Source: Wielerella bovis (GTDB taxonomy: Bacteria > Pseudomonadota > Gammaproteobacteria > Burkholderiales > Neisseriaceae). From it: a stretch of DNA of 64,000 nt. The translations under genes were made by a program, and so were the position numbers. Within the stretch, counting starts at the first letter, position 1; each line of letters opens with the position of its first letter. The notes beneath the pieces were generated by a model. The model was not told where the DNA came from. It worked only from the letters and a program-made list of their open reading frames with translations, and did not search any database. The DNA is taken from contig NZ_CP092361.1 in the NCBI RefSeq assembly GCF_022354465.1, positions 806,001 to 870,000 of the forward strand. Direction: 5' to 3'. Below are positions 1-64,000 of this stretch, one piece after another.

Positions 1-10
1 GGATTGAAAC
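1..10 (+). other. Possible 3' end of a CRISPR repeat at window edge
   Basis: The window opens with GGATTGAAAC, the usual last ten bases of type I-C (and some other) CRISPR repeats. The sequence after it is AT-rich and does not repeat. Only ten bases are visible, so this could be chance. An array, if real, would lie upstream of the window. Confidence 0.2.
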
Positions 11-139
11 AAATTTTTGTAGGTTTATTTAAGAATTTAATATGCTTTAAATTTTCGGAAACATTTGTTTAAAAATAAAAAATGTCGGATTTGAGAATCT
101 GATCTACTACTGAATAATATGACCGCAATCTTTCAGGCT

Positions 140-153
140 ACCTTTGCTATAAT
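140..153 (+). promoter_or_regulatory. Candidate extended -10 promoter of hrpA
   Basis: TATAAT at 148-153 is preceded by TG and one base (TGCTATAAT), forming an extended -10 element 32 bases before the chosen hrpA start. There is no convincing -35 box, as often seen with extended -10 promoters. A DUS-like sequence with one mismatch lies just upstream (about 132-142). Confidence 0.4.
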
Positions 154-185
154 TGTACTCACTTAATTTTATTGAAAATAAAACC

Positions 186-1577
186 ATGAAACCCGACCTA
201 AACCAAATTCTCTGTAAAGACCGCCATTTTCTGAGAACCGCTTTCAGGCAGCCTGAAAAATTCGGTGGCATAGAAAAAGTACAACAAAAATACGCCAAAT
301 CCCACGAAATCTACCAAAAACGCCGCCAAAATCTGCCAACGCCCACTTTTGATGACAGCCTCCCTGTCCACGCCAAACGCGATGAAATTCGCGCTGCCAT
401 CGCCGCCAACCAAGTTGTGATTATTTGTGGCGAAACAGGTTCGGGCAAAACCACGCAAATTCCCAAAATCTGCTTGGAATTGGGGCGCGGCGCGGCGGGT
501 TTGATTGGACATACCCAACCACGCCGTTTGGCGGCGCGTTCGGTGGCAGAACGGATTGCGGAAGAATTGGGCAGCCCCATCGGTCAAGCGGTCGGCTACA
601 AAGTGCGCTTCAACGACCAAATTTCACGCGATTCATCAATAAAATTGATGACAGACGGCATTTTGCTTGCCGAAACACAAACCGACCGTTTTTTAACCGC
701 CTATGACACCATTATTATTGACGAAGCGCATGAACGCAGACTGAATATTGATTTTCTATTAGGCTATTTAAAACAATTACTTCCCTCTCGTCCCGACTTA
801 AAAATCATCATCACGTCCGCTACAATTGACGCGGATAGATTTTCGCAACATTTCAACAACGCACCCGTGATTGAAGTAAGTGGGCGCACTTTCCCCGTAG
901 AAATTTTGTATCGCCCCATCAATACTTTAGATGAAGACGAAGCGGAAATTGAAATCGCAGACGCAATTGTGGACGCGGCAGACGAATTGGCGCGTTTGGG
1001 CGAAGGCGATATTCTCGTTTTTTTGGCGGGCGAACGCGAAATCCGTGAAGCGGCAGAAGCCTTACGTAAATCGCCATTACGCAAAAATGACGACATTTTG
1101 CCGCTTTTTGCGCGATTATCGGCGCAAGAACAGCACAAAATCTTCCACCCAACGGGTTCGCAACGGCGCATTATTTTGGCGACCAATGTGGCGGAAACTT
1201 CGCTGACCGTGCCGCGCATTAAATATGTGATAGACACGGGTTTGGCGCGCGTCAAGCGTTATTCCGCAAGGGCAAAAGTGGAACAGTTGCACGTGGAGAA
1301 AATTTCGCAAGCGGCTGCGCGGCAGCGTTCGGGGCGATGTGGGCGCGTGGCGGCTGGCGTGGCAGTGCGTTTGTATGAAGAAAGTGATTTTAATCAAAGA
1401 CCTGCGTTTACCGACCCTGAAATCATTCGCAGCAATTTGGCGGCGGTGATTTTGCGGTTAATGGCATTGGGTTTTGGTAATATTGAAGAATTTCCGCTGT
1501 TGGATATGCCTGACCCACGCTATATCAATGACGGTTATCAGGTTTTATTGGAATTGGGCGCGATTGCGGAAGTTTGA
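186..1577 (+). CDS. hrpA: HrpA ATP-dependent RNA helicase, N-terminal half (gene split)
   Basis: This is the helicase core of the DEAH-box protein HrpA, an RNA helicase involved in mRNA processing and rescue of stalled ribosomes. Visible motifs are Walker A GETGSGKT (about residues 82-89), DEAH (179-182), SAT (211-213) and QRSGRCGR (motif VI). ATG 186 fits the family N-terminus; an upstream TTG at 153 adds eleven atypical residues. A DUS is translated near the start as FRQPE. The frame stops after ...[10 protein letters not shown], just where the family continues with the segment found at 3968 (YQLTNLGKQMAKLPIDP). Full-length HrpA is about 1300 residues, so this 463-residue product is an N-terminal part. 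Whether the two halves work together is unknown; it may be a pseudogene. Confidence 0.85.
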
Positions 1578-1655
1578 TTTTTCAGGCTGCCTGAAAATGA
1601 ACAAAACTGCCTGAAAGCCAAACAAAATAAACTTTCAGGCAGCCTACAATTAAAA

Positions 1656-2156
1656 TTAACGCACAAATTCAACAGGAAAATCAGCAATGCGTTCCAAGAA
1701 AAAATAGTAATATTTGCCATTTTCTGCAACGGGTGGGAAACCTGTGGGCGATTTGCCATTCATCACTCCCATGAGCGTGTTGTCGTCCACTTTGCGAAAA
1801 TGGTCAAAAATTGGTGCACCATCGTAAACCATTGTGGCAGAAACTTTGCCACGAAATTCAATCATCCACAGCGAGCATTCGCCGTTCATCAGTTGATTGG
1901 CGTACAACTTGCCGTCTTCGTTGTAGCACACGAGCGGCGAGCCGTCTAATTGGCTGCGAAACCATTTGCCGAACCATTTTTGTTTTTTTAATTCGGGCGT
2001 ACCCCAATGCCCTGTATCAAAGTCGCCACCTTGCCATTTGGACAAAATTTCCTCCACACCCACAGGCGGCAGTTTGTCAAAAAAATTCATTAACACGGTT
2101 TCGTCTTCAAAACGGTTTTGGGCTTTTAATTGGTCAAATTCTTGCTTTAAATTCAT
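1656..2156 (-). CDS. DUF4334 / GXWXG-domain protein
   Basis: This 166-residue soluble protein has the two-part pattern of the GXWXG and DUF4334 families: a W-x-G-G-D-F-D-T-G-H segment, WFGKWFRS, PLVCYNEDGK, then MVYDGAPIFDHFR and NTLMGVMNGK near the C-terminus. The biochemical function of the family is not established. ATG 2156 was chosen because residues before it (an in-frame extension to 2324) read through a DUS and the intergenic region. The gene is divergent from the TetR gene at 2310, and pairing with a TetR regulator suggests local control. It lies inside the block that splits hrpA. Confidence 0.75.
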   Translation of the reverse strand: MNLKQEFDQLKAQNRFEDETVLMNFFDKLPPVGVEEILSKWQGGDFDTGHWGTPELKKQKWFGKWFRSQLDGSPLVCYNEDGKLYANQLMNGECSLWMIEFRGKVSATMVYDGAPIFDHFRKVDDNTLMGVMNGKSPTGFPPVAENGKYYYFFLERIADFPVEFVR

Positions 2157-2243
2157 GATATTACTCGCTATGTGTTGTTTAAAAAGATGAGTGTAGTTTA
2201 CCCAGCTTTCAGGCAGCCTGAAACAGGCAAATTGCGCCAAACC

Positions 2244-2259
2244 GTCTGACAAAGCAGAC
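2244..2259. promoter_or_regulatory. Candidate TetR operator
   Basis: GTCTG-6-CAGAC is an inverted repeat between the divergent DUF4334 and TetR genes, a usual place for an autoregulatory operator. The arms are only five bases long, so the assignment is weak. Confidence 0.3.
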
Positions 2260-2309
2260 ATATTCAGATATAGTGTATGAATAGATTTGTAAAAATTGGA
2301 GCAAATACC

Positions 2310-2855
2310 ATGAACACGCCACAAGACCCACGCGCCGAACGTACTTTGGCGGCGATTGAAACCGCGTTTGTAGATTTAATGCAAATGCATGATTTTGAAG
2401 ACATTACCGCGCAAGCGATTATTCAACGCGCCAACATCAATCGCAATACATTTTATAAATACTATGATGGTAAACAAGGACTTGCTAACAAATTGGCAGG
2501 TAATCTGAAACGCGAATACGAACAAATGATTGCCGTGTATTTCAGCGATGATTTCCAGAAGTTGATTCACAACATCAGTCCGATGATGTTTGCCAAACGC
2601 CGCCTGATTTTGACATTGTGGCGGATTAACACGCGCAAATTACACGTTTACACTGATATGGAAAACTTGATTAAACAAGGATTTATAAAATATGCCCAAA
2701 TGCAACAAACCGGGCGCGATTGGGATTTTGCTGCCGAAATGTTCGCTAAATTGCTGCTTAATAGTGCGCGTTATTTTTGGGAACGCGACCAGCAAATTCC
2801 GATTAAACAAGTCTTTGCTGATTGGGACGCGATGTTGAATATCGCAAAACGTTGA
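2310..2855 (+). CDS. TetR/AcrR family transcriptional regulator
   Basis: This 181-residue regulator has an N-terminal TetR helix-turn-helix: RTLAAIETAFVDLM, then DFEDITAQAIIQRANINRNT, then FYKYYDGKQGL, followed by an all-helical ligand domain. ATG 2310 is preceded by GGAG with 8-base spacing; an in-frame upstream ATG at 2277 lacks a good site. It is divergent from the DUF4334 gene and probably controls it. It is part of the insertion inside hrpA. The inducer cannot be deduced. Confidence 0.88.
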   Translation: MNTPQDPRAERTLAAIETAFVDLMQMHDFEDITAQAIIQRANINRNTFYKYYDGKQGLANKLAGNLKREYEQMIAVYFSDDFQKLIHNISPMMFAKRRLILTLWRINTRKLHVYTDMENLIKQGFIKYAQMQQTGRDWDFAAEMFAKLLLNSARYFWERDQQIPIKQVFADWDAMLNIAKR

Positions 2856-2860
2856 TTTTC

Positions 2861-3300
2861 AGGCTGCCTGAAAAAAGCTGACACAATATTTAACTGTAGG
2901 TCGGGCATTGATGCCCGACGCATTTCCAATGTTTTGATTATTTTGTTTTTGTCGGGCATAAATGCCCGACCTACATATGATGAACAATCATACAAACAAT
3001 GCCGTCTGAAAAACCTTTCAGGCAGCCTGAAAAAAAGCTAACACAATATTTAACCGTAGGTCGGGTATTGATGCCCGACGCATTTCCAACATTTCACTAT
3101 TTTGTTTTTTCGGGCATGAATGCCCGACCTACATATGATGAACAATCATACAAACAATGCCGTCTGAAAACCTTTCAGGCAGCCTGAAAAAAGCTGACAC
3201 AATATTTAACCGTAGGTCGGGCATTGATGCCCGACATATTTCCAGTATTTCAATATTTTGTCGGGCATAAATGCCCGACCTACAATAATGGAGTAACCAT
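2861..3300 (+). repeat. Three tandem ~158-bp units of DUS + REP pair
   Basis: Three consecutive units begin at about 2861, 3019 and 3177. Each starts with a DUS (CAGGC-GCCTGAA), then AAGCTRACACAATATTTAA, then an inverted pair of REP palindromes (GTAGGTCGGGCATTGATGCCCGAC and its mirror) at 2896-2974, 3056-3132 and 3212-3283. The first two units end with ATGCCGTCTGAA. The third ends at the transposase start. The arrangement looks like tandem amplification next to the RAYT gene that mobilises such palindromes. Confidence 0.85.
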
Positions 3301-3826
3301 GCAATATCGCCGATTTTACCGACAAGGCGCGTTGTATTTTTTCACGGTTGTCACTTATCAACGCCGCCCGATATTGACTAATCCTGATGTAATGCCTATC
3401 TTAAAAGCAGCATTTAAAACGGTACAACAAAAATATCCGTTTAAAATTATTGCATTGGTTGTGCTGCCTGACCACTTGCATACCATTTGGCAACTGCCTG
3501 AAAATGATGCGAATTTTTCAATTCGCTGGAATCAAATCAAACGCTATGTTAGCCATCATTGCAAGCATTATGATAATTTGAACAAAACCGCCAGCGAAAT
3601 CAAAAAACGTCAAAGCAGCTTTTGGCAACAGCGTTTTTGGGAACATTGCATACGCGATGACGAAGATTTTGCCAATTGCATGGATTATATTCATTACAAC
3701 CCTGTGAAACATGGCTATGTGCAAGCTGCCAAAGATTGGCGGTTCTCCACATTTCATAAATATGTGGCACAAGATGTTTATCCTGAGGATTGGGGTGGCG
3801 TTATTCAAGATTTTGATTACGAATAA
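3299..3826 (+). CDS. REP-associated tyrosine transposase (RAYT, Y1_Tnp)
   Basis: This 175-residue Y1 transposase of the IS200/IS605-like RAYT group carries the HUH-type metal motif PDHLH (H59, H61) and the catalytic tyrosine in YIHYNPVKHG (Y130). RAYTs act on REP palindromes as single-strand endonucleases/transposases. GGAG sits 5 bases before ATG 3299. REP palindromes flank the gene on both sides (3212-3283, 3831-3854, 3892-3961), which supports the assignment. It appears intact and lies in the hrpA insertion. Confidence 0.9.
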   Translation: MQYRRFYRQGALYFFTVVTYQRRPILTNPDVMPILKAAFKTVQQKYPFKIIALVVLPDHLHTIWQLPENDANFSIRWNQIKRYVSHHCKHYDNLNKTASEIKKRQSSFWQQRFWEHCIRDDEDFANCMDYIHYNPVKHGYVQAAKDWRFSTFHKYVAQDVYPEDWGGVIQDFDYE

Positions 3827-3830
3827 TTGT

Positions 3831-3961
3831 GTCGGGCATGAATGCCCGACCTACCGATGCCGTCTGAAAAATACCAATACAACATTTAACCGTAGGTCGG
3901 TCATTTATGCCCGACACATTTTAAACATTTACTATTTGTCGGGCATCAATGCCCGACCTAC
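3831..3961 (+). repeat. REP palindromes downstream of RAYT gene
   Basis: A single REP (3831-3854, GTCGGGCATGAATGCCCGACCTAC) is followed by an AT-DUS (3857-3868) and an inverted REP pair (3892-3961). They separate the transposase gene from the second hrpA half. Confidence 0.85.
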
Positions 3962-3967
3962 AATATT

Positions 3968-6900
3968 ATGAACAATCAACAAACTATACCGTCTGAAACC
4001 CTTTCAGGCAGCCTGAAAACCAAAAAACCGCGTTACCAATTAACCAATCTCGGCAAACAAATGGCAAAACTGCCCATTGACCCGAAAATCAGCCGCATGC
4101 TGATTGCCGCGCAACAACATGATTGCGTAGCGGAAATGCTGATTATCGCGTCCGCCTTGTCCATTCAAGACCCACGCGAACGTCCGCTTGAATTGCGCGA
4201 AGCGGCAGCGAAAGCCCACGAGCGTTTTGCCGACAAACAATCAGATTTTTTGGCGTATGTGAATATTTGGGACAGTTTCCAGCGCGAGCGCGATAAGGGT
4301 TTGACCAATAAGCAATTAATCCAATGGTGCCATCAATATTTTTTGTCGCATTTGCGGATTCGGGAGTGGCGCGAATTGCACAAGCAATTGGCAGAAATTG
4401 CGGTGGAAATGGGTTTGGTGGCGAAAGAACACGCGTTCAGGCAGCCTGAAAATTTGTCCGTGTTTGAAAAAGCGCAAATTGATGAAAATGCGGACATTGC
4501 CGCGCAAGCCAAGCAAAAACAAATCCACAAAAAAAATCATCGCGCCCAAATTCAAGCGAAAAAACAAAGCACTTACGAGCAAATTCATCGTGCTTTGCTG
4601 ACGGGTTTGGTGGCGAATGTCGGCATGAAATCACCCGAAGGACACGATTATACGGGGGCGCGTGGGGCGCATTTTCATTTGTTTCCCACATCTGCGCTGT
4701 TCAAAAGCAAGCCCAAATGGGTGATGGCGGCAGAATTAACCGAAACATCAAAACTTTACGCGCGAGACGTGGCGGCAATTGACCCTGAATGGATAGAGCA
4801 GGAAGCGCGGCATTTGGTGCGTTATCATTATTTTGAGCCGCATTGGGAGCGCAAACGTGGCGAAGTGGTCGCCAGCGAGCGCGTAACCCTTTATGGTTTA
4901 ACGGTTTTGCCGCGCCGCCCGATTGCGTATGGCAAGGTTGCGCCAGCCGAAGCGCGTGAGTTGTTTATTCGTGGCGCGTTGGTGGCGCAGGATTGTGATT
5001 TGCAGGCTGTCTTTTTTACGCACAATAAAAAATTAATCAAAGAAATTATTGATTTAGAAAACAAATCGCGTAAACAAGATGTGTTGGTTGATGAAGAAGT
5101 GTTGTTTGATTTTTATGATAAAAGGCTGCCTGAAAATTATGTGCCGTCTGAAAAATCATCGCGCCAATCTCTGAATCATCAACCAATGAAACACGTAGGT
5201 CGGGCATTGATGCCCGACACGCCAGCTCTTTTGATAGAACAAAAAACCAGTGAGTTAGATACGTCAGCGTTTTTGGCTTATTTTGCTAAACATCTTTATG
5301 ATGAAGAAAATCGGCATTTGTTAGATAAACCAATATCAAAAAATATTCCTGAATATTTTTACATTTGTGCTTATTTAATTGATTTTGAAACAGAATTGTC
5401 AATGTCTGGTTTAGAAGGATTACTTTGCAATAGCACCGCCCATCATTTTAAAGATGTACATAATGCCCTTAAAATAATCAATAATCATCAAGGTGTTGAG
5501 TGTATTCAATCCATTATTGATGTATTAGCGCAAAATAATACTTCTCCTGAAACATTTGGCAATGAACAACGTGAACTTTTTGAATTATCTGAAAGTTTAC
5601 GCAAGTATTCACAACAATTATCCGATGAGATTTTTCCAACTGTTTGGGCTGATTTAGAAAAATATTTGTTGATTCAAAGAAAACAAACCACTCAGTCGGG
5701 CATGAATGCCCGACCTACGATGCCGTCTGAAAAATCCGCCAAACTTTCAGGCAGCCTGCAATCTGTCCCCTCCCCCGTCCCCAACGGGGGAGGGTTAGGG
5801 TGGGGGCAAAACGGCGCGGATAAAACAAATGCCGTTGCAGCCGAAAACACCACCCCCACCCCATCCCTTCCACGCCAGTCGGGGGAGGGGGTAGGCCGTG
5901 GCAAATCAACGCGTTCAGATAAAAATATGCCGTCTGAAAACCACAAACAAGAACAAGTAGGTCGGGCATTGATGCCCGACAATGCGAGCAACCAGTCGGG
6001 CATCAATGCCCGACCTACATTGCCCAAACCGCTTGCCGATTTACGCACTTTTGAAGCGTGGCTGAAAACCAGCGACCCCAAGTCTTTGTTTTTAAGCAAA
6101 GAAGATTTAATGCAACACGCCGCCGCGCACATCACGGAAGAGCAGTTCCCGAAATTTTGGCAAAACGCAGACGGCAAATTCAAATTGTCCTACCGTTTTG
6201 AGCCACATCATCCTTTGGACGGCGTAACGCTGACCGTGCCGCTGACCGTGTTAAACCGCATCAATCCGCACGAATTGGAATGGCTGGTGCAAGGCATGTT
6301 GCGCGAAAAACTCGCTTTGTTAATCAAAGCCTTGCCGAAACAAATCCGCCGCGTGTGTGTGCCTGTGCCTGATTTTGTAACGCAATTTTTGTTGAGCGAA
6401 CCCGACCAAAGCGCACCGATTTTGCCACAACTCGCCCATGCGATTGCCAAACACGCGGGCGATATGCGTTTGTTGGAACAGATTAATTTGGACGAATGGG
6501 CGGCTTTCAGGCTGCCTGAACATTGTTATTTTAATTTGCGCGTGGTGGACGATGGCGGTCAGGAACTCGCCAGCAGTCGCGATTTAATTCATTTACAACA
6601 ACAACTTGGACAAGTAGCAGCCGTTACCTTCCGCGACAACACGCAGGAATTTGAGCGCGACAACATTAGCGATTGGACAATCGGCACGCTGCCTGAAAGC
6701 ATTAAATTTGCGCGTGGCAAACAGCAACTGACGGGTTACTTGGCACTACAAACGCAAAAAGACGGCACGGTGTCTTTGCGCCTGTTTGACACGGCATTGG
6801 CGGCGGAACAGGCGCACCGTAAAGGCGTGATTAAATTGATTCAAATGCAATTAAAAGACCACATGAAAGATTTGAACAAGGGCATTCAGGGCTACACGCA

Positions 6901-7504
6901 GGCGGCGATGTTGCTGAAACACATTGCGCCCGATGTGTTGAAAGACGATTTGACCGCCGCGATTTGCGACCGCGCATTTATCGGCGAAGACGAATTGCCA
7001 CGCAATGAAAAAGCCTTTAAAGAACAAATTAAAAGGGCGAAAAGCAGGCTGCCTGCGGTCAAAGAAGCGGTCAGCCGTTATTTGGGCGAGATTACAGCCG
7101 CCTACACCGAATTGAACGCCAAATTGGGCAAACATCCACTTACGCCTTTGTTGCGTGAACGACTGAATGTGTTGCTGGGCGCGGGTTTTGCCAGCCGCAC
7201 GCCGTGGGCGCAATGGGCGCGTTTGCCTGTGTATTTGCGGGCGATGAGTTTGCGGGTGGACAAATACAGCGCAAATCCTGCGCGTGATATGGCGCGAGAA
7301 GCCGATATTCAGGAACTGGAAACGATGTGGGCGGAGAAAGTGGCTGGTTTGCAAAGGCAGAATTTGGCGGTTTCAGGCAGCCTGAAAGATTTTGGGTGGG
7401 ATTTGGAGGAATTGCGGGTTTCGTTGTTTGCGCAGGAGTTGAAGACGCCGAAGCCTATTTCTATCAAGCGGTTAATGAAAGAATGGGAAAATTTAGGAAA
7501 ATAA
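3968..7504 (+). CDS. hrpA: HrpA C-terminal half with an inserted DUF4375-like domain
   Basis: This 1178-residue frame continues HrpA after the helicase core: winged-helix/ratchet region (YQLTNLGKQ, SALSIQDPRERPLELREAA), OB-fold, and the DUF3418-type C-terminus (LSYRFEP, DGVTLTVPL, ending KRLMKEWENLGK). Between about residues 391 and 684 is an insertion absent from normal HrpA. It comprises a DUS, a REP palindrome (5195-5218), a roughly 155-residue domain resembling DUF4375/DMP19 (about residues 421-575), another REP (5695-5718), an AT-DUS, a G/C-rich palindromic repeat and a REP pair (5957-6018), all open in this frame. ATG 3968 has no good ribosome-binding site; ATG 4060 is an alternative. 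The gene may be split and non-functional, but the long open frame has no stop. Confidence 0.8.
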   Translation: MNNQQTIPSETLSGSLKTKKPRYQLTNLGKQMAKLPIDPKISRMLIAAQQHDCVAEMLIIASALSIQDPRERPLELREAAAKAHERFADKQSDFLAYVNIWDSFQRERDKGLTNKQLIQWCHQYFLSHLRIREWRELHKQLAEIAVEMGLVAKEHAFRQPENLSVFEKAQIDENADIAAQAKQKQIHKKNHRAQIQAKKQSTYEQIHRALLTGLVANVGMKSPEGHDYTGARGAHFHLFPTSALFKSKPKWVMAAELTETSKLYARDVAAIDPEWIEQEARHLVRYHYFEPHWERKRGEVVASERVTLYGLTVLPRRPIAYGKVAPAEARELFIRGALVAQDCDLQAVFFTHNKKLIKEIIDLENKSRKQDVLVDEEVLFDFYDKRLPENYVPSEKSSRQSLNHQPMKHVGRALMPDTPALLIEQKTSELDTSAFLAYFAKHLYDEENRHLLDKPISKNIPEYFYICAYLIDFETELSMSGLEGLLCNSTAHHFKDVHNALKIINNHQGVECIQSIIDVLAQNNTSPETFGNEQRELFELSESLRKYSQQLSDEIFPTVWADLEKYLLIQRKQTTQSGMNARPTMPSEKSAKLSGSLQSVPSPVPNGGGLGWGQNGADKTNAVAAENTTPTPSLPRQSGEGVGRGKSTRSDKNMPSENHKQEQVGRALMPDNASNQSGINARPTLPKPLADLRTFEAWLKTSDPKSLFLSKEDLMQHAAAHITEEQFPKFWQNADGKFKLSYRFEPHHPLDGVTLTVPLTVLNRINPHELEWLVQGMLREKLALLIKALPKQIRRVCVPVPDFVTQFLLSEPDQSAPILPQLAHAIAKHAGDMRLLEQINLDEWAAFRLPEHCYFNLRVVDDGGQELASSRDLIHLQQQLGQVAAVTFRDNTQEFERDNISDWTIGTLPESIKFARGKQQLTGYLALQTQKDGTVSLRLFDTALAAEQAHRKGVIKLIQMQLKDHMKDLNKGIQGYTQAAMLLKHIAPDVLKDDLTAAICDRAFIGEDELPRNEKAFKEQIKRAKSRLPAVKEAVSRYLGEITAAYTELNAKLGKHPLTPLLRERLNVLLGAGFASRTPWAQWARLPVYLRAMSLRVDKYSANPARDMAREADIQELETMWAEKVAGLQRQNLAVSGSLKDFGWDLEELRVSLFAQELKTPKPISIKRLMKEWENLGK
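5195..6018 (+). repeat. REP/GC-rich repeat block within hrpA, flanking a DUF4375-like insert
   Basis: REP palindromes lie at 5195-5218, 5695-5718 and as a pair at 5957-6018. A G/C-rich inverted repeat (CCCTCCCCC...GGGGGAGGG arms) spans 5766-5890 and resembles the element at 35153-35249. The sequence stays open in the hrpA frame, so the repeats are translated (for example VGRALMPD and SGMNARPT). The segment 5219-5694 encodes the DUF4375-like domain. Confidence 0.75.
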
Positions 7505-7539
7505 TTTTCAGGCAATCTGAAAATAAATAGGAGATTATA

Positions 7540-7647
7540 ATGAACGAAAATTTATGGGAAGATTGGTTTAAAGAATTACCAATTGAAGATTTTCCCGAAC
7601 GAGAGCAAGGATTTCAGGAAGAACGTGAAGCATTGTTTGATGAATAG
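7540..7647 (+). CDS. Small acidic hypothetical protein (35 aa)
   Basis: A 35-codon frame begins at ATG 7540 with a strong AGGAG 6 bases upstream and encodes MNENLWEDWFKELP followed by a highly acidic tail ending EALFDE. It lies between hrpA and the OLD-type nuclease gene, 55 bases before the latter, with a DUS between. It could be a small partner of the nuclease or the remnant of a larger gene. No family was recognised. Confidence 0.5.
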   Translation: MNENLWEDWFKELPIEDFPEREQGFQEEREALFDE

Positions 7648-7702
7648 ATTAGCCATCTTAAAGCGTTTCAGGCAGCCTGCATTAAATTAACAAGGAATTT
7701 TT

Positions 7703-9454
7703 ATGAAAATTAAAATATTAGAAATTAAAAACTGGCGTTCTATCAAAGAATTAAAAATTACAGCACAAGATTTGATGATTATTATTGGACAAAATAATCA
7801 TGGCAAATCAAATCTGTTATCTGCAATTTTATTCTTTTTTGGAGAAATAAAACCCCAAGATTTGGATTTCTCGCAAGGTTCAAGCGAATTATTTGTAGAA
7901 ATTGAATTTGAAAATCTTGATGTGCAAGATTTGAGTACTTTTGGTAAATATGTAACCAATAATCAAACAGTAAAAGTTAGAAAAACTGCATATTTTGGCG
8001 GTAGCTTTGATTATCGTGGCTGGATTGAAATATGTGAACAAGACTTTTTAAAAGAAGCTAACGCTAGTAATTATACAAAGCGCGAGACTGCTGAAAGTTT
8101 GCCTTTTGCTCAATATTTACCACCGTCAGGTAAAATTACTAAACAAAATATTATTGATGCACAACAAGCCTATATTCAAAATAATGCCGACCAAATTCAA
8201 TGGAATTATGAGTTAGAAACAACAAATTTTATGGGTTTGAAATCGGTTGCCAAAGGAATTTTTGGCGAAGTTTACTTTTTGCCTGCAATTAAAAATGCTA
8301 GTGATGATTTTTCTTCAAAAGAAACAAGTATTTTTGGTAAATTATTAGGAGAGGTAATTAATGAAATGTCTCAAAATAATTCTGATTGGAATGGTACAAA
8401 AGAATTAGTTGCTGAATTATTTGCTAAATTTAATAAATATATTGATGGACAGGAGAATACTAGTAGACCACAGCAGCTAATTCAATTTGAAAATGAATTA
8501 TCAGCAGAATTAAATTCATGGGGAGCAAATTTTGACATTCATATCAGCCCGCCTGATATTGATGCTATATTTAAAGCAAATACATCAGTATGGATAAATG
8601 ATGGCGCACGCACAGATATTGCAAGAAAAGGACATGGTTTACAACGAGCTGTAACCATTGCTTTAATTCAATTAATTGCGAACCGTCAATTACAAGAAAC
8701 ACAAAATAATGAAATAACCAATAGAAGTGTATCTAAATCTCGCTATTTTATTTTTGAAGAACCTGAATTATATCTACACCCACAAGCACAACGTGCATTA
8801 TTTAAAATGTTCACTGATTTATCTAATAATAATCAAGTGGTTTTGTGTACTCATTCTAATAATTTAATTGATTTAGAGAAATATAAATCAATTTATATTG
8901 TAAAAAAAGAAAGTGAAGAAATAGGTAGTAAAGTTATTCAATGTACAGAAGAATTATTTGATGGTGGAGAAAAGAAAAAATGGGATTTAATTTCTTGGAT
9001 AAATCCTGATAGAAGTGAGCTATTTTTTGCAACAAAAGTAATCTTGGTTGAAGGAGCAACAGAAAAAGCTATTATTCCTGCATTAGCAAATAAACTTCAA
9101 TGCTTCAAATATGATTACACTGTAATTGATTGTGGTTCAAAAAATAATCTTCCAGCATATATTCGATTGCTAAATAAATTTTCTATCCCATATGTTGCCG
9201 TGTATGATAGAGACCACCAAACTAGAAAGAATCAACAGGCACGAGAACTGGCTGATAGTGATTCTAGAAAAATTGAAGAACTAATTGATACCAATTTTGG
9301 AAAAAGTATTGTATTTATTAATGATATTGAAGAAGAGCTTGGTTTTGAGGCTGGCACAACTGGTAAACCATTTGCGGCATTACAAAAAATTGACGAAGAA
9401 GCCTTTTCTTTATCAAGTCAATTAGCTGAAAAAATTAAACAAATTTATCAATAA
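7703..9454 (+). CDS. OLD-family ATPase/TOPRIM nuclease
   Basis: This 583-residue protein has an ABC/SMC-like ATPase split around a coil and a C-terminal TOPRIM domain, as in the overcoming-lysogenization-defect (OLD) nucleases. Visible are Walker A GQNNHGKS (29-36), Walker B/D-loop FEEPELYLHP (E352/E353), then TOPRIM VEGATEK (E450) and YDRD (D502, D504). OLD proteins cut DNA and several are anti-phage factors. There is no adjacent UvrD-like helicase, so this is not a Gabija pair; it resembles stand-alone class 1 OLD. AAGGA precedes the ATG. The gene is AT-rich compared with hrpA and carries no internal DUS, consistent with recent transfer. Confidence 0.85.
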   Translation: MKIKILEIKNWRSIKELKITAQDLMIIIGQNNHGKSNLLSAILFFFGEIKPQDLDFSQGSSELFVEIEFENLDVQDLSTFGKYVTNNQTVKVRKTAYFGGSFDYRGWIEICEQDFLKEANASNYTKRETAESLPFAQYLPPSGKITKQNIIDAQQAYIQNNADQIQWNYELETTNFMGLKSVAKGIFGEVYFLPAIKNASDDFSSKETSIFGKLLGEVINEMSQNNSDWNGTKELVAELFAKFNKYIDGQENTSRPQQLIQFENELSAELNSWGANFDIHISPPDIDAIFKANTSVWINDGARTDIARKGHGLQRAVTIALIQLIANRQLQETQNNEITNRSVSKSRYFIFEEPELYLHPQAQRALFKMFTDLSNNNQVVLCTHSNNLIDLEKYKSIYIVKKESEEIGSKVIQCTEELFDGGEKKKWDLISWINPDRSELFFATKVILVEGATEKAIIPALANKLQCFKYDYTVIDCGSKNNLPAYIRLLNKFSIPYVAVYDRDHQTRKNQQARELADSDSRKIEELIDTNFGKSIVFINDIEEELGFEAGTTGKPFAALQKIDEEAFSLSSQLAEKIKQIYQ

Positions 9455-9499
9455 AAATTATGTCTAAATTTTTCAGGTTGTCTGAAAGGAATCATAAAA

Positions 9500-9658
9500 A
9501 TGCCCGAACTCCCAGAAGTAGAAACCACCCTACGCGGCATTGCCCCACACATACGCGGCAAAAAAATCGCCCAAACCCTTGTGCGCCAAGCCAAATTACG
9601 CTGGCAAATTCCTGCCGATTTGGCGGAAACTTTGCACAAACAAACGGTACGCGAATAG
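9500..9658 (+). pseudogene. mutM: Truncated duplicate of mutM 5' end
   Basis: The first 52 codons match the intact mutM at 11470 nearly base for base ([18 protein letters not shown], then [12 protein letters not shown]), ending with a stop right after TVRE. The two copies differ at scattered sites, so this is a diverged or foreign copy rather than a fresh duplication. The catalytic Pro2/Glu3 are present but the rest of the enzyme is missing. The fragment and the intact gene bracket the SWIM gene. Confidence 0.9.
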
Positions 9659-9668
9659 GCTGGGTTTA

Positions 9669-9697
9669 AGGCAGCCTGAAAAATTTTCAGGCTGCCT
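9669..9697. terminator. DUS inverted-repeat terminator
   Basis: AGGCAGCCTGAA and its reverse complement are separated by 5 bases, downstream of the mutM fragment (+) and the SWIM gene (-). It can act as a bidirectional terminator. Confidence 0.65.
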
Positions 9698-9704
9698 CCC
9701 TCAA

Positions 9705-11348
9705 TCAAAACTTCAATTTCCTCAATTCCTCCTGCAAAGCAGGTTTACGCGGAAATTTCGCTTTAACTGTTTCCAGCAATTTCATTAAATCTTTTTGAAA
9801 AACAGGAAATTGCCTGCCCACATTTTGCATATTCGCAACCCAATCTTGATAGCCAGCTCGCGAACCAGCATGTTCAATTTCCCAACGCAATATCTGCACA
9901 AATTGTGGCAACAACACCAAAACTTGATTTTCGGTCAAACTCGGTGCAAATTCCAGCAATTCCGATAAAGATTTGCTTTGTTTCAACATTTCCAATAATT
10001 CAGGCTGCCTGCATTCTTCTCGTAAAAAGCACAAATAATTGTGGCGCGATAATTTTTTCATTTTGGGCGCAATTTTATGGCATTCACGTTCCCAATTTTC
10101 GGGTGTAATCGTCTGTTTCCATTCACGATACAGCGACATCAATTCATCATCAAACAGCATGGTGGCAAACATCATTTCATACAAAAGTTGCGATTTTTCT
10201 TGAATTTTCCCTTGCTTATCATAAGCTTGAACCAATTTCCTTTGCAAATCCGCCACAATGCCACGTTTTTGTTTTTCTTCTGCCAAAACAATGCCTTGCT
10301 TAATCAATGCTTCCATTAAAGGATAATTGCCTTCCTTTTCCGCATTTTCTATCGCCATATCCCGAAATGCAGGAAAATTCATACTTTTTTCAAAAAAATC
10401 ATCGGCTTCATTAGCATTCAATGTTTTCAGCAGTTTCCATTTTTCCAAAGTATATTTTTCATAATAATAAGTGCTACCATTTTGATATTTCTGAATTTGT
10501 GTATTCAAAAAATCCAACCATTCATCATATTTCTCCTGATTTGCCCACATGATTGTGCGATAATCATAGCAATCTGAATAAATATAATCCATATAATCTA
10601 TATAGTATGGATTGACCAAAATGTTATCCAAATGCGCGGCGATTTGCATTTGTAGATTTTCAGGCAGCCTGCGATTACTCACCACTTTGCCTAAAAAATA
10701 CGATAAATTGTCTACACAATCTTGAATGTCTTCATCAACATAGTCGTTTTTTGCGATGCAATTATCCGCTTCCGCCCACAATGCCAAAACGCCTTGCGCC
10801 AAAATTTCATCGCTTTGCTTATCCAATTCATTCAACCACTTATTGCAAGCATGCTCATTAACTTCAATGCAATCAACGTATTTATTATACGAAAAAAAGG
10901 TTTTGGCTTTTTTAGCGAAATTTTCGGGTGCATTGGGTTTGCCCAGTTGCAGCAAATTCAGAATTTGCTCACAATTTTCATGGCTTTGTTGGGCGAGTTT
11001 GAGCAGCAATTCGCGCAATTTTTCCGTGTCCAATTTGGCTAATTCGGTTTTGATTTCTTTAATTTGTGATTTCATATCAATGATTTGTTCTGTATTTTCT
11101 TGAATGGCATACCACAAAGCAGCCTGATGTTTGCACACATCGCCCCAATCGTAGGGGCAATCGCATGTGCCATTTTTCCAGTCGCCTTGCGCGTTCAGTT
11201 GGATTTCACAATTGTAGTTTTCTGAACCGTGTACGCTGGCTGAAAAATGGTTTTCATTGATTTTAATGATGTTTTTGACTTTATTTTGCTGAAAATAGGC
11301 GTAACCGCGTTGTGCGATTTCAGCAGGGATATTTTTTGGGGATTTCAT
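9705..11348 (-). CDS. SWIM zinc-finger protein
   Basis: This 547-residue protein has an N-terminal SWIM zinc finger, C62-x-C64-x7-C72-x-H74 (GTCDCPYDWGDVCKH), followed by a long helical region rich in Lys, Glu and Trp that looks like an alpha-solenoid. SWIM domains bind DNA or protein, and some bacterial members accompany SNF2 helicases, but none is seen here. The gene lies between the truncated and intact mutM copies, so it is probable cargo. No clear ribosome-binding site precedes the ATG at 11348. A DUS is translated at about 10660. Confidence 0.8.
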   Translation of the reverse strand: MKSPKNIPAEIAQRGYAYFQQNKVKNIIKINENHFSASVHGSENYNCEIQLNAQGDWKNGTCDCPYDWGDVCKHQAALWYAIQENTEQIIDMKSQIKEIKTELAKLDTEKLRELLLKLAQQSHENCEQILNLLQLGKPNAPENFAKKAKTFFSYNKYVDCIEVNEHACNKWLNELDKQSDEILAQGVLALWAEADNCIAKNDYVDEDIQDCVDNLSYFLGKVVSNRRLPENLQMQIAAHLDNILVNPYYIDYMDYIYSDCYDYRTIMWANQEKYDEWLDFLNTQIQKYQNGSTYYYEKYTLEKWKLLKTLNANEADDFFEKSMNFPAFRDMAIENAEKEGNYPLMEALIKQGIVLAEEKQKRGIVADLQRKLVQAYDKQGKIQEKSQLLYEMMFATMLFDDELMSLYREWKQTITPENWERECHKIAPKMKKLSRHNYLCFLREECRQPELLEMLKQSKSLSELLEFAPSLTENQVLVLLPQFVQILRWEIEHAGSRAGYQDWVANMQNVGRQFPVFQKDLMKLLETVKAKFPRKPALQEELRKLKF

Positions 11349-11469
11349 GGCTGTGTTTTAAAATAAAACAAGATAATGCAATCATATCATCAATTTGTGT
11401 TCAGGCTGCCTGAATATGAAGTCAATCTGTTAAAATTTCGTTTCCTTTATTTTTTGTGGAAAAATCATC

Positions 11470-12288
11470 ATGCCCGAACTCCCAGAAGTAGAAACCACCC
11501 TACGCGGCATTGCCCCACACATCAAGGGCAAAAAAATCGACCAAACCCTTGTGCGCCAAGCTAAGTTGCGCTGGCAAATTCCGGCCGAGCTGGCGGAAAT
11601 TTTGCATGGGCAAACGGTGCGCGAATGCACACGCCGCGCCAAATATTTGTTGATTCAGTTTGATACAGGCGTGTTGATTGTGCATTTGGGTATGTCAGGT
11701 AGCCTGCGGATTTGGCGCGACAATGCGCCCGAGCCGTCCAAACACGACCATGTGGATTTGGTGTTTGATGACGGCACGGTGCTGCGCTACCACGACCCGC
11801 GCCGTTTTGGGGCGATTTTGTGGCTCGCTGGCGTGGCGGAACACCATGATTTACTGAAAAATCTGGGCGTTGAGCCTTTGTCGGACGATTTCACGCCCGA
11901 ATATTTGTTGGCAAAATTGCAAGGCAAAAGCCGCGCCATCAAACTGATGATTATGGACAACGCGATTGTGGTTGGCGTGGGTAATATTTACGCGAATGAA
12001 AGCCTGTTTCAGGCTGCTTTGTTGCCTAATCGCCCAGCCAAATCATTGAATTTACAAGATTGTGCCAACTTGGTCGCCGCCATCAAACAAATCCTGCAAC
12101 GCGCCATTGACACAGGCGGCAGTACCCTGCGCGATTTCGTGGACAGCGAAGGCAAAAGCGGCTATTTTCAACAAGAATACAAGGTTTACGGTCGCGCAGG
12201 TTCAGGCTGCCTGAAATGCGGCGGCTTGATTGAAAAATCGGTTTTGGGGCAACGTGGCACGTTTTATTGCCCGAATTGTCAAAAATAG
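11470..12288 (+). CDS. mutM: Formamidopyrimidine-DNA glycosylase (MutM/Fpg)
   Basis: This 272-residue base-excision repair enzyme removes 8-oxoguanine and formamidopyrimidines and nicks the abasic site. The N-terminus MPELPEVET supplies catalytic Pro2 and Glu3. HLGMSGSLR, the GVGNIYANE helix-two-turn-helix and a C-terminal CxxC-x16-CxxC zinc finger (CLKCGG...CPNC) are all present. Part of the finger is encoded by a DUS. The length is normal for the family and the gene looks complete. Confidence 0.97.
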
Positions 12289-12677
12289 ATGGGATTATTT
12301 GAAACCAATTTGGCAGAAAAGATTCGAGCAAGATAATCTATTTTAAAGGATTTTTTAATATTATTTTTGTAAAAACAATAGATTATTGTAGCTATCTTTT
12401 AACTTTATAAGATTGTTTATCTTTATTTTTCTTAAAACAATTATTATTTACTTTATCTTTAGAGTAGAGTTATAATACTAGGGTTGGTGGTAATTCGTTT
12501 GCGGTTGGATTTGATGCTAAATTCTCCAAAATTTAATACTCATCAATGGGTGATATTGGTGAGTATTTTTGACACAGAGATTTGGTAATTTTAACCCCAA
12601 AACAACTGCGAAATGAATTGTCAGCAGCTCCTAGTAATATGAAATTTTCTACAACTAGAATTTAAGGAGAAATATTG
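12289..12677. other. AT-rich intergenic region with one hairpin
   Basis: No convincing gene was found in these 389 bases. A hairpin at about 12535-12567 (AATACTCA...TGAGTATT) is followed by a run of T and could be a rho-independent terminator on the + strand, although it lies about 250 bases after mutM. Confidence 0.4.
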
Positions 12678-13344
12678 ATGAATATGCAAAAACTTTTGAT
12701 TTCGTTATTCGTAATTTCTGCATTAAATGCATGTGGTCAAAATCATCAAGATAATGTAGCAACTATTCAAACTCAAGAGCAATCTGCAACAGAAATGCTT
12801 TCTACTGAATCTAAATTATGGCAGTCTACTGATAGTAAAATAACTTTCCTCATTGGGAAGGTAACACCAAAATTAAAAAGTATCACCGAACCTGCATATT
12901 TTGCTAAATCATCAGCTCAATTAGATAAAGATGGGCAATTTAGCATGAGTATTGATTTACAAAGTGTTAATACGGATATTGAAATTCGTAATCAACGTTT
13001 GAAAGATTGGTTTTTTGAAACCAGTAAGTTTCCAACTGCAACTGTAAAAGGAAAATTGGATTCTGTTGCCATTAATCAAATGAAAATAGGTGATAGATAT
13101 TTTATTATTAGACCAAGCTTTGGTATTAAATTTACATGGGCAGGATATTGATATTATTGCGCCTTTACTCATCAGTCGTACTTCTAAAAATAAAATTATT
13201 GTAAATACACGCCATCCTGTTATTCTAGATGTAAGACAAATGAATATGCTTAATGAAGTTTCAAAGTTAGTTGAAGGTATGGGTTTGTCATCTATTTGGG
13301 AACAAGTACCTATTTTTTTCTATGGTGAATTTACTACAAAATAA
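12678..13344 (+). pseudogene. YceI-like lipoprotein, frameshifted
   Basis: The frame opens at ATG 12678 behind AAGGAGA and encodes a lipoprotein signal (SALNAC) followed by a YceI-type polyisoprenoid-binding domain, ending at 13151. The rest of the domain (LDQALVLNLHGQDI... to FFYGEFTTK, stop at 13344) continues in the +1 frame from about 13095. A single-base indel between about 13090 and 13115 explains this. It is either a mutated gene or a sequencing error. The next gene overlaps none of it. Confidence 0.7.
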
Positions 13345-13351
13345 GTATATT

Positions 13352-14185
13352 ATGAACATGAAAAAAAGTGCTTTATCTATATTAAGTTGCTGTATCAGTT
13401 TACTTTTATTAAATGCCTGTACTGAAAAAGTTGAAACTGGTATTTCTGCGAAAACAGATGTCCAACCAACAGTCGGTCAAACATTAAAAAATAATTTCCC
13501 AGTTTATACTGTGGCAGTAGATCCTGCTTATCCCCCTTATAGTTTTTGGACAGATAAGGGAAGTATGCAAGGTTTGGATATTGAGATTTTAAATAAAATT
13601 GCTGAATTAGAGGGATTTTTAATTAATTATCGTTCTTATCCACGTAATCAAATTATCAATACTTCGAAGATTGATACGATAGATATCGTTGCATCAGGTA
13701 TGAATGAAGCAGAGACTAAAATACATGATATTCAATTCAGTCAACCATATTACGAATCTCAAAATTGTGTAATTGAGTTACGATATGAAAGTTCTGATAC
13801 ATGGATAAACAAACGCATTGCTGTACTTAAAGATGATGTGCATTCGCAGAAACAACTGATTGAGCAAGGTATTAAACCAGAACAATTTATTTCTGCTGGT
13901 TCATACTATTTAGTATTATCTGCATTGATGAAAAATGAAGCTGACTCTGCTGTAGGGAACTGTGTTACATTGAGTTATCATGCTAATGGAGATATGTTAG
14001 AAAAATATCCTTTTTCTATTCAATATATTGATGATGAAAATAAAATTAACAAGATTTCTTTTGTTGTTGGTAAAGACAAAACTGAAATTTTAGATAAGAT
14101 CAATTCAGGTTTATCCAAATTAAAGCAGAATGGGGAATTGCAGGAGTTGATTGATAAATGGATTAAATCTCCACGTTCTGAATAA
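13352..14185 (+). CDS. Solute-binding lipoprotein of an amino-acid ABC transporter
   Basis: This 277-residue lipoprotein (signal ending LLLLNAC) belongs to the type 3 periplasmic binding-protein family: VAVDPAYPPYSFW, GLDIEILNKIAELE, DIVASGMNEAETK and a C-terminal LKQNGELQELIDKW. It probably captures an amino acid or similar small molecule. No permease or ATPase gene is adjacent. ATG 13352 is used; a preceding in-frame extension overlaps the YceI frame. The stop codon abuts a Correia-like element at 14186. Confidence 0.85.
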   Translation: MNMKKSALSILSCCISLLLLNACTEKVETGISAKTDVQPTVGQTLKNNFPVYTVAVDPAYPPYSFWTDKGSMQGLDIEILNKIAELEGFLINYRSYPRNQIINTSKIDTIDIVASGMNEAETKIHDIQFSQPYYESQNCVIELRYESSDTWINKRIAVLKDDVHSQKQLIEQGIKPEQFISAGSYYLVLSALMKNEADSAVGNCVTLSYHANGDMLEKYPFSIQYIDDENKINKISFVVGKDKTEILDKINSGLSKLKQNGELQELIDKWIKSPRSE

Positions 14186-14290
14186 TATAGTGGATTCACT
14201 AAATCAGGACAAGGCGATAGCGACCGCTGTGTACAGCTAGTACATAAGGGAGCTGACAACGCTGTACTGGTTTAAATTGAATTCACTATA
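14186..14290. repeat. Correia-like element (CREE/NEMIS type)
   Basis: This 105-bp element runs from TATAGTGGATTCA to GAATTCACTATA, with internal AGGACAAGGCGA and AACGCTGTACTGG blocks that mirror each other. It begins immediately after the stop codon of the preceding gene and may supply its terminator. Confidence 0.85.
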
Positions 14291-14371
14291 AACACATGGA
14301 TACTTGCATTTGACCTTGAAGCATAAAATTTATTCGGATTCAAAAATTTGATTTACAGGGATTCGTTATAA

Positions 14372-14460
14372 TCTGAAACATTTCCCAATCTCCCAAAAAG
14401 TCCTCTAGATTCTTTCTAACAAAGAATTTAGAGGACTTTTCTATGCGCATCTTGCTACCA
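14372..14460 (+). mobile_element. Remnant of an IS5-family (IS1106-like) end
   Basis: A hairpin (AGTCCTCTAGATTC...GAATTTAGAGGACT) preceded by a GAAAC-type end matches the terminal hairpin of the IS5-family element at 27150-27212. No transposase follows, so only the end survives. Confidence 0.5.
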
Positions 14461-14462
14461 AC

Positions 14463-15364
14463 TATAGTCAATTCAAAATAAAATAGTACAATACCCTATT
14501 TTCTAGGATTTAAAAAATGGCACATTCAACTGAACTGCGAAATAAAGCATTAAATTATTATGAACAATGCAAAAATATCAGTAAAGTTTCCCAAGCTTAC
14601 CAAATATCCAGAAATACACTCTACCTATGGATACGCTTAAAAGAGCAAACAGGCAGCTTAAATCATCAAGTAAAGGGACAAAATGCCAATAAATTAAACA
14701 GTCAAAAATTGGCTGAATATGTGCAACAACACCCTGATGCTTATTTATATGAAATAGCTGAACATTTTCATTGTTCAAAATCAGCCATTTTTTATGCACT
14801 CAAAAGAATGGGTATCACGCGTAAAAAAAGACCACCACATACAAAGAACAAGACCTAAATAAAGTAAAGCATTATTTAAATCAACTGGCTGAATTTTTTG
14901 ATTATCAGCATGTTTATTTGGATGAAACAGGATTTGATACTTACTTGTTTCGTCCTTATGCGCGTAGTCCAAAGGGACAGGTCATCAAAGCCCAAATCAG
15001 TGGTAAAAAGTACCAACGTTTATCGCTTGTTGCCGCACAAATCGGCAATAAACTGATTGCACCAATGATTTATCAAAACACAATGACCAGTGCTTTTTTT
15101 GAAACATGGTTTGAGCAATGTTACCTGTAGAAATAAGAAATCTGTCATTATTTTAGATAATGCACGATTTCATCGTATGGGTATTTTGCGTGAAATGGCG
15201 CACAAATGGGGGCATAAAATTTTGCCGCTTGCGCCTTATTCACCAGAGCTTAATCCCATAGAACAAACATGGGCAAACATTAAGAGATATATGCGAACCA
15301 TGTTACCTTGTGGAAGGCATTTTACTGATACGTTAGTGTCCTATTCTTATTTTAACTGACTATA
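14463..15364 (+). mobile_element. IS630-family insertion sequence
   Basis: The element is bounded by imperfect inverted ends TATAGTCAATTCAAAATA and, at the right, the complement of TATAGTCAGTTAAAATAA, each starting with TA as expected for IS630/Tc1-type insertion at TA. It contains one broken transposase gene. A partial inverted copy lies at 16328-16621. Confidence 0.75.
14517..15359 (+). pseudogene. IS630-family transposase (frameshifted)
   Basis: An N-terminal helix-turn-helix part (14517-14858; SQAYQISRNTLYLWI) is followed in the -1 frame by the DDE domain (YLDETGFDTYLFRPYA, then ILDNARFHR and LPLAPYSPELNPIEQTWA). The -1 shift falls at an A7 run (about 14822-14829) and may be programmed, as in other IS630 elements. 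A second shift near 15118-15130 breaks the DDE domain, so the copy is probably dead. Confidence 0.8.
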
Positions 15365-15384
15365 TAATTTATAATCAGTTAAAA

Positions 15385-15452
15385 TATAGTGGATTCAATT
15401 TGAATTAGGACAAGGCGACAGCGACCGCCGTGTACACACATAGTACATAAGG
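15385..15452. repeat. Truncated Correia-like element
   Basis: The left part of a Correia-like element (TATAGTGGATTCAATTTGAA through AGTACATAAGG) stops exactly where an IS481-family element begins, so the IS interrupted or replaced its right part. Confidence 0.75.
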
Positions 15453-16327
15453 TGTAGAAATAAACCGAGTTGTTTACACAACAGGTTGAGAAAAATAAGC
15501 TTGTAACACTTCAAATGGCGTATCGCCATTTAAGGAACTGTGCGGCTTTACAGTATTATAAAAATTCACAAAACGACATAATTCCTTTTGCCGATGCAAT
15601 GGATCAGTAAACTCTGTTTTCTCATACCACATCTGCATAATCGTTCGTATTACGCGTTCCGCTTTGCCATTGGTTTGTGGACGTGCTGGGCGAGTGAATT
15701 TTTGATTGATATTGTTTTCAAAACACGCCACACCAAACGCATGATTTGCCGCACCTTTGTATTCACTACCATTATCTGAATAAATGCAGTCAATTTGGTA
15801 TGGGCAAGGCTCTATGACTTGTTCAGTTAGAAATTTAGCCGCACTTGTAGCAGTTTTATCAGGCAAAATGGCAGCATACAACTCACGAGAAAAATCATCA
15901 ATAGCAACAAACAGATACTCATGTTTATCCGTTGCTTTTTGTCCTTTAAGTAAAGGTAAGCGTTTGGTATCTACATGTACCATTTCGCCAGGATAAGATT
16001 TATTGTATCGTTGTGCTTGCTTTTTGAGTTTCTCTTGAATTTCTCGTTCTACTTTGGCTAATCGTTTCATACCGTATTTTGCTTGTTTGAAACGATTGTT
16101 GGTGCTGTTTTGCGGTTTAAGTAGGCGAAGACGAGCGGCTTTCAGTACACGATAAATGGTTTGGCGACTAACCATAAAACGGCGAGCCAGTGAAGTAACG
16201 CTTTCTTTGTTTTGCGTATAAGCTAGCCAAATGGCTTGACGATGGTGTGGGGTAAGGCGAGTGTTCTTATGGATATTCATGGCAGTATTGTCTTTCAATA
16301 CTGTAAACAACGCTAGTAATTTCTACA
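15453..16327 (-). mobile_element. IS481-family insertion sequence
   Basis: Inverted ends TGTAGAAATAAACCGAGTTG at left and the complement of TGTAGAAATTACTAGCGTTG at right, both followed by TTTACA, bound an 875-bp element with one transposase gene. It joins a broken Correia-like element on the left to an inverted IS630 fragment on the right. Confidence 0.8.
15474..16280 (-). CDS. IS481-family transposase
   Basis: This 268-residue transposase has an N-terminal helix-turn-helix (VTSLARRFMVSRQTIYRVLK) and an rve DDE integrase core: VHVDTKRLP, IYSDNGSEYKG and NGKAERVIR carry the D, D and E. ATG 16280 (MNIHKN) fits the family better than the in-frame upstream start at 16310. It appears intact. Confidence 0.9.
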   Translation of the reverse strand: MNIHKNTRLTPHHRQAIWLAYTQNKESVTSLARRFMVSRQTIYRVLKAARLRLLKPQNSTNNRFKQAKYGMKRLAKVEREIQEKLKKQAQRYNKSYPGEMVHVDTKRLPLLKGQKATDKHEYLFVAIDDFSRELYAAILPDKTATSAAKFLTEQVIEPCPYQIDCIYSDNGSEYKGAANHAFGVACFENNINQKFTRPARPQTNGKAERVIRTIMQMWYEKTEFTDPLHRQKELCRFVNFYNTVKPHSSLNGDTPFEVLQAYFSQPVV

Positions 16328-16621
16328 CTTTACTTTATTTGGGTCTTGTTCTTTGTATGTGGTGGTCTTTTTTTACGTGTGATACCCATTCTTTTGAGTG
16401 CATAAAAAATGGCTGATTTTGAACAATTAAAAAGTTCAGCTATTTCATGTAAATAAGCATCAGGGTGTTGTTGCACATATTCAGCCAATTTTTGACTGTT
16501 TAATTTATTTGCATTTTGTCCCTTTACTTGATGATTTAAGCTGCCTGTTTGCTCTTTTAAGCGTATCCATAGGTAGAGCGTATTTCTGGATATTTGGTAA
16601 GCTTGGGCAACTTTACTGATA
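16328..16621 (-). pseudogene. Inverted fragment of the IS630 transposase gene
   Basis: This stretch is the reverse complement of about 14575-14870 and encodes part of the same helix-turn-helix region (QISRNTLYLWI) on the minus strand. It has no ends of its own and is cut by the IS481 element on one side and a second IS630-type element on the other. Confidence 0.8.
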
Positions 16622-16623
16622 TA

Positions 16624-17510
16624 GGTGTAGAATTAAATAAACGGTACACACAGGAGAACAGTTATGGCTTATTCACAAGATTATCGCCAAATGATTTTAG
16701 AAAAATTAAATTCGGGTTACAGCTACCGTGAATTGGCAGCGGAATATGGCATCAGTCGCAGTACCATTCAACTATGGAAAAAATGCATTGAACGTAAACC
16801 CTACCCCAAAAGAACCAATAAAATCAATGATGAATTATTGCGAAAAGACGTAGAACAATTTCCTGATGATTTTCAAAGAGAACGCGCTGTTCGCTTTAAC
16901 TGTTCACAAAGAGCCATTGGTGTGGCACTTAAACGGCTAAAAATCACTCAAAAAAAAGATTCTTAAACACCCCAAAGCTCAACCCGAAACAATTGAACAA
17001 TTTCTCTCATTAAAACAACAGTATGAGCAAGAGAAACGTCCTATTGTTTATATTGATGAAAGTGGTTTTAAAAACCAAACTTATCGTCCTTATGCCTATG
17101 CGCCAAGAGGACAAGTTTGTCATGGCAATCACAACTGGCAAATCAAAAACACAACCAATGCCATTGGCGCACTGTACCAAAATCAATTGATTGCAGTGGG
17201 TTTGTATGAATTCAGCATCAATTCAGATGTGTTTTATTCATGGGTTCAAAACGTTTTACTGCCACAATTACCGCCCAACAGTGTTTTGGTAATGGATAAT
17301 GCGACTTTTCACAAACGTCAGGACATTCAAGAGCTTATTGTTTTATAAGGGCATGTGATTTTATGGTTACCGCCATACTGTCCTGATTTGAATTTAATTG
17401 AGCACACTTGGGCTTGGATTAAACATTTACGTCAAGATTGGTTATTGGATTGCATTCACTCTTTGTTTTTTTATTTTACTTGGTTGTGTACCGAATTTTA
17501 ATTTCTTTAT
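16624..17510 (+). mobile_element. Second IS630-type insertion sequence (degraded)
   Basis: Approximate inverted ends (GAATTAAATAAACGGTACAC at left; complement of AAATTAAAATTCGGTACAC at right) flank a different IS630-family transposase from that at 14517. The exact ends are uncertain. Confidence 0.6.
16664..17501 (+). pseudogene. IS630-family transposase, second type (interrupted)
   Basis: The helix-turn-helix half (16664-16966; ELAAEYGISRSTIQLWKK) starts after AGGAG. A frame change at an A8 run (about 16950) leads to the DDE half (VYIDESGFKN, LVMDNATFHK, LPPYCPDLNLIEHTWAW). An in-frame TAA at 17346-17348 cuts the DDE half just before the last motif, so the copy is not functional without readthrough. 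Confidence 0.8.
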
Positions 17511-17542
17511 CTATATCATTATTTTTGTTGAAAACCCCAAAG

Positions 17543-17650
17543 TATAGTGGATTCAATTTAAACCAGTACAGCGTTTGCCAGCTCCCTTATGTACTCAGTG
17601 TACACGGCGGTCGCTGTCGCCTTGTCCTGATTTAAATTGAATCCACTATA
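17543..17650. repeat. Correia-like element inside an IS5-type terminal hairpin
   Basis: A 108-bp element with TATAGTGGATTCAATTTAAA ends. Its flanks (GTTGAAAACCCCAAAG and GTAGAGCTGCTTTGGGGGTT) are the two arms of the hairpin that is uninterrupted at 24781-24821, so this copy split that sequence. Confidence 0.85.
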
Positions 17651-17765
17651 GTAGAGCTGCTTTGGGGGTTTGCAAAGGTTTCAGCCTGAAACTTTTACAA
17701 AATTCCCAAAAATCCCTTAGATTCTCTCTAATAAAGAATTTAAGGGATTTTTGGGAATTTTAGGT
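17651..17765. mobile_element. IS5-family (IS1106-like) end remnants
   Basis: GGGTTTGCAAAGGTTTC matches the end of the IS5-type element at 24770-27212. A second hairpin (AAAATCCCTTAGATTC...GAATTTAAGGGATTTT) has the layout of an IS1106 left end. No coding part remains. Confidence 0.5.
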
Positions 17766-17794
17766 TACATTTTGTCCATTAACATCAAAATAAC

Positions 17795-17901
17795 TATAGT
17801 GAATTCAATTTAAACTAATACAGCGTTGCCAGCACCCTTAATGTACTAGATGTACACAGCGAGCGTTGTTGCCTTGTCTGTGTTAATTTGAAACGACTAT
17901 A
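17795..17901. repeat. Correia-like element with mixed ends
   Basis: The left end is TATAGTGAATTCAATTTAAA and the right end is AATTTGAAACGACTATA, which belongs to another end type (also seen at 44679 and 46782). It lies just downstream of the sucrose phosphorylase stop codon. Confidence 0.8.
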
Positions 17902-17903
17902 AA

Positions 17904-19358
17904 TTACAATTTAATTTCACGAGTTTCGTTGTTTACAGTTTCAGTAATTGCGAAGGTGCGACTATCCATATTCGCTACCAATTTCGAGGATACACCAGCT
18001 TCTTGGTTGTCCCACACGATTTCCAATTCTTTCGCGCTCAAAGCTTTCACGCTGAACGCGCCGTCAAATGCCGCAGAGCTATTGCGGAATTTCAACAAAT
18101 TGAACAACTGTTGTACCACTGGACGTTGAACCGTTTCGTCAATTTCTGCCAAAGAGTAGTAATGACGGTTGATGTTGCGACCTTCTTTGGTGCGTTCCAA
18201 CAATTCAATGTCATTTTCGCCAGCCAATAAGCCCACATAGTAAATTTGCGGAATGCCAGGGGCGAAACATTGCAACACACGCGCCAAAATATAAGCTTGG
18301 TCATTGTTGCCCAAAGCGGAATAGTAAGTACAGTTAATTTGGTAAATGTCCAAATTATTGTATTCAGCGGAGCTGTATTTTTTCTTCACGTTTGCGCCTT
18401 GTGCGTACAGGGCTTCGCGTGTGGCTTCGCATTCTTCGTCCGTCATCAAATCTTTCACGTCCACCACGCCGATGCCGTCATGCGTGTCCAAAGTGGTGAA
18501 TTGTTTGCGTGGGCAGATTTCCATCCAGTTTACCAAACGGTCTACATTGCCGCTAAACAGCGTGTGCAACACCAACATCGGCAAGGCAAAATCGTACACA
18601 TAATAATCATGTTCCGCGATTTTTAATTGGATTGTGTAGTGTTCGTGGATTTCAGGCAACACGGTAACATTGTGTGCATCCAAAACATCGGTACATTCTT
18701 TCAAGGTTTCCCAAATATCAGGTTCAACAAAGAAACAATTGGTGCCAAGGCGTTTGTTGGCATAGGCGAACGCGTCCAAACGGATAATTGCTGCACCTTG
18801 TTTGGACAAAAATTCCAAATTGTCTTTGATGAATTTTTTGGTGGTGGCGGTGGTTACGTCCAAATCCACTTGTTGCTCGTCAAATGTACACCATACTTTT
18901 TCTGATGTGCCGTCCGCAAATTCCGCCATGCGATAAGGGGCGCGTGGTTTGCGTTTGTAGATTAAATCCACTTGTTCTTCGGTGGGTTCGCCGCCGTTTT
19001 CTTTCCAGAAATCTTTGTAGCGAATGAACAAATCGCGGTATTCGGATTCGTCTTTTTTCGCCAAAAAGTCTTTGAAATAAGGCGATTGTGCGGAAATGTG
19101 ATTGACCATGAAATCAAACATCAAGTAGTAATCTTTTGCCAAGGCTTGAATGTCGTTCCAATCGCCAAATGCGGGGTCCACTTTGGTGTAGTCCATCGGT
19201 GCAAAGCCACGGTCGCCCGATGATGGGAAAAACGGCAAAATATGTACGCCACCAATCACGCCTTGCAAATGTTTTTCCAAAACGTGTTTTAAATCTTTCA
19301 AATTGTTGCCCAAACTGTCGGAGTAAGTGATGAGCATGGCTTGATTTTTGACTTGCAT
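17904..19358 (-). CDS. gtfA: Sucrose phosphorylase (GH13 family)
   Basis: This 484-residue cytoplasmic enzyme converts sucrose and phosphate to glucose 1-phosphate and fructose. It is close to the GH13 sucrose phosphorylases in length and motifs: nucleophile D195 in RLDAFAY, acid/base E236 in LPEIHEHY, transition-state stabiliser D294 in LDTHDGIG, plus VHILPFFPSSGDRGF and NRHYYS. AAGGAC precedes ATG 19358. No sucrose transporter or regulator is next to it, so the substrate route is unclear; a related glucoside phosphorylase activity cannot be excluded. Both downstream and upstream flanks hold repeats, hinting at acquisition. Confidence 0.9.
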   Translation of the reverse strand: MQVKNQAMLITYSDSLGNNLKDLKHVLEKHLQGVIGGVHILPFFPSSGDRGFAPMDYTKVDPAFGDWNDIQALAKDYYLMFDFMVNHISAQSPYFKDFLAKKDESEYRDLFIRYKDFWKENGGEPTEEQVDLIYKRKPRAPYRMAEFADGTSEKVWCTFDEQQVDLDVTTATTKKFIKDNLEFLSKQGAAIIRLDAFAYANKRLGTNCFFVEPDIWETLKECTDVLDAHNVTVLPEIHEHYTIQLKIAEHDYYVYDFALPMLVLHTLFSGNVDRLVNWMEICPRKQFTTLDTHDGIGVVDVKDLMTDEECEATREALYAQGANVKKKYSSAEYNNLDIYQINCTYYSALGNNDQAYILARVLQCFAPGIPQIYYVGLLAGENDIELLERTKEGRNINRHYYSLAEIDETVQRPVVQQLFNLLKFRNSSAAFDGAFSVKALSAKELEIVWDNQEAGVSSKLVANMDSRTFAITETVNNETREIKL

Positions 19359-19525
19359 GGTTATGTCCTTTTATGCATGTTGTGTAAGTTTATTACAATG
19401 ATGCGGAATATAACATATTTTTTTAGGCTGTAAAGCTGTGTTTGCGAAAGTTTTACAAAGTGTTGTTTATTTTGATTATTATACCTAAATATTTATTTTT
19501 TATTTTAAACAATTATAAAAGTAAA

Positions 19526-19557
19526 AGGCAGCCTGAAAATATTTTTTCAGGCTGCCT
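19526..19557. terminator. DUS inverted-repeat terminator
   Basis: AGGCAGCCTGAA, 8 bases, then TTCAGGCTGCCT, immediately downstream of ppc (minus strand). Confidence 0.7.
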
Positions 19558-19570
19558 ATTTATCAAACAT

Positions 19571-22276
19571 TTAACCTGTATTACGCAAACCTTGTGCTAC
19601 ACCATTAATCGTTTGATGCACCATTTGCAAAACATGTTGATTATCAGGCTCTTCGCGTAACTTACGCAATAAAGCAACTTGTAAGCCTCCGAGCGCATTC
19701 AAATAAGGAATTCGCAATGCCAAAGAACGTGCTAATGCGCGGTTATCCAACAGCAATTCATCGGTTTGCAAAATATCAAATAATGCTTGGAGACTGCGCT
19801 GATATTCTGCCTTAATAGTTGCAAAAATAGCAGCGCCGTGTTTGGCATCTTGACTCAACGCGGCATAGTGTTCTGCCAATGTTAAATCGGTTTTTGCCAT
19901 AACTTGTTCCATATTAGACAACATGGCGCGGAAAAAAGGATTATGTTGTGCATGTTGTTGTAAGCTGTTCAGGCAGCCTGCATCTTTTTGACACAATTCT
20001 GCTACGGCACTACCAAAACCATACCATGCGGGCAACATTAAACGATTTTGTGTCCACGAGAAAACCCATGGAATCGCGCGTAAATCCTGAATGCGTGCCA
20101 ATGTTTTGCGGCTGGCAGGACGACTGCCTAAATTCAGGCTGGCAATTTGTTCAATTGGACTGGTTTGCAAGAAATAATCAATAAAACCTTCGCGTGTAAT
20201 CAAAGCACGATAATGTTTGAACGAACTTTCCGACAAGGCATTCATCAAATCAATATCAGGGTCTTGTACGGCTGGCAATAAGGTGGCTTCCAAAGTGGCA
20301 GCAACCAAAGTTTCCAAATTACGCGCGGCATTGCTGGCATCGCCATATTTTGCTGTAATCACTTCGCCTTGTTCGGTAATGCGGATTTGTCCGCCCACGC
20401 TGCCCGCAGGTTGTGCCAAAATTGCTTGGTAAGATGGGCCACCGCCACGTCCCACGCTACCACCACGGCCATGGAACAAACGAATGCGTACATCATACTT
20501 GCGGAACAATTCTACCAAGCCAATTTCTGCTTGATACAATCCCCAAGTGCTGCTGATGTAACCGCCATCTTTATTGCTATCGGAATAACCGAGCATGATT
20601 TCTTGGATATTATCGCGGCTGCTGATTAAAGCACGATACCAATCGCAAGAGAACAAGGTTTCCATAACTGAACGCGCGCTAGCAAGGGCTTCAATCGTTT
20701 CAAATAATGGCACAATATTGATGCGCGAAATTGGCAAGCCATTTTCCACGCGCAATAAGCCCGTCTCTTTTAAAATCAATGCCAAAGACAACAAATCGCT
20801 CGGGCGTTCGCAGTTAGAAATAATGCTTTGTGAAATGGCATCTTCGCCAAATTCCTGTTTAATTTGATTGGCTTCGCGGAAAATAGCTAATTCAGTACAA
20901 GTTTGTTCGCTGTATGCCACAAATGGGTTGAATAATGGACGCGGACTGCGCAATTCACGCAATAATACCGCTTGACGTTCATTTTCAGGCAGCCTGAAAT
21001 AATCCTCCAAACCTGCGTGTTGGAATAGTTCAGCAACCACGCTTTCATGTTTTTCCGCATGTTGGCGCAAATCCAAAGGCATCAAATGGAAACCGCAACT
21101 AGACGCGATGCGAATAATATCCGCGATGCGCCCTGTGGCAATGATTTGGCTGCCATTATCACGCAAAGATGTTTGCAAGGTTTTTAAATCTTCCAAAAAT
21201 TCAGCAGGTTGTGCGTAAGGTTCAGGACTCACACCAAAACGATAACCCAATGGAATACCCAGTTGATGTGCTTTACCAACCAAGCGCGACATAATATAAG
21301 CAATAGCACGGCGATAAGGTTCTTCTTGGCGTGCGACTTCGTTATTGGGCGATTTGGCAGACAAAATCATCACACCATCGCTCACATTTACGCGTCGAAT
21401 AGACACGGGTAATTCTTGATATAAATTTTCTAATTCACGACGATAAAAATGAAACAGCGCGTCAGCATGACGCGTAAATGCCATACGCAAAGTTTCAGCA
21501 GAAACAAAAGGATTGCCATCGCGGTCGCCACCAATCCAACCACCAATTTTTAAAATATCTGGAATTTGAATATTAGGATAGGCAGCCTGAAAATGTTTTT
21601 CCATGCGTCGATATAGTTGTGGCAAGGCGTGGAAAAAACTCATTGGGAAAATATTCACGCCATTGTTGATTTCGTTTTTTACGCTGATTTTGAAATGCCG
21701 CGTTTCGCTGGTTTGCCACAAAGTTAGCAACACAATATCCATTTCTCGTTGCAATTCAGCAAGCGAATCGGCAGAGCGACAATATTCGCGGCGCGGTAAC
21801 AAAGCGCGAATTTTGCGATGTGAAACCAATGTGGCTTGACGTTGCACTTCGGTTGGATGTGCAGTTAAAACAGGTGAAATTTGTGCTTGATTTAAGGCTG
21901 CCTGAATATCGGTTTCGTTTAATTGTTGTGTTTGAAATTTGTAAATGGTTTCAGCAATGCTGCCATCTTGCGTATCTTCGCCACTATTTTCATGAACCAT
22001 GCGGCGACGTTCGTGATGCACATCTTCGGCAATATTCAAAATTTGTGCAAAAATACCCACTGCGGTAATCAGATTTTCGGTTTGCTCTTCGTTTAGCGAA
22101 GGGAGGATTTCAGTAATAATTTGGCTGCTATCATGGGATTTGGCAAGAATTTTGAGTGTATTGACCACAATTTCATCGGCATGTTCGTCCAAAATTTTGT
22201 AGAACGATGTGGTCATAAATTCCGCATCTGCAAGCAACTCGGCATCTTTGGGATTGTTGAGCAGTGAAAATTGCAT
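19571..22276 (-). CDS. ppc: Phosphoenolpyruvate carboxylase
   Basis: This 901-residue enzyme makes oxaloacetate from phosphoenolpyruvate and bicarbonate, replenishing the TCA cycle. Conserved pieces are [13 protein letters not shown] (catalytic His), [41 protein letters not shown], and the C-terminal RNTG. The start at 22276 (MQFSLL) follows AAGGAAA by 6 bases; the in-frame upstream codon is less likely. DUS copies are read through in frame. It appears complete. Confidence 0.97.
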
Positions 22277-22414
22277 GGGATTTCCTTTCAAATTTTGACA
22301 TTTTTTTACATAAGAGGCAAAAAAGCATTGTAGCGATATTTTTCGGTGTAAACCATAGTTAATTGGGGATTTTTGTTTATAGTAACAAATAATGTTTTCA
22401 GGCTGCCTTTTGGT

Positions 22415-22433
22415 TTAGTGAATTCACTATAAA
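22415..22433. repeat. Remnant Correia-like terminal sequence
   Basis: TTAGTGAATTCACTATA has two inward-facing ends fused without the internal part, as expected after deletion of an element. The rest of the 266-base ppc-hemG gap contains a DUS pair and nothing else recognised. Confidence 0.45.
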
Positions 22434-22542
22434 TATAAAAATGATACAACGTAACATGACCACTATGTACAAATCGCACATATTAAGAAGACTGGCAGCG
22501 ATGTATTATTTTTAATCTAAATAGGCAGCCTGAAACATGAAT

Positions 22543-23067
22543 TTATAATTGTTCAAATTGTTCGGCAAATTGAGCAACCACTTGCCAGTCAGTAAATTCT
22601 ACGGGTGTATCTATAGGTGTTAAACCTTTGCCCAGCCACATAATAAACCGAATAATGCGTCTGTCCCAAAAACTATAACGCGCATAGTCCAAGCGTCCTG
22701 CAAATACACCTGCTAAATTAGGTTGCCAAGTGATGCTATTGAGAAATTTGCGTGCGTAAGGATTGGTTTGTACCGTGTTGCGGTGTGGTTTTCTCGCCAC
22801 CACATTCACGCTGAAAAAAGCCGCTGGCTTGGCTTGTAATAAAGCTGAATGTTGTTCTACAAATTGCTTGACTTCGGGTTGATGTTTGCCGTAGCGAATA
22901 CTTGCGCCAATGAGAATTTTATCGGCTTGATGGAGCTGCTCTGCGTTTGCTTCACGCAAAGGTATAATGCTTATGGCGTGGTGTTTGGGTAGTGCGTTTG
23001 CTATGTAACGACAAATGGTTATGGTGTGTCCATCGGTAGTGGAATACAGTATCAATATTTTGCTCAT
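22543..23067 (-). CDS. hemG: Menaquinone-dependent protoporphyrinogen IX dehydrogenase
   Basis: This 174-residue flavodoxin-like protein oxidises protoporphyrinogen IX in haem synthesis. The FMN loop ILYSTTDGHT is near the start. GASIRYGKHQPEVKQFV and AGRLDYARYSFWDRRIIRFIMW, including the long insert typical of HemG, support it over plain flavodoxins. Upstream lies a Correia-like element at 23244. Confidence 0.9.
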   Translation of the reverse strand: MSKILILYSTTDGHTITICRYIANALPKHHAISIIPLREANAEQLHQADKILIGASIRYGKHQPEVKQFVEQHSALLQAKPAAFFSVNVVARKPHRNTVQTNPYARKFLNSITWQPNLAGVFAGRLDYARYSFWDRRIIRFIMWLGKGLTPIDTPVEFTDWQVVAQFAEQFEQL

Positions 23068-23243
23068 TGTGGTTTCCTGTTTCCAAAAATAGTAATGATA
23101 CCGCTTATATCAGTAGCCGTGTTGTGTCATGAAATAACATTTTTTCAGGCTGCCTACTTGGTTTTATCGGAAAACCATAGTTAATTAAAATAGAAATCAA
23201 ACAAAGCGGCAGTATCATTTTTATTTTAAACAAATATATTTTG

Positions 23244-23352
23244 TATAGTCGTAGAAATGAAAATGCAGTACAAGGCGACAACGCCCGCCGTGTACGAATA
23301 GTACATAAGGGCGTTGGCAACGCCGTACTGCTTTTTCAGTTCTGCGACTATA
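23244..23352. repeat. Correia-like element, variant ends (TATAGTCGTAGAAAT)
   Basis: This 109-bp inverted-repeat element has ends TATAGTCGTAGAAATGAAAA and TTTTTCAGTTCTGCGACTATA but the same type of core (CAGTACAAGGCGACAACG...CGTTGGCAACGCCGTACTG). The same end type occurs at 25410-25517. It lies in the 421-base gap between hemG and the permease gene, which otherwise holds two DUS. Confidence 0.8.
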
Positions 23353-23488
23353 GCTTATTAATTTTAAAAATATACATATTAACTGTCATAAAAGGCAGCC
23401 TGAAAGCATTATTTGCGCTAAATCAAAGTTTATTTATTATCTACTGCTATGATGCCAGTCCATTGTTTCTATATTTTTGGAGAATATT

Positions 23489-24745
23489 ATGGAAGTAACG
23501 GTATCAGCTTTGGGTGCAGTCGTGGCATTAGCGATTGCTATCTTTTTGATTTTGAAAAAAGTACCTCCTGCATACGGCATGATTGCAGGTGCATTATTAG
23601 GCGGCTTGATTGGTGGGGCTGACTTGGTTTCCACAGTTGGCTTGATGATTAAGGGTGCGCAAGGTATCACAACTGCTGTGATGCGTATTTTGGCGGCTGG
23701 TGTTTTAGCTGGTGTCTTGATTGAATCGGGTGCAGCAACGGTTATTGCTGAAACGATTGTGAAAAAATTGGGTGAAGCGCGTGCATTATTGGCGTTGGCG
23801 ATTGCTACTTTAATTTTAACGGCAGTAGGTGTATTTGTTGACGTAGCCGTAATTACCGTATCGCCGATTGCGTTGGCATTGGCAAAACGTGCCAACTTGT
23901 CTAAACCTGCAATTTTGTTGGCAATGATTGGTGGTGGCAAGGCAGGTAACCTAATTTCTCCAAACCCTAATGCGATTGCGGCTGCGGACGCATTTAAAGT
24001 GCCATTAACTGATGTGATGATGGCTGGGATTATTCCTGCTATTTTTGGTTTGATTTTGACTTATGTGTTAGCTAAACGTTTGACTTCTGGTAGTCGCGTG
24101 GAAGATAACGAAGTTGTAGTTTCCAATACCAACAATTTACCTCGTTTTATGGCAGCTATTACTGCACCATTGGTTGCAATTTTTCTGCTGGCATTGCGTC
24201 CTATTGCTGATATTACCATTGACCCATTAATTGCCTTGCCTGTGGGTGGTTTAATTGGCGCAGCTGTTATGGGTCGTATGAAAGATACCAATCATTTTGC
24301 GGTTACAGGTTTAAACAAAATGGCACCTGTGGCAATTATGTTGCTTGGTACAGGTGCATTAGCAGGAATTATTGGCAATTCAGGTTTGAAAGATGTGTTG
24401 ATTTCATCATTAACCGCAATGGGTTTACCTGATTTCATTCTTGCTCCTGTGTCTGGTATTTTAATGTCATTGGCAACTGCATCTACAACCGCAGGTACAG
24501 CCGTTGCATCCAAAGTATTCGGTGCAACCTTGTTAGAATTGGGTGTAACAGGCATTGCTGCCGCAGCGATGATTCATGCTGGTGCAACTGTTGCCGACCA
24601 TATGCCACACGGTTCATTCTTCCACGCAACGGGTGGTAGCGTGAACATGAGCATTAAAGAACGCCTGAAACTCATTCCATACGAAAGCGCGATTGGTTTG
24701 ATTATGACGATTATTTCAATACTGATTTATGGTGTATTTCGTTAA
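23489..24745 (+). CDS. GntP-family proton symporter (gluconate/organic acid)
   Basis: This 418-residue inner-membrane permease has about a dozen hydrophobic segments and GntP family signatures: GGLIGGADLVSTV, FVDVAVITVSPIALALAK, GGGKAGNLISPNPNAIAAA and GATVADHMPHGSFFHATGG. GntP members carry gluconate, glycerate or related acids with protons. No kinase gene is adjacent, so the substrate is open. ATG 23489 follows GGAG by 6 bases. Confidence 0.88.
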   Translation: MEVTVSALGAVVALAIAIFLILKKVPPAYGMIAGALLGGLIGGADLVSTVGLMIKGAQGITTAVMRILAAGVLAGVLIESGAATVIAETIVKKLGEARALLALAIATLILTAVGVFVDVAVITVSPIALALAKRANLSKPAILLAMIGGGKAGNLISPNPNAIAAADAFKVPLTDVMMAGIIPAIFGLILTYVLAKRLTSGSRVEDNEVVVSNTNNLPRFMAAITAPLVAIFLLALRPIADITIDPLIALPVGGLIGAAVMGRMKDTNHFAVTGLNKMAPVAIMLLGTGALAGIIGNSGLKDVLISSLTAMGLPDFILAPVSGILMSLATASTTAGTAVASKVFGATLLELGVTGIAAAAMIHAGATVADHMPHGSFFHATGGSVNMSIKERLKLIPYESAIGLIMTIISILIYGVFR

Positions 24746-25409
24746 TTAAAGTGTAGAAAAAGGCAGCCTGAAACCTTTGCAAAACCCCAAAGCAGCTCTA
24801 CTGCTTTGGGGTTTTCAACGAAAATAACGATAATTGATACAATATTTGCCCAAATTCTCTCACTTAACAGCCCATTTCAGGCTGCCTACCGCCTTTTCAA
24901 GCAGCAATAGGCACAATAAGCCTTAACTTGTTAGCTGCTTTCAACAAGTTCAAACACATCACTTTTAAATTCATTTGCCCTTTGACCTTATCCAAACCAA
25001 AATAGCTCGCACGTTTGCATTTAAACAAACGATGCAAAATGGCAAAACTTTGCTCCACACGATAACGCACTTTTGCTAATCCCTTATTGCGTTCAATATC
25101 ATCACGATTTAATGGTTTATTGCGATGGGCTTTACGCATAATCCCATCTTTTAACTTGCTGTTTTCTAAAAATGCCCGATTATCTTTGCTGTCATAACCT
25201 TTATCTGCATACACGGTTACGCCTTCTTCAATCTTATCTAATACGCTTACCAAATGATTGACATCTACTACATTGGCCGGTGTAACGTGGATTTGTTCAA
25301 TAAAACCCTCTGCATCAGTACGCGCATGCAGTTTGTAGCCCAAATGCCAATGTCCGCTTTTAATCGTCCATTTGGCATCTGTGTCTTTACTGGCTGGGCT
25401 GTTTACTTG

Positions 25410-25517
25410 TATAGTCGCAGAATTGAAAAATCATTACAGCGTTGCCAACGTCCTGATGTGTTTTCACACACGGCGGACGTTGTCGCCTTGTACTGCTTTT
25501 TCACTTCTACGACTATA
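25410..25517. repeat. Correia-like element, variant ends, inside IS5 transposase
   Basis: This 108-bp element has ends TATAGTCGCAGAATTGAAAA and TTTTTCACTTCTACGACTATA and is the same subtype as 23244-23352. It interrupts the IS5-family transposase frame. Confidence 0.85.
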
Positions 25518-25727
25518 CTTGGGGCTGTTCTTGATTTTCGTTTTTTTCACTTACTTCAATGGCTTTTTTGAGTTTGCTACCTGCTGTTTGGATAATGGTT
25601 GCATCCACAATCGCTGTTTGGGCTTTTTCTACTTTCAGTTTGTTTTGGGCCAGTTGGTGGTTGATTTCTTGATTGAGTTCGTCTAATAAACCACCTTGCA
25701 TTAACCAGTTACGAAAGCGGTTGAGTG

Positions 25728-25834
25728 TATAGTGAATTCAATTTAAACCAGTACAGCGTTGCCAGCTCCCTTATGTACTAGGTGTACACGGCGGTCGCTG
25801 TCGCCTTGTCCTGATTTAAATTGAATCCACTATA
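25728..25834. repeat. Correia-like element inside IS5 transposase
   Basis: A 107-bp element of the TATAGTGAATTCAATTTAAA type, the second to interrupt the IS5-family transposase gene. Confidence 0.85.
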
Positions 25835-25951
25835 CTGTGGTCGGGTAAATGCATTTCGTCTGGAAATTGACAAAAGATCATGAAATCCAATCGGGTAACC
25901 AGACTGCGTTCTAATTCAGGGTCGGAGAGACTGTGCCATTGTCCTAGTAAT

Positions 25952-26948
25952 AACGCGAACTCGGGATAAGTCTTTCTTACTTCATTGGTAACAAAGACTT
26001 TTTTCCAAACATCATTGGCTTATAAGGAAACAGGCAATAGGCAGTCAAACCTGAAATCAAATTCAAGATAAAACCACGCTCCAAACGATGCCGAGTATGT
26101 TCAATTTGACACAAATTTTTCAGTTGCCCAAAAATGGTTTCTATAACACCACGTTTTTTAAGCAGCTTTTTCTGCTCACTTGTGTATTGTTTGGGTTTCA
26201 TGCCTTTTTTGATACCCGTTAGTAAAGTAATGCCATATTTCTCTTTAAGCCAATCACTTAAATCTTTTCCAATATAGCCCCTATCCGCCACCAAAATGCC
26301 GAATAGGTGCTTTGCCATTTGTTTTAAACCTTGACGGTCATCCACATTGCCTGCGGTTAAGCAAAAATTGACCAGCTCACCCAAGTGGTTAAATACCGCA
26401 TGCAATTTGAAACCGTAAAACCAGCCTGTACTGCTTTTGCCCCTTTGCGCGATGTTTTTAAACACTTTATGCGAGTGAATACGGCGATTGTGGCAAACCG
26501 ACAAAGTGGTTGAATCCACCACACCTATACCTGTGCATTTGCCCATTTGGGTGGTTAAAAATACCAACATAGCAGGTAAGGCTCGTGTAGCCAGTTCCAA
26601 AAAGCGGTTGTAGCTGGGCATATTGGGGAAGTCTCGCTGCCAAATGGATTGGACTTGCCATTGGTAATAGGTTTTGAAATCACGCATGCGATATTGATGA
26701 AAAGCAATCAGTACGGTCATGATTTCTGCGGTACTGATACAACTTGGTCTATTACGAATTTTATTGTTTTTAATCAATTTGCTATTGAATTTGGGTTCAA
26801 ATTCTTTGCAAAAATCATCAATTTGGCAGAAAAGTGCGGTAAGATAATCCATGTTAAAGGGCTTTCGTGATACTTGGTTGTGTGCAAACAATAGATTATC
26901 ACGTTTGCCCTTTAATTTTTATGAAATTTCTTATCCCGAGTTCGCGTT
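25952..26948 (-). mobile_element. IS982-family insertion sequence with target duplication
   Basis: A 997-bp element with inverted ends AACGCGAACTCGGGATAAG, flanked by a 6-bp direct repeat AGTAAT (25946-25951, 26949-26954). It contains one intact transposase gene and sits inside the IS5-family transposase gene, so it arrived later. Confidence 0.9.
25977..26852 (-). CDS. IS982-family transposase
   Basis: This 291-residue DDE transposase of the IS982 type has STAEIMTVLIAFHQ, GVVDSTTLSVCHNRR (first Asp), LVADRGYIGKDL (second Asp) and RGVIETIFGQLKN (Glu). ATG 26852 (MDYLTALF) is preferred over the in-frame codon at 26891. It appears intact. Confidence 0.9.
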   Translation of the reverse strand: MDYLTALFCQIDDFCKEFEPKFNSKLIKNNKIRNRPSCISTAEIMTVLIAFHQYRMRDFKTYYQWQVQSIWQRDFPNMPSYNRFLELATRALPAMLVFLTTQMGKCTGIGVVDSTTLSVCHNRRIHSHKVFKNIAQRGKSSTGWFYGFKLHAVFNHLGELVNFCLTAGNVDDRQGLKQMAKHLFGILVADRGYIGKDLSDWLKEKYGITLLTGIKKGMKPKQYTSEQKKLLKKRGVIETIFGQLKNLCQIEHTRHRLERGFILNLISGLTAYCLFPYKPMMFGKKSLLPMK

Positions 26949-27226
26949 AGTAATACTGCACGAAACATTGGCAACAGTGGATAAGCGGGACGTCCACCAT
27001 TGTCGCGCAGATAAGCTACTTTTTTACTGGCAAGTGTGTTTTCAATGGCTTGCCAGTCTAGTAGTTGGGTGATTTTAAGTAGTGGAAATCGGTCGGTGTA
27101 TTGATTCAACAGGGTTTGGGCTGATTGGTAGAAAAAGCTGTTCATGGAAAAATCCTCTAAATTCTTGGTTGGTGGGAATTTAGAGGATTTGTTGGGGTTT
27201 TGCAAAGGTTTCAGGATGCCTTTGAA

Positions 27227-27532
27227 TTATTCAGCAGATGTTGTTTCAGTAACAATGGTTTCTACTTGCTGTAAGGTTGGTGTAGTGCGTGTAACATTGG
27301 GTTTGCCGTCATGTTGAATGCTCACGGCACGCGCTGGAACGATGGTGGAAATAGCGTGTTTGTACACCATTTGGGTAACTGATGTATTACGCAATAAAAC
27401 GACATATTGGTCAAATGATTCTACTTGACCTTGTAATTTGATGCCATTTACCAAGTAGATAGAAACGGGAACATGTTCTTTGCGTAGCGCGTTCAAAAAT
27501 GGGTCTTGCAGTAATTGTCCTTTGGTTGTCAT
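27227..27532 (-). CDS. hfq: RNA chaperone Hfq
   Basis: This 101-residue Sm-like protein pairs small RNAs with mRNAs as a hexamer. [20 protein letters not shown] (Sm1) and the [12 protein letters not shown] (Sm2) segments are nearly identical to neisserial Hfq. GGAG lies 8 bases before ATG 27532. The C-terminal tail is about 25 residues and variable, as usual. It is directly downstream of the IS5-family element. Confidence 0.97.
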
Positions 27533-27718
27533 TTTGTTCACTCCGTATTTGTTATGGTTTGGACAGATGCGAGTTATCTCGCTGAAAAAAAGCGAGATTG
27601 GATTTTAACGCGAAGTAGGGCGAGAAACCAAGTTTTTTCTGTGATTTTGTAAAGAAATATGGTTTTATGTGTGGAAATGGTATTGATGCTTCTCAATAGT
27701 GAATAGGTTAGAGGCTTG

Positions 27719-27826
27719 TATAGTGGATTCAATTTAAATCAGGACAAGACGACAGCGACCGCTGTGTACAACCGAGTACATAAGGGAGCTGGCAACGCTG
27801 TACTGGTTTAAATTAAATTCACTATA
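27719..27826. repeat. Correia-like element upstream of hfq
   Basis: A 108-bp element with TATAGTGGATTCAATTTAAA and AATTAAATTCACTATA ends in the 352-base gap before hfq. The gap also holds a DUS inverted repeat (27844-27877). The element could affect hfq transcription but lies about 190 bases upstream of the start codon. Confidence 0.85.
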
Positions 27827-27843
27827 AACACGTTTTTTAAAGT

Positions 27844-27877
27844 TTTCAGGCTGCCTTTTGTTATCAGGCAGCCTGAA
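27844..27877. terminator. DUS inverted-repeat terminator
   Basis: TTCAGGCTGCCT, 10 bases, then AGGCAGCCTGAA, immediately downstream of the DAHP synthase-like gene on the minus strand. Confidence 0.65.
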
Positions 27878-27884
27878 AATGGGA

Positions 27885-28757
27885 TTATTGGATAATCATG
27901 CTTGCGCCTGCTATTTGGGCGAGTTGTTGCAGCGTGCCACTATCCATATGATGATGAATCAGTTGGCTAATATCGGCTAATATCGGCAAATGGCTGAGTT
28001 TTCTGGCTTGGACAATGGCGTCTATATCTAGGCGCAGATGGTCGCTGTGTGGATTGAATGTACCCGATTCGCCCAAAATAACGTATTGATTGCCACGCAA
28101 AACAATTTGTTCGGCTGCCATTAGCCAATCGCGCACGCTGTGGTGTGGGGCTTTGCAAATGATAACGGGAATATTCAGGCTGCCTAATTCGTGTAACAAA
28201 GTACGATTATCGGCTAAATCGCTGCCTATATAAAGCAAATCGGCTTGTGCATGAAGGGCAGCCTGAATATGCGTGCGGTCGCGAAGACGAATGGCAACCA
28301 GTTGATTTTGGATATGATGTGTTTCGCTGGTGTGGAGTAGGGTGCGTGTGAGTTCTTTTTCGCTGTTAGTTGGTGTGGGCAAGTAAGGATTACTGGGGCG
28401 ATAAAAAGGGTCTAGTAATACGCCGTGCGTTGGTTTTTTCAGGCTGCTCATTGGGTGATGCAAATAACACATGGGTGCATCGCCGCCAATGGTTATGCCA
28501 CGAATGTTGATTTGGGTGTCTTCCACCCATGCTTCACGGCTGATAATGCGCCAGTCGTGCATGATTTTAATGGCGCGTTGAACTTGGGGTAGGGTGGCGA
28601 TTTCGGTGGGGTCAAATACGCGCTCATCGCCTACTGCGCCGATGATGGTATGTTCTTTGCCGCGTGAGATATGTTCGTGTAAACCACGCTGACGTATGGT
28701 GTCCACCACGCGAGCGATGGCGGTTTCATCGGCATTGGCTTGCATGACGATTATCAT
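27885..28757 (-). CDS. DAHP synthase-like protein, probably non-catalytic
   Basis: This 290-residue protein has the N-terminal ferredoxin-like domain of Bacillus-type DAHP synthases (MIIVMQANADETAIARVVDT, IIGAVGDE, REAWVEDTQ) followed by a shortened barrel (LLYIGSDLADNRTLLHELG, VRDWLMAAEQIVLRGNQYVIL, HLPILADIS). DAHP synthase condenses phosphoenolpyruvate and erythrose 4-phosphate at the head of the shikimate pathway, but key signatures are replaced: the GPCSVE-type metal/substrate loop reads GGDAPMCYLHH, ERGIRT reads GESGTFN and DPSH reads ADISQL. It is shorter than active enzymes (about 340). It is most likely a regulatory or otherwise repurposed paralogue. Confidence 0.7.
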   Translation of the reverse strand: MIIVMQANADETAIARVVDTIRQRGLHEHISRGKEHTIIGAVGDERVFDPTEIATLPQVQRAIKIMHDWRIISREAWVEDTQINIRGITIGGDAPMCYLHHPMSSLKKPTHGVLLDPFYRPSNPYLPTPTNSEKELTRTLLHTSETHHIQNQLVAIRLRDRTHIQAALHAQADLLYIGSDLADNRTLLHELGSLNIPVIICKAPHHSVRDWLMAAEQIVLRGNQYVILGESGTFNPHSDHLRLDIDAIVQARKLSHLPILADISQLIHHHMDSGTLQQLAQIAGASMIIQ

Positions 28758-28793
28758 GGTATTTCCTTATGATTGGGTTTTCAGGTTGCCTTT

Positions 28794-28900
28794 TATAGTG
28801 GATTCAATTTAAATCAGGACAAGGCGACAGCGACCGCCGTGTACACATAGTACATAAGGGAGCTGGCAACGCTGTACTGGTTTAAATTGAATTCACTATA
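28794..28900. repeat. Correia-like element
   Basis: A 107-bp element (TATAGTGGATTCAATTTAAA to GAATTCACTATA) 36 bases upstream of the DAHP synthase-like gene start. Correia elements can carry a promoter in their ends, so it may drive or modify that gene. Confidence 0.85.
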
Positions 28901-29019
28901 GGTAGAATAACTTTGAAAGTTTATTGTGTATCACAAAAGATAGCCTGAAAAATAAATTATTCAATAAAACAAGAAAAACAGGCAAAGTGTAGATAACTTT
29001 GCCTGTTTGCATGTGCTAG

Positions 29020-30555
29020 TTAGAATGGGATAAAGCCTGTTGGATTAACGGCTTTGCCATCTTCACGAATTTCAAAGTGCAATTTTTGTGTACCCAGTAA
29101 GCCCAATTGCTGACCACGTTTCACATCATCGCCTTCTTTGACTACAAAATTTTCCACATTACTGTATGCGGTTAAATATTGTTGCGTGTGTTGGAGCACA
29201 ATCAAATTACCATATCCACGAGGACCTAAACCTTTGTAAATAACTTGTCCATCAGCAGCCGCTAAAATAGGCGTACCACGTGTCCCAGACAACTCTATAC
29301 CACGCAAGGCTTCACTAAATGATTGCGCGATTTTGCCACCAACCAAAGGCGTTTGCCATGTGATGCCATTTTTGGTGCTACTACGAGCTTGCGTAATTGT
29401 TGGCGTTGGTGTGTTATTGACTGCGACAGGTGCGGTGGTTGCCGTAGTAGCTGCTGCAACAACAGGAGTTGTGGTGGATACAGGCGGTTGCGTGATTACG
29501 GGTGCTGTTGAGTTTGCAACAGGCGTAGCGTAATTTGGTGCAGTCGGCTGTGTTGGGTAAGTAGGTATGCTAGGTTGCTGCGTTACCACAGGTGTTGGTG
29601 GCGGTTGATACGCTGGTACTTGTGGTCGGCTAACAACGGTTGAATTGCCTTGTACGCGCAAAATTTGCCCTTTTTGGATATTATCTGTCTGCAAATTATT
29701 CCATGCACGAAGTTGGTCTTGGCTAACGTTGTATTTTTTCGCTAGGCTATACAGGGAATCGCCCGCCACAACGCGGTGCGTTCCAGCAGCAAGGGTGGTG
29801 CTGGAAGACGTGTTGTTTTTACCTGTATAGCCCTGTGGCTTTACCCGTAGTGTTTGACCTATTTTGATGGTGTTATCGGATAAATTATTCCAAGAGCGTA
29901 ATTGTTCTTGGCTGATGCCATAACGTTTGGAAATATTAAATACGGTGTCGCCAGAAACCACGCGGTGATGCGTTGCATTTACATCTACAGGTGGATAATT
30001 ACCAACGGTGCTATAAGCTGGACTAGCAGGTGCAGTATATGTAGGCTGTGTATATGCAGGTTGTGTGTAAGCAGTTGTATCAGGCGTATAAGTGGCAGCC
30101 GTGCCATATGGGTCAGCTACGGCGGCAGGTGGTGTATAAACGGTACCTGTTGCAGGTGCGGTGCCATAAGGTGTGGCAACCGTGCCGTAAGGTGTAGTTA
30201 CTGTGCCGTTGTTGTAACCATAACCAGCAGTATTTGCAGTTGTTGGAACGGTGGCCGTGCCATAAGGCGTAGTTACTGTGCCGTTGTTGTAACCATAACC
30301 AGCAGTATTTGCAGTTGTTGGAACAGTAGCCGTGCCATAAGGTGTAGTGACTGTGCCGTTGTTGTAACCATAACCAGCAGTATTTGCAGTTGTTGGAACA
30401 GTAGCCGTGCCATAAGGTGTTGTTACTGTACCATTGTTATAACCGTAACCATCTATGCCAGAAACAACAGGTGCAGATGTGCCTGCAGTGGTACATGCAG
30501 AAAGAATGATGGCTGCGGTTGCAGACAACAGCCAGCGAGTTTGTATCGGTTTCAT
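29020..30555 (-). CDS. nlpD: NlpD-like lipoprotein (two LysM, degenerate M23)
   Basis: This 511-residue outer-membrane lipoprotein (signal ending IILSAC) probably activates septal amidases. In order: a 25-residue repeat array (residues 36-127; GYGYNNGTVTTPYG...), a Pro/Thr-rich linker, LysM 1 (HRVVSGDTVFNISKRYGIS), LysM 2 (HRVVAGDSLYSLAKKYNVS), another low-complexity linker, and a C-terminal LytM/M23 domain. The M23 zinc ligands are missing (LRGIELSGTRGTP where active enzymes have a His-containing motif), typical of NlpD activators. Start ATG 30555 gives a normal lipoprotein signal. Confidence 0.85.
   Translation of the reverse strand: MKPIQTRWLLSATAAIILSACTTAGTSAPVVSGIDGYGYNNGTVTTPYGTATVPTTANTAGYGYNNGTVTTPYGTATVPTTANTAGYGYNNGTVTTPYGTATVPTTANTAGYGYNNGTVTTPYGTVATPYGTAPATGTVYTPPAAVADPYGTAATYTPDTTAYTQPAYTQPTYTAPASPAYSTVGNYPPVDVNATHHRVVSGDTVFNISKRYGISQEQLRSWNNLSDNTIKIGQTLRVKPQGYTGKNNTSSSTTLAAGTHRVVAGDSLYSLAKKYNVSQDQLRAWNNLQTDNIQKGQILRVQGNSTVVSRPQVPAYQPPPTPVVTQQPSIPTYPTQPTAPNYATPVANSTAPVITQPPVSTTTPVVAAATTATTAPVAVNNTPTPTITQARSSTKNGITWQTPLVGGKIAQSFSEALRGIELSGTRGTPILAAADGQVIYKGLGPRGYGNLIVLQHTQQYLTAYSNVENFVVKEGDDVKRGQQLGLLGTQKLHFEIREDGKAVNPTGFIPF
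30175..30450 (-). repeat. 75-bp tandem coding repeat in nlpD-like gene
   Basis: Three full copies and one partial copy of a 75-bp unit encode GYGYNNGTVTTPYGTATVPT plus five more residues. The copies are nearly identical at the DNA level, so the copy number is probably variable. Confidence 0.85.
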
Positions 30556-30782
30556 GGGGGGACCTTTTGAATATTCGGGTTCAAGAAACAAAACGCGCAT
30601 ACAAGCGCGAACGCATCATGTGCGTAAACAATAGTGAAATCATACCGTTTTGTGTGTACTTTGGGCAAGTGTTGTGCATGTTTTCAGGCTGCCTTGATAT
30701 AAATTGATGCAAATTTGTTTCAGGCTGCCTATGTAGTTTTAAGAAATATCTAAAAATATTGTAGATACAGTTTCAACACACA

Positions 30783-31169
30783 TTATTTTTCTATCAAATC
30801 CACCATTAAAGTATTATCGCGGATAACGGCAGCCTGAATATGATGTGTTTTGAAATAGGGTGCAAACGCAGCGAATACAGCTAAATTGACTTGTATAATT
30901 TTAGCTTGCGTATCCAGTGTCAGTTTTTTGGTGCGAATATCGCCCCATACACGTTCTGCCCCTTTTGCCAATAAGCCAGCCGCCCAACTACCAAAACTGT
31001 ATTTAAACTTTAAAGCATCATCAGTATGCCCAATCAACGTTAATTGCAGTTCCAGCAGATAATTGACACGGATTTGATTATCGCCTGTTTGCGTGAAACG
31101 TATGACCTTGCCACTTTGTTTGTGTGCCAAGTTTTCCAAATCATTGAGAGAATAACTTAATTGTTGCAT
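30783..31169 (-). CDS. Conserved hypothetical protein (128 aa)
   Basis: No family was recognised. The protein is soluble with alternating strands: a GKVIRFTQTGDNQIRVNYLL region, a short hydrophobic/Gly stretch (FGSWAAGLLAKGAERVWGD) and a C-terminal DNTLMVDLIEK. No signal peptide is visible. It stands alone between the nlpD-like and dacC genes, each gap carrying DUS copies. Confidence 0.6.
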   Translation of the reverse strand: MQQLSYSLNDLENLAHKQSGKVIRFTQTGDNQIRVNYLLELQLTLIGHTDDALKFKYSFGSWAAGLLAKGAERVWGDIRTKKLTLDTQAKIIQVNLAVFAAFAPYFKTHHIQAAVIRDNTLMVDLIEK

Positions 31170-31370
31170 GATAAAAATTCAAAAAATAATGTTTTCAGGC
31201 TGCCTATTGTGTATACAATAAAAATCAAAATGTAGCCTGAAACTTTTTTACTTTGTTGTTTTGGACATTTGTATCAGAAAATTATCAAATACAAATTGGC
31301 ATATTCATTTTTCGGGTACGAATAGACAGCCTGAAACCATGAAAACACTTTTCAGGCTGCCTATCGCGAT

Positions 31371-32594
31371 TTAATCTGAAAAAATCGCTTTAAACCACAA
31401 CACCATACCGTCCCACAAGCGACCAAAGAAACCTGCTTCTTCCACTGCTTTTAACGCTACAACAGGTTGTTCTACAATCACTTTGTCGCCGTCCATTAAT
31501 TTCAATACGCCTAGTTGCTGACCTGCTTTGACAGGGGCTAACACAGGCTCAGTGGTTTCCAAAATATGCTTGGTATTCGCCCCTTTATCGCGTGGCAAAG
31601 TAACAAAAGTATCGTATTGGAAACCAATTTCTACATTGCTGTCCGAGCCTTTGTAGACGCGTAAATTATTAATCACTTGACCTTTTTGATAAATTTTTTG
31701 TGTATCAAAACCTTGCAATGCGTAGTTCAATAATTTGCTGCTTTCCGTAGCGCGTGCTTCTTGGCTTGCCGTACCAATCACGATGCTAATGACACGGCGA
31801 CCATCGCGTTTACTGGATGCAATTAAATTGTAACCTGCGCTATTGGTATGACCTGTTTTTAAACCGTCCACATTCGGGTCGCGGAACAATAATAAATTGC
31901 GGTTAGGTTGACGGATGCCGTTGTAAGTAAATTCTTTTTTCGCATAGATAGGGTAATTTTTAGGAAAATCACGAATAATCGCTGCCGATAAAATTGCCAA
32001 ATCTTTGACCGTAGTTAAGTGCGTTTTACCTGGTAAACCTGTTGAGTTTTCAAAATGTGTGTGATTCATGCCCAAGCGTTTGGCTTCTGCATTCATCATG
32101 GCGACAAATGCTTGTTCGCTACCTGCAATGCCTTCTGCCAAAGTAACTGCCGCATCGTTGCCCGATTGAATAATCAAGCCATGAATCAAATCTTTGACAC
32201 TAACAGATTTATTCATTTCCAAAAACATGCGCGAACCTTCGCTTTTCCAAGCGCGTTCGGAAACAGTCAGCATTTGATTAGCGGTTAATTTGCCTTCTTC
32301 CAATGCTTTGAAAGTCAGATAAGCAGTCATCAATTTGGTCAGCGAGGCAGGCTCAACTTGTTGTTCCAAACCTTTTACTGCAAGTATTTGATTGCTTTGT
32401 AAATCTTGTACTAAATAAGCGGTAGCTGCAATGTCGGGTAAGGCAATGGAGCCAACGGGTAGCACGAGAGGTGCGTTAGCTGTTTTGGTGGTGCTACTGG
32501 GTGTGAGTACAGGCGTGATTTCAGGTGCAGCCCATGCGACTTGTCCGCCTAATAGAAATGTTAATGTAAATGTAGATAAGATTTTTTTCATCAT
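31371..32594 (-). CDS. dacC: D-alanyl-D-alanine carboxypeptidase (PBP5/6 type)
   Basis: This 407-residue periplasmic, membrane-anchored enzyme trims the terminal D-Ala from peptidoglycan stem peptides. The signal peptide ends AWA. Serine peptidase S11 motifs are SLTK (S84-K87), SGN (144-146) and KTG (in VDGLKTGHTN). A C-terminal PBP5 beta domain and an amphipathic anchor (FFGRLWDGMVLWFKAIF) follow. The length is normal. Confidence 0.95.
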   Translation of the reverse strand: MMKKILSTFTLTFLLGGQVAWAAPEITPVLTPSSTTKTANAPLVLPVGSIALPDIAATAYLVQDLQSNQILAVKGLEQQVEPASLTKLMTAYLTFKALEEGKLTANQMLTVSERAWKSEGSRMFLEMNKSVSVKDLIHGLIIQSGNDAAVTLAEGIAGSEQAFVAMMNAEAKRLGMNHTHFENSTGLPGKTHLTTVKDLAILSAAIIRDFPKNYPIYAKKEFTYNGIRQPNRNLLLFRDPNVDGLKTGHTNSAGYNLIASSKRDGRRVISIVIGTASQEARATESSKLLNYALQGFDTQKIYQKGQVINNLRVYKGSDSNVEIGFQYDTFVTLPRDKGANTKHILETTEPVLAPVKAGQQLGVLKLMDGDKVIVEQPVVALKAVEEAGFFGRLWDGMVLWFKAIFSD

Positions 32595-32784
32595 AAATAA
32601 AACTCAATATGTGTTCAGGCTGCCTGAAATATATGCCTCATCTTTATCTTTGCCATATTTCTTTATCATACATTTTTTAATGTTGCCATGATTTTGAATG
32701 GTTAGTATGGAGTTGGCAAAGATTGCAGCCTGAAAATAGAAAATTCTGCTAAAAATGTTTGATTATAACGTGAAATAGATGTTA

Positions 32785-32825
32785 AGGCAGCCTGAAAAAA
32801 CAAATTTTGTCTTTTCAGGCTGCCT
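32785..32825. terminator. DUS inverted-repeat terminator
   Basis: AGGCAGCCTGAA and TTCAGGCTGCCT separated by 17 bases, just downstream of the phosphoesterase gene (minus strand). Confidence 0.6.
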
Positions 32826-32836
32826 ATTTTTGCGGA

Positions 32837-33928
32837 TTATCGGGCGGATTGCCCCGTTACATCAATCACCCAAACTTCCGATTGCGAACCCAAGCGAAAC
32901 GGCACGCCCCAAAAGCCAAATCCAGATGTAACAAAAAAATGTGTATTGTTGATTTTGCCATAACCATAGGAAATATGGTTTAAATATTTCACAATAAAAT
33001 TGGCAGGGAAAACTTGCCCATTATGTACATGCCCTGACACTTGAACATCAATCGGCAAAGTGCTGTGTTGTTTCACTTCATCAGGGCGATGGTCAATCAA
33101 AAACACGGGTTGTTGGGTGTTCACTTGTCGCAGCAAATGTGCGGTTTTGGCACGGTCTCGTGCAAGATTATCGGGGCGACCGACCACCCAAAAACGATTG
33201 TCCACCAGTTTGACCTCATCGGTTAAAACCGTTATGCCAGCGTCTTCCAGCGCACGCGTAATGGCACGGTTTTGGCGAATATCGTGGTTGCCTAACGTGG
33301 CATACACGCCTAGTGGTGCGCGCAATTTTTGCAGATGCGGTTTCATATTTTCCGCTTCGTATGCCACAGTATCATCGTCCATAATGTCGCCTGGTAACAA
33401 AATCACGTCCACTTTTTCACGCTGCATGATGTTTGCCAATTTGTCCAATTGCCGTGCGCCGACCAATACGCCCAAATGGGTGTCCGCTGCCATGCCGATG
33501 CGAACGGGTTTGGCAAGCGGTTTATTGATGACAATTTTGGCGTGGTGCACGGTGGGTGTATAGGCGTTATACAGAGCAAGTGCAAAAAAGCCAATTAAAA
33601 TCAAAGGGGAAATCATGCGTAATCCGCGTGCGCGTTTTTCAGGCTGCCTGAAAATAAAGCGGCAACCGTATTCCAAAAATAAGATGATTAAACTGGTAAA
33701 CAATGTGAATAACAGTAAAACCATCCATACGGCGGATAGGCGAAACATGATGTGAATACGGAAAAATAGGGCGGAAATCAGTAAGCCGTTGCCTAACAAA
33801 AAGCTGGCGAGATAGACAAATTTGCGTTTGATGGGCGTGTTGATAGCGAACAACCAAATCACAAATCGGGCGAAAAAATAGGTAAACAGTTGTAAGATAA
33901 AAAGGGTAAAAATAGAGAAAAATTTCAT
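32837..33928 (-). CDS. Membrane-bound metallophosphoesterase
   Basis: This 363-residue protein has four N-terminal membrane segments (to about residue 128) and a calcineurin-like phosphoesterase domain: DTHLG, LLPGDIMDD, TLGNHDIR and SGHVHNGQ supply the metal ligands. It resembles YkuE-like integral membrane phosphoesterases; the substrate is unknown. A DUS between membrane segments is translated as FRQPE. Confidence 0.88.
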   Translation of the reverse strand: MKFFSIFTLFILQLFTYFFARFVIWLFAINTPIKRKFVYLASFLLGNGLLISALFFRIHIMFRLSAVWMVLLLFTLFTSLIILFLEYGCRFIFRQPEKRARGLRMISPLILIGFFALALYNAYTPTVHHAKIVINKPLAKPVRIGMAADTHLGVLVGARQLDKLANIMQREKVDVILLPGDIMDDDTVAYEAENMKPHLQKLRAPLGVYATLGNHDIRQNRAITRALEDAGITVLTDEVKLVDNRFWVVGRPDNLARDRAKTAHLLRQVNTQQPVFLIDHRPDEVKQHSTLPIDVQVSGHVHNGQVFPANFIVKYLNHISYGYGKINNTHFFVTSGFGFWGVPFRLGSQSEVWVIDVTGQSAR

Positions 33929-33954
33929 GGTGTTATCTTTGTTTATTTTTGTTT

Positions 33955-33989
33955 TTCAGGCTGCCTTATTTGGGAAAAGGCAGCCTGAA
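33955..33989. terminator. DUS inverted-repeat terminator
   Basis: TTCAGGCTGCCT, 11 bases, then AGGCAGCCTGAA, between the phosphoesterase and DUF2459 genes. Confidence 0.55.
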
Positions 33990-33992
33990 AAC

Positions 33993-34685
33993 TTAATCCA
34001 ATGCTTGCAATAGGGATTGGGCAAACGGTGTCCACATCAGCGCGGGTGCGCCGCTATTTTTCAGTTGCAGATTTGTCCAAGTATTACAGGTCATAAACGC
34101 GTGATAGCGTCCGTGTGCTTCATAAAATGCGTCCAAATCGGTGTACGCTACATTTTTGATGGCGATGCTTTTGCCATTTTGTCGCACAAAATATTGGGCG
34201 ATATGTTGGCTTAAACGTTGATATTGTTCGGGCGACAACATGATTTTGGCGACACGCGCATCTTGTTCATCAGGTTCGGCAGCCTGAAAACTGACGTGCA
34301 ACGCGGTTTGATTGAGGCCTGAAATGGCTTTGATGGCGGTACTGGCTTTCAAATCTGCCCATGTGGGTGTTTCCAAATAAAAACCTTTATCGCCCCAGCC
34401 GATGCTGACCCATTGCGCGATAAATTGCGCTTGCTTGGTATCGGTTTCGCTGACCCAATCACGCCATTGCCATTGTGCGGTTTCCATCGGCATCACAATA
34501 TCGCTATGTGCGCCGTTGCTGACAATGTACACCGCAATGGTTTGGTGGCTGGCATCGGGTTGTTCACGATTGACGCGCCATTGTCCCAAACTCCATGCGG
34601 CAAATAAATAGCTGGCGAGTAATGCCAAAATCGCCACACCGATGCCCATCAGTATGGCGAAACATTTTTTCAGGCTGCCTGACAT
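33993..34685 (-). CDS. DUF2459 / TIGR02117 family protein
   Basis: This 230-residue protein has one N-terminal membrane segment and the DUF2459 pattern: VYIVSNGAHSDIVMP, SIGWGDKGFYLETPTWADL, and DAFYEAHGRYHAFMTCNTWT near the end. The conserved His and Cys suggest a papain-like hydrolase fold, but no function is established. The start region (MSGSLKK) is partly encoded by a DUS. Confidence 0.85.
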   Translation of the reverse strand: MSGSLKKCFAILMGIGVAILALLASYLFAAWSLGQWRVNREQPDASHQTIAVYIVSNGAHSDIVMPMETAQWQWRDWVSETDTKQAQFIAQWVSIGWGDKGFYLETPTWADLKASTAIKAISGLNQTALHVSFQAAEPDEQDARVAKIMLSPEQYQRLSQHIAQYFVRQNGKSIAIKNVAYTDLDAFYEAHGRYHAFMTCNTWTNLQLKNSGAPALMWTPFAQSLLQALD

Positions 34686-34716
34686 GATTGTTCCTTTTTG
34701 ATTTTGATGCTATTTT

Positions 34717-34751
34717 TTCAGGCTGCTTTTTTATAATAAAGGCAGCCTGAA
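34717..34751. terminator. DUS inverted-repeat terminator
   Basis: TTCAGGCTGC and GGCAGCCTGAA face each other immediately downstream of iscA (minus strand), with A/T between. Confidence 0.55.
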
Positions 34752-34755
34752 AATA

Positions 34756-35076
34756 TTAGACATGGAAACTTTCGCCGCAACCGCAGCTTTCTTTCACATT
34801 TGGGTTTTCAAATTTGAAACCTTCTTGCAAACCCTCTTTGGTGTAGTCCACGACTGTGCCGTCTAGGTAAACATGGGATTTGGGGTCAATGAAAATTTTC
34901 ACGCCCAAATCTTCAAACACCAAATCATCGGCTTGGATTTCGTCCACAAATTCCATGGTGTATGCCATGCCAGAACAGCCACTTGTTTTCACGCCCAAGC
35001 GTATGCCTTCGCCTTTGCCGCGTTTGGCGAGAAAATTGCTGATGTGGGTGGCGGCGCGTTGTGTGATGCTAATCAT
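34756..35076 (-). CDS. iscA: Iron-sulfur cluster assembly protein IscA
   Basis: This 106-residue A-type carrier delivers Fe-S clusters to target proteins. The three cluster cysteines are in TSGCSGMAY and [11 protein letters not shown], nearly identical to E. coli IscA. It is the last gene of the isc cluster seen here, 230 bases after iscU. Confidence 0.95.
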
Positions 35077-35152
35077 ATTTTTCCTTTGATTTGATTGATA
35101 AAGTATTTTTCAGGCTGCCTTTTAGTACACGACAATTTTTGATGTTGCCACT

Positions 35153-35249
35153 AACCTACTCCCTCCCTCTATGCAAGGGGGCTGGGGTGAGGGTTAGAAA
35201 CCCAACGAGCCACCCCCACCCTAACCCTCCCCCGCCAGCAGGGGAGGGA
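35153..35249. repeat. G/C-rich inverted repeat element
   Basis: Arms CTCCCTCCCTC...GGGGTGAGGGTTAG and CCCACCCTAACCCTCCCCC...GGGGAGGG form a large palindrome between iscU and iscA. The same family occurs within hrpA (5766-5890). Confidence 0.75.
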
Positions 35250-35306
35250 ACAGGTTTCAGGCAGCCCAACGATTTTTGTCGTGTACTGAAAGGCAGCCTG
35301 AAAACA

Positions 35307-35690
35307 TTATGCTGCTTGTTTTTGGCGATAATCTTCAATCGCGGCTTTAACCGCGTCTTCCGCCAAAATGGAGCAATGTACTTTTACAGGTGGCAATTCC
35401 AATTCCGAAGCGATGTCGCTGTTTTTAATCGCCAAAGCCTCGTCCAAGCTTTTGCCTTTTACCATTTCGGTAATCAAGCTGGAAGACGCAATCGCTGAAC
35501 CGCAACCGTAAGTTTTGAACTTCGCGTCTTCAATGATGCCTTGTTCGTTCACTTTGATTTGCAATTTCATCACATCGCCGCAAGCGGGCGCACCCACCAT
35601 GCCTGTGCCAACGTCTTGGTCGTCTTTGTTGAACGAGCCAACGTTGCGTGGGTTTTCGTAGTGGTCAATCACTTTATCGCTGTATGCCAT
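35307..35690 (-). CDS. iscU: Iron-sulfur cluster scaffold IscU
   Basis: This 127-residue scaffold is where IscS-derived sulfur and iron form a cluster. The cysteines lie in GAPACGD, TYGCGSAIASS and VHCSILAED, and the LPPVK chaperone-binding motif is present. It is normally directly after iscS, but here about 1.5 kb of extra sequence separates them. Confidence 0.97.
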   Translation of the reverse strand: MAYSDKVIDHYENPRNVGSFNKDDQDVGTGMVGAPACGDVMKLQIKVNEQGIIEDAKFKTYGCGSAIASSSLITEMVKGKSLDEALAIKNSDIASELELPPVKVHCSILAEDAVKAAIEDYRQKQAA

Positions 35691-35760
35691 GATGTATGTT
35701 CCTTATGTTTTGTTTATAAAAGGTTTTTGTTGAAAAAATTGTTTTCAGGTAGCCTGAAAA

Positions 35761-35840
35761 GTCTTGTAGGTCAGGCATAAATGCCCGACAATTTTGTATT
35801 TTTCGGGAATGTCGGGCATCAATGCCCGACCTACGGTACT
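35761..35840. repeat. REP pair (80 bp), copy 1
   Basis: GTCTTGTAGGTC through CGACCTACGGTACT holds two facing REP palindromes. It is nearly identical to 36354-36433. The two copies bracket the small lipoprotein gene and the iscS fragment. Confidence 0.85.
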
Positions 35841-36102
35841 AAAAATCAACTCTTATGGCTTTGCCAACACCATTTACCATGCAGCCATAATAAGCATATT
35901 TTTCTGGCTCTGTAGATTTTAAAACATTAAACTCCCCGCCCGCTTGTTCACAACTTTGTTTATATGCAAGTGCTTTTTGCGGTAAATCGGTTCGCTGATT
36001 CTGTACAGATTTCGGTAAATCAGTTTGCTGATTTTGTACAGATTGAGTGGAAGTACATGCAGCCAAACCACTCAAACATAAAATATAAATGTATTTTTTC
36101 AT
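35839..36102 (-). CDS. Small lipoprotein with tandem QNQRTDLP repeats
   Basis: This 87-residue lipoprotein (signal ending LAAC) contains two copies of SVQNQ-TDLP and a C-terminal CEQAGGEF...YGCMVNG segment with two cysteines. AAGGAAA precedes ATG 36102. Its stop codon overlaps the edge of a REP pair (35761-35840). It sits between iscU and the duplicated iscS end and has no obvious link to Fe-S assembly. Confidence 0.65.
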   Translation of the reverse strand: MKKYIYILCLSGLAACTSTQSVQNQQTDLPKSVQNQRTDLPQKALAYKQSCEQAGGEFNVLKSTEPEKYAYYGCMVNGVGKAIRVDF

Positions 36103-36193
36103 TTTATTATTTCCTTGAAATATTGTTTTTAGGCTGCCTGAAACCGCCATTTTACCTTTTTCAGGCAGCCTGAAAACGTAAATCACAATGGAA

Positions 36194-36354
36194 TTAGTGC
36201 TCCACCCACTCCACTTTGCTCAAATCAATACCATCTTTAAACATTTCCCACAAAGGCGACAAATCGCGCAATTTGCCGATTTTCGCTTTAATCAAATCGG
36301 CGGCGAAAGCCACTTCTTCTTCTGTGGTCATGCGACCGAAGGTAACGCGCAAAG
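36194..36354 (-). pseudogene. iscS: Duplicated 3' end of iscS
   Basis: The last 53 codons of iscS ([15 protein letters not shown]...VEWVEH and stop) recur here with fewer than ten base differences from 37235-37395. The duplication includes the downstream DUS. It is cut by the REP pair at 36354. Expected origin: insertion of foreign DNA through recombination in iscS. Confidence 0.9.
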
Positions 36355-36433
36355 TCTTGTAGGTCGGGCATTGATGCCCGACAATTTTGTATTTTTCGGG
36401 AATGTCGGGCATTAATGCCCGACCTACGGTACT
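36354..36433. repeat. REP pair (80 bp), copy 2
   Basis: Same 80-bp unit as 35761-35840, joining the iscS fragment to a truncated Fic-like frame. Confidence 0.85.
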
Positions 36434-36561
36434 ATGGTTTGCGTTTGCGGAAAGGTGGTATTCACGTTTTCCAAGCGCGAAATACTGTGTATCAGTTCCA
36501 CAATGTTTTTCTTGGCGAGAAAACGGTTTTGGACAAGGGTTAGGGCGAATTTGTTTTGCAT
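36432..36561 (-). pseudogene. Truncated N-terminus of a possible Fic-family protein
   Basis: An ATG at 36561 opens a frame of about 43 codons ([20 protein letters not shown], then [20 protein letters not shown]) that resembles the N-terminal region of Fic AMP-transferases. It ends in the REP pair, and no HPFxxGNGR motif follows. The family call rests on a short match. Confidence 0.4.
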
Positions 36562-36660
36562 TTCAGGCTGCCTGAAAGATGTAGGTTTGGTTGCAAAACC
36601 CAATATTTTCGTATTTCAAATTTCCAGCTATTGATGTTGGGTTTTCAACCCAACATTGTA

Positions 36661-37143
36661 TTAAATATTAAAGGCTGCTTTAATCTGACGTCTAACAGAA
36701 AAAATAACCAATGGTGTAATTACAAGCAATATTACTGCTAAACTAGTATGAATATTCCATAATGCAAAAAAGATACCAAAACTAAATATAGAAGTGGAAA
36801 TTAGAGATAATTTTTCTAAATTTTGGGTTGCCTTATAGTAATCTTCTTCAAGTTCTTCTTCTAATTTTGCTTTATCTTGTTTATTAAGACTTATCCCTTT
36901 GTTTATTTCATCTATATCTTTATCTATTTCATCATTATGAAAAGTTAAAATATCTATCAAGACTAAATATGATGATATTGTCATGCTAATAATAAACAAG
37001 GTCATACTAATGAGAAATAAATATGATAAATCTGCATTGTTATTTCCTGAATTCTCAACAAAAAAAGTAAATGAACCAATAGTTATGGCACTATTTAACC
37101 ACCTCTGCCTTAATCTCATAGATTGTATTTTATTAATTTCCAT
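36661..37143 (-). CDS. Hypothetical membrane protein (160 aa)
   Basis: Not recognised as a named family. Two hydrophobic hairpins (about residues 39-67 and 112-147) flank a charged helix (NDEIDKDIDEINKGISLNKQ and on). The layout (two membrane pairs around a cytosolic coil) is reminiscent of small SLATT-type effectors, but this is only a topological impression. It is AT-rich unlike iscS, and lies between iscS and its duplicated 3' end, so it is probable cargo. Confidence 0.55.
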   Translation of the reverse strand: MEINKIQSMRLRQRWLNSAITIGSFTFFVENSGNNNADLSYLFLISMTLFIISMTISSYLVLIDILTFHNDEIDKDIDEINKGISLNKQDKAKLEEELEEDYYKATQNLEKLSLISTSIFSFGIFFALWNIHTSLAVILLVITPLVIFSVRRQIKAAFNI

Positions 37144-37234
37144 AGTTCTTACTTAAATTTATTTTTGTATTTCAGGCTGTCTAAAATGATATTCAATCTT
37201 TTCAGGCAGCCTGAAAACTCAAATCAAAATGGAA

Positions 37235-38443
37235 TTAGTGCTCCACCCATTCCACTTTGCTCAAATCAATACCATCTTTAAACATTTCCCACAAAGGCGA
37301 CAAATCGCGCAATTTACCGATTTTCGCTTTAATCAAATCAGCGGCAAATGCCACTTCTTCTTCTGTGGTCATGCGACCGAAGGTTACGCGCAAAGAGCTG
37401 TGCGCCAATTCGTCATTGCGACCCAAAGCGCGCAAAACGTAGCTTGGCTCCAAACTTGCCGAAGTACACGCTGAACCGCTTGATACCGCGATTTCTTTTA
37501 CCGCCATAATCAAGCTCTCGCCTTCCACATAGTTGAAACTCACGTTCAAATTGGTGGCAACGCGGTTCGCCATATCGCCATTGATGTACACTTCTTCAAT
37601 GCCTTCAATGCCTTTCAAGAAAATTTCGCGCAATTTCAAAGCGTGAGCAGTGTCTTTTTCCAACTCTTCACGCGCAATGCGGAAAGCTTCGCCCATGCCA
37701 ACGATTTGGTGCGTAGGCAAAGTACCAGAACGGAAACCGCGCTCATGACCACCACCGTGCATTTGCGCTTCTAAGCGTACACGTGGTTTGCGGCGAACGT
37801 ACAACGCGCCAATGCCTTTGGGGCCGTAAATTTTGTGGGCAGACATGGACAACAAATCCACTTGCGCTGCTTCCACATCAACAGGCGTTTTACCGCAAGC
37901 TTGCGCGGCATCAACGTGGAAAATAATCTTGTTTTCGCGGCAGAATGCGCCAATCGCTGGAATGTCCTGAATCACGCCAATTTCGTTGTTTACCCACATT
38001 ACTGAAATCAAAATGGTGTCAGAGCGTACGGCTGCTTTCAACACGTCCAAATCAATCAAACCGTTTTCTTGCACGTCCAAATAAGTAACTTCAAAGCCTT
38101 GACGTTCCAATTCGCGCATGGTGTCCAAAACGGCTTTGTGTTCGGTTTTTACGGTAATCAGGTGTTTGCCTTTGGTTTTGTAGAATTGTGCCGCGCCTTT
38201 GATTGCCAAGTTGTTGGATTCGGTTGCGCCGCTTGTCCACACGATTTCTTTGCTGTCAGCGTTAATCAGTTTGGCAACTTCGTTGCGGGCGTTTTCTACG
38301 GCTTCTTCTGCCGTCCAGCCGTAGGCGTGGCTGTTGGAAGCTGGGTTACCAAATTCATTGGTCAAATAGGGCATCATTTTGTCTAAAACACGTTTGTCCA
38401 ATGGGGTGGTGGCGGCGTAGTCTAAATAAATGGGTTTGTTCAT
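37235..38443 (-). CDS. iscS: Cysteine desulfurase IscS
   Basis: This 402-residue PLP enzyme takes sulfur from cysteine for Fe-S clusters and thiolated tRNA. PLP lysine is in [11 protein letters not shown], the active cysteine in [10 protein letters not shown], and the C-terminus ends KVEWVEH. It follows iscR by about 70 bases. The operon continues into foreign sequence rather than directly into iscU. Confidence 0.97.
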
Positions 38444-38514
38444 GGATTTATGTCCTTATTAATAAATATATTTTTGTAAATAATTTTCAGGCAGCCTGAA
38501 AATAAAATTTTTTA

Positions 38515-38964
38515 TCAAACATGAATGTGTGTGATTTTGACAATTTGTGTTTGCGTATCCGATGGCGATTGTTCCAACAAACTGGCGAGGGTAACGCTAC
38601 TTAAATAAGTATGAATGGTTTGGTTTAAGTTTTCCCACAAATTGTGTGTGAGACAAGGCGTGCCACTTTGGCAATTAGCTTTACCGCTGCATAATGTGGC
38701 ATCCAAACTGTCTTCAGCGGCGGCAATAATTTGGGCAATATTGATATGTTCGGCAGATTTGCCCAAGATATAGCCACCACCTGGTCCGCGTATGCTTTCT
38801 ACTAAACCCGCGCGGCGAAGTTTGCTAAATAATTGTTCTAAATAGGAAAGGGAAATTTTTTGTCGTTCGCTGATAGCGTTGAGTTTAACGGCATTGTATT
38901 GCGCGTTCATTGCCAAGTCTATCATGGCAGTTACGGCAAATCGTCCTTTTGTTGTGAGTCGCAT
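38515..38964 (-). CDS. iscR: Fe-S cluster regulator IscR
   Basis: This 149-residue Rrf2-type repressor senses Fe-S status. The winged helix is N-terminal (KISLSYLEQLFSKLRRAGLV), and the 2Fe-2S ligands C92, C98, C104 and H107 are in LCSGKANCQSGTPCLTH. It is the first gene of the isc operon and probably represses it through a site just upstream (39013-39035). Confidence 0.95.
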   Translation of the reverse strand: MRLTTKGRFAVTAMIDLAMNAQYNAVKLNAISERQKISLSYLEQLFSKLRRAGLVESIRGPGGGYILGKSAEHINIAQIIAAAEDSLDATLCSGKANCQSGTPCLTHNLWENLNQTIHTYLSSVTLASLLEQSPSDTQTQIVKITHIHV

Positions 38965-39012
38965 GATTTTTTTGGTGATGGTTGGTTTGATTTAAATGGG
39001 AGCGAATTGTCT

Positions 39013-39035
39013 AATATCCTAGTAAATCAGTCAAG
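39013..39035 (-). promoter_or_regulatory. Candidate iscR promoter / IscR type 1 site
   Basis: On the minus strand, TTGACTGATTTACTAGGATA lies about 50 bases upstream of iscR. TTGACT is a good -35, and the palindrome-like GACT...ACTAGGATA resembles IscR type 1 operators. An AT-rich -10 (about GACAAT) follows at 16-17 bases. Confidence 0.45.
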
Positions 39036-39108
39036 TTTATTTGGCTATAATCTATATTGTTAAAATATTGCGTTTTTCAGGCTGCCTGAAATCGCGTATA
39101 ATTTGTTT

Positions 39109-39213
39109 TATAGTGAATTCAATTTAAATCATTACAGCGTTGCCAGCTCTCTTATGTACTATGTGTACACGGCGGTCGCTGTCGCCTTGTCCTGATTTAG
39201 TGAATCCACTATA
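39109..39213. repeat. Correia-like element upstream of luxS
   Basis: A 105-bp element (TATAGTGAATTCAATTTAAA to GAATCCACTATA) ends 33 bases before the luxS start codon, so its right end lies where the luxS promoter should be. Confidence 0.85.
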
Positions 39214-39246
39214 TTTAATTGACTTTTTGGCAAAGGACTAAACACG

Positions 39247-39726
39247 ATGACAACCATCACAACTGAAAAAAAAATGAATGTGGAAAGTTTTAACCTTGAC
39301 CACACGATTGTGAAAGCCCCTTATGTGCGTTTGGCGAGCGTTACCGATGGCGACCATGGTGATGTGATTTACAAATACGATTTGCGCGTTTGTCAGCCCA
39401 ATCAAGACCATATGGAAATGCCATCTTTGCATTCTTTGGAGCATTTGATGGCGGAATTGTCGCGTAATCATTCTGATAAAATTGTGGATATTAGCCCGAT
39501 GGGTTGTCAAACAGGTTTTTATGTTACTTTGCTGAATTTACCCGATTATCAAGATGCGGTGGATTTGATTGAAAAAACCTTGCAAGATGTGGTGGTGGCG
39601 ACCGAAGTGCCTGCGTGTAATGTGGTGCAATGCGGTTGGTCGGCAAGTCATAGCTTGGAAGGGGCGCAAAAAATTGCTCGCTATTTGTTGGATAAACGCA
39701 GCGAATGGGAAGAGGTGTTTGCATGA
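39247..39726 (+). CDS. luxS: S-ribosylhomocysteine lyase (AI-2 synthesis)
   Basis: This 159-residue metalloenzyme splits S-ribosylhomocysteine to homocysteine and the AI-2 precursor. Metal ligands are H62 and H66 in HSLEH plus C129 in VVQCGW; C87 in MGCQTG is catalytic. Its stop overlaps the mtnN start (ATGA at 39723-39726), so the two activated-methyl-cycle genes are translationally coupled. AAGGAC precedes the ATG. Confidence 0.96.
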
Positions 39727-40442
39727 GCCGTGAGATTTTGCAGCCTGAAACCATTGGTATTATTGGCGCGATGGAAGCCGAAGTTGTTACTTTAAAAAAC
39801 AGTTTAAGCAGCCTGAAAACACAAAATTTTGGTAAATCATTTACTTTTTATACGGGTAAATATGAAGACAAAGATATTGTGTTGTGCCAAAGTGGTATCG
39901 GTAAAGTCAATGCGGCGATTGCAACGACATTATTGATTGAACATTTTTCGCCTGATTGTGTGATTAATACAGGCTGTGCAGGCGGTATTGGCAAAGGTTT
40001 GAAAGTGGGCGATGTGGTGATTGGTACGCATGTCGCGCATCATGATGTGGATGTTACGGCGTTTGGATACGCGCATGGACAAGTGCCGCAGTTGCCTGTG
40101 TTTTATACCTGCGAAAGTGCGTTGGTTTATGCGGCAGAAACAGCGGCAACAGCGTTTAAAAATGCCACCATTTCGCGTGGTTTGATTGTCAGCGGCGACC
40201 AATTTGTACATGATTCAGCGACCACGCAAAATATCATGGCGCGTTTTCCCGACCCACAAGCCGTGGAAATGGAAGCGGCATCCATTGCACAAACTTGTTT
40301 CCAAATGAATATGCCGTTTGTGGTAATTCGTGCGATTTCAGATGGTGCAGAAGAAACAGCAGAAGTGAGTTTTGATGAGTTTGTGGTTACGGCATCGGAA
40401 CATTCGGCGGAAATGGTACAAGCGATTATTCGTTCACTTTAA
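39723..40442 (+). CDS. mtnN: 5'-methylthioadenosine/S-adenosylhomocysteine nucleosidase
   Basis: This 239-residue nucleosidase (Pfs) removes adenine from S-adenosylhomocysteine to give the LuxS substrate. [40 protein letters not shown] and IRAISDGA are family signatures (catalytic Glu and Asp). ATG 39723 overlaps luxS by four bases. A DUS inverted repeat follows at 40459. Confidence 0.95.
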
Positions 40443-40458
40443 TGTAATCAATCAATAT

Positions 40459-40492
40459 AGGCAGCCTGAAAAAATATTTTTTCAGGCTGCCT
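40459..40492. terminator. DUS inverted-repeat terminator
   Basis: AGGCAGCCTGAA, 10 bases rich in A/T, TTCAGGCTGCCT; it serves mtnN (+) and the convergent MFS gene (-). Confidence 0.7.
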
Positions 40493-40514
40493 ATTGGTTT
40501 TCAGGCTGCATTAT

Positions 40515-41813
40515 TTATTTGGATTGTGCAAAAAATAATTGTGGCGCACGTTTACTCAAATATGCCAGCAAGACAATATTGCCTACCGCCACCGTGCCAT
40601 ATAACACCAAAATGCTGCCAAATACCGCCAATAAAATCGCGCTGATAATCGCTGCGCTAACCATAAACACGGCATTCACAATATTATTCGCTGCCACCGC
40701 GTGCGCCCGAAATTCATCGGATGAAGCGGTTTGCAGCCATGTGTACAGCGGTACGGAAAAGAAACCGCCGCAAAAACCAATGCCAAGCATGGTAATAATC
40801 ACAGGATAGGCGGCACCGTGTGATAAAAATGAAACAATGCCTTGCAATTCGCCATCGCTGGCAAATGATGTGCCACGCGATAGCCACACCAATAAGCAAC
40901 CAAATATTGTCAAACCGATTGCGCCAGCTGTTACCAAACGCAGTTTCAGGCTACCATGACTGATTTTGGCACACAAAATAGAACCTACTGCAATGCCGAT
41001 GGAAAATAGACCCAACATTAAATTGAATACATTGGGGTTGCCATGCAGATGAATTTTGACGAATGTTGGTAATTGCGTGGTATAAACCGCGCCGACAAAC
41101 CAAAACCACGAAATACCAATAATCGCGGTAAATAATTCAGGCTGTCTTTGGGTTGTTTGCAATAATTGTTTGGTGTTGCGGATAATGTGCCAATCAATTG
41201 GTGCATCGGGTGTTTTGCTGGGGGCGGGTGGCATAAATAGGCTGCCTGAAAAACCCGTAATGGCAACCAGCAAAATCAAGGCAGTCAAAACGCCTGCACC
41301 TGCGCCCGCCACCGCTGTGCCGAGCATTTGTCCGAATAAAATCGCCAAAAATGTTCCTGATTCAATCAAACCGTTGCCCGACAATAATTCTTTTTCATGC
41401 AAATATTCGGGCAAAATGGAATATTTGACAGGACCAAATAAGGTGGATTGCACGCCCATCATAAACAGACACAGCATTAATAAAGGTGCGGAAGCAGTGT
41501 AAAAACCGTATCCTGCCAATGTCATGATGGCGACTTCCAGAATTTTGCTACTCTGTGCCAAACGCGCTTTGTCAAAACGTGAAGCCAGTTGTCCTGATAG
41601 GGCGGAAAATAAAAAATAGGGTAATACAAACAGCAATGAACCTAAATTTAATAATTGTTCGGCTGGCAAAATAGCGTTTTGTCCCAAGCCATAAAAACTA
41701 ATCAGCACAAACAGCGAATTTTTGAACAAATTGTCGTTGAATGCGCCCAAAAATTGGGTGGTAAACAAGGGCGCAAAACGGCGTGTTTTGGCAAAAGCAA
41801 AATCGGTACTCAT
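40515..41813 (-). CDS. MFS transporter (LplT-like)
   Basis: This 432-residue inner-membrane protein has twelve hydrophobic segments and begins with FTTQFLGAFNDNLFKNSLFV, the start pattern of LplT/Aas-type MFS carriers that flip lysophospholipids. No acyltransferase domain is fused here, so lysophospholipid transport is inferred from similarity. The start ATG overlaps the stop of ccoS (ATGA at 41810-41813). Confidence 0.82.
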   Translation of the reverse strand: MSTDFAFAKTRRFAPLFTTQFLGAFNDNLFKNSLFVLISFYGLGQNAILPAEQLLNLGSLLFVLPYFLFSALSGQLASRFDKARLAQSSKILEVAIMTLAGYGFYTASAPLLMLCLFMMGVQSTLFGPVKYSILPEYLHEKELLSGNGLIESGTFLAILFGQMLGTAVAGAGAGVLTALILLVAITGFSGSLFMPPAPSKTPDAPIDWHIIRNTKQLLQTTQRQPELFTAIIGISWFWFVGAVYTTQLPTFVKIHLHGNPNVFNLMLGLFSIGIAVGSILCAKISHGSLKLRLVTAGAIGLTIFGCLLVWLSRGTSFASDGELQGIVSFLSHGAAYPVIITMLGIGFCGGFFSVPLYTWLQTASSDEFRAHAVAANNIVNAVFMVSAAIISAILLAVFGSILVLYGTVAVGNIVLLAYLSKRAPQLFFAQSK

Positions 41814-41989
41814 GATGATTTATCCTGTTCAGGCTGCTTATCAAATGTGTGGTCATCGTCCATTAATATGCGATGAGCAGGGCCTTCCAAATCGTCAAAT
41901 TGCCCATTTTTACCTGACCACCAAAAGAAATAGCCTATTGCAAATGCCAAAATGATGCTGATTGGAATCAAAATATACAAACTTTCCAT
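41810..41989 (-). CDS. ccoS: cbb3-type cytochrome oxidase assembly protein CcoS
   Basis: This 59-residue single-span protein begins MESLYILIPISIILAF and continues GQFDDLEGPAHRILMDDD, the diagnostic CcoS tail. CcoS is needed for haem insertion into cbb3 oxidase. It starts directly after the stop of the 103-residue gene upstream (GGGAG 8 bases before ATG 41989) and overlaps the MFS gene by four bases. No other cco gene is in the window. Confidence 0.93.
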   Translation of the reverse strand: MESLYILIPISIILAFAIGYFFWWSGKNGQFDDLEGPAHRILMDDDHTFDKQPEQDKSS

Positions 41990-42301
41990 TTACAAGCTCC
42001 CTTCCAAATCGTTTAGCACGAAACGTGTGCCGTCAATAATCAGCCATTCTTGGCGAATGTAGCCCATCAAATCATTTTCTTCATTGGACACGCGCACACG
42101 GTCGCTTTCCATCAACCAATTTAACATGCCAGACTCTGCCCAGTCATTGAGTGCTTGTGTGGCAGGTAACAGGGTGGACGGCAAATCATCGCGCAATTTG
42201 ATTGCCAGTTGTCCGCAAGTGGGTTCATATTCATCGCTGGGCAGCATAATCAAAAAGCCCAAATGTTCGCCTGTTTGGGTGTGGATGGAAAATTGGTGCA
42301 T
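41990..42301 (-). CDS. Conserved hypothetical protein (103 aa)
   Basis: Not recognised. A small soluble protein starting MHQFSIHTQTGEHLGFLIML with GQLAIKLRDDLPST and a C-terminal RQEWLIIDGTRFVLNDLEGS. ATG 42301 is preferred over the in-frame codon at 42316. It heads a tightly packed group with ccoS and the MFS gene (no gap to ccoS). Confidence 0.65.
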   Translation of the reverse strand: MHQFSIHTQTGEHLGFLIMLPSDEYEPTCGQLAIKLRDDLPSTLLPATQALNDWAESGMLNWLMESDRVRVSNEENDLMGYIRQEWLIIDGTRFVLNDLEGSL

Positions 42302-42411
42302 AATATATGGTCTCAAAATAAACTTTTATCGTGAAATTGTATCGCAAAATCTTTCAGGCTGCCTTTAATTTAATGCAGCCTGAAAAATGATAGAGAAGGC
42401 AGCCTGAAAAT

Positions 42412-43278
42412 ATGTTGCAACCCACAACTATACCCAAAGACCCACTTGGTTCGGCATGGATTATTGTTGCCGCATTTTTCTTTACCTTGATGGGCGTATT
42501 GGTCAAGCAAGCAGGTACGCAGTTTAATATGACGCATTATGAATTGGTGTTTTGGCGCGTCTTATTGGCTGTGATTGTGTTGGCGGCGCAAGCACGTTGG
42601 CGCGGACATTCCTTGAAAACGCCTTATCTTAAAGAACATTTTGAGCGAGGCATCACAGGAAGCATTAGTTTATTGTTATTTTTCTATGGCTTGACTCATT
42701 TGCCACTCGCGACTGCGATAACGTTGAACTATACTTCCGCCTTATTTTTAGCACTGTTTTCTATTATTCTGTTACACGAAAAACCCTCCGCAAAAATGTG
42801 GTTTGGTTTGCTATTTGGTCTGGCAGGTATTGTCGTATTATTGCAGCCTGCATTCAGTTCAGGTATGGCAATGCAAACCGTAATTGCACTTGGCAGCGGC
42901 GTGTTTGCAGGTTATGCCTATTTACAAGTGCGCGAATTATCGCAAGCAGGTGAACCTGCATGGCGCGTGGTGTTTTATTTTTCGCTGATGTCTGGCGTGA
43001 TTGCGGCGGTGTTTGCCACTTTTCACGGCTGGCATATACCCACTTTGTCCAGCATACCCATTTTGCTTGGTATTGGCATTACCGCGATGTTTGCACAATT
43101 GGCGATGACACGCGCTTATCACGTTGGGCGAAAATTCACCGTTGCATCGCTATCGTATTTGGCTGTCGTGTTTTCCGCCTTGTATGCTTGGTTATTTGCA
43201 GGCGAACCATTGGGGTGGCTGGAAATTTTGGGTATGGTCATGATTATTGTTGCAGGCGTGGTTAGCAGCCTGAAATAA
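42412..43278 (+). CDS. EamA-family (DMT) transporter
   Basis: This 288-residue membrane protein has ten predicted segments in two EamA repeats (IIVAAFFFTLMGVLVKQAG...; VIALGSGVFAGYAYLQVREL...). Members export amino acids or other metabolites; the substrate is not deducible. The start codon comes immediately after a DUS, which occupies the usual ribosome-binding region. Confidence 0.85.
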   Translation: MLQPTTIPKDPLGSAWIIVAAFFFTLMGVLVKQAGTQFNMTHYELVFWRVLLAVIVLAAQARWRGHSLKTPYLKEHFERGITGSISLLLFFYGLTHLPLATAITLNYTSALFLALFSIILLHEKPSAKMWFGLLFGLAGIVVLLQPAFSSGMAMQTVIALGSGVFAGYAYLQVRELSQAGEPAWRVVFYFSLMSGVIAAVFATFHGWHIPTLSSIPILLGIGITAMFAQLAMTRAYHVGRKFTVASLSYLAVVFSALYAWLFAGEPLGWLEILGMVMIIVAGVVSSLK

Positions 43279-43575
43279 AGAATGAAAATATAGAATTTAG
43301 GTTTTCAGGCTGCCTTTTTACATTTATGTAGGAATGTAAAAAGGCATGGGTTTCTGTAATTTTACAAATACGCCCCTTTTATCTATCATATCAAAGTGAT
43401 ATTATCCAAAAATTCCGTTTATGTTTTCCTGTTAATCATTTTGAAGCAGCGTTAAGTAGAAAGTTAAGTTTGTATTTTACTGACGTGATTCATGCTCAAA
43501 TGATATAATATAAACATGTTGGCGGAATGGTTTCCGAGTGTTTTATTTTTACCAATCTGTATGAAAGAGTATTTC

Positions 43576-44610
43576 ATGTCGTTGTTTCAATTCAGCAAAA
43601 CTTTTTGTCTTGGCACATTGCTTGGTCTAAGCATCATCACACCTGCGAATGCATATGATAACGAAGATGTGCTGGGTCGTTTTCTAGAACAAAATTTTCC
43701 TGTGCAACCACAACAACAAGCGTATACACAACCGCAAGCACAATACTATCAGCCACAACAATATGTGCCAGCACCATCTCAAAATGTTGCACCGACTATA
43801 TATACACAATCTGTACCACAAACTTTTCAAGCGCCACAAAATAGCATTCCATATCAATCTGCCTATGCAGATTCTATGCTTAAGGCGCGTTCAGCTTTAA
43901 TTATGAATGCGAAAACAGGGCAGATTTTGTATCAAAAAAATATGGATAGCGTGCGTTCTATCGCGTCTATTTCCAAATTGATGGCGGCTATGGTGTTATT
44001 AGATGCGAATCTAGATATGAATGAGCAGATTACCATCACAGAGAGTGAAATTGACCGCTTGAAAGGGACGAGTAGCCGTTTGTCTATTGGTACAACTTTG
44101 ACGCGTGGGCAATTATTGCATTTGGGTTTGATGAGCAGTGAAAACCGTGCCATTCATGCGCTGGGACGTACTTACCCAGGGGGTATGAGTGCATTTGTTG
44201 CGGCGATGAACAACAAAGCGCGTAGTTTGGGTATGGCAAACACTCGTTTTTATGAACCCACAGGCTTAGACCCACGCAATGTTTCTACTGCCTTGGAATT
44301 GAGCCGTATGGTTCAGGCTGCCAGCCGTTATCCTAAAATCCGTGAATTGAGTACATCTAATTATGGTCAGGCGTATACCAGTACAGGGCGTTTGCAGGAG
44401 TATAAAAATACCAATGCTTTGGTGCGTGAAGGTGATATGAATATCACATTGCAAAAAACAGGTTATATTCGCGAAGCAGGGCGTTCAATGGTATTGCAAG
44501 CACAAATGGGACGTGAGCCAATTGTGATTGTGGTATTGGGTTCTGCGACTTCTGCAACCCGAGCTAATGATGCGCGTACTTTGGGCAACATGGCACAATT
44601 GGCTCTATAA
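43576..44610 (+). CDS. pbpG: D-Ala-D-Ala endopeptidase, PBP7/8 type
   Basis: This 344-residue secreted peptidase S11 protein cuts peptidoglycan cross-links. The signal peptide ends PANA, followed by a Gln/Pro/Tyr-rich linker (residues about 43-95) and the catalytic domain with SISK (S131-K134), MSSENRA and LQKTGYI (KTG). ATG 43576 gives a normal signal peptide; the in-frame ATG at 43561 is possible. TATAAT at about 43505 is a candidate -10. A rho-independent terminator follows. Confidence 0.9.
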   Translation: MSLFQFSKTFCLGTLLGLSIITPANAYDNEDVLGRFLEQNFPVQPQQQAYTQPQAQYYQPQQYVPAPSQNVAPTIYTQSVPQTFQAPQNSIPYQSAYADSMLKARSALIMNAKTGQILYQKNMDSVRSIASISKLMAAMVLLDANLDMNEQITITESEIDRLKGTSSRLSIGTTLTRGQLLHLGLMSSENRAIHALGRTYPGGMSAFVAAMNNKARSLGMANTRFYEPTGLDPRNVSTALELSRMVQAASRYPKIRELSTSNYGQAYTSTGRLQEYKNTNALVREGDMNITLQKTGYIREAGRSMVLQAQMGREPIVIVVLGSATSATRANDARTLGNMAQLAL

Positions 44611-44617
44611 TGTAATA

Positions 44618-44650
44618 AAAAACCGTATGATTTATCAGACGGTTTTTTTT
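44618..44650 (+). terminator. Rho-independent terminator after pbpG
   Basis: AAAACCGT and ACGGTTTT arms around a short loop are followed by a run of eight T, eight bases after the stop codon. Confidence 0.75.
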
Positions 44651-44678
44651 ATTTAAGGCAGCCTGAAAATAGAAATTA

Positions 44679-44731
44679 TATAGTCGTTTTCAATTAACAC
44701 AGACAAGGCGACAGCGACCGCTGTGTACACC
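44679..44731. repeat. Half Correia-like element (TATAGTCGTTTTCAAT end)
   Basis: TATAGTCGTTTTCAATTAAC and the ACAAGGCGACAGCGACCGC block form the left half of an element; the right half is missing. This end type matches the right end of the element at 17795-17901. Confidence 0.7.
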
Positions 44732-44845
44732 TATTTAAACAACCTATTCAAGATATTTTTCAGGCTGCCTTTTGCTGATAAGGTAGCCTGAAAATGTTAA
44801 AATATCATTTTTTCTAATAAACCATATTTATTAAAGGATAGAACG

Positions 44846-46498
44846 ATGACAGTATTTACCCAAGCTGAAAACTGGCTGAAACAAGACCCTGACCCAGAGA
44901 CCCGTGCAGAATTATCGCAGCTGATAGATGCGGCACGCGCAGGCGATGAAGTTGCACAAACCGAATTAGAACATCGTTTTGATGGACGCTTGCAGTTTGG
45001 GACGGCAGGTTTACGTGGTCGTCAGCAAGCAGGTTCCATGGGCATGAACCGCGTATTGGTTTCGCAAGCCGCAAAAGGTTTAGCGGATTATATTTTGCAA
45101 TTTGACCCACAAACGCCCAGCATTGTGATTGGTTACGATGGACGCAAAAATTCCGATATTTACGCCAAAGACACCGCAGAAATTATGGCAGCGGCAGGTA
45201 TCAAAACATGGCTGTTGCCACGTTGTTTGCCGACTCCTGTTTTGGCGTATGCGATTCAACATTTGGATACCAGCGCAGGCGTGATGGTAACCGCTAGCCA
45301 CAATCCACCAGCCGACAATGGCTACAAAGTGTATTTGGGTAAAAGCAATGGTGGTGGACAAATTGTGTCGCCAGCTGATGAAGAAATTGCACAACTTATT
45401 GATAAATCGACAGAAACACCTATCAATGAATACCCACGCAGCACACAATATATTACGCTGGACGAAACTGTGATTGATGCGTATATCGCTAAAACGGCAG
45501 CATTGGCGCAAGAACCTGCGTGCGAACTCAATTACGTTTATACCGCCATGCACGGCGTGGGCAAAGAAGTATTGCTGAAAACTTTGAATGCCGCAAATCT
45601 GCCTTTACCGCATATTGTGGCGGAGCAAGCCGAACCCGATGCGGCGTTTCCAACCGTTGCTTTCCCTAATCCCGAAGAAAAAGGCGCGTTGGATTTAGCG
45701 ATTACTTTGGCGAAAAAACACCAAGCCGAATTTATTTTGGCAAATGACCCTGATGCTGACCGTTTAGCGGTAGCGATTGCCGATGAAAATGGCGAATGGA
45801 AACCCTTGCACGGTAATACAGTCGGCTGCTATTTGGCGTGGTATTTAGCACAAAAAAATCAAGGAAAACAAGGTACTTTGGCGTGTTCGCTGGTGTCGTC
45901 GCCCGCGCTTGCCAGCATCGCGCAAAAATACGGTTTCGCCAATGAAGAAACGCTGACGGGTTTCAAATACATCGCCAAAACCGAAAATTTATTGTTTGGT
46001 TTTGAAGAAGCATTGGGTTATTTGGTGGACCCCGATAAAGTGCGCGACAAAGATGGTATTTCAGCGGCGATTGTCTTCTTGGATTTGGTACGCAGCCTGA
46101 AAGCGCAAGGCAAAACGTTATTAGATTATGCGCATGACTTTACGCAAATGTTTGGTGCATTTATTAGTTCGCAAATTTCCATTCGTGTCAATGAGTTGCC
46201 TGATATTGCCAAATTGATGGCGGCGATGCGTGAACATCGTCCAAACCAAATCGGTGGGCAAGAAGTGGCGCAATTTATTGACCATTTACACACCGACCGT
46301 CAAAGCGATATTTTGGTGTTTTATTTGGCAAACGGTTGTCGCTTGATTGTGCGTCCATCGGGTACAGAGCCGAAAGTTAAGTTCTATTTAGATGCGAAAG
46401 GCGAAACGGCGGCGCACGCACAAGAAGTCTTGCAAGCATTTGACCAAGCGGTACGCGAATTATTGCGTCAAGAAAAATATGGTTCGCAAAATTGTTGA
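44846..46498 (+). CDS. Phosphohexomutase (phosphoglucomutase/phosphomannomutase family)
   Basis: This 550-residue alpha-D-phosphohexomutase interconverts hexose 1- and 6-phosphates. It has FGTAGLRGRQQAG, the phosphoserine loop VTASHNPPADNGYK, the metal loop NDPDADRLA, the sugar loop GFEEALGY and the phosphate loop RPSGTEPK. The length and N-terminal extension match the PgcA-like long form that favours glucose/mannose phosphates. Confidence 0.92.
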   Translation: MTVFTQAENWLKQDPDPETRAELSQLIDAARAGDEVAQTELEHRFDGRLQFGTAGLRGRQQAGSMGMNRVLVSQAAKGLADYILQFDPQTPSIVIGYDGRKNSDIYAKDTAEIMAAAGIKTWLLPRCLPTPVLAYAIQHLDTSAGVMVTASHNPPADNGYKVYLGKSNGGGQIVSPADEEIAQLIDKSTETPINEYPRSTQYITLDETVIDAYIAKTAALAQEPACELNYVYTAMHGVGKEVLLKTLNAANLPLPHIVAEQAEPDAAFPTVAFPNPEEKGALDLAITLAKKHQAEFILANDPDADRLAVAIADENGEWKPLHGNTVGCYLAWYLAQKNQGKQGTLACSLVSSPALASIAQKYGFANEETLTGFKYIAKTENLLFGFEEALGYLVDPDKVRDKDGISAAIVFLDLVRSLKAQGKTLLDYAHDFTQMFGAFISSQISIRVNELPDIAKLMAAMREHRPNQIGGQEVAQFIDHLHTDRQSDILVFYLANGCRLIVRPSGTEPKVKFYLDAKGETAAHAQEVLQAFDQAVRELLRQEKYGSQNC

Positions 46499-46624
46499 TT
46501 ATTGTGTGAGTTTGGGAAGGATTTAATTTAAATATTTGTATTGTAATGTTATTTTTGTTAAAGTAGATATAAATGTCTACGCTATGACAAATTATTCATT
46601 GATATTTGAATTTCTTATTCTTGT

Positions 46625-46657
46625 GGGCTAATGACATTGCTATACTGTCATTAGCCC
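46625..46657. terminator. Perfect 12-bp hairpin, possible terminator
   Basis: GGGCTAATGACA and TGTCATTAGCCC pair perfectly around a 9-base loop about 125 bases after the phosphohexomutase stop codon. The T tract after it is poor, so a structural role is also possible. Confidence 0.5.
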
Positions 46658-46674
46658 TTGATTTATGTTTATGA

Positions 46675-46781
46675 TATAGTGAATTCAATTTAAACCAGTA
46701 CAGCGTTGCTAGCTCCCTTATGTACTCGGTGTACACGGCGGTTGCTGTCGCCTTGTCCTGATTTAAATTGAATCCACTATA
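46675..46781. repeat. Correia-like element upstream of dapE
   Basis: A 107-bp element (TATAGTGAATTCAATTTAAA to GAATCCACTATA), followed at once by ATTTGAAACGACTATA, the end of another subtype. It lies about 100 bases before dapE. Confidence 0.85.
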
Positions 46782-46845
46782 TTTGAAACGACTATAGAAA
46801 AATTAGTTTTTTATAACAATAGTCTAGAAACAAAATTCGCGTTAA

Positions 46846-48006
<1,161 letters not shown>

Positions 48007-48012
48007 TTTAAA

Positions 48013-48044
48013 AGGCAGCCTGAAAAAATATTTTCAGGCTGCCT
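48013..48044. terminator. DUS inverted-repeat terminator
   Basis: AGGCAGCCTGAA, 8 bases, TTCAGGCTGCCT then T5, between convergent dapE and the CoA-transferase gene. Confidence 0.75.
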
Positions 48045-48049
48045 TTTTA

Positions 48050-49570
48050 TTATTTAACGCGCATATCGCCCGTATCTACAAATCGTTGATGCCAAGACAG
48101 AGCTTCCATTAACAAGTGTGGTGTATGCAAACCACCTGCTTTTTCAGCACGGTCATAATAATCTTGCAACATATCGCGATAATCTGGATGCGCACAATTT
48201 TCAATCATCAATTTCGCACGCTGACGTGGCGATTTGCCGCGTAAATCTGCCAAACCTTGCTCAGTAACGACAAACATCACATCGTGTTCAGTATGGTCAT
48301 GATGCGATACCATTGGCACAATGCATGAAATCGTGCCATTTTTCGCTACCGATGGCGTAACAAAAAATGAGAAAGACGCATTGCGTGTGAAATCGCCTGA
48401 ACCGCCAATGCCGTTCATCATTTTTGTGCCCATAATGTGTGTAGAATTGACGTTGCCGTAAATATCCGCTTCAATCATCGCATTCATACTAATCACACCC
48501 AAACGACGAATCAATTCAGGATGATTGGTCAATTCTTGTGGACGCAATACAATTTTGCTGCGCAGAAAATCAATATTATCGTTAAAACGTTGCAGTGCGG
48601 CTGGGCTGAATGATAATGCAGTTGCGGATGCGGATTTCATTTTGCCCGATAAAATCAAATCCAGCATACCGTCTTGCAGCACTTCGGTATAACCCATTAG
48701 ATTTTCAAATGGGGAGTCTTGTAATGCGGTTAGCACGGCATTGGCAACGTTGCCTACGCCAGATTGCAGAGGCAATAAATTTTTGGGCAAACGACCTTGT
48801 TTCACTTCGTAAGCAAAAAAATCTATCATGCGTTCAGCAATTAATTTAGAAGTGGCATCGGGTTCAGTAAATTTGCTGTTACGGTCGTTGGCATGTGTTA
48901 AAACAATGGCGACAATTTTATCTAAATCGCATTCTAAATAAGCTGAACCCACGCGTTGATTAGGGTCGGTAATCATAATAGGTTGGCGATTTGGAGGCGT
49001 ACCAATATCGTTGATAATATCGTGCATGCCTTCTAATTTTTCAAGCTGCACAGTATTGATTTCCAAAATAATTTTCTTGGCAGATTTTAACCATTCATTA
49101 TTTGTACCAATGCTCATAGAAGGAATCAATTTTCCCTCTGCTGTGATACCAACCACCTCAATAATGGCGACGTCCATAGCACCATAAAATCCCAAGCGCA
49201 CTTGTTGCTCAATATGCGATAAATGGGCATCGTGATACGCGATATTACCCTTGTTGATGTGGGTGCGTGTAGCTGAATCTGATTGATAAGGCGAGCGGAA
49301 TTTCAGTGCATTCGCTTCCGCTAATACCCCATCACACTCTGCAGCCGTTGATGCGCCTGAAATTAAACCGATAGTAAAAGGTTTACCTTGTGCATGCTCA
49401 GCTTTGGCTTTTTCTGCAATCGCAGCAGGCAAAACTTTGGGGTGTCCTGCTCCTGTAAAGCCACTTACACCGACCAACATGCCATTTTGTACAAACGCGG
49501 CAGCTTGTTCGGCGGTCATAATTTTGTTGCGTAAACCAGAATGGTGAATACGTTCTTGCGCTTGTGTCAT
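48050..49570 (-). CDS. Acetyl-CoA hydrolase / succinate:acetate CoA-transferase
   Basis: This 506-residue family I CoA-transferase has LVGVSGFTGAGHPKVLP near the start, the GSAYLECDLDKIVAIV segment, the Gly-rich GIGGSGDFTRNA loop and the catalytic glutamate region VTEQGLADLRGKSP. Members such as AarC/ScpC exchange CoA between succinate and acetate or hydrolyse acyl-CoA. ATG 49570 (MTQAQERI) gives the normal family start; the in-frame upstream codon at 49648 adds a spurious hydrophobic stretch. Confidence 0.9.
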   Translation of the reverse strand: MTQAQERIHHSGLRNKIMTAEQAAAFVQNGMLVGVSGFTGAGHPKVLPAAIAEKAKAEHAQGKPFTIGLISGASTAAECDGVLAEANALKFRSPYQSDSATRTHINKGNIAYHDAHLSHIEQQVRLGFYGAMDVAIIEVVGITAEGKLIPSMSIGTNNEWLKSAKKIILEINTVQLEKLEGMHDIINDIGTPPNRQPIMITDPNQRVGSAYLECDLDKIVAIVLTHANDRNSKFTEPDATSKLIAERMIDFFAYEVKQGRLPKNLLPLQSGVGNVANAVLTALQDSPFENLMGYTEVLQDGMLDLILSGKMKSASATALSFSPAALQRFNDNIDFLRSKIVLRPQELTNHPELIRRLGVISMNAMIEADIYGNVNSTHIMGTKMMNGIGGSGDFTRNASFSFFVTPSVAKNGTISCIVPMVSHHDHTEHDVMFVVTEQGLADLRGKSPRQRAKLMIENCAHPDYRDMLQDYYDRAEKAGGLHTPHLLMEALSWHQRFVDTGDMRVK

Positions 49571-50941
<1,371 letters not shown>

Positions 50942-51005
50942 TTTTCAGGCAGCCTTCACTACCCTACAAAACTGAAATAAGCTGCCTGAAACAGAAAAAG
51001 CTGCC

Positions 51006-51097
51006 GTCATTCCTGCGTAGGCGGGAATCCATTTTTAACTTTAAGAAACAAAAGTTTGTGCAACTCAACGTTGGATTCCCGCCTGCGCGGGAATGAC
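51006..51097. repeat. Inverted pair of dRS3-like repeats
   Basis: GTCATTCCTGCGTAGGCGGGAATCC and the facing GGATTCCCGCCTGCGCGGGAATGAC resemble the neisserial dRS3 core ATTCCC-N8-GGGAAT. They lie between pheS and the first cargo gene and could mark the left boundary of the insert. Confidence 0.75.
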
Positions 51098-51138
51098 GAT
51101 GTTTTTATTTTATAGGGTAATGAAAGGCAGCCTGAAAC

Positions 51139-51429
51139 ATGAAACGCACCCATTTCTTAATGATTGGCTATTTTTTGACGATTGCCGCCTTGTTTGTACA
51201 AAGTTATTGCGAGCGACAATCTCTGCAATATTTTGATTTCAAAGCAGGATTGGGCGACAATCAGGCAATGGGCGAATGGTGGCTGGCACACGCGGAATGG
51301 GCTTTTTTGACTGGTTTGTTTAGCGTGATTTTGGCTGGGGCATTCGCGCCGTTTCGGGATAAGTGGGAAAATCTGGCGTTGGTGTTTTGCACAATTTGCG
51401 CTTATGTTTTGATTTCGGTGTTGGTGTGA
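51139..51429 (+). CDS. Hypothetical membrane protein (96 aa)
   Basis: Not recognised. Three hydrophobic segments (about residues 4-20, 54-69, 77-95) make it a small inner-membrane protein. A DUS precedes the start (AGGCAGCCTGAAACATG), as in other genes of the window. First gene of the pheS-pheT insert. Confidence 0.55.
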   Translation: MKRTHFLMIGYFLTIAALFVQSYCERQSLQYFDFKAGLGDNQAMGEWWLAHAEWAFLTGLFSVILAGAFAPFRDKWENLALVFCTICAYVLISVLV

Positions 51430-51476
51430 ATGTTCAGGCTGCCTGAAAAATATTTCAATTTGATAAGGATTTTCTG

Positions 51477-52544
51477 ATGAAACAAACTTATGCCATTGAA
51501 TTTCGTAAAAAACATTGGGAACTGCAATATGGCAATCCCAATCTGCCAGAGTTCCTTCCCCCTATACATCAGGGTATTAGCCAAGAAAATATGCCCGATT
51601 TCATGTCTATTATGAACGACCCTAAAATCATGGACTTTATGTTGGGTAAAAATGATAATGAAAAAGAAGCCTTTGAAATTTTTGAACAGTTTGTATTGGA
51701 ACACCCTGATTTACTGAATGATTTTCATGAAAACATGGTCGAGGAAAGCGAAGAATACGCAGCATTAAATGAATACACCGAACGATTGAATGCCCACTTT
51801 TTGTCAGCTTTTCAATATCAGAAAATTTATCAGGATTTGTTGGGGGCGTGTTATCGGTATCCGAATTTCATTCCTTTGCATTTGCTCGCCAGTGAAAACC
51901 AACCCATTGATTATCAACCGATTGCTTTTCAAATGGCGCGCAGTGGCGTGTTTATTGGTTTGAATGCTTTGCAACAGGCTGGTTTTGATTGGCAAAAAGA
52001 CACTTTGAGCTGGGACAATGTGAATAATCGCCCGTTTATGCGTGTGTATTACAGTTATATTATTCATTTAATGCAACAAAATGAAATCCAAGAAGCCATT
52101 TATCACGCCGAACGCTTGTTAAAAGTGTGGCACAATGATAATTTGGGTACGCGTTTTCAGTTAATTTATGCGTATATTCGTGCGAAATTGCCGAATAAAT
52201 CCTTGTTATTATACAAAAAATATCCCAAAGATGAGAATGCGGAAATGTTGTTTGGGCGCGCTTTGGCGGCATTTCAAAACAAACACAAAGAACAAAATGA
52301 TTTTTTGCAAGCTGCCATTGAAACTTACCCATTGATTGCCAAAGAATTATGCAAAAAGAAACATCGCCGTCCAACGGGCTGGTATGGCGGTTTGTTTTTG
52401 CCCAATACGCCAGAACATGCTTTTGTTTATTGGGAAGAATTTGGGCAATTTTGGTTGGAATGCGAAGGGGCTTTGGCTTGGGTGGAAAATCAGTTGCCAG
52501 CCAAATTGAAGCCGAAAAGTGGTAAAGGCAAAGCGCTTGAATAA
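51477..52544 (+). CDS. TPR-like helical protein (355 aa)
   Basis: A soluble, helix-rich protein whose middle part (LLGACYRYPNFIPLHLLASE; IQEAIYHAERLLKVWHNDN; FGRALAAFQNKHKEQ) has tetratricopeptide-like helical pairs. The function is unknown. AAGGAT precedes the ATG. It lies in the pheS-pheT insert, 59 bases before the ATPase gene with a DUS between, so it may be a separate passenger rather than part of the ATPase system. Confidence 0.6.
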   Translation: MKQTYAIEFRKKHWELQYGNPNLPEFLPPIHQGISQENMPDFMSIMNDPKIMDFMLGKNDNEKEAFEIFEQFVLEHPDLLNDFHENMVEESEEYAALNEYTERLNAHFLSAFQYQKIYQDLLGACYRYPNFIPLHLLASENQPIDYQPIAFQMARSGVFIGLNALQQAGFDWQKDTLSWDNVNNRPFMRVYYSYIIHLMQQNEIQEAIYHAERLLKVWHNDNLGTRFQLIYAYIRAKLPNKSLLLYKKYPKDENAEMLFGRALAAFQNKHKEQNDFLQAAIETYPLIAKELCKKKHRRPTGWYGGLFLPNTPEHAFVYWEEFGQFWLECEGALAWVENQLPAKLKPKSGKGKALE

Positions 52545-52602
52545 TGTGGGTAAAAAGAGGTTCAGGCTGCCTGAAAAATAATTACTTTTAAAGATAAATA
52601 AA

Positions 52603-53679
52603 ATGGCAAAAATTTCTTCACTGACTGTTAATGGTTATAAATCCATTCAAGAATTACAGAATTTTCATTTTTCCAATTTGAATATCTTGATTGGTGCCAA
52701 TGGTGCAGGTAAAAGTAATTTTATCAGCTTATTTCGTATGCTGAATGCAATGTATGAACAGCAACTGCAACTTTATTTACAAAAACAAGGTGGTCCAGAT
52801 GCTTTATTGCATTTTGGGAGAAAGGAAACAGAAAAAATTCATGCAGAATTTTATTTTAATTCAAATGGATATAAATTTAATCTCATCCCTACTAATGATA
52901 ATAGACTAATTTTTGAAAAAGAAATAGTTTGGTATACAGGGCCTCATGGTAGCTTTGATAGAACTTTGGGCTATGGGCATGAAGAATCCAAATTAAAAGA
53001 AGCGCAGGATACTTTCTCTGATTATGTACGCCCAGCAGTCAAAAGTTGGCGTGTTTACCATTTTCACGATACCAGTGAAACCGCAAAAATGAAACAAAAA
53101 CACGCAAGCAATGATAATCTAACCTTTAAACCCGATGCTGCAAATTTGGCTGCGTATTTACATAGAATTTATACAAATTATCCCGATGAATACAAACGAA
53201 TTATAGAAAATATTCGTTTGGTTTTGCCATTTTTTCATGACTTTGTTCATCGTGATGGCGAGCCTGAAACAATAGAATTAGAGTGGACGCAAGTTAGTAA
53301 AACGGATACGCCTTTAAAAGCGCATATGCTTTCAGACGGCAGTTTGCGTTTTATTTGTTTGGTAACACTTTTATTGCAGCCCAGTAGTTTATTACCTGAC
53401 ACGGTTTTGATTGATGAACCTGAACTCGGTTTGCATCCTTATGCGATTACAGTTTTAGCTGATATTTTCAAACAAGTTGCTGAAACAAAACAATTAATTG
53501 TATCTACACAATCTGTTGAATTGGTCAATGAATTCAACCCCAAAGATGTGGTTGTTGTAAATCAAAAAAATGGCGCTTCTACATTTGAACGTTTATCCGA
53601 AGAAAAACTTGCCGATTGGCTTGAAGATTATTCTTTGGGCGAATTATGGAAACAAAATGTTTTCGGTGGGAGACCATAA
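52603..53679 (+). CDS. ABC/SMC-type AAA ATPase (AAA_21) of a two-gene system
   Basis: This 358-residue ATPase has Walker A GANGAGKS (31-38), ABC signature LSDGSLRF (243-250), and Walker B/D-loop LIDEPELGLHP (270-279), with STQS where the H-loop would be. There is no coiled-coil hinge, so it is an AAA15/AAA_21-type single-chain ATPase like those paired with effector nucleases in defence systems. Its stop codon is directly followed by the start of the DUF4276 gene with no gap, implying coupled translation. The gene is AT-rich against pheS/pheT. Anti-phage role is inferred from the pairing and location. Confidence 0.85.
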   Translation: MAKISSLTVNGYKSIQELQNFHFSNLNILIGANGAGKSNFISLFRMLNAMYEQQLQLYLQKQGGPDALLHFGRKETEKIHAEFYFNSNGYKFNLIPTNDNRLIFEKEIVWYTGPHGSFDRTLGYGHEESKLKEAQDTFSDYVRPAVKSWRVYHFHDTSETAKMKQKHASNDNLTFKPDAANLAAYLHRIYTNYPDEYKRIIENIRLVLPFFHDFVHRDGEPETIELEWTQVSKTDTPLKAHMLSDGSLRFICLVTLLLQPSSLLPDTVLIDEPELGLHPYAITVLADIFKQVAETKQLIVSTQSVELVNEFNPKDVVVVNQKNGASTFERLSEEKLADWLEDYSLGELWKQNVFGGRP

Positions 53680-54357
53680 ATGGTAGAAGTTATTGTTTTA
53701 ACCGAAGGACAATGCGAAGAAACATTTATTCGTGATGTTGTGGCACCTGCTTTTTATCATTTGAATATTTATCTTCAACCGCGCTGTATTCCAACTTCCA
53801 AGAACAGTAAAGGTGGGGCGATTACATTTGACCGCTTTATGCGTTATATTCGTAATACTTTGAATGAACGTAAAGATACTTATGTAACAACCATGTTTGA
53901 TTTATATGGATTAGATACAGATTTTCCTGACTATAATGAAGCATTATCGCATACCGATATTTATCAAAAAGCAGAAAAATTAGAATTGGGTTTGGCAAAT
54001 GCAGTTATTCAACAGATATCGTGTAAACCTGAACGCTTTATTCCTTATATTCAACCATATGAATTTGAAGGATTATTATTTTCTGATGTAGAAATATTGA
54101 GCCAACAAGAACCCGATTGGAAACGTTCGTTGATTATTTTGCAAAACATACGTTCACAATTTGAGACACCTGAACACATCAATAACAGCTATGAAACCAA
54201 ACCATCTAAACGATTAGAAGATAATTTGTATCCTAAATATAGAAAAACACGGCACGGTCCATTAGCTGCAAAAAATATTACTCTAACAACAATTGAACGA
54301 GAATGTCATCATTTTCGTGCTTGGTTAGAAAAATTAAGAAAATTACAGCCTTTATAA
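53680..54357 (+). CDS. DUF4276 (TOPRIM-like) partner protein
   Basis: This 225-residue protein begins with a TOPRIM-type VIVLTEGQCEETF (E9, E13) and has MFDLYGL (D74), YIQPYEFEGLLFSD (127-136) and a basic RKTRHGPLAA segment, all DUF4276 features. DUF4276 proteins are commonly found beside AAA_21 ATPases. TOPRIM proteins cut nucleic acid, so this is the probable effector of an ATPase/nuclease pair. The ATG directly abuts the stop of the ATPase gene. Confidence 0.85.
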   Translation: MVEVIVLTEGQCEETFIRDVVAPAFYHLNIYLQPRCIPTSKNSKGGAITFDRFMRYIRNTLNERKDTYVTTMFDLYGLDTDFPDYNEALSHTDIYQKAEKLELGLANAVIQQISCKPERFIPYIQPYEFEGLLFSDVEILSQQEPDWKRSLIILQNIRSQFETPEHINNSYETKPSKRLEDNLYPKYRKTRHGPLAAKNITLTTIERECHHFRAWLEKLRKLQPL

Positions 54358-54413
54358 ATATTTTCAGGCAGCCTGAAAACCATTTTTAAATTAAAAACAA
54401 AGAGATAAAAACA

Positions 54414-56768
54414 ATGCAATTTTCCTACTCATGGCTCAAAACCCAAGCCAACCCCAACCTATCCCCCGACCAACTCGCCCACTTGCTGACCATGGCAGGG
54501 CTGGAAGTGGAAGAAACCACCCCAGCCGCGCCTGATTTTTCGGGCGTGGTCATTGCCGAAGTCAAATCGGTGGAAAAACACCCCGATGCCGACCGCCTGA
54601 ACGTTACCCAAGTGGATGTGGGCAAAGGCGAATTATTGCAAATCGTTTGCGGTGCGCCCAATGTGCGCGTGGGTATCAAAGTGCCGTGCGCTTTGGACGG
54701 TGCCTTGTTGCCCAACGATTTCAAAATCAAACCGACCAAAATGCGCGGCGTGGTGTCCAACGGCATGCTTTGTTCCGCCAAAGAATTGGGCTTGCCCGAA
54801 GACGTGGACGGCTTGCTGATTTTGCCCGACAACGCGCCCGTTGGACAAAATATCCGCGAATTTTTGGATTTGGACGACACGATTTTCACGTTGAAAATCA
54901 CGCCCAACCGCACCGATTGTTTGAGTATCAAAGGCTTGGCGCGTGAAGTGGCGGCTTTGACGGGGTGTGAAGTGAATTTCCCAAAAATTCAATCGGTTAA
55001 ATCCGAAAGCAGCCGCACCCAAGCCGTACAAATTGACGCGCCCGAAGATTGCGGACGCTTTTTGTCGCGCGTGATTGAAAATGTGAATGCGACCGCGCCC
55101 AGCCCCGCTTGGCTCACGCAACGCCTTGAACGCGCAGGGGTTCGCAGCATTTCCGCGCTGGTGGACATCGGCAATTATGTGATGTTGGAATTGGGTCAGC
55201 CCATGCACGTTTTTGACGCGGACAAACTTTCAGGCAGCCTGCACGTTCGCCGCGCCCAAAATGGCGAAACTTTGGCGTGTTTGAATGAAAAAACCGTTAC
55301 TTTACAAGATAATACATTGGTCATTGCGGACGAAAAACAGGCTTTGTCCATCGCAGGTTTAATGGGCGGTGCGTCCAGCGCGGTTGGTGATGAAACGAAA
55401 AATGTGGTTTTGGAAAGCGCGTGGTTTACGCCTGAAATGATTTCTGGAAAATCAAGACAATATGGTTTTGGTTCGGACAGTTCATTCCGTTTTGAGCGCG
55501 GTGTGGATTTTGCTTTGCAACAAGACGCGATTGAACGTGCTAGTGAATTGATTGTGCAAATTTGTGGCGGTCAGGCAGGCGAAATCGTTGAAGCAAAAGG
55601 CATTTTGCCTGAAAGCAAAACCGTTGCCATGCGCCCCGAGCGCGTGAAAAAAGTCTTGGGCGTGGACATCGCTTTGGACAAAATGCAGGCGATTTTGGAC
55701 AAATTGGGTTTACAGCCTGTCCAAAATGAAAATGGCTTGACGGTAACTTCCCCGAGTTTCCGTTATGACATTGAAATTGAAGAAGATTTGATTGAAGAAA
55801 TCGCGCGAGTTTACGGCTACGAAAACATTCCAGACGATTACACTTCGGGCAAATTGGCGATGTTGAAGCTGCCTGAAACGCGCCATGCGCGTTTTGGTGT
55901 GTACCAGAAATTGGCGGCTCGCGGTTTTCAGGAAGTGGTCAGCTATGCTTTTGTGAATGAAGAATGGGAACAGGATTTTGCGAATAATCAAGACCCTATC
56001 CGTTTGCAAAACCCGTTGGCGGCGCAATATTCGGTAATGCGTTCTACGTTGATGGGCGGTTTGATTGAGATTTTGCAAAACAATTTGAACCGCAAACAAA
56101 ACCGCGTGCGCGTGTTTGAAGTGGCGCGGACGTTCCGCAAAGAAAACGGTAACTTTGTGCAAAATGAACAAGTTGGCGGTTTGGTTTACGGTTCAGCGCA
56201 GCCTGAACAATGGGGCGAAAAAGCGCGTCCAGCCGATTTTTACGATGTGAAAGCGGATGTGGAAAGCCTGTTGTCTGGACAAAATGTCCAATATGTTCGT
56301 GCGGAACACCCTGCTTTGCACCCCACGCGCAGCGCAAATGTGTTGATTGGCGGTAAAAATGTCGGCTTTATCGGCGAATTGCATCCAAAATGGTTGCAAA
56401 AATACGATTTGCCCAATGCGCCTTTGTTGTTTGAATTGGACATGGCGGCTGTGTTGGCGACCGAAAAAACGCGCTATCAGGCGGTGTCCAAATTCCAGCC
56501 TGTACGCCGTGATTTGGCGTTTGTGCTGCCTGAAAATGTGGATTTTGCGGCTTTGCAAGCTGCTTTGTGGGCGGTGCGTTCAGATTATATTCAAGCGATT
56601 GAATTGTTTGACGTTTATCGCGGCGCAGGGTTGTCTGAACAGCATAAATCGTTGGCGGTCAAAATCGTGTTGCAAAGCCATGACGGCACATTGAATGATG
56701 AAACGGTTGAGCCGATTGTGCAGCAATTAATTGAATCAGCAGAGAAAATTGGCGCGAAATTGCGTTAA
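54414..56768 (+). CDS. pheT: Phenylalanine-tRNA ligase beta subunit
   Basis: This 784-residue subunit contains the tRNA-binding domain (VIAEVKSVEKHPDADRLNV), B3/B4 editing region, B5 domain and the C-terminal FDX-ACB domain (VSKFQPVRRDLAFVLPENVD). The length is normal. It is separated from pheS by cargo but otherwise intact. A DUS is translated within the protein (KLSGSLHV). Confidence 0.97.
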   Translation: MQFSYSWLKTQANPNLSPDQLAHLLTMAGLEVEETTPAAPDFSGVVIAEVKSVEKHPDADRLNVTQVDVGKGELLQIVCGAPNVRVGIKVPCALDGALLPNDFKIKPTKMRGVVSNGMLCSAKELGLPEDVDGLLILPDNAPVGQNIREFLDLDDTIFTLKITPNRTDCLSIKGLAREVAALTGCEVNFPKIQSVKSESSRTQAVQIDAPEDCGRFLSRVIENVNATAPSPAWLTQRLERAGVRSISALVDIGNYVMLELGQPMHVFDADKLSGSLHVRRAQNGETLACLNEKTVTLQDNTLVIADEKQALSIAGLMGGASSAVGDETKNVVLESAWFTPEMISGKSRQYGFGSDSSFRFERGVDFALQQDAIERASELIVQICGGQAGEIVEAKGILPESKTVAMRPERVKKVLGVDIALDKMQAILDKLGLQPVQNENGLTVTSPSFRYDIEIEEDLIEEIARVYGYENIPDDYTSGKLAMLKLPETRHARFGVYQKLAARGFQEVVSYAFVNEEWEQDFANNQDPIRLQNPLAAQYSVMRSTLMGGLIEILQNNLNRKQNRVRVFEVARTFRKENGNFVQNEQVGGLVYGSAQPEQWGEKARPADFYDVKADVESLLSGQNVQYVRAEHPALHPTRSANVLIGGKNVGFIGELHPKWLQKYDLPNAPLLFELDMAAVLATEKTRYQAVSKFQPVRRDLAFVLPENVDFAALQAALWAVRSDYIQAIELFDVYRGAGLSEQHKSLAVKIVLQSHDGTLNDETVEPIVQQLIESAEKIGAKLR

Positions 56769-56846
56769 TACTGAAACAGGCAGCCTGAAAGTCCTAGCGG
56801 ACGACAAATCAGGCTGCCTAAATTATAAAATTTGGAAAGGAATAAT

Positions 56847-58304
56847 ATGAAAATTTATTTTACTGATTTTTTTAATGTATCTCCGATTGATTTAAGTAAT
56901 TATGGTGCATTTAATATTTCATTAATCAATGATTTACCAGCATTCATTGACCCCTTTTTATTATTTAACAGCGATAAATCTGAATATCAACAATTACATC
57001 ATCAAATTATTGATTATGTAAAGTTTTTACGGGATATGTCGGCTCAATCTGATATGGATAAAGGGCTATTAAAAACATTGTACCAATTTCCTGAAGTTAA
57101 ACAAAATTGGTTAGGTTATAGCAAAATCGGTAATGGAGGTTCTGGTTTGGGTAAAAAATTTAGTAATGCCCTTCATGAAAATTTGCATACAATTTTTCAT
57201 AACTTCGGAGAAGAGCAGATTACTAAAGGAAGTCATTTAGAGAAACTGTGTTTAGTTGAAAGTGGCATTGGTAGAGATAATATTAGTGATTTTACTACAA
57301 ATTTGATTAAAGGCTTTTTGTGTGAATATACACAAAAATTTGCAATCCAATATATTGAACCAAATAGATTAAAAGAAATAGCTGTTTCACATGTGGAATT
57401 TAATTATCAAACAAAATCTTGGGTAACTAAACGATTTATCCTACCTTATATTGATGGTGATTTCATCTTATTAACACCAAAAGATATTCTTACAAAAGAT
57501 GAGGAATGGATTAATCGCTCTGATATGATTAGAGATTTTGATGAAATTGTGGCTTCATTACCAAATGATGGCTTACGCAGCCAAATTAATAGTTATTTAC
57601 AGGGCGTATTATCCGATAATCCAAATAAAAAAGAGAAAGACCATGCAATTCAACAAGCATTTAAGAAATTTCCTTACTTAATTGATTATTATATGAAATT
57701 CAAAGAAGATAACGGAGATGAAGCTGTTGCGTTAAGTGAATTAAAATTAAATGAAACTGAACAATTATTGATTGATAACATTAGAAGTTTTGTTCATCTT
57801 TTAAAAGATAGCCATTTTTATCAAAATATTGATGATACTTATCAAGCAGCATTAAAACGTGTTCATTTTTTGAAACAAGTCATAGAAAATAACGATGGAT
57901 ATAAATTATTTTATTACAAAAATAATCCCATTCAACGAGAATCTGATTTACAAGTTATTTATAGACTTACTTGGTATGCTACTGATGATGATGTCAATGC
58001 TGAAGTAAATAATGGGAGAGGTCCTGTTGATTATAAAATTTCTCGTGGTTCAAAAGACAGTACAATCGTTGAATTTAAATTAGCAAGCAATTCTAAATTG
58101 AAACAAAATTTACAACATCAGGTTGGGGTATATGAAGATGCCAACCAAACTAAAAAATCAATTAAAGTAATTTTATATTTTTCCGAAAGTGAATTATTAA
58201 AAGTATTAAAGGTATTAAAAGATTTAAAATTAGAAGGACAAGAAAATATTGTTTTAATTGATGCAAGTAAAGACAATAAAATTTCTGCATCTAATGTGAA
58301 ATAG
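56847..58304 (+). CDS. PD-(D/E)XK nuclease-like protein (defence candidate)
   Basis: This 485-residue soluble protein starts IYFTDFFNVSPIDL, then DLPAFIDPFLLFNSDK, and ends with a nuclease-like motif NNGRGPVDYKIS-x7-IVEFKLA, which fits D...E-x-K of PD-(D/E)XK enzymes. The N-terminal part belongs to a widespread but, to my knowledge, uncharacterised family. ATG 56847 follows AAAGGAA. The gene is strongly AT-rich and has no internal DUS, suggesting recent import; it stands directly after pheT, flanked by DUS. Confidence 0.65.
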   Translation: MKIYFTDFFNVSPIDLSNYGAFNISLINDLPAFIDPFLLFNSDKSEYQQLHHQIIDYVKFLRDMSAQSDMDKGLLKTLYQFPEVKQNWLGYSKIGNGGSGLGKKFSNALHENLHTIFHNFGEEQITKGSHLEKLCLVESGIGRDNISDFTTNLIKGFLCEYTQKFAIQYIEPNRLKEIAVSHVEFNYQTKSWVTKRFILPYIDGDFILLTPKDILTKDEEWINRSDMIRDFDEIVASLPNDGLRSQINSYLQGVLSDNPNKKEKDHAIQQAFKKFPYLIDYYMKFKEDNGDEAVALSELKLNETEQLLIDNIRSFVHLLKDSHFYQNIDDTYQAALKRVHFLKQVIENNDGYKLFYYKNNPIQRESDLQVIYRLTWYATDDDVNAEVNNGRGPVDYKISRGSKDSTIVEFKLASNSKLKQNLQHQVGVYEDANQTKKSIKVILYFSESELLKVLKVLKDLKLEGQENIVLIDASKDNKISASNVK

Positions 58305-58343
58305 TTTTATTTCAGGCTGCCTGAATATTTTTATGGAAAAAAT

Positions 58344-59033
58344 ATGAAAAAACAACATGATTATTATGATTTAAAATTGGGCAGTATTGAGCAATATTGC
58401 ATGCTTGTTCCCAAATCTGAAAAGCAAAAATGGTGTGCATTGGGTTGGCGCACTTATAAGGAAATCGGTTTACCCCAATGGTAAGCGCGGGCGGCTTATT
58501 TGATGTATGGCTGGTTCAGTTTTCGGGAAATTTTGATGTTTAATCGCCCGAAAATGTTGGCGGAACACAGTGTGATTGGGCAAAAAATTGTGGGATTTTG
58601 CACGCATTTGGGTACTTATGGCATGGGTGGCGCGGGCTTTTTTGGTTTACTTTTGGATAATCAGGAATATTTGGTGTATGCGGTTTGGGGTGCGGGGGAA
58701 TTTGTTTTATTGGACAATCGCCCGATTCAGCAACCGCATTTTATTCAATTAGAAACAATGGCTTGGCTAAATCAGCAAGATGAAGACGGAACGGCTTTGT
58801 TGTCGGTTTTGCAAAATGCTGTGATTCGGGAATGTGTTTTGACGGACGAAACGTGTCGTTTGCAAATTGAAAAAGACGGTATGGCGCATATTTTGGAATA
58901 TCTGTGTCAAGATAGTCGCTTAAATGTCCCCGATTTCAGCGATGAGCAGCAAAGACAACGTGTGGCATTTGATACGGGCAAAATCGCGGATTATTTGTTG
59001 TTTCAGCATGAAAATGGGACGTTGATTGTGTGA
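58344..59033 (+). pseudogene. Hypothetical gene with an in-frame stop (TAA)
   Basis: ATG 58344 opens a frame (MKKQHDYYDLKLGSIEQYCM...) that stops at TAA 58482-58484, but the same frame continues without another stop to 59033 (YGWFSFREILMFNRPKMLAE...). The continuous reading gives about 229 residues. The simplest view is one gene with a nonsense mutation; a downstream restart at ATG 58503 could still yield a 176-residue protein. No family was recognised. Confidence 0.6.
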
Positions 59034-59037
59034 TTTC

Positions 59038-59064
59038 AGGCAGCCTGAAAGTTTCAGGCTGCCT
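59038..59064. terminator. DUS inverted-repeat terminator
   Basis: AGGCAGCCTGAA and TTCAGGCTGCCT separated by 3 bases, followed by T6, between the convergent genes ending at 59033 and 59080. Confidence 0.75.
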
Positions 59065-59079
59065 TTTTTCTAAATTGAA

Positions 59080-60741
59080 TTATTGTTCACGCAATTCACG
59101 GCGCAAAATCTTGCCTACATTGGATTTAGGCAATTCATCACGGAATTCAATATCACGGGGTACTTTGTAGCCTGTTAATTGTGTGCGGCAATATTCAATC
59201 AGCTCATCTTTGGTCAGCGAGGCATCTTTTTTTACCACGAATAATTTTAATGCTTCGCCTGTCTTATCACTTTTCACGCCTACACAAGCTACTTCTTGTA
59301 CTTTCTCGTGATGCGCCACCACTTCTTCAATTTCATTTGGGTAGACATTGAAGCCAGATACAATAATCAAATCTTTTTTACGGTCAACGATTTTTAGCCA
59401 ACCTTTTTCATTCATAATGGCAATGTCGCCCGTTTCTAGCCAGCCATCTTGGTCCATTACTTTGGCGGTTTCTTCTGGCTTATTCCAATAGCCACGCATG
59501 ACTTGGGGTCCACGAATCCACAATTCGCCTGCTTCACCAATCGGTACTAAGCCACCGTGTCCATCACGCAGTTGTACATCGGTACTGGGAATAGGCAGAC
59601 CAATACTGCCTGTATAATGTGTGATATTCAATGGATTGACACACACACCAGGACTGGCTTCAGTTAAGCCATAAGCATCGACAATCGGCGAACCTACCAA
59701 TTTTGCCCATTGTTCGGCTGTGGATTCTTGTGTTGCCGTTCCACCTCCTACCACTAATTTCCATGTGGAAAAATCTACTTGTTTAAATTCAGGTTTTGCC
59801 ATCAAGCCACGGAACAAAGTGTTCAAGCCAATAAATACGCTGACAGGGTATTTCTTTAATTCTGCAATAAAGCTATCCAAATCACGCGGATTACTAATCA
59901 AAATACTTTTTGCCCCTACTTTGAAAAACAATAATAAATTTATCGTTAGTGCGAGAATATGGTATAGCGGTAAAGCAGCAATGACTACTTCTTTCCCATC
60001 TACCAGCTTATGCTTAATGACTTCAGTAGCTTGCAACATATTGGCGCAAATATTACCATGCGATAACATAGCTCCTTTAGCCACACCTGTTGTACCACCC
60101 GTGTATTGCAAAAATGCCAAATCATCGCGTGTCAACTCCACAGGTTTAAACGTGTGTGTCGCACCTTGCGACAAAGCCTGTTTAAATGGAATCGCCTGCG
60201 CAATACGGTACTCTGGCACCATTTTTTTCACTTTACGCACCACAAAATTCATGATGGTGCCTTTTAATGCACCAAACATATCACCCAGATTTGTTACAAT
60301 CACATGTTTAATTTGAGTTTTGGGTAAAACCAATTCTAAAGTGTTGGCGAAATTTTCTAATACTACAATCGTTGTTGCGCCACTATCATTCAGCTGATGT
60401 TCCAATTCACGCGGCGTATAAAGTGGATTGGTATTAACTACCACCAAACCTGCTTGCAAAATTCCAAAGGTAACAATGGGATATTGCAAGACATTTGGCA
60501 TCATAACTGCCACACGTTCACCACGAGGTAACTGTAAAACATTTTGTAAAAAACTAGCAAAATCAGTTGCTAACTTACCAATTTCACGATAGCTCAATTC
60601 TTTACCCATATTGCAAAATGCAGTTTGGTTGCCGAATCTCTCCACGCTTTGTTGTACCACGTCCACAATAGAGCGGTATTGCGTCAAATCAATCTCCGCC
60701 TGAACGCCTTCTTCGTAACTGCTTAACCAGATTTTTTCCAT
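59080..60741 (-). CDS. fadD: Long-chain fatty acid-CoA ligase
   Basis: This 553-residue AMP-forming ligase activates fatty acids with ATP and CoA. It has LQYTGGTTGVAKGAMLSHGN (P-loop type motif), YGLTEASPGVC, GWLETGDIAIMNEKGWLKIVDRKKDLI and the C-terminal lysine region PRDIEFRDELPKSNVGKILRRELRE. It resembles the FadD of E. coli in length and motifs. Confidence 0.93.
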   Translation of the reverse strand: MEKIWLSSYEEGVQAEIDLTQYRSIVDVVQQSVERFGNQTAFCNMGKELSYREIGKLATDFASFLQNVLQLPRGERVAVMMPNVLQYPIVTFGILQAGLVVVNTNPLYTPRELEHQLNDSGATTIVVLENFANTLELVLPKTQIKHVIVTNLGDMFGALKGTIMNFVVRKVKKMVPEYRIAQAIPFKQALSQGATHTFKPVELTRDDLAFLQYTGGTTGVAKGAMLSHGNICANMLQATEVIKHKLVDGKEVVIAALPLYHILALTINLLLFFKVGAKSILISNPRDLDSFIAELKKYPVSVFIGLNTLFRGLMAKPEFKQVDFSTWKLVVGGGTATQESTAEQWAKLVGSPIVDAYGLTEASPGVCVNPLNITHYTGSIGLPIPSTDVQLRDGHGGLVPIGEAGELWIRGPQVMRGYWNKPEETAKVMDQDGWLETGDIAIMNEKGWLKIVDRKKDLIIVSGFNVYPNEIEEVVAHHEKVQEVACVGVKSDKTGEALKLFVVKKDASLTKDELIEYCRTQLTGYKVPRDIEFRDELPKSNVGKILRRELREQ

Positions 60742-60927
60742 TGTTTGAGTCCTCTGTATTTGTGCCTACATCATCGTTGATAGGAATAGGCAGAATTATA
60801 ACCCATTGTATGAAAACTGTGCTTTTTGTGTGAAAATTGGATAAAAGGCAGCCTGAAAGCCAAAAAACATAAATAAAACTAATAAATTAGTTATTTAGTA
60901 TTTTTAGCTTTCAGGCTGCCTAAATTA

Positions 60928-61090
60928 AGAACCTGTATTCACTATCTTAATAGCTTGTTTTTATCGCCACTTCATGCGCCTACTGCGTTGGCTTTTCATA
61001 CCAATATGTTCAATATTGGCATGAAAAGCCGCCTTGTATTCGCAAGTGTGTCAATAAAATCAAGCCATCAATCTTATGAATACAGGTTCT
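60928..61090. repeat. 163-bp MITE with AGAACCTGTATTC ends
   Basis: A 13-bp perfect terminal inverted repeat (AGAACCTGTATTC / GAATACAGGTTCT), extended imperfectly inward, encloses a strong internal hairpin (60990-61030; GGCTTTTCAT...ATGAAAAGCC). It has no coding capacity and its ends differ from the Correia-like elements. It lies between fadD and the binding-protein gene, in a 355-base gap that otherwise holds two DUS. Confidence 0.75.
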
Positions 61091-61096
61091 AAAATA

Positions 61097-61936
61097 TCAA
61101 TGTAGACTAACATCTTCCCCAAAAAATTGTTCGCCCAATTTTTTTAACGTTCCATCGGCTTTTAATTCAGCCATTGCTTCATTGATTTTCGCTAATGCTT
61201 CAGGTTCATTTTTATTGATAACCAAACCAGCACCCAATTTTTCAGCACTAGGAGTACGCCAAACTTCTTTTAAACCTGAATCTGGATTTTTCTTCAAGTA
61301 ATCCAACAACGACAATTCATCATTCAGCGTAATATCTGCACGTTTTTGTTGTACTAATAATAAACCCTGCGCCATGGTATCGGTGTGCACTAAATCCGCA
61401 CCCATTTGTTTTGCAACTTCGTCATAATTAGAAGCCAGCATAACTGCTGTTTTAACACCTTTAATATCTTCAATTTTGGCAATTGGCGCATGGTCAGCGC
61501 GTGCTACAATCATTTTGCCACTCCAACTATATGGTTCAGCTTTATCAAACATGGCTTGACGTTCGGGTGAGGTCAGCGCAACTTGGTTTGCCACAATATC
61601 AAAACGACCACCTTTCAAACCAGCCATCATGGCATCCCAAGGTGTTTCCTTAAATTCCACTTGCACGCCCAATTTTTCAGCTACGGCGCGAGTAACTTCT
61701 ACATCATAACCCGTTAATTTACCGTCTGTTTCATGGTAAGTGAAGGGTGCATACGTTCCCATTGTGCCAACCAATAGTGTTTGTTTATTATTGATTTTAT
61801 CAATTAATTTGACCGTTTCTGTTGGTGTAGATGTAGGTTGTGATGCTTGATTTTGTGCTGATGCAGAACCACCATCTTGTCCACAAGCTGCCAACATCAA
61901 TGCAAAAGTTGTACTCAAAATTACTTTTTTAAACAT
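61097..61936 (-). CDS. Amino-acid ABC transporter substrate-binding lipoprotein
   Basis: This 279-residue periplasmic binding protein has a lipoprotein signal (ALMLAAC), a Ser/Thr/Gln-rich tether, then the SBP family 3 pattern LLVGTMGTYAPFTYH, GYDVEVTRAVAEKLG, FDIVANQVALTSPERQ and a C-terminal DGTLKKLGEQFFGEDV. It probably binds cystine or another polar amino acid. GGAG is 6 bases before ATG 61936. No permease gene is seen next to it. Confidence 0.9.
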   Translation of the reverse strand: MFKKVILSTTFALMLAACGQDGGSASAQNQASQPTSTPTETVKLIDKINNKQTLLVGTMGTYAPFTYHETDGKLTGYDVEVTRAVAEKLGVQVEFKETPWDAMMAGLKGGRFDIVANQVALTSPERQAMFDKAEPYSWSGKMIVARADHAPIAKIEDIKGVKTAVMLASNYDEVAKQMGADLVHTDTMAQGLLLVQQKRADITLNDELSLLDYLKKNPDSGLKEVWRTPSAEKLGAGLVINKNEPEALAKINEAMAELKADGTLKKLGEQFFGEDVSLH

Positions 61937-62038
61937 AACTATCTCCAAATTAAGAAACAAAACAAATATATTGTAAAAGGTTTTTCAGGCTGCATTAAGA
62001 TTATTTTGTACTATACGATAGTGTATTTTGAAACAATA

Positions 62039-62068
62039 AGGCAGCCTGAAAAAGTTTTTAGGCTGCCT
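62039..62068. terminator. DUS-type inverted-repeat terminator
   Basis: AGGCAGCCTGAA, 6 bases, then TTTAGGCTGCCT (one mismatch), just downstream of the LysM gene (minus strand). Confidence 0.6.
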
Positions 62069-62083
62069 AGTATTATCTAAATA

Positions 62084-63364
62084 TTATTTAGATTGTTCAC
62101 GATTTTGTTGGTATTGTTTTAAAGAACGTGTCCAACGGTTGACAGGTTCTTGAGTTGGGTCTTTAAGTGCTTCGTTCGGTTCATTGCCAAAAGTATCCAA
62201 ATCTTGTCCAGGATTAGACAATAAGTCATCACGGCTAATATTTGCAATACTTTCAATAATGATAGCTGAAGAAACATTTTGATTTGCACGATACACCATG
62301 GCTAAACCAATTTCTTGATTAGGTGTAACCACATAAGGTGATTTGCTTAAATCTCGGTTTTCCCAGTCAGATTGAACCAATTTGCCACGACGATAAATAC
62401 CCAAAACAGAACCAGGCTCTAAACCATTAGCAAGACCTTTGTTTAGGATAAGTGTTTGCATGGTACCACTTTCTGCTACGCCATCCATAATGTCCACAAT
62501 ATCTGCATCAATACGACCTTCTGTTTCATGTGGCATAAAGTGGAAATTAGCATAATTGCTTGGGCGTTTTACCAAATAATCGCCTTTGCGAATTTCGGAC
62601 AATGCACCCGTAATTATCATTGGTTGTGCAGTACGAACAGCAATGGGTTTTCTGCTGCCGTTTGGATTTTTTACAAAATATTCATCGTCATGCAAGGCAG
62701 CTTGTGCTTCTGCGCTACGGTGTGATAATGCGCTATTAGGCGTACTTAATGTTGATGCTTCGCCAGCAAATTCCATCAACATACCTAAACTTGCTTTGGT
62801 ACGAGGGTCTTTCAATTCGCGTACGGCACGCAAAATCATATAAGTACCTGGTTCATCAATACCGTCAGCATACACACGGTCACCATCAGAGAAATACAAA
62901 CGATTGTCTGTTGAGCTGACCAAACGTGGCAATGAGGTTAATTCTTCCGCACTCATAAATTGTGGCGTTTTCATAAACATACGGTAGAAATCCACATTAA
63001 TAGATGGAATGCCATAACCAGAGCCTAAATCACGTACACGAGGGCTTAATTTGATGGTTGGAATACCACCACTACGGCTGCGATCCACGCCCAAACGTGG
63101 TTTACCATTCACATAACTCAACACCAATGTTTGACCAGGATAAATCAAATGTGGGTTACGAATTTTACTGCGGTTTGCGCCCCACAAAGCATGCCATTTC
63201 CATGGGCGATACAAATACTTACCTGAAATACTCCATAATGTATCACCTTGTTTCACGGTGTAACGTGAAGGTGCACCTGGTCTAACACGTAAGTTTTCAG
63301 CTATCGCAGAGTTAGAAATTATCATACCTGCTGCACACAGCAGCGTTATAATAGACTTTTTCAT
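62084..63364 (-). CDS. LysM peptidoglycan-binding protein
   Basis: This 426-residue secreted protein has a signal peptide ending AIA, an N-terminal LysM domain (SRYTVKQGDTLWSISGKYLY through IYPGQTLVL) and a long C-terminal region of beta-strand character without a catalytic motif. The AAGGGG site supports ATG 63364. It is divergent from def, an arrangement also known in Neisseria. A role in cell-wall maintenance is inferred from LysM. Confidence 0.85.
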   Translation of the reverse strand: MKKSIITLLCAAGMIISNSAIAENLRVRPGAPSRYTVKQGDTLWSISGKYLYRPWKWHALWGANRSKIRNPHLIYPGQTLVLSYVNGKPRLGVDRSRSGGIPTIKLSPRVRDLGSGYGIPSINVDFYRMFMKTPQFMSAEELTSLPRLVSSTDNRLYFSDGDRVYADGIDEPGTYMILRAVRELKDPRTKASLGMLMEFAGEASTLSTPNSALSHRSAEAQAALHDDEYFVKNPNGSRKPIAVRTAQPMIITGALSEIRKGDYLVKRPSNYANFHFMPHETEGRIDADIVDIMDGVAESGTMQTLILNKGLANGLEPGSVLGIYRRGKLVQSDWENRDLSKSPYVVTPNQEIGLAMVYRANQNVSSAIIIESIANISRDDLLSNPGQDLDTFGNEPNEALKDPTQEPVNRWTRSLKQYQQNREQSK

Positions 63365-63532
63365 CAACAATCCCCTTGTGGATTACAATATTTAACTAAA
63401 CAGCCGTAATAATAGTGCATTTCTAGGTATTTCGGCTAGTTTTATGATGATAGAATGTTAAGAAAAATGGCATAAACGCCACATCTTTACATAAAACACA
63501 CATTTTAACATATGATATAGAAAGACTAAAAC

Positions 63533-64000
63533 ATGGCATTACTACCTATTTTAACTCATCCAAATGAACGTTTGCATATTGTGGCACAACCTGTGGCACA
63601 AGTGGACGACCGCATCCGCAAATTAGTGGAAGATATGGCGGAAACTATGTATGCTGCGCGTGGTATTGGTTTGGCTGCGACGCAGGTTGATGTACATGAA
63701 CGCGTGGTTGTGATTGATTTATCGGAAGAAAAAAATCAGTTACTGGCTTTAATCAATCCAGTGATTACCAAAAAAGATGGCGAAACCACTTACGAAGAAG
63801 GTTGTTTATCTGTGCCAGGGATTTACGACACGGTTACACGCGCGGAAACAATAACAGTAGAATTTTTGGATGTAAATGGTGAAAAACAAACGCTGGATGC
63901 TGATGGATTGCTGGCAATTTGTATTCAACACGAACTTGATCATTTGTTAGGTAAATTATTTGTGGAATATTTGTCGCCATTGAAACAAAATCGTATTAAA
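63533..64000 (+). CDS. def: Peptide deformylase (partial, runs off window)
   Basis: The first 156 codons of the metalloenzyme that removes N-formyl groups from new proteins. Motif 1 GIGLAATQ, motif 2 EEGCLSVPG and motif 3 QHELDHLLG are complete. About 10-15 residues of the C-terminus lie beyond the window. It is divergent from the LysM gene, sharing a 168-base intergenic region. Confidence 0.95.

Follow-up and report, generated by a model that had tools for sequence, protein, structure and literature searches.

Sequence comparison across the family leads us to propose, with a probability of about 70%, that the joint between the OB fold and the DUF3418 region of the helicase HrpA tolerates insertions, and that in DUS-bearing Neisseriaceae it has gathered DUS, REPs and, at times, in-frame 'domain cassettes'. 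The case that brought this joint to attention lies in Wielerella bovis, in a window of 64,000 nt (the whole stretch of DNA that was analysed), where ORF 3968-7504 on the forward strand encodes 1178 aa of the C-terminal part of HrpA and is open throughout. Pfam profiles on this ORF detected HA2_C, OB_NTP_bind, DMP19 and DUF3418 (583 bits), the DMP19 domain standing between the last two HrpA parts. The original prediction had described the host of the extra block as HrpA, which is correct for the C-terminal part; it had not mentioned that the gene is split, the helicase core having its own ORF (186-1577) and 2.4 kb containing a RAYT lying between the two. The features are as follows.

186..1577, + strand: N-terminal half of hrpA with the helicase core, an ORF of its own (NCBIfam TIGR01967, 753 bits, profile positions 7-467)
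1578..3967, no strand: 2.4-kb block splitting hrpA (site 1), with a GXWXG/DUF4334 gene, a TetR-like gene, REP pairs and a RAYT
1656-2153, - strand: GXWXG/DUF4334 gene in site 1 (profile match)
2277-2855, strand not given: TetR-like gene in site 1, identified by eye
3299..3826, + strand: RAYT, REP-associated tyrosine transposase, adjoining REPs (NF047646, 192.9 bits, cut-off 80; Pfam Y1_Tnp, 1.3e-9)
3968..7504, + strand: C-terminal part of hrpA with the inserted domain, a single open frame of 1178 aa
4583..4813, + strand: OB fold of HrpA, upstream of the insertion site (PF07717, 2.8e-19, residues 206-282)
5138..6022, + strand: insertion region at the OB part/DUF3418 joint (site 2), 885 nt, the gap between the matched flanks
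5142..5157, + strand: left DUS direct repeat TGCCGTCTGAAAAATC, present in one copy in Alysiella crassa
5195..5218, + strand: GTAG-type REP, translated VGRALMPD (repeat search and ORF translation)
5222..5692, + strand: DMP19/DUF4375-like domain of low GC (Pfam core 5360-5635; PF14300, 9.8e-7)
5695..5718, - strand: REP in inverse orientation, translated SGMNARPT (repeat search and ORF translation)
5721..5736, + strand: right DUS direct repeat, 16 bp, identical to the left one (repeat search)
about 5770..5891, + strand: GC-rich palindromic block (PSPVPNGGGLGWG...SLPRQSGEG), common to A. crassa hrpA
near 5928, strand not given: additional DUS core (repeat search)
5957..6018, + strand: REP pair (5957-5980 and 5995-6018), absent from A. 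crassa
6020..7489, + strand: DUF3418 C-terminal region, the downstream flank (PF11898, 6.6e-175)

Both halves score above the HrpA equivalog cut-off of TIGR01967 (722.75 bits), the N-terminal half with 753 bits and the C-terminal half with 750.6 bits in three stretches, the best of them at profile positions 789-1283; against PRK11131 (NF008348) each half falls below the cut-off of 1400. The HrpA chain of PDB 9ggr, presumably that of E. coli, has no joint at site 2, the flank matches stopping at residue 808 and restarting at 810. Between the HA2 and OB parts (window 4422-4567) the hrpA frame contains one more DUS; the window protein has 48 residues there, compared with 4 in 9ggr.

The prediction of some 880 stop-free bases within the C-terminal half of HrpA was confirmed: the hrpA frame of the 885-nt insert is free of stops, compared with 19 and 28 stops in the two alternative frames of the forward strand and 19, 12 and 8 in the three reverse frames. 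The order foreseen for the repeats (DUS, REP, domain, REP, DUS, G/C palindrome, REP pair) was likewise recovered, each element in its expected place. Separated by 476 nt, the REPs at 5194-5218 and 5695-5719 make up a pair of inverted arms, and REPs also flank the RAYT (3299-3826) on both sides, as in a RAYT/GTAG REP system. REP cores with no more than two mismatches numbered 27 in 464 kb of the window genome (20 sampled stretches and the window); four of them lie inside frames of at least 250 aa, all at site 2. The insert resembles the RPE type in that palindromic repeats stand in a conserved ORF, keep its frame and are absent from A. crassa hrpA. An intein was rejected, no Hint-type family appearing in the Pfam tables for window 5138-6022 or for the whole ORF.

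Comparison with A. crassa DSM 2578, which matches the hrpA region of the window at 91-97% and carries hrpA in one piece, without the 2.4-kb block of site 1, supplied the presence/absence check that the original prediction had proposed, and A. crassa turned out to have the empty site, with a single DUS. The DMP19 block is absent there and the GC-rich block is present; the junction has one TGCCGTCTGAAAAATC compared with two in the window, and the extra DNA amounts to 579 bp or 193 codons (5142-5720). Since two 16-bp DUS copies flank the segment and A. crassa has one, the most economical reading is that the DMP19-like segment represents one insertion at the 16-bp DUS. The approximately 881 extra bases that had been predicted do exist, but a single insertion of 881 bp was rejected, as the stretch 5721-5891, which includes the GC-rich block, is 95% identical between the window and A. 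crassa and is older than the DMP19 block. A similar in-frame block to the GC-rich one of hrpA (5770-5891) was observed in mfd of the window genome and of G066.

The predicted DUF4375-like nature of the domain was borne out by profile search, PF14300 scoring 29.8 bits (9.8e-7) when 5222-5692 is taken by itself and 25.5 bits when the entire ORF is searched, compared with a cut-off of 25; the domain is a remote member of the PF14300 (DMP19/DUF4375) family. Three Variovorax plasmids have matches of 26% identity, which carry the annotation DUF4375. The domain found only itself in the 83 family genomes and in 369 genomes of the class, and it had no relatives in phages, no match in the NCBIfam search, and no relation to a profile of five Neisseriaceae homologues by hhalign; a PDB match to a design construct (E 0.57) was taken as chance. 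PF14300 itself occurs in 50 of the 83 Neisseriaceae genomes, as other proteins. Residues G45, G46 and Q49 (first-sequence numbering), invariant in the five Neisseriaceae homologues, are not all kept in the domain, whose aligned stretch, SGLEGL, retains one of the two glycines and lacks the Q. The original prediction had pointed out that DMP19 of Neisseria is a DNA mimic of this family; because the domain is remote and lacks residues invariant in the five homologues, a transfer of that mimicry to it is unsupported. A standalone DMP19 homologue is encoded elsewhere in the genome of the window (L003, 1435-1884), just upstream of a truA-like gene identified by eye. The HrpA-borne domain has a pI of 4.88 and a charge of -10.5, the resident homologue a pI of 4.07 and a charge of -20.2, and a single-sequence AlphaFold model of the domain reached a pLDDT of 41. 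Its GC is 0.308 and its GC3 0.185, compared with 0.47-0.50 and 0.50-0.58 in the HrpA parts, and this GC3 suggests a recent arrival. The domain could be a transient passenger; as to its role, our guess would be an appendage through which a nucleic-acid translocase binds proteins or is regulated.

Both hrpA flanks were sought in 83 genomes of the family; 79 matched each flank, and 76 loci were paired and measured, the remainder having neither flank (G004, G039, G074), one flank (G042, G040) or a partial flank (G007, G058). The length of the HrpA joint ranges from -9 to 1923 nt over the 76 loci and is divisible by three in 75 of them. In G051, the sole exception, the match to DUF3418 is broken over frames, as it also is in G031, in which the joint itself is in frame; outside the 76, the joints of G007 and G058 are -6 and 33 nt by coordinates, both divisible by three. 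No stop interrupts the hrpA frame in the 49 joints of at least 90 nt (21,257 nt), compared with 217 and 333 stops in the two alternative forward frames. Many of these longer joints read as translated repeats, and most enlarged joints hold no recognised domain. GNAT A (PF00583, 8.8e-11) was found in the joints of two loci (G012, G021), GNAT B (PF13673, 9.5e-19) in seven (G003, G012, G015, G021, G027, G029, G035), and domain C, of about 84 residues and without a Pfam match, in six (G003, G012, G015, G027, G031, G035). Seven GNAT B matches have 69-100% identity, all inside HrpA joints, and the remaining 12 have at most 48%, except for a 41-residue fragment at 59%. Since the same joint holds other in-frame, repeat-bounded domains in other species, in-frame domain gain at the HrpA joint looks like a recurring pattern, which bears out the proposal that repeat-bounded insertion in frame could be a way to build fusions. 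Outside the family, a query spanning site 2 matched 216 of the 369 class genomes (G000, the window genome, included), once in each of 215 genomes and twice in G000; among the matches listed, all except those of G000 run from query residue 1-2 to at least 247, unbroken at site 2.

Other observations touch the same sequences. In two genomes (G020:C17:162246-162452, G037:C59:103905-104198) the DNA immediately following hrpA contains a partial match to DUF3418 with a stop, which gives the impression of a duplicated gene end. A weak match to domain C (1.3e-6; G053:C1:1380041-1380232) lies upstream of an Rhs-like frame identified by eye, which hints at a link to polymorphic toxins.

DUS are closely associated with enlarged joints in HrpA. 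In counts that ignore kinship among the genomes, DUS are present in all 52 HrpA joints longer than 33 nt when seven motifs are used, in 51 of the 52 with the five best-known motifs (G038 loses its only DUS), and in none of the 24 joints of 33 nt or less. The density of DUS per kb is 9.0 in the joints (seven motifs; 7.9 with five) compared with 1.25 (1.19) elsewhere in the loci. All 19 loci with fewer than 0.3 DUS per kb in the flanks have joints of at most 33 nt, and short joints despite DUS-bearing flanks occur in G001 (1.69 per kb, 30 nt), G077 and G082. One genome, G041 (L084, genus group g5), provides a natural control, with no DUS core in the hrpA locus examined and a joint of 33 nt.

Selection was estimated as dN/dS by NG86 from pairs that share genomes and are thus not independent. 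The values are 0.15 for GNAT A (one pair), 0.13-0.74 for GNAT B (10 pairs, the value of 0.74 resting on seven changes in one pair) and 0.07-0.32 for domain C (eight pairs), so that all compared pairs of A, B and C stay below 1; the hrpA flanks give 0.03-0.26, and the window compared with A. crassa gives 0.07-0.10 for the N, C1 and C2 parts. Between G012 and G003, dS changes along the gene from 0.58 in C1 and 0.78 in B to 0.16 in C and 0.15 in C2, which is consistent with recombination within the gene. Some of these hrpA genes may be decaying, since hrpA is split in the window genome and DUF3418 is broken in G051 and G031. From the frame and the selection statistics we infer that the fused product would be translated.

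An insertion site similar to the HrpA joint also exists in Mfd, for which 78 of the 83 genomes gave matches and 69 of 70 loci were measured. The Mfd joint is 12-825 nt long and divisible by three in all 69 loci, and the 22 joints of at least 90 nt contain no stop in frame, compared with 59 and 101 in the other forward frames. Mfd of the window genome has a 195-nt joint with a GC-rich block resembling that of HrpA, and Mfd of G032 (L196, transcription-repair coupling factor) carries an 825-nt in-frame insert with a PT-HINT (intein-like) domain (2e-13) and no DUS. The association with DUS is weaker in Mfd than in HrpA: DUS are present in 22 of the 28 Mfd joints longer than 33 nt and in 9 of the 41 shorter ones, the joint with PT-HINT being among the six long joints without a DUS. 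Relatives of domain C occur in Mfd of G012 (49%, 3.1e-14), more weakly in Mfd of G003 (38%, 5.0e-6), and in RbbA of the window genome (43%, 7.7e-15; L163, G000:C1:2175764-2175994), where the relative sits between the ABC and membrane parts beside DUS-like peptides.

The split of hrpA seen in the window recurs elsewhere. Site 1 was measured in 73 of the 76 loci; in 33 of them the gene is interrupted at one and the same position, by about 1.0-4.2 kb, and in 40 it is contiguous, one of these (G067) having 93 extra nt at site 1. The contents of site 1 vary between loci. Ten of its ORFs, hand-picked as likely defence genes and so giving no rate of such genes, match type II methyltransferase/restriction enzymes, DarT/DarG, a reverse transcriptase, and GmrSD-type and TIR-type proteins. 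Site 1 is thus a possible defence hot spot in a helicase gene whose halves stay conserved. A relative of the window RAYT lies between the hrpA halves in three of the 33 split loci (G000, G012, G019). The low dN/dS between the split genomes G003, G015, G027 and G035 (0.05-0.08 for N, 0.03-0.07 for C1 and 0.11-0.16 for C2) suggests that a two-part HrpA works. Site 1 resembles the minimal mobile element loci of Neisseria, in which conserved flanks surround exchangeable contents moved by transformation; site 2 differs from them, domains being swapped there inside one ORF rather than genes between genes.

We propose that a stop-less, low-GC DMP19-like segment with inverted REPs would have been inserted at a DUS. 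The DNA would have arrived by DUS-guided transformation, DUS/REP microhomology would have served to join it, whether or not the RAYT nearby took part, and selection keeping DUF3418 attached would then have purged out-of-frame and stop-bearing events. The product would be one polypeptide, in which the repeats serve as linkers and the DMP19-like domain is a tethered extra module. It is possible, and we put it forward tentatively, that the joints of HrpA, Mfd and RbbA are standing capture sites in competent Neisseriaceae, where DUS/REP linkers let transformation deliver, swap and recombine domains (DMP19-like, GNAT A/B, C, PT-HINT); such capture sites would be a bacterial counterpart of exon shuffling, without splicing.

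The domains might instead be neutral passengers, repeats and coding debris arriving randomly at an insertion-tolerant joint where in-frame events survive and the domain stays idle. The preponderance of enlarged joints with repeats only, the wide differences in joint length among relatives, and a GC-poor DMP19-like domain found in one genome all fit such idleness. Nevertheless, idle passengers should drift toward a dN/dS of 1, whereas GNAT A/B and domain C inside HrpA show 0.07-0.35, apart from one pair (0.74), and GNAT A, B and C recur in 2, 7 and 6 loci; we therefore regard neutrality as possible but doubtful. Movement by the RAYT, in which the inverted REPs and the DMP19-like segment would be a REPIN with cargo and the DUS incidental, could draw on the RAYT (3299-3826), from which the first REP lies about 1.4 kb downstream, and on the inverted REPs 476 nt apart. 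It is unlikely, however, as the ends of the block match the 16-bp DUS repeat and not the REPs, and a RAYT relative is found in only three of the 33 split loci, whereas DUS are in 51-52 of the 52 large HrpA joints.

Decay of the gene itself would provide another account, hrpA being a pseudogene split by 2.4 kb whose open frame is a leftover. The two ORFs of hrpA and the DUF3418 broken over frames in G031 and G051 would agree with it, and hrpA is not known to be essential in E. coli. We consider a pseudogene improbable, given that 33 of 73 family loci are split at the same place, that 1178 codons are still open, and that the split genomes keep the low dN/dS values given above. Expression of the DMP19-like block as its own gene from an internal start is very improbable: in-frame ATGs exist at 5186 and 5210, but no obvious ribosome-binding site was seen by eye before either, and no stop occurs before that of hrpA at 7504, so that such a product would carry DUF3418. 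The absence of a stop led us to reject an internal gene as the main reading and agrees with the original view that the domain is not a separate gene.

Insertion at the DUS, with the frame of hrpA kept, can be set beside known systems. REPs that stand in frame inside genes, among them genes for repair and for RNA helicases, have been described in the part of PMC3733652 considered here, and Rickettsia palindromic elements (RPEs) likewise stand in frame in genes, as part of PMC10969869 describes. The RPEs and the GTAG/CGTC REPs resemble our case in being palindromes in frame in conserved genes, many of them for repair and some for RNA helicases, that are read as peptide (PMC3733652, PMC10969869, each in part). 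In those systems it is the repeat alone that is inserted, the largest cases measuring 43-82 aa (PMC3733652, in part), whereas in HrpA whole foreign domains lie between the repeats, DUS take part, and different species make use of one and the same joint. The words hrpA and mfd were searched for in PMC3733652 and did not occur. The DUS of Neisseriaceae are the same repeats as ours, and intragenic DUS in permissive regions are known (PMC3630211, in part); the portion of that paper considered here does not describe a DUS bordering a domain inserted into a protein joint. DMP19 of Neisseria acts as a dimer on NHTF and as a monomer on HU, according to part of PMC5722371; it has the PF14300 family name in common with the HrpA domain, which differs in being remote, devoid of the conserved residues and fused inside HrpA. 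The hrpA of PMC2527323, as far as that source was covered, refers to two-partner secretion and not to the helicase. Titles and abstract openings of the open-licence literature, among the matches listed, contain no domain insertion in hrpA or mfd of Neisseriaceae and no split hrpA. In-frame REPs, RPEs and intragenic DUS are thus already known, and repeat-bounded insertion of whole domains in HrpA or Mfd was not found in the literature listed.

The way in which bacteria acquire new domain architectures usually has to be deduced when the event is long past. In the present case, the site, its empty state, the flanking repeats and the alternative cargos can be compared across related species, and the uptake signal at the edges of the insert in the window makes the link between transformation and domain gain directly testable. 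For annotation, entries for HrpA, Mfd and RbbA in Neisseriaceae can conceal unrelated domains, and HrpA is often two genes. For the biology of the family, the DNA-uptake repeats may have a second use in the making of new fusion proteins.
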